Source: Lachnospiraceae bacterium
GTDB taxonomy: Bacteria > Bacillota > Clostridia > Lachnospirales > Lachnospiraceae
Length of the DNA: 35,578 nucleotides
NCBI GenBank assembly: GCA_022797535.1
Contig: JAAWKU010000018.1
Coordinates: forward strand, 1-35,578
Direction of reading: 5' to 3'
The notes under the pieces were generated by a model. That model saw only the letters and a list, made by a program, of their open reading frames with translations. It made no database searches and was not told the origin of the DNA. Below are positions 1 through 35,578 of this stretch, piece after piece. The position numbers and the translations under genes are program-made. Within the stretch, counting starts at the first letter, position 1. Each line of letters starts with the position of its first letter.

Positions 1-55
1 ACAAACATAAGAAACCATAAGATTCGGCGCTTCACGTACAGTCTGTTATGTAAAT

Positions 56-84
56 ATTATAAGTATATATGTTTGTTCCGTCAA
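56..84 (-). promoter_or_regulatory. Sigma-A promoter reading out of the left edge
   Basis: On the minus strand, TTGACG (79-84) and TATAAT (56-61) are separated by exactly 17 bases, a near-consensus housekeeping promoter. It points left, away from pnuC, so its gene lies outside the window. It starts just past the pnuC stop codon, and I see no hairpin terminator between pnuC and this promoter. Confidence 0.7.
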
Positions 85-100
85 GTGTATCCCTGTGGAC

Positions 101-799
101 CTACTCACAATAAAAGCCCTGCTGCCTTTTCTCCATCCTGGTCCAATTCACATAACCGTACAGATCGTTTACAAAAAATACCACAAAGCAGACAACCATC
201 GACAGATAGGACAGATTCTCCCTGGATGCCAGGGCCCACAGCAGGATAAGAATGATGTCATTGGCGGCATAGGCCAGGGCATACAAAGCGCTCCTCCGAA
301 AAGTCAGGTATACGGCCATGAAACTGGTAGTGACAGAGAGCGTACTGGGAGCCAGATTGGCTGTGTGAAAATACGCCAGAATAAAGTAAAAGATCACTGT
401 GACCAATGCTGTAAGTCCCAGCATGACGCCCCATTCCCTGCCTTTTAGACGATTTACCGCCACCTCCGCCCTGTTTCCATTGTAGGGATTGCGCAGCCAT
501 GACACCAGGGAAAACACAGCCATGGGAGCCGTCATTCCAAGGTATGTAATCATCTCCCCATAATAAGTGAAAGTATAGGAAATCCCTCCATACATTACAC
601 TGAAAACCACCATCAGCAGTTGTCCCACAGGATTACCCCTGGCATTGAAGATCAGGGAAGTAACGCCGATCAGAGAAGCCGTCAAGTTCAGGTAGTTCTG
701 CCTGTCAAATGCCAGAAAAGATGCCAGAACCACCAATACGGATATGACCCACAACCCAATCTCTACCTTTGTGAGATAATGAAATCTGTTATTCTTCAT
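101..799 (-). CDS. pnuC: PnuC-family nicotinamide riboside/mononucleotide transporter
   Basis: A 232-residue, strongly hydrophobic protein with about seven membrane segments and the PnuC pattern in the middle (NARGNPVGQ, then a YGEMITYLG-like loop). PnuC proteins move nicotinamide riboside or related vitamin B3 precursors across the membrane by facilitated diffusion, trapped by intracellular phosphorylation, and so feed NAD synthesis. I chose the ATG at 799 because AGAGG sits just upstream. A longer in-frame ORF reaches 928, but its extra N-terminus overlaps a terminator hairpin and is not PnuC-like. Family membership is well supported; the exact substrate is inferred. No NAD-sensing riboswitch was recognised in the leader. 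Confidence 0.85.
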   Translation of the reverse strand: MKNNRFHYLTKVEIGLWVISVLVVLASFLAFDRQNYLNLTASLIGVTSLIFNARGNPVGQLLMVVFSVMYGGISYTFTYYGEMITYLGMTAPMAVFSLVSWLRNPYNGNRAEVAVNRLKGREWGVMLGLTALVTVIFYFILAYFHTANLAPSTLSVTTSFMAVYLTFRRSALYALAYAANDIILILLWALASRENLSYLSMVVCFVVFFVNDLYGYVNWTRMEKRQQGFYCE

Positions 800-906
800 A
801 AGAACCTCTTTTCGCATACCTTGGATAATCCTGCAATATGCTCTATTAATCAATGGAAAATCCTTTTTCTGAATAAATATCTGAATAGATTTCCGAATAA
901 ATCTAC

Positions 907-959
907 AAAAAAACATCCATTGATACATCTTCTAAGGCTTAACGATGTATCAATGAATG
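907..959 (-). terminator. Intrinsic terminator after the TfoX-domain gene
   Basis: On the minus strand, bases 959-944 pair with 929-914 over 16 positions (one T-G wobble) around a 14-base loop, followed at once by seven Ts (913-907). This ends transcription from the gene at 989-1255 and separates it from pnuC. Confidence 0.85.
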
Positions 960-988
960 CTCTGCATTCTCTACCCAGCGGCAGGACA

Positions 989-1255
989 TTATATAGTTTT
1001 TCCATTTAGAAAGTCACTGAATTCTTTCAATTCCTTTTTCTTTTCTTCAGAAAGCCTGTTATATTCCGTGTTATGAATCGCGCCTTCCAAAGTATATAAA
1101 TGTACCAGGCAGACTTTTGGATATACCGCTTTCAGCTTTATAAATGCCTGTTTTGCGCCTTCCTGAATAAGTTTCTCGGCAGAATCAATGCCCACGGATG
1201 ACAATTTTCGCTCCATTTCCCTGCCTATATTCCTCATGGATGTCAATTCTGTCAT
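989..1255 (-). CDS. TfoX C-terminal-domain protein
   Basis: An 88-residue protein covering only the TfoX C-terminal domain. The hallmarks are MRNIGREMERKL near residue 7, the GIDSAEKL helix-hairpin-helix-like turn, and YPKVCLVHLYTLEGAI around residues 45-60. The domain occurs alone in many Firmicutes and at the C-terminus of the proteobacterial competence regulator TfoX/Sxy; its role as a stand-alone protein is not established. The Shine-Dalgarno is weak (AAAGGG). It lies downstream of the coiled-coil gene with its own terminator behind it. Family is clear, function unknown. Confidence 0.8.
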   Translation of the reverse strand: MTELTSMRNIGREMERKLSSVGIDSAEKLIQEGAKQAFIKLKAVYPKVCLVHLYTLEGAIHNTEYNRLSEEKKKELKEFSDFLNGKTI

Positions 1256-1289
1256 TTTCCATACCCTTTGTGTAAATGCATGCGCTTTT

Positions 1290-1313
1290 TTAAAAAGCCG
1301 TTTAATTGCGGCT
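1290..1313 (-). terminator. Weak intrinsic terminator overlapping the coiled-coil gene stop
   Basis: On the minus strand AGCCG (1313-1309), an eight-base loop and CGGCT (1300-1296) form a short stem followed by TTTT. The 5' arm overlaps the TAG stop of the gene ending at 1312. The stem is only five pairs, so termination may be partial. Confidence 0.45.
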
Positions 1314-2316
1314 ACAGCGCGGCATCCACTGCGGCGCCTTTCAAGTCCTCCTCCATCAGCTTCATCCTGTTTACAATGTCCTTGAGTTCCTGTTGAAAGT
1401 CGGATGTGTTTCCCGCCGTCTTTAAGATCTCCTCCATGGGCAAAGTATCCAACATATCCTCCACACGCTTTTCGTTCTCTTGGGCCTTTTCTCTGGCCGC
1501 CTCCGCCTGATCCAGCATCTGCATCTTGTCCTCCCGGATGGCTTCCAGCTTTTCTTCCTCTTCTTTCTTCTTCTCCTTTTCCTCCTGGGCCTGTTCCACC
1601 TTCTCCTGCATCTCCTCGTCGATGTGGTCCATGCCCTCGTCCTTGATCATGCCGATGATCTCCTTCCGGGCGGCATCCATAATGGCTTCCGCCTGTTCCT
1701 GGGCGGCAATCATGGGATTACCTCTGCGCAAATCCAGACGGGACTTGTGTACTGCCTTGTTGGAAGCCTCACAAATCTTGATTTCCTTGTTATTGTCCTG
1801 GATGGTTTGCCGGTAGGACTTCGCCAGATCGTCAATATCCTTACAGCGGTCATAGTACTCCGTGAGCCCCTGCTCCTTCATCTCCTGATAACGGGCTTTC
1901 TCTTCTTCACTCATGACTTCGGGCATTTCACTCCCTTTTTCCAGGATATCCCAGTCCTGATCTGACAGGCCCTCTTCTCCCAGCCCGTATTCCCTGTCCG
2001 TCTCCTGCTTCTGGGTATTCAACTCTTTCAGGGCTTTTTTTGCTTCCAGGTTCTCTGTCTGGAGCTCCCTGATCTTCGCCTCCCGCTCCGCAACTTCCAT
2101 ATCTGTCTTACGGTCCGCCGCAAAGGCATCTCCCACCACTTTCAGGGCTTTTTTCTGAGCCATCTGCTTCTTCTGCGCAATGGGATCCAAATTACCGTTA
2201 AATGTCCCAGCAAAGAAAGCGCTGCCTCCCTTTTCTCTGTTCATAAGACCCAGCAGCTGTGCCCGGCCGCTCTGGGGATCCTGCCCTGCAAAAATACTTA
2301 CATTGTTTACCTTCAT
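1312..2316 (-). CDS. Coiled-coil protein of unknown function
   Basis: A 334-residue highly charged protein that I do not recognise. After a short N-terminal segment (MKVNNVSIFAGQ) with Gly-rich turns, residues about 60-110 and 185-310 are dominated by Glu, Lys, Gln and Ala with heptad-like spacing, including a KEKKKEEEEK run. It has no signal peptide, membrane segment or Cys cluster. The start is supported by AAGGA five to six bases upstream of ATG at 2316. It follows the small membrane-protein gene at 2443-2958 on the same strand, with a 126-base gap. The composition suggests an elongated helical, possibly scaffolding protein; that is inference only. Confidence 0.75.
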   Translation of the reverse strand: MKVNNVSIFAGQDPQSGRAQLLGLMNREKGGSAFFAGTFNGNLDPIAQKKQMAQKKALKVVGDAFAADRKTDMEVAEREAKIRELQTENLEAKKALKELNTQKQETDREYGLGEEGLSDQDWDILEKGSEMPEVMSEEEKARYQEMKEQGLTEYYDRCKDIDDLAKSYRQTIQDNNKEIKICEASNKAVHKSRLDLRRGNPMIAAQEQAEAIMDAARKEIIGMIKDEGMDHIDEEMQEKVEQAQEEKEKKKEEEEKLEAIREDKMQMLDQAEAAREKAQENEKRVEDMLDTLPMEEILKTAGNTSDFQQELKDIVNRMKLMEEDLKGAAVDAAL

Positions 2317-2390
2317 AAAAAATCCTTTTCCTTTCCTTCTCCGCTGTCAATTCCATTTGACATAACATACGCCTCTGCATTTTATATCGG

Positions 2391-2404
2391 TTTACACCTG
2401 TAAA
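2391..2404. promoter_or_regulatory. 14-bp palindrome upstream of the coiled-coil gene
   Basis: TTTACA-CC-TGTAAA is a perfect dyad about 75 bases upstream of the start codon at 2316. It could be an operator for a dimeric regulator, but it is short and could arise by chance. Confidence 0.3.
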
Positions 2405-2442
2405 TTATTTAGAACACTCCGCCCTTAATTTCAAAGTCAGCT

Positions 2443-2958
2443 TCACCTGTCATATCTATCCTCTGAGGCTGTCTGTGAGATTCCCATATTCGCGCCCAGA
2501 CTGAATGCCCCGCGCAGCAGCAACAGCACCAGAGACAGATCGGCCAGAAATTGAATCCAGCCAAACACGCTGCTGACAATGTTCATATTCACCAGGCCGC
2601 TGGTGCCTATGATTCTGGCCACGAAAATGGAATTGATCACACTGCCTACCGTATTCAGCAGCAGTTTGCCCACCACCAGCATCCCGCTTCCATAGACTAT
2701 AAGCAATAAGTCCATGCCTCTCCTGCCCTCCCAAGTCTCCGACATGGACAGAATACCCAGTACCACACAGGGAATTCCCAGCAGAATCAGTTCCAGAACA
2801 TTATGCATGGGGTAAACATTTGCCATTTCCATCCCTCCGTAGCCAGGGCCATATCCCATGGCGGCTTTAATGAAGCCCTGAAAGGCCAGCACCGCCAGGC
2901 CTGCTGCCATATATCCCACCCCTGCTGCCACGGCTGTAACGGACAAGATTTTTTTCAT
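2443..2958 (-). CDS. Small membrane protein of unknown function
   Basis: A 171-residue protein with four probable membrane helices: about residues 5-28, 55-72, 83-104 and 132-152. The first loop carries a Gly/Tyr-rich stretch (MGYGPGYGG), and the C-terminal tail is short and acidic. No catalytic or transporter motif is recognised. The start is well supported by AGGAG eight bases upstream of ATG at 2958 and by a near-consensus promoter (3002-3030). It is divergent from the FRG-domain gene and upstream of the coiled-coil gene on the same strand, with which it may be cotranscribed. Confidence 0.7.
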   Translation of the reverse strand: MKKILSVTAVAAGVGYMAAGLAVLAFQGFIKAAMGYGPGYGGMEMANVYPMHNVLELILLGIPCVVLGILSMSETWEGRRGMDLLLIVYGSGMLVVGKLLLNTVGSVINSIFVARIIGTSGLVNMNIVSSVFGWIQFLADLSLVLLLLRGAFSLGANMGISQTASEDRYDR

Positions 2959-3001
2959 TTCATTTCTCCTATACCAAAAACAAATAAATTGAATTGAGTA
3001 T

Positions 3002-3030
3002 ATTATATCTTAAATGAGATAAGAATGCAA
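3002..3030 (-). promoter_or_regulatory. Sigma-A promoter for the small membrane protein
   Basis: Minus-strand TTGCAT (3025-3030) and TATAAT (3002-3007) with 17-base spacing, about 35 bases upstream of the AGGAG/ATG of the gene starting at 2958. Confidence 0.7.
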
Positions 3031-3056
3031 AAATACCTGAAAAAGAGAAATTCTGC

Positions 3057-3085
3057 ATGACTTTTTTCGGAGATGCCGATATAAT
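3057..3085 (+). promoter_or_regulatory. Probable promoter for the FRG-domain gene
   Basis: ATGACT (3057-3062), 17 bases, then TATAAT (3080-3085) on the plus strand. The predicted transcript starts near 3092. The in-frame ATG at 3057 falls inside the -35 box and therefore cannot be the start codon; the ATG at 3180 is used instead. Confidence 0.55.
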
Positions 3086-3179
3086 GAATATACGTATCCC
3101 GCATTCGAAAGACTCTTTCCGGTATTTCGGAACATCACCCGGGAAATATGAGAAACTCTTAATTTGGAGGCAACTGAAC

Positions 3180-3929
3180 ATGATTATACAGGAAATCCGC
3201 ACCATCGACGAACTGCTGCAATTTATGAACGGCCTATATGAAAAGCACGGCTTGCGGCTCTGGTACCGGGGCGAGGAAAACGCTTCTCTAAACCTGATTC
3301 CTTCCATTCAGCGCAGCGGAAAAAGGCTGGAAGTGGAACGATACATCACCAACGATTTCTATATCCGGGCCAGGCAGATTCTGGACAATCCCCCGGCAAA
3401 GCACAACTATGCCGCCTGGGTGTCCCTGATGCAGCACTACGGCCTGCCCACCAGGATGCTGGACTGGAGTGAGTCGCCCCTGATCGCTTCCTTTTTTGCC
3501 ACAGAGACTTACCGGGAAACCCCGGACACCGATGCCGGGGTGTGGGTGCTGGCCCCCGATCTGCTCAACGAAAGGGAAGGATTCGGTCGGTGCATCTATC
3601 CCATTGACGCGGACACCACCCAGGAGATGCTTCTGCCCGCCTTTAAACACAACCATCACAACATGGAACTGGTGGATCGGATTCTGGCCTGTAGCTCCAC
3701 GGAAAATAATTTGCGCATGTACTCTCAGCATTCCAATTTTACTGTGCATAATTCCCTGCAGCGGCTGGAAGACATCTGCGATGAAAATATGCTGTACAAG
3801 ATTATCATACCCAGTGACAGGAAGAAATATTTTATTGACAGCCTGCGGGTATTCGGCATCACCGAGGGCGTGGTATATCCTGATCTGGATCATATATCCA
3901 TCGACCTGCGGGACTCCTATGGAATCTAA
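3180..3929 (+). CDS. FRG domain-containing protein
   Basis: A 249-residue protein carrying an FRG domain, named for its conserved F/W-x-R-G core, over most of its first half. WYRGEE lies near residue 26, and LMQHYGLPTRMLDWSESPL, the most diagnostic block, near residue 85. FRG proteins are scattered in bacteria, often in accessory gene contexts; their biochemical activity is not settled to my knowledge. The ATG at 3180 has GGAGG nine bases upstream. The gene runs against its neighbours, and its TAA overlaps the antisense TAG stop of yaaA (four shared bases), so there is no intergenic terminator. The second half (residues about 130-249) has no recognised motif. Confidence 0.8.
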   Translation: MIIQEIRTIDELLQFMNGLYEKHGLRLWYRGEENASLNLIPSIQRSGKRLEVERYITNDFYIRARQILDNPPAKHNYAAWVSLMQHYGLPTRMLDWSESPLIASFFATETYRETPDTDAGVWVLAPDLLNEREGFGRCIYPIDADTTQEMLLPAFKHNHHNMELVDRILACSSTENNLRMYSQHSNFTVHNSLQRLEDICDENMLYKIIIPSDRKKYFIDSLRVFGITEGVVYPDLDHISIDLRDSYGI

Positions 3930-4684
3930 GGACATTGGGCAGGATTCTTTACAAACACATACTTGTTCTCAGTGGACAATTCCTCACAATAAGCAAATCC
4001 CAATTCACGAAACTTCTTAACGCCCTCTGGGTCACAAATACCGTTTTCCGCCAAAAAGCGCACCATTTCGCCTCTGGCCATCTTGGCCAGAGTACCTTTC
4101 TGTCGGATTTTTCCCTCCAGCAATTCGCCGAACTCCACAGTGATCCACCGATCTTCTGGTGTGATATATTTTTCGATGCACCGGGAATATTCTCTGGAGG
4201 CCAGATTTAAGATGGTGGTGTCTTCACCCTTTATACTTTGGTACAGACGGTCTCCCCAGAATTCATACAGATCCCGGCACTCTCCCACCGCAATCCCGGC
4301 CTGCATCTCCAGGCGGTAAGGGGTCACGCCGTCAAAGGGCCGCAGCAGACCATAAAAACCCGACAGAATACGCAGATGCTCCGCTATGTAGGACAGCGCC
4401 TCCCGAGTGAGAACGCAAGGGGCCATGTGCCGGTACTGCAGACCTTCATAGGCCATCACCGCGGGGGTCAGTCGCCGTTCCAGATCCATATCCTGAAAAC
4501 GCCGGAAATTCAATTCCGCCAGAGCGTCGTTACATTTCCACAACGCCCTGGCGTCAGCCAGAGACAGAGCCTGTATCTCCTTCATCAGAACTTTCGTATC
4601 TCCCAGAAACTCCGGCATACCGCTGACGGCAAAGGAATCCGTATCCACATTCATTTTCTTGGCCGGAGAGATGATGATTCTCAC
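3926..4684 (-). CDS. yaaA: Peroxide stress protein YaaA (DUF328)
   Basis: A 252-residue protein with the full-length YaaA signature: IISPAKKMN at the N-terminus, FYGLLRPFDGVTPYRLEM near residue 110, and LNLASREYS near residue 160. In E. coli YaaA limits intracellular free iron during hydrogen peroxide stress and belongs to a DNA-binding fold family. The start codon is GTG, overlapping the bcp stop as GTGA, with GGAGGA about nine bases upstream inside the end of bcp. That implies translational coupling to the peroxiredoxin gene, a fitting functional pair. It should not be confused with the S4-domain protein also called YaaA at 23956-24174. Confidence 0.92.
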   Translation of the reverse strand: MRIIISPAKKMNVDTDSFAVSGMPEFLGDTKVLMKEIQALSLADARALWKCNDALAELNFRRFQDMDLERRLTPAVMAYEGLQYRHMAPCVLTREALSYIAEHLRILSGFYGLLRPFDGVTPYRLEMQAGIAVGECRDLYEFWGDRLYQSIKGEDTTILNLASREYSRCIEKYITPEDRWITVEFGELLEGKIRQKGTLAKMARGEMVRFLAENGICDPEGVKKFRELGFAYCEELSTENKYVFVKNPAQCP

Positions 4685-5139
4685 TTTTTCAGTTCCTCCA
4701 GCATCCGGGCCGGATTCTCGGCAGCTTTCACATTGCCGAAGGCTTTGATGATAACGCCCTCCTCATCAATCAGATAGGTAGTGCGCACCACGCCCATACT
4801 CACTTTCCCGTAATTTTTCTTTTCCTTCCATACATCGTAAGCCTGGATACAGGACAATTCCGGATCGGACAACAGTGTGAAGGGCAGGGCATATTTCTCC
4901 TCAAATTTCTTGTGAGAAGCCACGCTGTCCTTGCTGACTCCCAACACCACTGCGCCTTTCTCCTGAAATTGCGGGTACAGTTCCCCGAAACTGCAGGCCT
5001 GGCTGGTACAGCCGGGCGTATTGTCCTTGGGATAGAAATACAGAATCACCTTTCTGCCGCGGTATTCCTCCAGGGTGTGTACACTTCCGTTCTGGTCCGG
5101 CAATGAAAATGCCGGAGCTTTTGTTCCTACTTCTAACAT
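4681..5139 (-). CDS. bcp: Thiol peroxidase / peroxiredoxin of the Bcp (PrxQ) family
   Basis: A 150-residue thioredoxin-fold peroxidase that reduces hydrogen and organic peroxides with electrons from thioredoxin. The active site TPGCTSQAC gives peroxidatic Cys44 and a resolving Cys49 five residues later, the arrangement of atypical two-Cys PrxQ enzymes. The upstream Tyr/Pro context (YFYPKDN) is also typical. The ATG at 5139 has AAGGAGG seven bases upstream; a longer in-frame extension to 5229 runs through a hairpin and is not family-like. The stop overlaps the yaaA start, so the two form a peroxide-defence pair. Confidence 0.93.
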   Translation of the reverse strand: MLEVGTKAPAFSLPDQNGSVHTLEEYRGRKVILYFYPKDNTPGCTSQACSFGELYPQFQEKGAVVLGVSKDSVASHKKFEEKYALPFTLLSDPELSCIQAYDVWKEKKNYGKVSMGVVRTTYLIDEEGVIIKAFGNVKAAENPARMLEELKK

Positions 5140-5168
5140 ATGAATGCCTCCTTGCTTTTTTATTCCAG

Positions 5169-5188
5169 GCCCGGTCTCTCGACCGGGC
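5169..5188 (-). other. Strong GC-rich hairpin in the bcp leader
   Basis: On the minus strand GCCCGGTC, loop GAGA and GACCGGGC form a perfect eight-pair stem. It ends about 29 bases before the bcp start codon and about 15 bases before its Shine-Dalgarno. There is no T-tract, so it is not a standard terminator. It could stabilise the mRNA or influence translation; the role is unknown. Confidence 0.55.
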
Positions 5189-5305
5189 AGTTCCACAAAA
5201 AATAGCATGCCCCCACACCAGGCGGCCAATTCCTACTCCCTGTTCGGTGATACCGTTATGGTCATAGTGAATCAATACTGGAAACCTGGTGAAATATCAA
5301 CCGAC

Positions 5306-5827
5306 TTACCGGGACTGGCTATACAACCATTTTTCCAACACCACAAATCCCTCCACATCCGGCCTTTGATAAGCGCGGTAATCCTCTATATTGGAGAAGG
5401 TATAGGCCTCTTTTATTCCACAGTCTGTCCAAATTTTGTATTCTTTGGGAATATAGCCATTGTGCAGATAAAATTTTTCCACATAGCCTCCGGCGGAACC
5501 CACGGAGACCACCGGATAGCCATATTCATCTGCGGCGGATTCAAAGGCCAGGAGCAGAAGCCTGCCGCATCCTTTCCTCTGATACGGTTCTTTCACCGCA
5601 ATTCCATCCAAAGTAAAGGAAGGATCTCCCGGCGCATCCAACTCTCTGGGCCACCCAAATGCCAGCCCTGCCAGTTCTCCCCCTGCCACCAGCGCCACAA
5701 ACGCCCTGGGATAATGTTCTGCCCGCCGCTTCATCTTTTCCTCCTCACTACCTGGAAGATATTCAGCGGCAAGCGCAATATAATCTTTTTGATTTTCCGC
5801 ACTCAAATATGTGATATTCGTTTCCAT
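5306..5827 (-). CDS. GNAT-family N-acetyltransferase
   Basis: A 173-residue acetyltransferase. Motif A is clear (LDGIAVKEPYQRKGCGRLLL, with the Q-R-K-G-C-G acetyl-CoA pyrophosphate loop), followed by the beta-5/alpha-4 region (YLHNGYIP). The substrate cannot be inferred. Start choice is uncertain. ATG 5827 begins at the expected first strand, with AGGAGG 12 bases away. ATG 5839 abuts the AGGAGG directly. A TTG at 5881 would overlap the rlmD stop as TTGA. It is last in the probable operon after rlmD. Confidence 0.85.
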   Translation of the reverse strand: METNITYLSAENQKDYIALAAEYLPGSEEEKMKRRAEHYPRAFVALVAGGELAGLAFGWPRELDAPGDPSFTLDGIAVKEPYQRKGCGRLLLLAFESAADEYGYPVVSVGSAGGYVEKFYLHNGYIPKEYKIWTDCGIKEAYTFSNIEDYRAYQRPDVEGFVVLEKWLYSQSR

Positions 5828-5877
5828 TATATCTGACATCCTCCTATATAGTGGATTTTCCTGTAACCCAATATGCT

Positions 5878-7362
5878 TCAACTTTTGTGGGAAAGCATTA
5901 CAACCGTCTCCACATGCACCGTATGCCCAAACTGATCCACAGCCCTCACTCTGCGCAGCTTATAGCCGCCGTCACAGAGAATCCGCAAATCCCTGGCCAG
6001 GGTGGCGCTGTCACAACTCACATAGACAATGCGGTCTGGGCACATCTGAAGCATGGTTTCCAGACAGACAGGATCACAGCCCTTTCGGGGCGGATCCACC
6101 ACGATCACGTCCGGGTGAGACAGGCCATCCTGTTCCTCCTCCTGTTTATCCGCGTAAAAAGCAGGCAATACCTCCTCCGCCTTCCCCACATAAAAGACGG
6201 CATTATCAATTCCATTGCGCTGCGCATTGGCCCGGGCGTCCTCTATGGCCTGGGGTATCACCTCCACGCCGCAGACCTGCCGGGCCTTTCCGGCCAGAAA
6301 CAGAGAGATGGTACCAATGCCGCAGTACAGATCCCAAAGTACTTCCCGGCCGGTCAGACCTGCGTACTCCAGTACCAGACTGTACAGTTTCTCAGTTTGT
6401 ATGGGATTCACCTGATAGAAAGAGAGGGGAGAAATGGAAAAAGTCAGCTCCTGTCCTGTGGTGGGAAATCCCTCCCGCCCCATATCCCGCACATGTATCA
6501 CATCCCGGATCTCGGAACAGCCCCAGAGCGTATGGATTTCTTTTCCCATGATCACATTGGTTTTTTCGGAGTTCATACTGACTGACACGGACGTCATTCC
6601 CTTGATCTGAGATAAGGCAGAGAGTAATTGGGCCTGCTGCGGAATAAATTCCTTCTTTTCAAAAGATGAATCCCTTTTCTTTCCCTTTTCTTTGTTTATC
6701 ACCAGGCATACCATTATTTCCCCGGTGGAAAATCCCTTTCGAATTAAAACATGACGCACCAGCCCTCTGCCAGTGTTCTCGTCATAGGCGGAGATATGAT
6801 ATTTCTCCATATGGGAAACGATCATTTCCAGAATCTGTTTATTCTCCTCCGCGCCCAGGTAACATTCCGTACTGGGAACAATGGTATGAGTGCGGCCCGC
6901 GTAAAAGCCCGTCACCACATGACCTTCCCGGTCCATTCCCACAGGATACAGAGCTTTGTTCCGATAGCGGTATGGATCTTCCATGCCTACGATGGGTTCC
7001 ATGACCTGATCCACATAGTCCGAATCAAAGCCGCCGATATGGATCAGATGGTTTCTCACCTTCTGCTGTTTATAGGACAGTTGTATCCCATAGTCCAAAG
7101 CCTGGATCTGGCAGCCGCCGCAGCGCCGGTGATGGGGACATCTGGGCTCCACCCGGTGGGGAGAGGACTTCAGCAGTTTCTCCACCCGGGCGTACGCATA
7201 TTGCTTTTTGGCCAGGGTGATCCGGGCTTCCACCACATCTCCCACCACGGCATCCTTCACAAAGAGGGTAAAACCATTCGCCTTGCCGATGCCTTCTCCC
7301 CCTGTTCCCATATCCTCTATGGTCACTGTGACCAGATCATTTTTTTTATAGGGTTGACACAT
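5878..7362 (-). CDS. rlmD: 23S rRNA (uracil-C5)-methyltransferase, RlmD/RlmCD type
   Basis: A 494-residue TrmA-family SAM-dependent RNA methyltransferase forming 5-methyluridine in 23S rRNA. Gram-positive enzymes of this type may modify two positions, as RlmCD does. Residues 1-65 form a TRAM RNA-binding domain. Cys75, Cys81, Cys84 and Cys167 fit the 4Fe-4S ligand set. The methyltransferase domain carries DLYCGIGT, DPPRKGC and the catalytic Cys450 in VSCDSATL. The ATG at 7362 has GGAGA five bases upstream; a further in-frame ATG at 7392 would overlap yhaM and is less likely. It is 19 bases downstream of yhaM in a probable operon. Confidence 0.92.
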   Translation of the reverse strand: MCQPYKKNDLVTVTIEDMGTGGEGIGKANGFTLFVKDAVVGDVVEARITLAKKQYAYARVEKLLKSSPHRVEPRCPHHRRCGGCQIQALDYGIQLSYKQQKVRNHLIHIGGFDSDYVDQVMEPIVGMEDPYRYRNKALYPVGMDREGHVVTGFYAGRTHTIVPSTECYLGAEENKQILEMIVSHMEKYHISAYDENTGRGLVRHVLIRKGFSTGEIMVCLVINKEKGKKRDSSFEKKEFIPQQAQLLSALSQIKGMTSVSVSMNSEKTNVIMGKEIHTLWGCSEIRDVIHVRDMGREGFPTTGQELTFSISPLSFYQVNPIQTEKLYSLVLEYAGLTGREVLWDLYCGIGTISLFLAGKARQVCGVEVIPQAIEDARANAQRNGIDNAVFYVGKAEEVLPAFYADKQEEEQDGLSHPDVIVVDPPRKGCDPVCLETMLQMCPDRIVYVSCDSATLARDLRILCDGGYKLRRVRAVDQFGHTVHVETVVMLSHKS

Positions 7363-7381
7363 TTTATCTCCATTCCACTTA

Positions 7382-8329
7382 TTAAAAATCAATTCTGCTG
7401 GCCTTTAAGTTAGATTCAAAGAGCCTGTTATACCCCATCCATCCCGGCTCTTTGGCATTGTCCAATATTTCCTTGAAGGTCTCCAGCTTGGCGTCGGTGT
7501 CATCCGCGTAATTCAGAGCCAGAGCTTCAATCAAAGCAGGGATCTTGGGGGATCCGAACTCATATTTCCCATGATGGGCCAGAATGCAGTGCTGCAACTG
7601 GGACAACAATTCATGAGGGAATCCCTGGATTTTGGCTGCCCGCTCCCCGATCATCTGGGAACCCATAACGATATGCCCCAGCAACTGGCCGTCGTCGGTA
7701 TAATCGTTCTCCGGGAAGGGAGAGATCTCCAGAGTCTTGCCGATATCATGGCACATGGCCGCCGTCAGCAGCAGATCCCTCTTTAATACAGGGTATGCGC
7801 TGCAATAGTAATCACAGAGTCTGGTCACGCCCAGAGTATGCTCCAGAAGGCCCCCCACAAAGCCGTGATGTACGGTTTTTGCAGCGGACGAATTGCGGAA
7901 TGCTTTCTGAAACTTTTCATCCTGTACAAAGAAACTTTCCAGCAGCTGTCTCAGATAAGGATTGCTGATACTGGCTATCAACTCTGTCAACTCCCGGTAC
8001 ATTTCCTCAATATTCCTGCTGCTCACGGGAAGGTAGTCCGCAGGCTGGTATTCCCCTTCCTGACATCTGCGTATTCTCTTTACATTGACCTGCAACGAAC
8101 CCTGGAAACTGGTGATATCCCCATATACCTCTATGTAATCCAGAGAATCAAAATCCCCGATCCCCGGATTGTTGGGCTCCCACACCTTGGCGTCCAGGGT
8201 GCCCGTCTTGTCCTGCAGTACCAGACTTTCGTAGGACTTGCCGTTCTTGGTCACCATAGATTGCTTATGTTTGCACAGATAAATGTCAAATACCCTGTCG
8301 CCATCCCTGTACTCTTTGATAAATTTCAT
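7382..8329 (-). CDS. yhaM: 3'-5' exoribonuclease YhaM family protein
   Basis: A 315-residue protein, almost the length of B. subtilis YhaM, with an N-terminal OB-fold (residues about 10-95, LQDKTGTLDAKVWEPN) and a C-terminal HD metal-dependent hydrolase domain. The HD ligands are visible in GGLLEHTLGV (near residue 160), MCHDIGK (near 190) and ILAHHGKYE (near 250). YhaM trims single-stranded RNA from the 3' end and also acts on DNA. The start has AAGGA close to ATG at 8329. It sits 32 bases after the HtrA-like gene and 19 before rlmD, an operon that mixes RNA metabolism with a cell-envelope protein. Confidence 0.92.
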   Translation of the reverse strand: MKFIKEYRDGDRVFDIYLCKHKQSMVTKNGKSYESLVLQDKTGTLDAKVWEPNNPGIGDFDSLDYIEVYGDITSFQGSLQVNVKRIRRCQEGEYQPADYLPVSSRNIEEMYRELTELIASISNPYLRQLLESFFVQDEKFQKAFRNSSAAKTVHHGFVGGLLEHTLGVTRLCDYYCSAYPVLKRDLLLTAAMCHDIGKTLEISPFPENDYTDDGQLLGHIVMGSQMIGERAAKIQGFPHELLSQLQHCILAHHGKYEFGSPKIPALIEALALNYADDTDAKLETFKEILDNAKEPGWMGYNRLFESNLKASRIDF

Positions 8330-8361
8330 ATTCCTTCTGTCTCCTTATTCTGTATTTTCTT

Positions 8362-9717
8362 TTACTCTGCCTCTCCCGCCGTAACTTCAAAGGTCAGTTC
8401 CTTGTACTCTCCCTGGGACAGCCGCATCACCCGCAGCGTCAGCACATCCTCCACATTGGCTTTCAACAGATAGCCGGTATAATCACTCATCCTGGCCACG
8501 TCCTGCCGGTCAATCCCCACGATCACATCGCCGCTCTGGATGCCTGCCAGCATGGCGGGGGAATCCATCTCCACTTCCCGCACATATGCGCCAAAGGGCA
8601 CCTGGGACTGCTGGTTGGCCTCACTGGGCACATCCACACCCACCACGCCCAGATAAGGAATCCGATCTCCTTTGGCAAGTCTGTTGATCATCTGTTTCAA
8701 ATCGCTGACGCCATAGGCGCTTACCAGGTTCCGCATGTCGCTGCCTGACTTTCCTGTGGTGATAAAACCCACCACCTGGCCGCTGGTGTTGAAAAGCACC
8801 CCGCCTGCAGACTGGCTCCCGTAAATATCCGTGGTCAGTAGCTGGAAGTTCATATCCGCCAGGGATACCTGTGCCCCCGTGGAAGTGATGATTCCGTACC
8901 CCACGGAACCGCTGCTCCCCATGGGACTTCCCACAGCGATAACAGGACTTCCCACCAGATTCCTCTGCAGAGAGGAGCCCAGGGAGGCCACATGCAGATC
9001 TTCCGCCGGCATGGCCTGGCCCAGCGTATTCAGACTCACACACAGTACCGCCAGATTGCCGTCCTGAAAAGACTGGGTCATCAGAGCGTCCGCCTGGACC
9101 CCGTTGGAAAAAGAAACTGTCAGATGGTCCGCCCGCTTCAGGGAACTGTAATCTGTCAGGATCAACAGTTCTTTCCCGTTATTTCCCACCACAATGCCGG
9201 AAGTCTCATTCTTGCTCTCATACACATTGGCAAACCAGTCCGTATCCGACTTGGTGCCCGTGACCACCACCATATACTGCTCCAGCTGTTTTACATACTC
9301 TGAGAGGACATTGTAAATCTGCCGGTAATCTCCCATATCCAGCACCACCTGGTTCAGGATTTCCTGCACCTGGCTTTCGTCCAGCTTCACCTTCTCCGGC
9401 GGCGTTTCTTCCGGCTGGGGACTGGGACTGGGGCTGGGCTGAATATATTCCTCCAACATTTCCTCAGGCAGCATCTCCTCAGGCTCTTCCGGAAAAATAA
9501 TGGCTTCCGGTTCCTTTTCCGGATACAGCCAGTTGCTGATCACCGGTTCCAGCACCAGAAAGGTAAAGCAGGCGATCAGGCCAAAAATAATGGCCATGGA
9601 GACCGTAATCACAGTCCTGCGGATCAGTCTGCGCTTGTTGATGGGCCTCTGTTTGATCTTCTCTATCATGAAATTTTCCTGGAAATTGTCCTGACTTTGT
9701 TCTTTGCGCTCCGGCAT
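8362..9717 (-). CDS. Membrane-anchored HtrA/DegP-like protein with PDZ domain, catalytic triad apparently lost
   Basis: A 451-residue protein. It has a cytoplasmic N-terminus, a membrane anchor at about residues 34-56, an acidic Pro/Glu/Ser linker (about 65-110), a trypsin-like HtrA domain (about 150-345) and a PDZ domain (about 352-445, with YLGV and AGIQSGDVIVGI). The domain order matches HtrA proteases. However, the catalytic His position reads ILTDYSS (Ser191), the Asp position reads DGNLAVL (Asn221), and the Ser-Gly-Gly position reads QSAGGVLFN (Ala304). I therefore read it as a pseudoprotease, possibly a binding or regulatory protein outside the membrane. ATG 9717 has GAGGTG upstream; a longer frame to 9837 overlaps the promoter. 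Confidence 0.85.
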   Translation of the reverse strand: MPERKEQSQDNFQENFMIEKIKQRPINKRRLIRRTVITVSMAIIFGLIACFTFLVLEPVISNWLYPEKEPEAIIFPEEPEEMLPEEMLEEYIQPSPSPSPQPEETPPEKVKLDESQVQEILNQVVLDMGDYRQIYNVLSEYVKQLEQYMVVVTGTKSDTDWFANVYESKNETSGIVVGNNGKELLILTDYSSLKRADHLTVSFSNGVQADALMTQSFQDGNLAVLCVSLNTLGQAMPAEDLHVASLGSSLQRNLVGSPVIAVGSPMGSSGSVGYGIITSTGAQVSLADMNFQLLTTDIYGSQSAGGVLFNTSGQVVGFITTGKSGSDMRNLVSAYGVSDLKQMINRLAKGDRIPYLGVVGVDVPSEANQQSQVPFGAYVREVEMDSPAMLAGIQSGDVIVGIDRQDVARMSDYTGYLLKANVEDVLTLRVMRLSQGEYKELTFEVTAGEAE

Positions 9718-9741
9718 CTTCTCACCTCTTGTTCTGAGTAT

Positions 9742-9769
9742 ATAATATCCCATTTTAAAAGTAAAGCAA
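9742..9769 (-). promoter_or_regulatory. Probable promoter of the HtrA-like operon
   Basis: Minus-strand TTGCTT (9764-9769), 16 bases, TATTAT (9742-9747), just upstream of the GAGGTG/ATG of the gene starting at 9717. It drives the putative operon down to the GNAT gene. Confidence 0.5.
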
Positions 9770-9798
9770 AACCGGGGGTATCCTATCCATGGGAATTG

Positions 9799-9807
9799 TG
9801 CTATACT
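9799..9807 (+). promoter_or_regulatory. Extended -10 promoter element for mutS2
   Basis: TGC-TATACT on the plus strand, about 54 bases before the mutS2 start. No good -35 is seen at 17 bases, so this would rely on the extended -10. Confidence 0.4.
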
Positions 9808-9860
9808 TGTGAGGAATAAACCTGTAAACATTTTCACACAGACAGAAGGAAATAAACCCC

Positions 9861-12239
9861 ATGAACGAAAAAGGATTAAAAATATTGGAATATGACAAAA
9901 TCATCGGAATGCTGTCGGAAAAGGCGGATTCCGCGCCGGGTAAGAAATGCTGTCAGGAATTACTGCCCATGACGGACCTGGCTCAGATCAACCTGGCCCA
10001 GACAGAGACGGAGGACGCCCTGGCCCGGCTCTTTAAGCTGGGAAGCACTTCCTTTGGCAGCAATCAGGATATGGGCTTTGCCCTGAAATCCCTGGAAATC
10101 GGCAGCACCCTGTCCATGCCTGAACTGCTCCGTATGGCAAGGATGCTTGACAATGTAAATCGGATCAAAACCTATGGCCGAAAGGAGAGAGAAGATATCC
10201 CCCAGGACAGCCTGGATGGCTATTTTGAGCAGTTGACTCCCCTGACCCAGTTATCCGGCGAGATCAGCCGCTGTATCCTGTCGGAGGAAGAGATGGCAGA
10301 CGATGCCAGCCCCGGGCTGAAGCATGTACGCCGTTCCATGCTGCTCACCAACGAAAAGGTACGCAACCAGCTTAATTCCATGATTACCGGTTCCTACCGC
10401 ACCTATCTGCAGGACGCGGTAATCACCATGCGGGACAACAGATACTGTATTCCTGTAAAATCGGAATACAAGGGACAGGTACATGGCATGATTCATGACC
10501 AGTCCTCCACAGGCTCCACCTTTTTCATAGAGCCTGCCGCTGTGGTAGAACTTAACAACCAGCTGCGGGAATTGGAGATTCAGGAGAAAGTGGAAATAGA
10601 AAAGGTACTGGCAGCCCTGAGCGCCCAGGCGGCGGAACATGTGCAGGAACTGGCGGACAACCAGAAACTGATGACTCACCTGGACTTCGTTTTCGCCAAG
10701 GCAAAACTGGCCCTGGAACAGAATGCCACCCGGCCGGTTTTTAATACCCGGCATTATATCAATCTGCGTAAGGGACGCCATCCCCTGCTGCCAAAAAACA
10801 AAGTAGTGCCCATTGATGTTCATCTGGGCAGAGATTTTGATCTGCTCATCGTCACCGGACCCAACACCGGCGGCAAAACCGTATCCCTGAAAACCGTAGG
10901 GCTTTTCACACTGATGGGGCAGGCAGGGCTGCATATCCCGGCTCTGGACCGGTCGGAACTTTCCGTCTTTACCAGGGTATACGCGGATATCGGCGATGAA
11001 CAGAGTATTGAGCAGAGCCTGAGCACCTTTTCCTCCCATATGACCAGCATCGTGCAGATTTTAAAACATGCAGATGAGAATTCCCTGTGCCTGTTTGATG
11101 AACTGGGAGCGGGTACGGATCCCACGGAGGGAGCGGCTCTGGCCATCGCCATCCTGAACTTCCTCCACGACAGAGGTATCCGCACCATGGCTACCACTCA
11201 CTACAGCGAGTTAAAAATCTATGCCCTGTCCACAGACTTTGTGGAAAATGCCTGCTGCGAATTCAACGTGGAGACCCTGCGGCCCACCTATCGGCTGCTC
11301 ATCGGCATTCCCGGTAAAAGCAACGCCTTTGCCATCTCCTCCAAGCTGGGCCTGCCGGAGGAAATCATCAATGCCGCCCGGGAACAGATCAGCAAAGAGG
11401 ACGAAAGTTTTGAGGATGTGATATCGGATCTGGAGAGAAGCCGTGTCACCCTGGAAAAGGAGCGCCAGGAAATCGCCTCCTATAAAGCCCGAATCAAAAC
11501 ACTCCAGGACCAGTTACAGGCCAAGAATGAAAAACTGGATAATGCCAAAGACAAGATTTTGCAGGAAGCCCACGAAAAAGCCCGGGAGATCTTACAGGAA
11601 GCCAAGGAGGTAGCGGATGAAACCATCCGGGATTTCAACAATCTGGGCCCCGGCGCGGATATCAGGGATCTGGAGAAAAAGCGCCAGAAAGTAAGGGACA
11701 AAATCAATGAGAAGAACCAGAAGCTGGCTCTGAAGCCCAGCGCCGGACAGGAGAAGAAAAAAATCCTGGACCCCGCAAAGCTCAGGAAAGGGGACGGTGT
11801 AAAAGTGCTTTCCATGGGCCTTAACGGCACAGTGAGCACCCTGCCCGACAGCAGGGGCAATCTTTTCGTACAGTGCGGTATCATGCGCACCCAGGTAAAC
11901 GTGAAGGATCTGGCCCTGACGGAGGAAGTCACCATCACTACCCCCGTAATGCAGCGCACCAACACGGGCAAGATCAAAATGAGCAAATCCCTGTCCATCT
12001 CCACAGAGATTAATCTTCTGGGCAAGACGGTGGACGAAGCCCTCTCTGCGCTGGATAAATACCTGGACGACGCCTATATTGCTCATCTCTCCTCTGTGAG
12101 AGTGGTACACGGCAAGGGTACTGGCGCCCTGCGAAACGCGGTTCACAACCATTTAAAGCGCCTGAAATATGTGAAAGAATTCCGTCTGGGAGAATATGGG
12201 GAAGGGGACGCGGGAGTTACCATAGTAACATTTAAATAG
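9861..12239 (+). CDS. mutS2: Endonuclease MutS2
   Basis: A 792-residue MutS-family ATPase. Order: N-terminal core and lever region, ABC-type ATPase with Walker A GPNTGGKT (333-340) and Walker B LCLFDELGAGTDP near 410, a long coiled coil (about 515-640), a KOW-like region, and a C-terminal Smr domain (about 715-792, with HGKGTGALR). MutS2 lacks the mismatch-recognition domain. It acts in suppression of homologous recombination and, in B. subtilis, in rescue of collided ribosomes. The Smr LDLRG motif is degenerate here (INLLG). AAGGA lies about nine bases upstream of ATG. The gene faces the fork and is 24 bases ahead of the response regulator. Confidence 0.95.
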   Translation: MNEKGLKILEYDKIIGMLSEKADSAPGKKCCQELLPMTDLAQINLAQTETEDALARLFKLGSTSFGSNQDMGFALKSLEIGSTLSMPELLRMARMLDNVNRIKTYGRKEREDIPQDSLDGYFEQLTPLTQLSGEISRCILSEEEMADDASPGLKHVRRSMLLTNEKVRNQLNSMITGSYRTYLQDAVITMRDNRYCIPVKSEYKGQVHGMIHDQSSTGSTFFIEPAAVVELNNQLRELEIQEKVEIEKVLAALSAQAAEHVQELADNQKLMTHLDFVFAKAKLALEQNATRPVFNTRHYINLRKGRHPLLPKNKVVPIDVHLGRDFDLLIVTGPNTGGKTVSLKTVGLFTLMGQAGLHIPALDRSELSVFTRVYADIGDEQSIEQSLSTFSSHMTSIVQILKHADENSLCLFDELGAGTDPTEGAALAIAILNFLHDRGIRTMATTHYSELKIYALSTDFVENACCEFNVETLRPTYRLLIGIPGKSNAFAISSKLGLPEEIINAAREQISKEDESFEDVISDLERSRVTLEKERQEIASYKARIKTLQDQLQAKNEKLDNAKDKILQEAHEKAREILQEAKEVADETIRDFNNLGPGADIRDLEKKRQKVRDKINEKNQKLALKPSAGQEKKKILDPAKLRKGDGVKVLSMGLNGTVSTLPDSRGNLFVQCGIMRTQVNVKDLALTEEVTITTPVMQRTNTGKIKMSKSLSISTEINLLGKTVDEALSALDKYLDDAYIAHLSSVRVVHGKGTGALRNAVHNHLKRLKYVKEFRLGEYGEGDAGVTIVTFK

Positions 12240-12263
12240 CCGCTGAATAAGGAGTATTTTCAT

Positions 12264-12965
12264 ATGGTAAATAAGCAGAAAGTCCTGATTGTAGATGACG
12301 ACAACAATATCGCGGAACTGATATCTCTGTACCTCACCAAGGAGTGCTTTGAGACCATGATGGTATATGACGGAGAATCCGTTATGGGAGCCATCGCTTC
12401 CTTTGAACCCAATCTGATTCTGCTGGATCTGATGCTCCCGGGCATAGACGGCTACCAGGTCTGCCGGGAGGTCAGGGCCAGATATAGCACCCCCATCATT
12501 ATGCTGTCCGCAAAGGGGGAAGTATTTGACAAGGTACTGGGTCTGGAACTGGGGGCGGACGATTATATGGAAAAACCCTTTGACTCCAAGGAACTGGTGG
12601 CCCGGGTCAAGGCAGTGCTGCGCCGGTACAAGCCTGTTGCCGAACCCAAACCCCAGCCCCGGGACGAATCTGTGGAATACCCCGATCTCACCATCAATCG
12701 CACCAATTACGCCGTAACCTATAAGGGTAAAAGTGTGGATATGCCTCCCAAGGAACTGGAACTTTTGTATTTCCTGGCTTCCTCCCCCAACCATGTATTT
12801 ACCAGAGAGCAGTTGCTGGACCAGATTTGGGGTTATGAATATATGGGAGACACCCGCACCGTAGATGTTCATATTAAGCGCCTGAGAGAGAAGATCAAGG
12901 ATCACCAGAATTGGAAAATCAGCACCATCTGGGGCATTGGTTATAAATTTGAAGTGAAAAAATAA
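12264..12965 (+). CDS. OmpR/PhoB-family response regulator
   Basis: A 233-residue two-domain regulator. The receiver domain (1-120) has acidic pocket residues Asp11-Asp12, phospho-acceptor Asp55 in LLDLMLPG, and the conserved Lys in MEKPF. A winged-helix DNA-binding domain follows (about 135-232), ending TRTVDVHIKRLREKI and IWGIGYKFE. AAGGAG lies 11 bases upstream of ATG. It is 24 bases after mutS2 and 14 before the kinase gene, so all three are probably one transcript and the regulator and kinase form a cognate pair. The signal and regulon cannot be read from the sequence. Confidence 0.93.
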   Translation: MVNKQKVLIVDDDNNIAELISLYLTKECFETMMVYDGESVMGAIASFEPNLILLDLMLPGIDGYQVCREVRARYSTPIIMLSAKGEVFDKVLGLELGADDYMEKPFDSKELVARVKAVLRRYKPVAEPKPQPRDESVEYPDLTINRTNYAVTYKGKSVDMPPKELELLYFLASSPNHVFTREQLLDQIWGYEYMGDTRTVDVHIKRLREKIKDHQNWKISTIWGIGYKFEVKK

Positions 12966-12979
12966 GGATGTAATCTCCG

Positions 12980-14407
12980 ATGAAGAAAACCCTATATCTT
13001 AAATTTTTGTTGGCCTATCTGATTTTCGGTATATTCGGCCTGGTCATACTGGCCACCTTTGTGCCCAGCATGACCATGGAACATCTGATCCGGGAAAAAG
13101 CCAACTCCCTGTACTCGGAAGCCACTCTGATCGCCAATACCTATGCCAGAAACCTGTACAACAGCGAAATCTCCCTGGAAGCGGTGAAAAATCAACTGGA
13201 CGCCCTGGCCCTGTACCTGGATTCCAGCGTGCAGATCATCAATCCCTCGGGCCGTCTGATCCTGGACACCAATATGCCCATAGATGTGGAAAATGAAGTG
13301 ATTATCCAGGCCTTTGATCCCACCGTCACCGGTGTCTCCTTTTATGTGATAGACAATTTTTTTGACACCTATCCCCAGGATGTGCTGTCGGTGATCGCCC
13401 CTATTACCACCAATTATATGGTCAAGGGCTATGTGGTGATTCATATGGAAATGGCCTCCATCAATGAATCCTGCAACAATCTGTTAAACATCTCCTATGT
13501 GACGCTGATCATCCTGTTTTTGCTGTCGCTGATCATCCTGATCTTTTTTACGGAGATCGTGTATCTGCCCCTGCGGAAGATTACCTACGCTACAGAGCAA
13601 TATGCCTCAGGCAATATGCACTATGAATTTACTCTGGACAGCGAGGATGAAATAGGATATCTGGCGGCCTGCCTTTCCTATATGGCCAGCGAAATCGCCC
13701 GTTCCGAGGACGATCAGAAAAAATTTGTGGCCAATGTATCCCACGATTTCCGGTCCCCTCTGACCTCCATACAGGGTTATCTGGAGGCCATGCTGGACGG
13801 AACCATTCCCCCGGAACTCTATGAGAAATATCTGAATATCGTGCTGAATGAGACCCAGCGCCTGACCAAGCTGACCAACGGTCTGCTCACCCTGAACAAT
13901 CTCAATACCAGAGGAATGCTGCTGGATATCACGGATTTTGACATCAATCAGGTAATCCGCTCCACTGCGGCCTCCTTTGAGGGCACCTGCCTGAAGAAAA
14001 GCATTGCCATCGAGCTGATCCTCACCGATGACATCATGTATGTCACAGCGGACATGAGCAAAATTCAGCAGGTGCTGTACAATCTCATTGACAATGCCAT
14101 CAAATTCAGCCACCACAACTCCGTGATAAAGGTGGAAACCACAGAGAGGAAAAACAAACTCTTTGTATCTGTGAAGGACACAGGCATAGGAATCCCGAAA
14201 GAGGATTTAAAGCTGATCTGGGACCGTTTCTATAAATCAGACCTGTCCCGGGGCAAGGACAAAAAAGGCACGGGTCTGGGATTGTCCATCACCAAGGAAA
14301 TCATTCACTCCCACAACGAGCATATTAACGTAATCAGCACCCCCGGGGAAGGCACCGAGTTTATCTTCAGTCTGCCCCGGTCAGAAGAAAACGACGAAGA
14401 AGACTGA
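12980..14407 (+). CDS. Membrane sensor histidine kinase
   Basis: A 475-residue kinase. Transmembrane helix 1 spans about 9-29 and helix 2 about 172-192, flanking an extracytoplasmic sensor of about 140 residues with no recognised motif. A HAMP domain (about 193-245) and a HisKA dimerisation domain with phospho-acceptor His255 (VSHDFRSPLTS) follow. The HATPase domain has N box NLIDNAIKFS, G1 DTGIGI and G2 GTGLGLSI. It should phosphorylate the regulator encoded 14 bases upstream. Its last 41 bases overlap the convergent ECF S-component gene, so there is no intergenic terminator. Confidence 0.93.
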   Translation: MKKTLYLKFLLAYLIFGIFGLVILATFVPSMTMEHLIREKANSLYSEATLIANTYARNLYNSEISLEAVKNQLDALALYLDSSVQIINPSGRLILDTNMPIDVENEVIIQAFDPTVTGVSFYVIDNFFDTYPQDVLSVIAPITTNYMVKGYVVIHMEMASINESCNNLLNISYVTLIILFLLSLIILIFFTEIVYLPLRKITYATEQYASGNMHYEFTLDSEDEIGYLAACLSYMASEIARSEDDQKKFVANVSHDFRSPLTSIQGYLEAMLDGTIPPELYEKYLNIVLNETQRLTKLTNGLLTLNNLNTRGMLLDITDFDINQVIRSTAASFEGTCLKKSIAIELILTDDIMYVTADMSKIQQVLYNLIDNAIKFSHHNSVIKVETTERKNKLFVSVKDTGIGIPKEDLKLIWDRFYKSDLSRGKDKKGTGLGLSITKEIIHSHNEHINVISTPGEGTEFIFSLPRSEENDEED

Positions 14408-14918
14408 ACGCCTTTTTCACCGGGCGGTAAAGTACCAGCATCAATGTAAAATTCCCCACACAGTGCAGTAAATCATAGGGGATGCCTGCCACCCACCAGG
14501 TAAAGCCGGCGTAGAGGCCGGAGCGGAGGCCGCCGTTGAAGCATCCGTTGATCACATAGGGAATGGCACACAGCGCGCCGAAAAACAATCCGTAGAGCCC
14601 GGACAACACGGCCCAGAACAGCGCATGTTCCTGCCTTCGGAAAATCCATGCGGTCAGCGCAAGCAGCGGCCAGGCGTACAGGTACATGACCCACCAGATT
14701 CCGAAGCCGAACATGCAGCCCTCTATCAGGATAAAGGCAGGTATCACAAAGCAGATCTTCTTCCCCAATAAAATTGTGAACAGTATAATCCAGAAACTGG
14801 TCAGTTCTATATTGGGCAGTCCCATCATGGCTCCCTTACACACTTCTATCAGAGCGATGGCCATGCCTGTCATGGCTATGTCATATGTGGTATTTTTCAG
14901 TTTTATACCCTTCCCCAT
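14367..14918 (-). CDS. ECF transporter S component, candidate cobalamin-specific
   Basis: A 183-residue integral membrane protein with five to six helices and an N-terminal helix rich in small residues (MAIALIEVCKGAMMG), typical of ECF S components, the substrate-binding subunits of vitamin importers. No ATPase or EcfT gene is nearby, so it would use a shared group II energising module encoded elsewhere. It follows the DUF4430 gene with one base between TGA and ATG and lies under the cobalamin riboswitch, so vitamin B12 or a corrinoid is the likely substrate. That is inferred from regulation, not from binding residues. Its 3' end overlaps the histidine kinase gene by 41 bases. Confidence 0.82.
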   Translation of the reverse strand: MGKGIKLKNTTYDIAMTGMAIALIEVCKGAMMGLPNIELTSFWIILFTILLGKKICFVIPAFILIEGCMFGFGIWWVMYLYAWPLLALTAWIFRRQEHALFWAVLSGLYGLFFGALCAIPYVINGCFNGGLRSGLYAGFTWWVAGIPYDLLHCVGNFTLMLVLYRPVKKAFSLLRRFLLTGAD

Positions 14919-14919
14919 A

Positions 14920-15330
14920 TCACTTGCTGTATATGATCTGGAAAGCGTCGCCGTCTGTCACAGGCTGGGTCTCTATGCCGTAATTACAGTACTCCCCATT
15001 GACGAAAAAACCCCAGTAAGACTGGTCCACATTCCAGTCCGCAGTCACGCCGTTCACCGTGTCCACCATCATGCCATACTCACTTTCACTGCCGGAAAAT
15101 TCCAGCCCCTGCGCTTCCTCCATGGCCTGACGCAGATATTCCGCATCTGTTTGCAGATCATACATGGTGGAATCGCCATGGTTGTCCACCACTTCTATGG
15201 TGATGGATTTGGCTCCCTGGGTAGTTCCGGGCCGGAACAGGATAAACAGGATTGCGAATACCGCAACCAACGCTGCCAGCACGGCCAGCCCGATCATTAA
15301 TTTCTTGTCTTTCTTTTTTGCTTCTGTCAT
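14920..15330 (-). CDS. Membrane-anchored DUF4430 protein, candidate corrinoid-capture subunit
   Basis: A 136-residue protein with a Lys-rich N-terminus (MTEAKKKDKK), one membrane helix (about 11-32) and an extracytoplasmic domain of about 95 residues. It has no lipobox Cys, so it is probably an uncleaved signal anchor. The domain ends in the DUF4430 pattern YWGFFVNGEYCNYGIETQPV followed by DGDAFQIIYSK. DUF4430 is also found at the C-terminus of animal transcobalamin and intrinsic factor. ATG 15330 has AAGGAG eight bases upstream; a longer frame to 15453 runs through the riboswitch terminator. Position directly behind a cobalamin riboswitch and one base ahead of an S component suggests a B12 uptake role. 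Confidence 0.82.
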   Translation of the reverse strand: MTEAKKKDKKLMIGLAVLAALVAVFAILFILFRPGTTQGAKSITIEVVDNHGDSTMYDLQTDAEYLRQAMEEAQGLEFSGSESEYGMMVDTVNGVTADWNVDQSYWGFFVNGEYCNYGIETQPVTDGDAFQIIYSK

Positions 15331-15370
15331 TTTTATGACTCCTTTTGATTGTATTTGCATAAAAAGAGAC

Positions 15371-15413
15371 AAAAAAACTGCCGCATGAAAGGCAATACAC
15401 CCTCCCGCAACAG
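15371..15413 (-). terminator. Riboswitch expression-platform terminator
   Basis: On the minus strand CTGTTGC (15413-15407) can pair with GCGGCAG (15384-15378; two G-T wobbles), followed by seven Ts (15377-15371). It lies between the aptamer and the DUF4430 start, where a cobalamin-controlled terminator is expected. A ten-base stretch at its 5' arm duplicates the 3' end of the aptamer. Confidence 0.55.
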
Positions 15414-15494
15414 GTCCGCGCGTACAAAAAACAGATGTGAACACATCATCCACATTTTCCAGTGTACTAACCAGTTACTCGTGGTCTTACAGTA

Positions 15495-15722
15495 CCGCAA
15501 CAGGCAGGTCTTCTGACTTGGCCATCCACGCTTTCCTCCATCTTCTCAAAGCATGCCCGGGCAGAGGCTTCAATGATTTTCCTGTGGATTTCCCACTCAT
15601 AAACAGAGAAGTCCACAGGGGAGAAAAACTCCTTCCTTACAGCGACGAGTTCGTGCAGGATTTACACCTGCTTCCCTTTTCACCGGATCTTAAGACACCG
15701 CTTAAATCCGACACCTGTAACG
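15495..15722 (-). ncRNA. Cobalamin riboswitch (B12 element)
   Basis: Read on the minus strand, the region carries the conserved cobalamin aptamer core: GGTGAAAAGGGAAGCAGGTG, then AATCCTGCACG and CGCTGTAAGGA between about 15690 and 15630. The 3' B12 box TCAGAAGACCTGCC is at about 15504-15517. The overall span of about 228 bases fits the family. It is located 165 bases upstream of the DUF4430/ECF gene pair, with a terminator hairpin between. When cobalamin is bound, expression should fall. Exact ends are approximate. Confidence 0.92.
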
Positions 15723-15748
15723 TTTTTTTATTCCTTTATGCAAGTGGA

Positions 15749-15777
15749 AGTTTACCATATGTGAGGTTTAAATGCAA
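15749..15777 (-). promoter_or_regulatory. Promoter of the riboswitch-controlled operon
   Basis: Minus-strand TTGCAT (15772-15777), 17 bases, TAAACT (15749-15754), with the predicted transcript start near 15742, about 20 bases ahead of the aptamer. Spacing and position fit well. Confidence 0.6.
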
Positions 15778-15780
15778 GAA

Positions 15781-15802
15781 TAAAATACATCCCCATGGGG
15801 AT
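15781..15802 (-). terminator. Possible terminator after the nuclease-like gene
   Basis: A perfect 14-base dyad (ATCCCCATGGGGAT, 15789-15802) followed on the minus strand by an AT-rich TATTTTA stretch. The dyad has almost no loop, so the real stem is short and termination is uncertain. Confidence 0.35.
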
Positions 15803-16554
15803 CATCGTCCTCCCTCTCTGGTTTCATACAGGTATGCCTGCCCTTTTTTGCCTGTGTGTTCCATCATTCCATAGTATTGGTACAGTTTGATGGCCAGGCT
15901 GGCCAGACGGTCATTGATACGGGCGGCCCGGGCAAACTGTTTTACAGTGAAAGGTTCTTCCAGCTCCAAAGGAATGAACTGCATCAGATCCTCCGGCCGC
16001 TCGATAACAATTTCCTCTATAATATCCAGAGGGATACGGTCATATTTGGAGGCCCGGATTTTTTTATCTTTTCCATAGCCGTTTAACAGCTTATATTCTT
16101 CCAGTTCCAGCAGCAGCAGCTTTACTGTAAGATGCCGGTCCGCCAGGTAATCACGGATCCGATATAATTCCAGAAAAGAGTCGTAAGCATTACCTTTTTT
16201 GGGTGATCTGTGAGGAGCGCTGAGAGCGCCCGTATCCTCATCGATCCAGATCAAACGTTTTATATGAGGGATGGGATGAACGATGGTCACCGGATATTCC
16301 GGCAGAAAAGCCTCCAGCTTATCCCGCATCTTGCCAAACCCGGCAGACTGAATCTCTATAATCTCCTGTCCCGTAAAGATATCCGCCACATAATTGCCGA
16401 TGGGTACTTCCTGCTTATCCACATCCGGCTCATAATAGTTTTTCAGGACCATATGGGTGGTTTTCTCTGACAAAGTACCGATGCTGGCCCGAAGCCGTTC
16501 TTCCCCCAGCACCTTCTCCTTCGCTTCCCGGAATCTCTGCTTCTGTTTATCCAT
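15802..16554 (-). CDS. Unrecognised protein, possible PD-(D/E)XK-like nuclease with C-terminal winged helix
   Basis: A 250-residue soluble protein I cannot name. Residues about 30-100 resemble a restriction-endonuclease-like core. Glu49 precedes the segment NYVADIFTGQEIIEIQSAGF, which places Asp58, Glu67 and Gln69 like the D...(E/Q)-x-K/Q pattern, followed by basic residues (GKMRDKL) and a strand VTIVHPIPHIKRLIW. Residues about 200-245 (FTVKQFARAARIND, ending YLYE) look like a winged-helix domain, suggesting DNA binding. GAGAGGG lies just upstream of ATG 16554. It is followed by the B12 riboswitch unit and preceded by a 22-base palindrome. The nuclease reading is a hypothesis. Confidence 0.65.
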   Translation of the reverse strand: MDKQKQRFREAKEKVLGEERLRASIGTLSEKTTHMVLKNYYEPDVDKQEVPIGNYVADIFTGQEIIEIQSAGFGKMRDKLEAFLPEYPVTIVHPIPHIKRLIWIDEDTGALSAPHRSPKKGNAYDSFLELYRIRDYLADRHLTVKLLLLELEEYKLLNGYGKDKKIRASKYDRIPLDIIEEIVIERPEDLMQFIPLELEEPFTVKQFARAARINDRLASLAIKLYQYYGMMEHTGKKGQAYLYETREGGR

Positions 16555-16600
16555 GTTTCCCTCTCCGTGCAGGTTCTGTTTACATTTAGATACAATTTGA

Positions 16601-16622
16601 GAGTTTGGTTTGAACCAAACTC
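16601..16622. promoter_or_regulatory. 22-bp palindrome upstream of the nuclease-like gene
   Basis: GAGTTTGGTT-TG-AACCAAACTC is a perfect inverted repeat with ten-base arms, 47-68 bases upstream of the start codon at 16554. There is no T-tract on either side, so it looks more like an operator for a dimeric regulator than a terminator for the antiporter gene. It could instead be a transcript-end hairpin. Confidence 0.5.
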
Positions 16623-16688
16623 CCGATTGTCGTTTCCTATTTTAAGTGGATCTCATTTCCTTATAACATGTTAAATGCCCGTGCTTTT

Positions 16689-17885
16689 CTATGCGCCGGT
16701 GCTGAGAGTTGCCTCACTTTTATCTTTTGCGTACAGGATCTTCAATATAATGGGCGTGGAGATACTGGATACAATGATGAGCAGGATCACCGCCGTAAAA
16801 TATACCGGAGTCAGAAGTCCCACAGACAATCCCTTCTGGGCCACAATCAGAGCCACTTCCCCCCGGGTCATCATGCCCACACCGATCTTCAGGGAATCCA
16901 TATTGTTAAACCGGCATATCCTGGCCATCACACCGCATCCTATAATCTTGGTAATCAATGCCACGATCACAAATCCCAGGGAGAAGAGCAGGATGCCGCC
17001 GTCAATATTTTCAATATTGGTCTTTAATCCGATACTGGCAAAAAATACCGGACCAAATAATATATAGGAATTGACTTCCATCTTCTCCTCGATATATTTG
17101 GAATCCCGGACGGAGCAAAGCACAATGCCCGCCACATAAGCCCCGGTGATATCTGCGATTCCAAAGAATTTCTCTGCGGCGAAGGCAAAGAAAAAGCACA
17201 GAGCAAGGCTCATAATGGGGATTCTTCGGGTATGAGGATATTTGTTGTCAATATAGGCAAACAGCTTATAAAACAAAGTTCCAACAACAAAGGCAAAGAT
17301 AAAGAATAATACTGTGGATATCACCACTTTACCGGGATTGGAGTCAGGGCTCTTGAATCCGATGACAAAGGTCAGCACTATAATACCGATTACATCGTCA
17401 ATGATGGCGGCGCTGAGAATGGTAGTACCCACTTTCCCCTTGAGTTTTCCCATCTCCCGCAGGGATTCCACAGTGATGCTGACGCTGGTAGCTGTCATTA
17501 TCACGCCGATAAACACCGCTTTATAGAAATTTTCACTGCCCCAGGGTGCAACTCCGTAAAATCCCATATACAGTAAAGCGCCCCCTACCAGGGGAATAAA
17601 CACGCCGCAGCAGGCAATCAACAGGGCGATGGGCCCGGTCTTTAACAGTTCCTTCAGGTCCGTCTCTAAACCGGCTGAAAACATCAGCAGTACCACGCCG
17701 ATCTCCGCCATCTGTACCAGAAAATCTGTCTGCTGTACCAGACCCAATATGCCGGGCCCGATGATCAGACCGGCCACAATCTCCCCCACCACCTGGGGGG
17801 CGCGCAATTTGCGGGCAATGATCCCAAATATTTTGGCAAATACAATAATAATTGCCAGATCCTTAAATATGCTATATGCTTCCAT
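16689..17885 (-). CDS. Cation:proton antiporter, CPA2 (KefB/NapA-like) family
   Basis: A 398-residue protein with about 12-13 membrane helices. Features include LRAPQVVGEIVAGLIIGPG at residues 27-45 and the paired Asp163-Asp164 in AAIIDDVIG, the ion-binding motif of electrogenic NapA-type exchangers. TRGEVALIVAQKGLS lies near residue 340. It has no C-terminal RCK/TrkA-N domain, unlike KefB/KefC. It should exchange Na+ or K+ for protons; the ion is not determinable. The start has AAGAGGTAAGGG upstream of ATG 17885. It lies beyond the gyrA terminator as a separate unit with its own promoter. Confidence 0.9.
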   Translation of the reverse strand: MEAYSIFKDLAIIIVFAKIFGIIARKLRAPQVVGEIVAGLIIGPGILGLVQQTDFLVQMAEIGVVLLMFSAGLETDLKELLKTGPIALLIACCGVFIPLVGGALLYMGFYGVAPWGSENFYKAVFIGVIMTATSVSITVESLREMGKLKGKVGTTILSAAIIDDVIGIIVLTFVIGFKSPDSNPGKVVISTVLFFIFAFVVGTLFYKLFAYIDNKYPHTRRIPIMSLALCFFFAFAAEKFFGIADITGAYVAGIVLCSVRDSKYIEEKMEVNSYILFGPVFFASIGLKTNIENIDGGILLFSLGFVIVALITKIIGCGVMARICRFNNMDSLKIGVGMMTRGEVALIVAQKGLSVGLLTPVYFTAVILLIIVSSISTPIILKILYAKDKSEATLSTGA

Positions 17886-17924
17886 ACCCTTACCTCTTAT
17901 ATAAATTATTTATACCAAACACAA

Positions 17925-17952
17925 ATTATATCACATCTTCATAAAAAGGAAA
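17925..17952 (-). promoter_or_regulatory. Probable promoter of the antiporter gene
   Basis: A perfect TATAAT (17925-17930, minus strand) preceded by a weak TTTCCT-like -35 about 16 bases upstream, some 40 bases before the start codon. Confidence 0.45.
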
Positions 17953-17971
17953 GTAGTTTCTATAAAAATTT

Positions 17972-18014
17972 TGTAAAAGAAAGACGCTGGAGAACTGACA
18001 GTTTTCTCCAGCGT
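17972..18014 (-). terminator. Intrinsic terminator of the dnaA-gyrA block
   Basis: Minus-strand ACGCTGGAGAA (18014-18004) pairs perfectly with TTCTCCAGCGT (17994-17984) around a nine-base loop. A CTTTCTTTT tail follows, starting ten bases after the gyrA stop. Confidence 0.9.
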
Positions 18015-18023
18015 TTTATACAC

Positions 18024-20636
18024 TTATTCCCCTGTATTTTCTTCTGACTCTTGAGAGATATCCTCCGATTCTTCAGGATTCCCCTCTGATATTACATCGG
18101 GAATTCCTGCTGGATCCTCCTCAACGATCTCCTCCAGGGCTTCCTCCACATCATTGAATTCCTGGTCTCCGTTGGAGATTTTTTCCCTCACCTTTGCAAT
18201 CCGGGCCACTTTATTGTTTTTCTCAAGCTGGATCAGCTTCACGCCTGAAGTATTCCTGCCCAGGGTGGAGACATCTTCCATACGAAGCTGTATGATAATA
18301 CCCGCCGTGGTGATCATCATGATTTCATTGTCGTCATTCACAGCCTTGACGCCAATCACGTCCCCTGTCTTGTCCGTGATCTTATAACATTTAATTCCCT
18401 TGCCGCCACGGTACTGGACAGTGAATTCTTCCAGATAAGTCCGTTTGCCCATACCGTTCCCGGAGACGATGAGCAGGGAATCACCCTGGCTCTGAAGCTG
18501 CATGCCCACCACCTCGTCCTGGTCAGACAGATTCATGCCTATGACGCCCATGGACGCGCGGCCTGTGTTTCTCACATCTGTCTCCTTGAAGCGGATACAC
18601 ATACCCTGCTTTGTCACCAGTAATATCTCACTGTCCGCATCCGTAGACTTGACCTCGATAAGTTCATCTCCCTCCCGGAGATTGATGGCTACCAGGCCAT
18701 TCTTACGGATATTGGAAAATTCATCCAGAGAGGTTTTCTTCACAATACCGCTTTTGGTCACCATAAACAGGTTCTTTTCTTCACTGTACTCCCGAATGGG
18801 AATCATGGCGGTGATTTTTTCTCCCGGAATCAACTGCAGGAGATTTACAATGGCCATGCCCCGGGCGGTTCTGCCGGCCTCGGGGATCTCGTAAGCCTTG
18901 AGCCGGTACACTCTTCCCAGGTTGGTGAAGAAATGCAGATAATGATGGGTGCTGGTAATCAGCAGATCCTCAATATAGTCATCCTCAATGGTCTGCATCC
19001 CCTTGATTCCCTTGCCACCCCGGTTCTGGGACTTGAAATTATCCACAGTCATCCGCTTGATATAGCCCAGGCTGGTCATGGCTATGATAGTATTGTCATG
19101 AGGAATCATGTCCTCCATGGAAATATCCGTGATATCATAAGTGATCTTACTTCTTCTGTCATCCCCAAACTTATCCGATATCACTGTAATCTCTTCTCTG
19201 ATCACTCCCAAAAGCAGTTTCTCATCTGCCAGAATAGCTTTATACTCCTGTATTTTCTTCTGCAATTCCTCATGTTCCACTTCCAGCTTTTCCCTTTCCA
19301 AACCTGTCAGCGCCCGCAGTCTCATATCCACAATAGCCTGAGCCTGGACTTCCGATAGTTCAAAACGTTCAATTAAACGCTCTTTGGCAATCTGAGTATT
19401 CTGGCTGCTGCGGATAATGGAGATCACTTCGTCTATAAAATCCAGAGCTTTCAGCAGACCCTGTAATATATGATCTCTCTCTTCAGCCTTATTCAGATCA
19501 TATCTGGTTCTCCGGGTAACTACTTCCTCCTGATGGGCCAGATAATAAGTCAGCATATCCAGAAGGTTCATCACCTTTGGCTCGTTATTTACCAGAGCCA
19601 GCATGATCACTCCAAAGGTATCCTGCAGCTGCGTATGTTTGTACAACTGGTTCAGAATCACATTGGCATTGGCATCCCGACGCAGTTCAATCACCACCCG
19701 AATGCCTTCCCGATTGGATTCATCCCGGATATCTACGATCCCGTCCACTTTCTTCAGCTTTACCAGTTCCGCGATCTTTACAATGAGATTGGCCTTGTTC
19801 ACCATATAGGGCAGTTCCGATACAATGATCTGGGACTTTCCGTTGGCCAGAGTCTCAATATCCGTCACGGCTCTCACCCGGATCTTGCCCCGCCCTGTGC
19901 GGTAGGCTTCCTCACAGCCTCTGGTTCCCAGGATCAGCCCCCCGGTGGGAAAATCAGGGGCTTTTACGATATCCAGCACTTCCTCTATGGTGGTATCCCT
20001 GTTTTCCTCCACCCGGTTGTCAATGATCTTGAGAACCGCCTTCACTACCTCCCGAAGATTGTGAGGGGGGATATTGGTAGCCATACCCACCGCAATGCCG
20101 GTGGTGCCGTTCACCAGCAAATTCGGATAACGGCTGGGCAGCACTACGGGCTCCCTCTCAGTATCATCAAAGTTGGGAGCAAAATCCACGGTGTCCTTAT
20201 TGATATCAGCCAGCAGTTCCATGGAAATCCTGGAAAGCCTGGCTTCCGTATAACGCATGGCAGCGGCCCCATCCCCGTCCATGGAACCGAAATTACCATG
20301 GCCGTCCACCAGAGGATAACGCATATTCCAATCCTGGGCCATATTTACCAGAGATCCATAGATGGAACTGTCTCCATGGGGATGATACTTACCCATGGTA
20401 TCACCTACAATACGGGCACATTTACGGTGAGGCTTGTCCGGGCCGTTGTTCAGTTCAATCATGGAGTACAGAACTCTTCTCTGAACAGGCTTAAGACCGT
20501 CTCTTACATCGGGAAGGGCCCTGGAGGCGATGACACTCATGGCGTAGTCGATGTAAAATGTCTCCATCTTCTCCTTCAGATCCACTTCCTGTATCTTGTC
20601 TATCTCCTGGACATTATCAAATATATCGTCTTGCAT
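18024..20636 (-). CDS. gyrA: DNA gyrase subunit A
   Basis: An 870-residue subunit that cuts and rejoins DNA in negative supercoiling. The winged-helix/tower part has DVRDGLKPVQRR (43-54), the quinolone-determining region MGKYHPHGDSSIYG (81-94) and catalytic Tyr129 in AAAMRYTEARL. The C-terminal pinwheel carries the GyrA box QNRGGKG near residue 535, and a second RGGKG lies further on. The tail is strongly acidic. The residue equivalent to E. coli Asp87 is Gly94, and E. coli Ala84 corresponds to Ser91. GAGG is seven bases upstream of ATG. It lies 37 bases after gyrB. Confidence 0.97.
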   Translation of the reverse strand: MQDDIFDNVQEIDKIQEVDLKEKMETFYIDYAMSVIASRALPDVRDGLKPVQRRVLYSMIELNNGPDKPHRKCARIVGDTMGKYHPHGDSSIYGSLVNMAQDWNMRYPLVDGHGNFGSMDGDGAAAMRYTEARLSRISMELLADINKDTVDFAPNFDDTEREPVVLPSRYPNLLVNGTTGIAVGMATNIPPHNLREVVKAVLKIIDNRVEENRDTTIEEVLDIVKAPDFPTGGLILGTRGCEEAYRTGRGKIRVRAVTDIETLANGKSQIIVSELPYMVNKANLIVKIAELVKLKKVDGIVDIRDESNREGIRVVIELRRDANANVILNQLYKHTQLQDTFGVIMLALVNNEPKVMNLLDMLTYYLAHQEEVVTRRTRYDLNKAEERDHILQGLLKALDFIDEVISIIRSSQNTQIAKERLIERFELSEVQAQAIVDMRLRALTGLEREKLEVEHEELQKKIQEYKAILADEKLLLGVIREEITVISDKFGDDRRSKITYDITDISMEDMIPHDNTIIAMTSLGYIKRMTVDNFKSQNRGGKGIKGMQTIEDDYIEDLLITSTHHYLHFFTNLGRVYRLKAYEIPEAGRTARGMAIVNLLQLIPGEKITAMIPIREYSEEKNLFMVTKSGIVKKTSLDEFSNIRKNGLVAINLREGDELIEVKSTDADSEILLVTKQGMCIRFKETDVRNTGRASMGVIGMNLSDQDEVVGMQLQSQGDSLLIVSGNGMGKRTYLEEFTVQYRGGKGIKCYKITDKTGDVIGVKAVNDDNEIMMITTAGIIIQLRMEDVSTLGRNTSGVKLIQLEKNNKVARIAKVREKISNGDQEFNDVEEALEEIVEEDPAGIPDVISEGNPEESEDISQESEENTGE

Positions 20637-20673
20637 ATTTACCTCGCTCTATATCCAGAATCCTGAAATCGGT

Positions 20674-23938
<3,265 letters not shown>

Positions 23939-23955
23939 AACCTGTTCTATTGCCT

Positions 23956-24174
23956 TTACGCTTCCCGAGACACTACTTTCACCTGTGTCCCGTCAAATTC
24001 AAATACATCCCCGTCCCGGAGTTTCCTGCCTCTCTGGTATTCCGCTTCGCCATTTACAGACACCTGGCCGTCCTGAATCACCAGCTTCGCGTCCACCCCG
24101 GAGTCCACCAGGTCGGCCAGCTTCATGGCCTGTCCCAGCTTGATAAAGTCATCTCTTATTTTCATTTCCAACAT
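23956..24174 (-). CDS. yaaA: S4-domain RNA-binding protein (YaaA/RlbA type)
   Basis: A 72-residue protein that is essentially one S4 RNA-binding domain (IKLGQAMKLADLVDSG, then GQVSVNGEAEYQRGRKLRDG). It always lies between dnaN and recF in Firmicutes. The B. subtilis homologue has been linked to large-subunit ribosome assembly. The ATG at 24174 has AGGAAAA about ten bases upstream; a second ATG three codons in is too close to its own purine run. It is unrelated to the peroxide stress protein YaaA at 3926-4684. Confidence 0.92.
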   Translation of the reverse strand: MLEMKIRDDFIKLGQAMKLADLVDSGVDAKLVIQDGQVSVNGEAEYQRGRKLRDGDVFEFDGTQVKVVSREA

Positions 24175-24197
24175 GTCTGATTTTCCTGCCTTTCCCT

Positions 24198-25307
24198 TTA
24201 ATTTACCGTGGTAAAATTCACAGGCAGAATCAGGTAGATATAGCTTTCTGCCTCATCCTTGATCAGGCAGGGCGCCTTGGGATTCACCATGTACAGATCA
24301 ACCTGTTCATCGTCGATTACCCGCAGAGCGTCGATGAGGAATTTGGGATTAAAGCCGATCATCAGATCCTTACCCTCCTTGGCGATGTCGATATCCTCGT
24401 CCATGCTGCCAAGGGCAGAATTGATCTTCAGTTCCATGCCGCCGTCAGTGATATGCATGATAATGGGCTTTTTATCCCCCTCCTTCACCAGCAGGGTAGC
24501 GCGGTCGATACAACTGAGCAATTCCCTTTTATTGACTTTCACTTTAGTATCCCATTCGCTGGACAGCATCTGCTCGATCCTGAAGTATTCGCCCTCTATC
24601 AGCCGGGACACCACTGTGGTTTTGTCAAACTCGAAGATAATATGTTTGGACGTGATGAAAATGCTCACATACTTGTCCGTGTCGCCGGAAAGGATCTTAC
24701 TGATCTCGTTCAGGGTCTTGCCGGGTACCACTACCTTCCGCTGGCCATACTCCTCCTTAAGCTGAATCTTGCGGATGGAGATACGATGCCCATCCAGGGA
24801 CACCACCTTCAATTCGCTGCCTTTTATATCAAAAAGCTCTCCGCTCATTAATTTATTATTGTCATTGTCAGAAATTGAAAAAATGGTTTGACGCACCACT
24901 TCCTTCAGGGTAAACTGGGAAACAGAAATACTATCTTCCCTCTCCACCACGGGAAGATAGGAGAAATCCTCTCCAGATTTTCCCATGATGTTGAACTTTG
25001 CCTTCTCACAGGTAATAGTGGTTTTGTAATTCTCGTCCGTCTGCAGGGTAATATCATTGTCCGGCAGCTTACGCACAATCTCCCCAAAGATTTTGGCATC
25101 CAGGGCGATAATGCCTCTCTCCACGATCTCTCCTTCAATGGTGGTCTCTATGCCCAGTTCCATGTCATTGGCCGTTAGGGTGATCACTCCTTTGGTGGCG
25201 TCTATCAGAATACATTCCAGAATAGACATGGTTGTTTTGTTTGGAACTGCCTTGGATACAATCTGTACGCCGCCCAGCAGGCTGGATTTGGAACAAATCA
25301 GTTTCAT
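24198..25307 (-). CDS. dnaN: DNA polymerase III beta subunit (sliding clamp)
   Basis: A 369-residue clamp of normal size, comprising three repeated clamp folds, ending in YLILPVNF as expected. It encircles DNA and tethers the replicative polymerase, MutS/MutL, ligase and other partners. AAAGGAG lies ten bases upstream of ATG. A separate -10 element (25435-25440) suggests its own promoter besides readthrough from dnaA. It is followed 23 bases later by the S4 protein. Confidence 0.97.
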   Translation of the reverse strand: MKLICSKSSLLGGVQIVSKAVPNKTTMSILECILIDATKGVITLTANDMELGIETTIEGEIVERGIIALDAKIFGEIVRKLPDNDITLQTDENYKTTITCEKAKFNIMGKSGEDFSYLPVVEREDSISVSQFTLKEVVRQTIFSISDNDNNKLMSGELFDIKGSELKVVSLDGHRISIRKIQLKEEYGQRKVVVPGKTLNEISKILSGDTDKYVSIFITSKHIIFEFDKTTVVSRLIEGEYFRIEQMLSSEWDTKVKVNKRELLSCIDRATLLVKEGDKKPIIMHITDGGMELKINSALGSMDEDIDIAKEGKDLMIGFNPKFLIDALRVIDDEQVDLYMVNPKAPCLIKDEAESYIYLILPVNFTTVN

Positions 25308-25606
25308 AAGTTATGAACTCCTTTCCCGTGCACAACGCAAAAAACTTTCAGGGCGCCTGCGCAAGGCTTATATAATAATATTTGTTTTCTTAATATCCTT
25401 CTTAATGGATGTTGATATGTGCAAAACTATTTCTATTATACTATTTTTCTGGAAAAAAGGGAATGGATATCTGGTGAATAATTCAACTTTTTGTTCTGGA
25501 TAAGTTCAGATTTATTCACATACGCCTTAAAATGCCTTTTGAGGACAATTTTGGTTATCAACAGGCTTTTCCCTTTTTCCCCGGGCAATACACAATACCC
25601 TGTGGA
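25308..25606. other. dnaA-dnaN intergenic region with DnaA-box-like sites
   Basis: A 299-base AT-rich gap with no gene. Box-like sites: TTATTCACA (plus, 25512-25520), TTATCAACA (plus, 25555-25563) and, overlapping the end of dnaA, a minus-strand TAATCCACA (25601-25609). Each differs by one base from TTATCCACA. In B. subtilis the unwinding site lies in the equivalent gap, so this may be the second half of a bipartite origin. A promoter for dnaN is also here. Confidence 0.55.
25435..25463 (-). promoter_or_regulatory. Probable dnaN promoter
   Basis: Minus-strand TATAAT (25435-25440) in a GTATAATAG context with a weak -35 (TTCCCT, 25458-25463) at 17 bases. It predicts a leader of about 120 bases before dnaN. 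Confidence 0.45.
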
Positions 25607-26962
25607 TTAACTGGGGTTGATTTTCTTTACCAGGATATCAATTTTGTTCTGGAGTTCCTCATTGCTTTTCAATTCTTCCTCAATCTTGTTACAGCCGTGC
25701 AGGACGGTGGTGTGATCTTTTTTCCCAAGGGCCTTGCCGATCAGCGCGTAGGAAGAATCTGTGAGGATATGGCAAAGGTACATGGCCACCTGCCTGGGCA
25801 GGACAAATTCGGAATTCCTTTTTTTGGACACTACATCCTCTGGTTTTACGTTAAAGTACTCTGCCACGGTGGTGATGATCAGAGAGGGGGTAATGTCTCT
25901 GGATTTGTTGGGGTATATCACGTCCTTCAGGGCTTCCTCCGCAGCAGCCTGGGTGATTTCCACTTTATTGGATTTGGCAAAGGCAATAATTTTGTTGAAA
26001 GCGCCTTCCAGTTCCCGGATATTGGATTTTATATTGGTGGCAATGTAATTGAGAATCTCTTCGTCAATCTGCCGGTGACTTATTTCCGCGTTCTTCCGCA
26101 AAATGGCCACCCGGGTTTCGTAGTCGGGGGGCTGTATATCAGCGATCAGTCCCCACTCAAAACGGGAACGGAAGCGTTCTTCCAGAGTTTCCATTTCTCT
26201 GGGAGGCTTGTCCGAGGAGAGAATGATCTGTTTTCCTGCGGAGTGGAGTACGTTGAAAGTATGGAAAAATTCTTCCTGGGTACTTTCCTTACCTATGATG
26301 AACTGCACGTCATCTACCATCAGCACATCCACGGTGCGGTATTTCTCCCGGAGCCTGGTCATGACGGCAGCGTTACCATTACGAATGGACTCGATCACTT
26401 CGTTGGTAAATTCTTCGCTGGTCACATAAAGCACTTTGGTATTGGGGTTCTGGCCCAGGATGAAATGCCCGATGGAATGCATCAGGTGGGTTTTGCCCAG
26501 TCCGGCTCCCCCGTAGAGGTACAGTGGATTGTAAGTGTTGCCGGGGGATTCCGCCACCGCCAGAGAGGCGGAGTGGGCAAATTTATTATTACTGCCCACC
26601 ACAAAAGTGTCGAATCTGTACTTTGGGTTCAGGGTGGCGTTTTTACTCCCTGCTTCCATATAATAAGAAGATTCATCTTCCAGAGGATCCTCCGAGGGAA
26701 TGTCTGACTCCAGAATAAAATCCACCTCATAGATATGGTCGTACATCTCCGAGATCGTGACCTGGAAAAAACTTTTGTATTTGCTGGTAATATAACTCAG
26801 GGCCTGGGCCTGGTCGGAAGGAATGATGATATACACCACATCTTCCTCTATCTTGTAAAGTTTCAGGGGCTCTACCCAGGTGGAGAAGGAAATGCCCGAC
26901 AGATTGTATTCCCTCTTGACAATTTCCTTTATTTCTTCCCATTTTTCCTTGATATTGTCCAT
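25607..26962 (-). CDS. dnaA: Chromosomal replication initiator DnaA
   Basis: A 451-residue initiator. Domain I spans residues 1-80, followed by a short acidic linker. The AAA+ domain has Walker A GGAGLGKTH (151-159) and Walker B VLMVDDVQF (213-221). The C-terminal DNA-binding domain carries the DnaA signature LGKKDHTTVLHGC. It binds the boxes listed under oriC and opens the duplex. The start at 26962 is supported by GGAGGGG about ten bases upstream; an in-frame extension to 27025 covers the promoter and is rejected. Boxes near 27056-27076 suggest autoregulation. Confidence 0.98.
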   Translation of the reverse strand: MDNIKEKWEEIKEIVKREYNLSGISFSTWVEPLKLYKIEEDVVYIIIPSDQAQALSYITSKYKSFFQVTISEMYDHIYEVDFILESDIPSEDPLEDESSYYMEAGSKNATLNPKYRFDTFVVGSNNKFAHSASLAVAESPGNTYNPLYLYGGAGLGKTHLMHSIGHFILGQNPNTKVLYVTSEEFTNEVIESIRNGNAAVMTRLREKYRTVDVLMVDDVQFIIGKESTQEEFFHTFNVLHSAGKQIILSSDKPPREMETLEERFRSRFEWGLIADIQPPDYETRVAILRKNAEISHRQIDEEILNYIATNIKSNIRELEGAFNKIIAFAKSNKVEITQAAAEEALKDVIYPNKSRDITPSLIITTVAEYFNVKPEDVVSKKRNSEFVLPRQVAMYLCHILTDSSYALIGKALGKKDHTTVLHGCNKIEEELKSNEELQNKIDILVKKINPS

Positions 26963-26996
26963 TTTCTTTTGCCCCTCCCGCAATATTCCTAACCCT

Positions 26997-27025
26997 ATAT
27001 TAATATAAAGTCGGAAATATTTCAA
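26997..27025 (-). promoter_or_regulatory. Probable dnaA promoter
   Basis: Minus-strand TTGAAA (27020-27025), 17 bases, TAATAT (26997-27002), giving a leader of about 28 bases. DnaA boxes lie about 30-50 bases upstream of the -35. Confidence 0.45.
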
Positions 27026-27301
27026 ATGTTAGTTTTGAACAGGGCTGGAATAAAGTTATCCACATGCTGTTGATAAGTTGGGGTATAAGTAGTGTGGTAA
27101 ATTTCATATGTGGACAATATGGTGTATAAATTAGACCTTTTACACATACCAAAAATGCGGCATGGATACAGCATATAGATAAAATATTTTTCATGAAAAA
27201 CAAGATATAGTGATTGGCAGAAACAGTTATCCACAAATTATCAACAACTGGTGGATAACTTTGTGTTTATAAAAAGCTGTGTATATAGTGGTGGATAACT
27301 C

Positions 27302-27360
27302 TGAAAAAAATTTTTTATAGGTTTTTCTTAGTAAAAATAATCTAAAAAAATCCTATATTT
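27302..27360. other. AT-rich candidate DNA unwinding element
   Basis: A stretch of about 59 bases that is almost only A and T, with runs of seven As and six Ts, directly beside the DnaA box at 27290-27298. Plausible duplex-opening site; the dnaA-dnaN gap is the alternative. Confidence 0.5.
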
Positions 27361-27362
27361 AC

Positions 27363-27391
27363 TTGACATTCGGGGACTTTTCCATTACAAT
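27363..27391 (+). promoter_or_regulatory. Strong sigma-A promoter for rpmH
   Basis: Perfect TTGACA (27363-27368), 17 bases, TACAAT (27386-27391). Predicted start near 27398, leaving a leader of about 65 bases before rpmH. Confidence 0.88.
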
Positions 27392-27463
27392 CAATATGCT
27401 ATTTTCCATAGGAATCATCAATGCCTTATCATAAATTAAGGTCAGAGAAGGAGGTGCATTTTC

Positions 27464-27598
27464 ATGAAGATGACATATCAGCCTAAAAAGAGGTCCAGGT
27501 CCAAGGTTCACGGTTTCAGGGCAAGGATGAGCACTCCCGGCGGAAGAAAAGTTCTGGCTGCGAGACGTGCAAAGGGAAGAAAGAGGTTATCGGCATAG
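27464..27598 (+). CDS. rpmH: 50S ribosomal protein L34
   Basis: A 44-residue, Arg/Lys-rich protein beginning [19 protein letters not shown] and ending GRKRLSA, with the invariant [17 protein letters not shown] core. It is a structural protein of the large ribosomal subunit. AAGGAGGTG lies about eight bases upstream of ATG, and a near-consensus promoter precedes it. A terminator-like hairpin begins at the last base of its stop codon, between it and rnpA. Confidence 0.97.
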
Positions 27599-27622
27599 GT
27601 CACAGCAATGTGACCTTTTTTT
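27598..27622 (+). terminator. Terminator/attenuator between rpmH and rnpA
   Basis: GGTCAC (27598-27603), loop AGCAAT, GTGACC (27610-27615), then seven Ts (27616-27622). A textbook intrinsic terminator placed immediately after the rpmH stop, which would make rnpA expression lower than rpmH. Confidence 0.82.
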
Positions 27623-27695
27623 CTATGCAAACCTGAACGGTATTCCCGGCAAAACAGGCCCTATGGCCATCCATGTAGTATGGGGAAAACAGGTT

Positions 27696-28049
27696 ATGAG
27701 ATTTTCAGAATCGCTGAAAAAGAATACGCAGTTCCAATTTGTATATAGAAACGGTAAATCCTATGCGAATAAATATCTGATCATGTATGTTAAGGAAAAT
27801 GGCACGGATAGGAACCGGGTTGGAATCAGCGTCAGTAAAAAAGTTGGTAACAGTGTTGTAAGGCATCGTGTTACAAGACTGGTAAGAGAGAGTTACCGAT
27901 TACATGAGAACATATTCAATAGTGGTTTGGATATGGTAATCGTCGCAAGACCGGCTGTAGCTTCTGTAGGCTACCATGAAGTGGAAAGCGCCCTGTTGCA
28001 TCTGGCGAAACTTCATAAGCTGATCAAAGTCTATTTTTATTTTGATTAA
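27696..28049 (+). CDS. rnpA: Ribonuclease P protein component
   Basis: A 117-residue basic protein that helps the RNase P RNA bind and cleave precursor tRNA 5' leaders. The central helix [17 protein letters not shown] holds the RNR motif region, although the canonical Arg-Asn-Arg reads Arg56-His57-Arg58 and the usual Lys reads Thr60. ATG 27696 begins the normal [10 protein letters not shown]-terminus; an in-frame extension to 27567 overlaps rpmH and its terminator and is rejected. The Shine-Dalgarno is weak. Confidence 0.94.
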
Positions 28050-28057
28050 TATTGATT

Positions 28058-28270
28058 ATGATGAAAAAAATTATAATTGCACTGATACGGTTTTACCAGA
28101 AATATATCTCCCCCATGAAGCGCACCAAATGTCCCTATATTCCTACCTGTTCCCAATATGGACTTGAGGCGGTTCAAAAATATGGCGCTTTCAGGGGATC
28201 CCTTCTGGCGGCCTGGAGAATTCTGCGCTGTAATCCTTTCTCAAAGGGAGGTTATGATCCTGTGCCCTGA
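28058..28270 (+). CDS. yidD: Membrane protein insertion efficiency factor YidD
   Basis: A 70-residue protein of the YidD family, with an amphipathic N-terminus ([15 protein letters not shown]), the Cys-containing core [16 protein letters not shown] and [13 protein letters not shown] at the end. It associates with the inner face of the membrane and assists YidC-dependent insertion. The start is ambiguous: ATG at 28058 or 28061, with an upstream TTG at 28052; none has a good Shine-Dalgarno. It starts within ten bases of the rnpA stop, suggesting coupling. Confidence 0.92.
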
Positions 28271-28298
28271 AAGCGGAGAGCCGTTATACGGTGTGATG

Positions 28299-28316
28299 CC
28301 GCAGGATTTTCTGCGG
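28299..28316 (+). other. Hairpin between yidD and yidC
   Basis: CCGCAG, loop GATTTT, CTGCGG: a perfect six-pair stem ending about 20 bases before the yidC start, without a T-tract. It may separate or modulate yidC translation; role unknown. Confidence 0.4.
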
Positions 28317-28336
28317 TAACAGGAAAGGTGTAAGGA

Positions 28337-29656
28337 ATGAATGTTATTTTATTAACCAAGGACGATACCTTTATTATCGGATGGGTGGCCAGGCTGCTGG
28401 GCCTGATTATGGAAGGTATTTTTACCGTTATCGACTTTATTGGTATCCCTAACATTGGACTGGCTATTATTCTTTTTACGGTGGTAGTCAATCTGCTTAT
28501 GTTGCCTCTGACCATCAAACAGCAGAAATTTTCCAAGTTATCCAACAAGATGCAGCCTGAGATTCAGGCCATACAGGAAAAGTATAAGAATAAGAAAGAT
28601 AATGAGACCATGATGGCCCAGAATCAGGAGATTCAAGCTGTCTATGCCAAATATGGCGTGTCCGCATCCGGAAGCTGCGTACAGCTTTTGATTCAAATGC
28701 CCATTTTGCTGGCCCTGTACCGGGTGATCTATGCGATTCCCGCTTATGTGAGTAAAATCGGCAATACATTCCGGGTTCTGGCCGATCAGATCATGAGCAC
28801 GGATGCCGCAGGGTTTCTGAAAAGTTCGGAAGTCAGTACCATCAAGAATACCATGGCCATGTATGGCAAAAACATTCTGGATACAGGAGAAAACAGTATC
28901 AACAGCTTGATCGACGTGCTGAACAAATTGTCCAGCAGCGATATGGCTCTGGTCTCGGAACATTACAGCCTGGCTGAGCTTACCTATAACGGCCAGTTAA
29001 TTCTGAGCAATGACAGCACCAAGGGACTTCTGGATATCTACAACAATTTCCTTGGCCTGAATATTGCCAATTCTCCTCAGCATATCATTGCCAACGCTTA
29101 TCCTATGCAGGCCTGGGGACTGCTCATCGGCGCCGTGTTGATTCCGGTGCTGGCGGCTGTGACCCAGTTGATCAGTGTGAAGCTGATGCCTCAGCCGGAG
29201 AACAGGGGCAGTGATAATGGCATGGCATCTTCCATGAAGATGATGAACATGATTATGCCTGTCTTTTCCGCATGGTTTTGTTTTACACTGCCTTCCGGAC
29301 TGGGCCTGTACTGGATTGCCAGCGCCGTGGTGCGTACTATATTGATGATTATTATCAATAAGCGCCTGGACAAAATGAGTTTTGATGAGATTGTTAAGAA
29401 GAATTCTGTCAAGAGCGCTAAGAAGCTGGAGAAACTTCAGAAGCAGCAGGAGATGATGAACGCTTACGCCAGTATGAATACCAAGAATATAGCCAGCAGG
29501 GCCAATATGAATACTGGTGGAGAAAGCAGTTCTTCCTCCAAAAGCGTTCCGGATAAAAAGATACCCAATGTGGAATACAGCAGCAAGTCAAAGCCGGGCA
29601 GCATCGCCGCAAAAGCTAATATGGTAAAGGAATATAACGAGAAGAACAGCAAATAA
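28337..29656 (+). CDS. yidC: Membrane protein insertase YidC/Oxa1 family
   Basis: A 439-residue insertase, longer than the roughly 260-residue Bacillus SpoIIIJ. Helices: about 12-35, 40-60, 108-140, then a long extracytoplasmic segment (about 140-250) not present in Bacillus, then about 260-282, 305-325 and 330-345. The C-terminus is Lys/Ser-rich and cytoplasmic. The cytoplasmic hairpin is present (MQPEIQAIQEKYK). The groove Arg that precedes LLxLPL in SpoIIIJ appears as Asn52 (VVNLLMLPLTIKQ). AAGGA sits directly before ATG, with AAAGG further up. It is probably cotranscribed with yidD and jag. Confidence 0.93.
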   Translation: MNVILLTKDDTFIIGWVARLLGLIMEGIFTVIDFIGIPNIGLAIILFTVVVNLLMLPLTIKQQKFSKLSNKMQPEIQAIQEKYKNKKDNETMMAQNQEIQAVYAKYGVSASGSCVQLLIQMPILLALYRVIYAIPAYVSKIGNTFRVLADQIMSTDAAGFLKSSEVSTIKNTMAMYGKNILDTGENSINSLIDVLNKLSSSDMALVSEHYSLAELTYNGQLILSNDSTKGLLDIYNNFLGLNIANSPQHIIANAYPMQAWGLLIGAVLIPVLAAVTQLISVKLMPQPENRGSDNGMASSMKMMNMIMPVFSAWFCFTLPSGLGLYWIASAVVRTILMIIINKRLDKMSFDEIVKKNSVKSAKKLEKLQKQQEMMNAYASMNTKNIASRANMNTGGESSSSSKSVPDKKIPNVEYSSKSKPGSIAAKANMVKEYNEKNSK

Positions 29657-29674
29657 AAGCAGGGGGGAAAACAA

Positions 29675-30304
29675 ATGGAAACTATGGAAGTATCTGCCAA
29701 AACAGTAAATGACGCCATTATTGAAGCCTGCCAGAAATTTGGCGTGGCCAGTGACAGACTGGAATATGAAGTGATGGAAGAGGGATCTTCAGGATTTCTT
29801 GGAATCGGTGCAAAACCTGCGGTTATAAAAGCCTGGGTGAAATGTTCCCTGGAGGACGACGCAAAGAATTTTCTGAAGGATGTGTTTGCCGCCATGCATA
29901 TGGTTGTAGTGGTGGAGGCAAAATACAATGAAGATGAAAAATCCATGGATATCGAATTGAGCGGCGACGACATGGGCGTCCTGATCGGCAAGAGAGGACA
30001 GACTCTGGATTCCCTTCAGTATCTGGTCTCCCTGGTGGTGAATAAGAATGCGGAAGAATATATCCGGGTGAAGGTTGATACGGAAAATTACAGGGAGAGA
30101 AGAAAGGAAACTCTTGAGAATCTGGCGAAAAATATCGCTTACAAGGTGAAGAGAAACAAGAGACCTGTTTCCCTGGAGCCTATGAATCCCTATGAGAGAC
30201 GCATTATCCATTCCACCTTACAGAATGACAAATATGTGACAACTCACAGTGAAGGGGATGAACCTTTCAGAAGAGTAGTGGTTACATTAAAGCGCTATTC
30301 ATAA
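29675..30304 (+). CDS. jag: RNA-binding protein Jag (KhpB/EloR)
   Basis: A 209-residue protein: Jag-N domain (2-52, EVSAKTVNDAI and SSGFLGIGAKPAVI), KH domain with the GKRGQTLDSLQ loop (105-115), and R3H domain (about 145-207, NPYERRIIHS). It binds RNA with partner KhpA and influences cell elongation and division in streptococci. AGGGGGG lies upstream of ATG 29675. It is 18 bases after yidC, and a strong terminator follows. Confidence 0.95.
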   Translation: METMEVSAKTVNDAIIEACQKFGVASDRLEYEVMEEGSSGFLGIGAKPAVIKAWVKCSLEDDAKNFLKDVFAAMHMVVVVEAKYNEDEKSMDIELSGDDMGVLIGKRGQTLDSLQYLVSLVVNKNAEEYIRVKVDTENYRERRKETLENLAKNIAYKVKRNKRPVSLEPMNPYERRIIHSTLQNDKYVTTHSEGDEPFRRVVVTLKRYS

Positions 30305-30312
30305 GAGGCAGA

Positions 30313-30347
30313 AATACCGAATGTAGCGATACATTCGGTATTCTTTT
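30313..30347 (+). terminator. Intrinsic terminator after jag
   Basis: A perfect 13-pair stem (30313-30325 with 30330-30342), GCGA tetraloop, then CTTTT. It ends the rpmH-jag transcript. Confidence 0.9.
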
Positions 30348-30411
30348 CCATTTTCATCCTGTTTTTTATGGATGCGGCGGCCAAAATGTTTATTCAGGTA
30401 GGAGGTTTTGT

Positions 30412-31821
30412 ATGCATACGGATACGATAGCTGCCATTGCCACAGCTTTGTCCGAGTCAGGAATAGGGATTATTCGGGTGTCCGGTCCGGAAGCCATATC
30501 TTTGGTAGACCGTGTCTTTTATAATTCTGCCGGTGGGAGAAAATTATCCAGCAAATCTTCTCATACCGTTTCTCATGGATATATTGTGGATGGGGAAGAG
30601 GGGCAGGAATGGAAAGAGGGCATTCTGGATGAGGTGTTGGTGGTGTTGATGAAAGCCCCTCACAGTTATACCGGAGAGGATACGGTGGAAATCAACTGTC
30701 ATGGAGGGGTGCTTCTCTTACAGAAGGTATTGCAGCTGATACTCAGAACCGGCGCCAGATTGGCGGAGCCGGGAGAGTTTACCAAGAGGGCTTTCCTCAA
30801 TGGCAGAATGGATCTGTCCCAGGCGGAAGCTGTGATGGATGTGATTCATTCCCAGAGCGAGATGGCTTTGTCCTCTTCCATGGAGCAGCTTACTGGAAAA
30901 CTGGCTCAGGTGGTGCGGGATCTGAGGGAGCATATTCTCTATGAAATGGCATTTATTGAGTCCGCTCTGGATGACCCGGAACATATCAGCCTGGAGGGAT
31001 ACGAAGAAAGGCTGTCTTTGAAATGTGCCACTTTTTTGAAGAGAATCGAAGATTTGCTTGCATCCGCCCAGAATGGCAGATTGTTAAGAGAGGGCATCCG
31101 AACGGTGATCCTGGGAAGGCCTAATGCAGGAAAATCTTCTCTTCTCAATGCCATATTGGGGGAGGAGCGGGCTATAGTGACACAGGTGCCGGGCACTACA
31201 AGAGATATTCTCCAGGAGACTATCAGTCTCGGAGGCATTACTCTGCATATGGTTGACACTGCGGGCATCCGTTATACAGAGGATGTGGTGGAGCGGATTG
31301 GTGTGGACAAGGCCAGGGAATATGCGGAAAAAGCGGATTTGATTTTATTTGTGATAGACGGCAGTGAGCTGCCGGATGATCGGGAGAGGGATATTATTTC
31401 TTTTATTGGACAAAAGAATATGATTGTGGTAATTAATAAGACGGATTTAACTACCATAGTGTCCGAGGATCAGATACATGCTTTTTTTCCTGAAAGAGCA
31501 GATGTTCCTATTGTGAGGATTTCTGCCAACAGTGGTGTGGGGTTGGATTTGCTGGGAGAGGAGATTGAAAAACTCTTTTTTGACGGAGAGTTGAAAGGAA
31601 ACAGAGAAATCGTGATCACAAATATGCGGCATAAGGAGGCTTTGGAGGAAGCACGGAAAAGTCTTCTTATGGTGCGGCAGGGTTTGGAGGCCCGCATGCC
31701 GGAAGATTTTTACTCCATAGATTTGATGGGAGCTTATACGGCGCTTGGATCTATTGTGGGAGAGGAAGTGGGAGAGGATCTGGTACAGGAGATTTTCTCT
31801 AAATTCTGTATGGGAAAATAA
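30412..31821 (+). CDS. mnmE: tRNA modification GTPase MnmE
   Basis: A 469-residue GTPase. The N-terminal folate-binding dimerisation domain spans about 1-120, with a helical domain around the GTPase. The G domain has G1 GRPNAGKS (235-242), G3 DTAG and G4 NKTD, and the C-terminal Cys motif is Cys466-Met-Gly-Lys. With MnmG it builds the 5-carboxymethylaminomethyl group on wobble uridines of several tRNAs. TAGGAGG lies seven bases upstream of ATG. Its partner mnmG follows after a 107-base gap containing three hairpins. Confidence 0.97.
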   Translation: MHTDTIAAIATALSESGIGIIRVSGPEAISLVDRVFYNSAGGRKLSSKSSHTVSHGYIVDGEEGQEWKEGILDEVLVVLMKAPHSYTGEDTVEINCHGGVLLLQKVLQLILRTGARLAEPGEFTKRAFLNGRMDLSQAEAVMDVIHSQSEMALSSSMEQLTGKLAQVVRDLREHILYEMAFIESALDDPEHISLEGYEERLSLKCATFLKRIEDLLASAQNGRLLREGIRTVILGRPNAGKSSLLNAILGEERAIVTQVPGTTRDILQETISLGGITLHMVDTAGIRYTEDVVERIGVDKAREYAEKADLILFVIDGSELPDDRERDIISFIGQKNMIVVINKTDLTTIVSEDQIHAFFPERADVPIVRISANSGVGLDLLGEEIEKLFFDGELKGNREIVITNMRHKEALEEARKSLLMVRQGLEARMPEDFYSIDLMGAYTALGSIVGEEVGEDLVQEIFSKFCMGK

Positions 31822-31822
31822 G

Positions 31823-31878
31823 TATGAAACTTCGTTTCATATACTGATTTGTGCAGTATCGCAAGCATGGCTTGCGAT
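31823..31878 (+). repeat. Three consecutive hairpins between mnmE and mnmG
   Basis: HP1: TATGAAAC/GTTTCATA (31823-31841, loop TTC). HP2: ATACTG/CAGTAT (31841-31859, loop of seven). HP3: ATCGCAAGC/GCTTGCGAT (31858-31878, loop ATG). All stems are perfect and adjacent stems share one or two bases. No T-tract follows, so this is not a plain terminator. It could be an mRNA-stabilising or processing element or a dispersed palindromic repeat. Confidence 0.65.
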
Positions 31879-31928
31879 ATGCATATTGAGGAAAGATTAC
31901 AGTAGGATTTATAGGATGAGGCGTGAAG

Positions 31929-33836
31929 ATGGGTATGGTTTCGAATATCAGAGAAAAAGTGGATGTGTGTGTGGTGGGCGCGGGACATGCGGGTTGTGAG
32001 GCGGCTTTAGCCTGTGCCAGGCTTGGCCTGGAGACAGTGATTTTTACAGTCAGTGTGGACAGTATTGCATTAATGCCCTGTAATCCCAATATTGGCGGTT
32101 CTTCCAAGGGACATTTGGTGAGGGAAGTGGATGCGCTGGGAGGTGAGATGGGTAAGGTTATCGACAGCACATTTATACAGTCTAAGATGCTGAATGTTTC
32201 CAAGGGTCCTGCCGTTCATTCCCTGCGGGCTCAGGCAGATAAGGCGGAATATACCAGGCAGATGCGCAATGTGTTGGAAAATCAGGAACATCTTACCATC
32301 AAGCAGGCAGAAGTATGTGAACTTCTTTGGAAACAGGAGGAAGATAAGAAAGTAGTGACGGGGGTAAAGACTTTTACCGGCGCTGTCTATGAATGCGGCG
32401 CTGTGATTCTTTGCACCGGCACCTATTTGAAAGCCAGATGCCTCTGTGGAGAATCTATTACTTACACAGGTCCCAATGGGTTGCAGGCCGCCAATTATCT
32501 GACAGATTCCCTGAAAGAAATGGGTATAGAGCTACGCCGATTTAAAACGGGTACTCCTGCCAGAATGGATGGAAGAAGTATAGATTATACTAAGATGGAA
32601 GAACAGCTGGGAGATCCTGTAGTAGTGCCCTTTTCTTTTTCCACAGATCCGGAATCGGTGCAGAAACCACAGGTTTCCTGCTGGCTTACCTATACCAATG
32701 AACAGACTCATGAGATTATCAGGGGAAATCTGGACAGATCTCCTATTTATGCGGGGATAATAGAGGGTACAGGTCCCAGGTATTGCCCTTCCATCGAGGA
32801 TAAAGTGGTTAAGTTTGCAGACAAGGACAGGCATCAGGTATTTATAGAACCGGAAGGATTACATACCAATGAAATGTATGTAGGAGGCATGTCCTCTTCT
32901 CTGCCGGAAGATGTGCAGCTTGCTATGTATCGAACTGTTCCCGGACTGGAACATTGTAAAATCGTGCGAAATGCCTATGCCATAGAATATGACTGTATCA
33001 GCGCCAGACAGTTGTATCCCACTTTGGAGTTTAAGGAAGTCAAAGGCTTGTTCAGCGGCGGCCAGTTTAATGGAAGCAGCGGATACGAGGAAGCGGCGGC
33101 TCAGGGCCTGGTGGCAGGAATCAATGCCGCCATGTCTCTGATGGGCAGGGAGCCTTTAATTTTGGATCGGTCTGAGAGTTATATTGGCGTATTGATTGAC
33201 GATCTGGTGACCAAGGATAATCGGGAACCCTATCGAATGATGACTTCCCGGGCGGAATACAGATTGTTGCTCCGTCAGGATAATGCGGATCTGCGCCTTG
33301 GAAAGAAAGGATACGAGGTGGGTCTGGTGTCTGGGGAACAATATGATAGATTACTTATGAAAGAACAAATGATTCAGCAGGAAATATGCCGCTTAAAATC
33401 CAGTATTATGGGTGCAAATCAGAAAATGCAGGAATTCCTGCAGGCTCATGGCAGCAGTTCCTTAAAAACGGCGGTTTCTTTGGCAGAATTGATTTGCAGG
33501 CCGGAATTAGACTATCAGATCTTGTCGGAAATTGACCTGGAAAGAAAACCCCTTCCGAGGGATGTAATTGAGCAGGTGGAAATTGAGATCAAATATGAAG
33601 GCTATATCCAGCGGCAGATGCGGCAGGTGGAGCAGTATAAAAAGATGGAGAAAAAGAAGATTCCTCAGGATCTGGATTATGATGATATTTCATCTTTAAG
33701 ACTGGAGGCCAGACAGAAGCTGAAGGAATTTCGCCCCATATCCCTTGGACAGGCTTCCCGGATTTCTGGAGTATCTCCTGCGGACATTTCGGTATTGCTG
33801 ATTTATCTGGAGCACAGGATCCGTGAAAATAAGTAA
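31929..33836 (+). CDS. mnmG: tRNA uridine-5-carboxymethylaminomethyl(34) synthesis protein MnmG
   Basis: A 635-residue FAD enzyme, the partner of MnmE. The FAD-binding GAGHAG lies at 17-22 and the GidA signature block [21 protein letters not shown] at about 47-67. Other conserved blocks are [16 protein letters not shown] and [16 protein letters not shown], and a C-terminal helical domain contacts MnmE and tRNA. Start choice: ATG 31929 has GAGG seven bases upstream; a GTG at 31923 and an ATG at 31935 are alternatives differing by two residues. Confidence 0.96.
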
Positions 33837-33880
33837 GGCAAAGGATAGAATGACAGGTATTTTAATATCAGGAGGATTCT

Positions 33881-34606
33881 ATGAGCGTATATGATACAAG
33901 TCAGTTTAGAAGAGATTTACAGTCAATACAGGTACAGTTGACAGATCAACAGATTGATCAATTTGTCCGATATTTTGAAATGTTGGTGGAATGGAATGGC
34001 TTTATGAATCTGACCGGTATAACGGATTACGAAGAGGTGATGAAGAAACATTTTATTGACAGTCTTTCTTTGACAAAGATATTTGATACTTCCAGGGAAT
34101 GTCGTGTGATTGATGTAGGTACTGGTGCGGGTTTTCCGGGACTGGCTCTTAAGATAGCCTTTCCATGGATGGAAATGACTCTCCTTGACAGTCTCAATAA
34201 GCGTATTCAGTTTTTAAATGCAGTAATTAATGAATTGGGTTTGAATGGCGTACATACTTTACATGGCCGGGCGGAGGATTATGCCAAACCGGGTCAGATC
34301 AGGGAACAATATGATCTCTGCGTATCCCGTGCTGTGGCCCATTTGGCAAGTCTGTGTGAATATTGCCTGCCATTTGTCAAGGTAGGAGGATGCTTTGTTT
34401 CTTATAAATCGGAAAAAGTCAGTGAAGAGTTGGAAATATCAAAAAATGCAATTTTTCTGTTGGGTGGAAAAATGAATAAAGCGGAAGAATTTACATTACC
34501 GGACAGTGATATTTACCGCAGCCTGATATGTATTGAAAAGGTGCAGCCTACTTCTAAAAAGTATCCCAGAAAGGCAGGAGTGCCTATAAGGCAACCTATA
34601 AAATAA
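33881..34606 (+). CDS. rsmG: 16S rRNA (guanine(527)-N7)-methyltransferase RsmG
   Basis: A 241-residue SAM-dependent methyltransferase of normal length, making m7G527 in the 530 loop of 16S rRNA. The SAM motif is VIDVGTGAGFPG (76-87); other conserved parts are EWNGFMNLTGI (37-47) and VSRAVAHLASL. Loss of RsmG gives low-level streptomycin resistance in other bacteria. AGGAGG lies five bases upstream of ATG. It follows mnmG after 44 bases. Confidence 0.96.
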   Translation: MSVYDTSQFRRDLQSIQVQLTDQQIDQFVRYFEMLVEWNGFMNLTGITDYEEVMKKHFIDSLSLTKIFDTSRECRVIDVGTGAGFPGLALKIAFPWMEMTLLDSLNKRIQFLNAVINELGLNGVHTLHGRAEDYAKPGQIREQYDLCVSRAVAHLASLCEYCLPFVKVGGCFVSYKSEKVSEELEISKNAIFLLGGKMNKAEEFTLPDSDIYRSLICIEKVQPTSKKYPRKAGVPIRQPIK

Positions 34607-34640
34607 AACTAAAATTTGTATTAAAACTCTTTTCTTTGTA

Positions 34641-34669
34641 TTGAAAATAGTATATGATAGATATACGAT
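34641..34669 (+). promoter_or_regulatory. Probable promoter of the right-edge two-component pair
   Basis: TTGAAA (34641-34646), 17 bases, TACGAT (34664-34669). The predicted transcript start is near 34676, which nearly coincides with the first in-frame ATG (34677) and would favour the ATG at 34689. Confidence 0.5.
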
Positions 34670-34676
34670 ATTTTGA

Positions 34677-35384
34677 ATGGTGCATGTGATGGGTGAAAAA
34701 GGTAAATCTAATATTTATAAGTCAGATGATAATATTAATTCTATATATTCTATAAATAACCTCAGTATCTTGAATATACAAGAGGAAGAACGTCAGCGTA
34801 TTGCCATGGAGTTACATGACACTTCTTTGCAGACCCTGGCTCATGTGATACACCAAGTAGATTTGGCCGGTATCTATATGGATCAAGATATAGTGAAATC
34901 TAAATTGGAATTAGCAGAGGTTAAGCAAAATATCAAAAAAGTAATTGAGGATATCAGAAATACCATCTTTGATCTTCGGCCTATGTCTTTTGATGATTTG
35001 GGTATTGAGGAAACCATACAGAGGTATATTCAATATGTAAATAAAGACCAAGCCTTTCAGATCCATACTGAGATCGGCAATATAGATACTACATATTATA
35101 TTATTATGGCGAATATATACCGAATTATTCAGGAATGTATCTCTAATGCAATTAAACATTCTGATGGAGATGAAATTAATTTTGAATGTTATTCTGAAAA
35201 TAAGGTATGCTATATCAAAATAGAGGACAATGGAAAGGGATTTGTAGACGGGCAACAGGATAGTCAAAAACATTTTGGTTTGTCAGTAGTTAAAGAGAGA
35301 GTTATGTTATTAGGAGGAGAAATTCATATATCTTCTGAAATAAATAAGGGAACAAAAATTTCTATTGTAATTCCACTTAAGTGA
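34677..35384 (+). CDS. Soluble sensor histidine kinase, NarL-type partner (HisKA_3)
   Basis: A 235-residue kinase (231 if it starts at ATG 34689). The HisKA_3 phospho-acceptor is in ERQRIAMELHDTSLQTL (His47 from the first ATG). The ATPase domain has N box ECISNAIKHS, G1 EDNGKGF and G2 FGLSVVKERV. There is no membrane helix and only about 33 Asn/Ser-rich residues before the DHp domain, so no sensor domain is recognised. The class resembles the catalytic halves of DegS/LiaS-type kinases. It is AT-richer than its neighbours. The response regulator starts 27 bases after its stop, so the two form a pair. Confidence 0.9.
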   Translation: MVHVMGEKGKSNIYKSDDNINSIYSINNLSILNIQEEERQRIAMELHDTSLQTLAHVIHQVDLAGIYMDQDIVKSKLELAEVKQNIKKVIEDIRNTIFDLRPMSFDDLGIEETIQRYIQYVNKDQAFQIHTEIGNIDTTYYIIMANIYRIIQECISNAIKHSDGDEINFECYSENKVCYIKIEDNGKGFVDGQQDSQKHFGLSVVKERVMLLGGEIHISSEINKGTKISIVIPLK

Positions 35385-35411
35385 TTCAGGGTACGACACG
35401 GAGGTATAGTT

Positions 35412-35578
35412 ATGAGCATAAGGGTTATGTTGGCTGATGACCATATCTTGATGAGAGAAGGCATCAGACAATTACTGGAATGTGACAATTTAATTGAGAT
35501 AGTTGGTGAAGTAAGCAATGGAGAGCAGTGTCTGGAAATGATTAATAAGGTAAAGCCCCAGGTACTGCTGTTGGATAT
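35412..35578 (+). CDS. NarL/LuxR-family response regulator, 5' part only
   Basis: The first 55 codons of a receiver domain, cut by the window edge. MSIRVMLADDHILMREGIR shows the acidic pair Asp9-Asp10 followed by His, typical of NarL/DegU-type regulators, and the last complete codon is Asp55, the predicted phospho-acceptor in VLLLD. GGAGG lies eight bases upstream of ATG. The output domain is not in the window; a LuxR-type helix-turn-helix is expected from the kinase class. Confidence 0.88.
   Translation, partial: MSIRVMLADDHILMREGIRQLLECDNLIEIVGEVSNGEQCLEMINKVKPQVLLLD

Follow-up and report, generated by a model that had tools for sequence, protein, structure and literature searches.

CbrT of Lactobacillus delbrueckii, the S component of the transporter ECF-CbrT, binds cobalamin at nanomolar levels and supports its ATP-driven uptake (PMC5997447). 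A second line of earlier work concerns proteins related to the animal B12 carriers. A 2007 analysis (Burroughs, PMC1796856) named the superfamily, described bacterial transcobalamin-clade proteins as generally encoded with CbiO-like and CbiQ-like genes in hosts usually missing key enzymes of B12 synthesis, and put forward a role for such proteins in scavenging B12 or its precursors. In a proteome table of Lacticaseibacillus rhamnosus, the protein K8Q211 carries the name "Additional lipoprotein component of putative cobalamin ECF transporter," and the text of the same paper mentions a DUF4430 protein encoded near rtpR (PMC9963975). The name of K8Q211, together with the rtpR-near DUF4430 protein, points to the same kind of partner as the one described below, and our guess is that the two are one protein. 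On the evidence of PMC1796856 and PMC9963975, the system was therefore already known as a prediction. A literature search in an open library found no experimental work on B12 binding by bacterial DUF4430 proteins. Among the systems closest to the present one is the structure 3u7z (RUMGNA_00854 of Ruminococcus gnavus), titled a putative metal binding protein.

We followed up a first-pass annotation of a 35,578-nucleotide stretch of Lachnospiraceae DNA (here called the window) that had described a compact module of a cobalamin riboswitch, a DUF4430 membrane protein, and an ECF S component. The features of this module are listed in Table 1. Read along the minus strand, they follow each other as riboswitch, terminator-like hairpin, DUF4430 gene, and S-component gene, the last of which begins (14918) one base past the stop of the DUF4430 gene (14920), as had been claimed. 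The next gene (12980-14407) lies on the plus strand, its 3′ end overlapping the 3′ end of the S-component gene, so that the unit under the riboswitch comprises just two genes. Upstream of the riboswitch lies a 250-aa open frame (15802-16554, minus strand), for which Pfam gave no family at E ≤ 1 and the sole match was an NCBIfam model below its cut-off.

Table 1. Features of the riboswitch-DUF4430-S component unit, in window coordinates
Feature	Position	Strand	Basis or detail
Cobalamin riboswitch aptamer, RF00174	15486..15733	(-)	cmscan 87.9 bits, gathering 31.5, E 1.3e-20, model 1-189
Terminator-like hairpin (15378-15413) and U run (15371-15377)	15371..15413	(-)	Between riboswitch and DUF4430 gene
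DUF4430/transcobalamin-beta-like membrane protein, single-pass, 136 aa	14920..15330	(-)	ATG 15330, stop 14920
N-terminal membrane helix, model residues 9-32	15235..15306	(-)	Hydrophobic segment and model
DUF4430 match	14926..15129	(-)	Profile search
ECF S component, CbrT homologue, 183 aa	14367..14918	(-)	Profile to 6fnp and fold

Compared with the transcobalamin-clade SLBB operons of PMC1796856, the unit shares a surface SLBB/DUF4430 protein beside ECF parts, with B12 synthesis genes said to be lacking in both cases, and it differs in being toroid-free, whereas the systems described there have toroids and multidomain proteins. One example of the fuller form (L189, positions 2790-8101) encodes, besides a toroid, a DUF4430 protein of 290 aa and an 812-aa protein that has two ABC matches plus an S-component domain; its 299-aa gene in the EcfT position had no Pfam match at E ≤ 1e-8. 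The unit differs from ECF-CbrT in its riboswitch and its DUF4430 partner, the word DUF4430 being absent from the main text of PMC5997447, and it differs from K8Q211, a lipoprotein by name, in that its DUF4430 protein has a membrane helix. To this earlier picture, our analysis adds a partnership with CbrT homologues that is near-obligate, a membrane-anchored form without a toroid, and a regulatory tendency.

The riboswitch is as clear as had been stated: its score is well over the gathering threshold (Table 1), it is the single RF00174 match at gathering level within the whole window, and it is also the only one at E ≤ 0.001 in the assembly (3.54 million bases, 93.75% complete). The hairpin and U run that follow probably form the expression platform. 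A hairpin of −11 kcal/mol or lower with a T run, no more than 200 bases past the aptamer, was present in 15 of 17 homologous leaders and in 11 of 102 control windows drawn from the same loci, the leaders being relatives rather than independent cases. These counts suggest control by transcription termination. An alternative GTG start of the DUF4430 gene at 15453 would extend the gene back into the leader, and the ATG, which is preceded by AAGGAG, was preferred.

The assignment of the 136-aa protein to DUF4430 holds in a profile search (PF14478, E 5.9e-9, 36.7 bits, cut-off 23.8), and the same family was matched by all 53 proteins of A3 at E ≤ 0.01. The protein has one N-terminal hydrophobic segment, in agreement with the single-pass topology proposed for it. 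In the predicted structure (helix 66-72, strands 78-83 and 86-92), its outer domain folds like the beta domain of transcobalamin, as judged against transcobalamin, haptocorrin, and intrinsic factor (2bb5, 4kki, 2pmv, and 5np4), which bears out the likeness to animal carriers that had been proposed. The α/α-toroid half of these carriers is absent both from the protein, which has one DUF4430 match, and from the two-gene unit; neither the protein nor the operon is thus a complete transcobalamin (toroid plus beta domain). In its place, the protein has a membrane helix, and its partner is a membrane S component. In one branch, with an S component ∼30% identical to that of the window, the DUF4430 partner seemingly carries a lipobox instead of a membrane helix (L036, L037, L038, L040, L041, and L042), a statement that rests on reading by eye, since automatic sorting of the anchors (lipobox in 23 and helix in 126 of 149) errs both ways. 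Lipobox and membrane helix seem to be two modes of tethering one domain.

For the 183-aa protein, Pfam and NCBIfam named no family at E ≤ 1, so that calling the family assignments direct was sound for the riboswitch and DUF4430 and too strong for the S component. The S-component identity is nonetheless supported by profile: positions 7-177 of 181 align to residues 5-175 of CbrT (6fnp) at E 6.9e-16, and 6fnp was the only PDB sequence at E ≤ 10. A second profile gave E 1.7e-16. The predicted structure has the ECF S-component fold, with 10% identity to 6fnp in the structural alignment. Against the closest relatives, in raw counts made without a rate model, codons with synonymous-only changes outnumber those with amino acid changes in the S gene (31 versus 5 for L003 and 63 versus 32 for L004) and in the DUF4430 gene (20 versus 7 and 40 versus 38, respectively). 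The synonymous excess fades or reverses in farther relatives (40 versus 59 for DUF4430 against L006).

In the assembly, the B12-binding domain PF02310 was matched at seven places, six of them over the cut-off, and the best place (L027) had two B12-binding domains on further scan. The EcfAAT module that had been postulated as the power source exists elsewhere in the genome: EcfT (PF02361) has one match, and its gene adjoins truA and two ECF ATPase genes scoring 392 bits for TIGR04520 (ECF_ATPase_1; cut-off, 315) and 389 bits for TIGR04521 (ECF_ATPase_2; cut-off, 330). In the 93.75%-complete assembly, CbiD, CobS, and the FecCD permease family (BtuC type; control positive in 13 of 14 genomes) had no match. 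The genome therefore looks like that of a cobamide user unable to make the cofactor or to complete it, and without BtuFCD, a system in which unrelated proteins do the same job of importing cobalamin by way of an outer capture protein. This agrees with the earlier suggestion of uptake without a BtuF-type binding protein. The pair is the only B12 import candidate found in the genome.

The pairing itself is common in related bacteria. In a genus sample of 101 genomes (own genome included), the S gene was found in 51 and DUF4430 in 52: both in 50, S alone in 1, DUF4430 alone in 2, and neither in 48 (Fisher P = 3e-25, with relatedness left in). DUF4430 lay on the same strand no more than 3 kb upstream of the S gene at 48 of the 51 genus places. 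The exceptions were G025, where 11 bases separate the S gene from the end of its contig and DUF4430 lies near the end of another contig; G062, where the S match is a fragment; and G002, where riboswitch and DUF4430 are together and the S gene is elsewhere on a different contig. In G002 (L052:3149-3868 and L053:3428-4000), the S gene lies beside a histidine kinase gene, and both partners persist, separated. Among named genomes, at least 585 relatives were confirmed; at the best 80 of these, picked on the S gene alone and partly from genomes of the genus sample, DUF4430 was upstream and within 300 bases of the S frame in all 80. Across the class (391 genomes), the S match reached E ≤ 1e-6 in 66 genomes and fell below 1e-20 in 41. 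DUF4430 occurred anywhere in 36 of these 41 genomes versus 136 of the 350 others, and beside the S gene at 34 of 40 strong loci, the window's own excluded. Of 25 weaker S loci, 11 were examined, and a DUF4430 profile match at E ≤ 0.01 was present in 5.

Further afield, some neighborhoods relate the pair to B12 use. On a Lactobacillus intestinalis plasmid (L214:2282-5977), nrdJ (an adenosylcobalamin-dependent reductase), DUF4430, an S component (E 5.9e-63 to 6fnp), and cobalamin adenosyltransferase follow in order, a row that is a plasmid-borne B12 import-and-use cassette. Plasmid pMF1298-5 consecutively encodes EcfT, an ATPase, an S component (E 1.8e-9 to 6fnp), a 350-aa protein, and a DUF4430 protein. 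At another locus (L181:97-4124), a MetH-like gene is succeeded by a cobalamin riboswitch, then by a lipoprotein-like gene and a CbrT homologue; the lipoprotein-like gene had no Pfam match and may be a diverged DUF4430.

Linkage of the pair to B12 riboswitches, the lack of which in other genomes had been named as grounds for refutation, gave a mixed picture. A riboswitch precedes the S gene at 37 of 51 genus places, in a survey run with Infernal's stricter filters, which weak riboswitches may escape, and with the riboswitch of G082, 0.4 bits under the gathering score, counted as present. In the other samples, a riboswitch was found at 14 of 40 loci of the class, at 4 of the 17 named loci, and at 0 of 2 Lactobacillaceae stretches. 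The other cobalamin riboswitches of the genus sample include seven (L057, L058, L059, L060, L064, L065, and L068) that, by eye, lie near gene rows encoding lipoproteins and permease-like, ATPase-like, and CobQ- or CbiD-like proteins.

Within the genus, presence of the riboswitch tends to go with the absence of CobS. Among S-bearing genomes, it was found in 32 of 34 without CobS versus 5 of 17 with CobS (P = 2.7e-6), a rule derived from the same genus data on related genomes; with CbiD as the marker, the riboswitch was found in 33 of 37 genomes lacking CbiD and in 4 of 14 having it. At the 17 named loci, 15 of which are new (L075 and L098 were already in the genus sample), CobS was present in 0 of 4 riboswitch-bearing genomes and in 13 of 13 others, 10 of these 13 being Butyrivibrio or Pseudobutyrivibrio and hence related. 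The pairs of these ten (L077, L079, L089, L094, L106, L124, L126, L132, L142, and L144) showed no RF00174 hit that reached the gathering score. A tree of 65 S components, which omits the G062 fragment and uses G047 and G094 in place of L075 and L098, has 12 changes of CobS and 9 of the riboswitch. G025, in which a contig break separates S from DUF4430, was coded for the tree as bearing the riboswitch and is counted as lacking it in the 32 of 34 versus 5 of 17 comparison. In seven independent pairs on supported branches, the riboswitch differed in the direction opposite to CobS in 4.2 (mean), in the same direction in 0.0, and not at all in 2.8; the median P was 0.125 (range, 0.0625 to 0.625). 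The trend is therefore consistent in direction and not significant on the tree.

We consider it likely that the unit is a device for taking up cobalamin or cobamides, carried by a gut bacterium that apparently uses B12 and cannot build it, and that DUF4430 captures or caps the corrinoid. Judging from the anatomy of the leader, scarcity of the cofactor would let transcription proceed past the terminator, and adenosylcobalamin would repress it. The CbrT-type S component would bind the corrinoid at its outer face and, by homology to a proven transporter, carry it inward powered by the shared EcfA1-A2-T module of the genome. The anchored DUF4430 domain outside the membrane would capture the corrinoid or cap it on the S component, and the pair would perform the task done by BtuF elsewhere.

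More tentatively, the pair could be a split transcobalamin, in which the S component replaces the toroid half: the DUF4430 beta domain would hold the corrinoid on one face and would dock over CbrT's outer cavity only in the loaded state, so that the ligand is sandwiched as it is between the alpha and beta domains of transcobalamin. Cobalamin-induced assembly of the two halves of transcobalamin has been reported, and this reading fits it.

It is unlikely that DUF4430 is a structural partner while the S component takes up cobalamin by itself, although CbrT alone binds cobalamin, ECF-CbrT transports it, and the main text of PMC5997447 names no DUF4430 in that transport; the tight pairing of DUF4430 and S would also suit a subunit. 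Import of another corrinoid or B12 building block (cobinamide, alpha-ribazole, or dimethylbenzimidazole) in place of complete cobamides seems improbable. CbrT also accepts cobinamide (PMC5997447), and CobS is present in 17 of 51 S-bearing genus genomes, 12 of which lack the riboswitch, so that the substrate could differ there. Set against this, a precursor would be of little use to the window's genome, which has no CobS or CbiD match and has six PF02310 places over the cut-off. That the pair is a relic or unrelated to corrinoids, adjoining the riboswitch by chance, is highly improbable given the linkage, the CbrT homology, and the nrdJ and adenosyltransferase neighbors, and it gains little weight from the pairs without a riboswitch or from the 50 of 89 riboswitch matches of the genus sample that lie elsewhere.

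The observation that prompted this analysis is confirmed, and the capture interpretation of the pair is partly supported and was partly anticipated in print. Most of the close CbrT homologues examined have a neighboring DUF4430 partner, whose predicted fold is that of the half of the human carrier that holds the ligand. To our knowledge, the ECF transporter class is held to need no binding protein. If DUF4430 binds corrinoid and helps CbrT, tethered binding proteins would exist among ECF transporters, and bacteria would hold a living counterpart of the animal B12 carriers; if the split-carrier reading is true, the half-carrier would be the tethered binding protein of an ECF S component. The link between the riboswitch and a missing CobS, if upheld, would aid in predicting the gut species that rely on others for B12.
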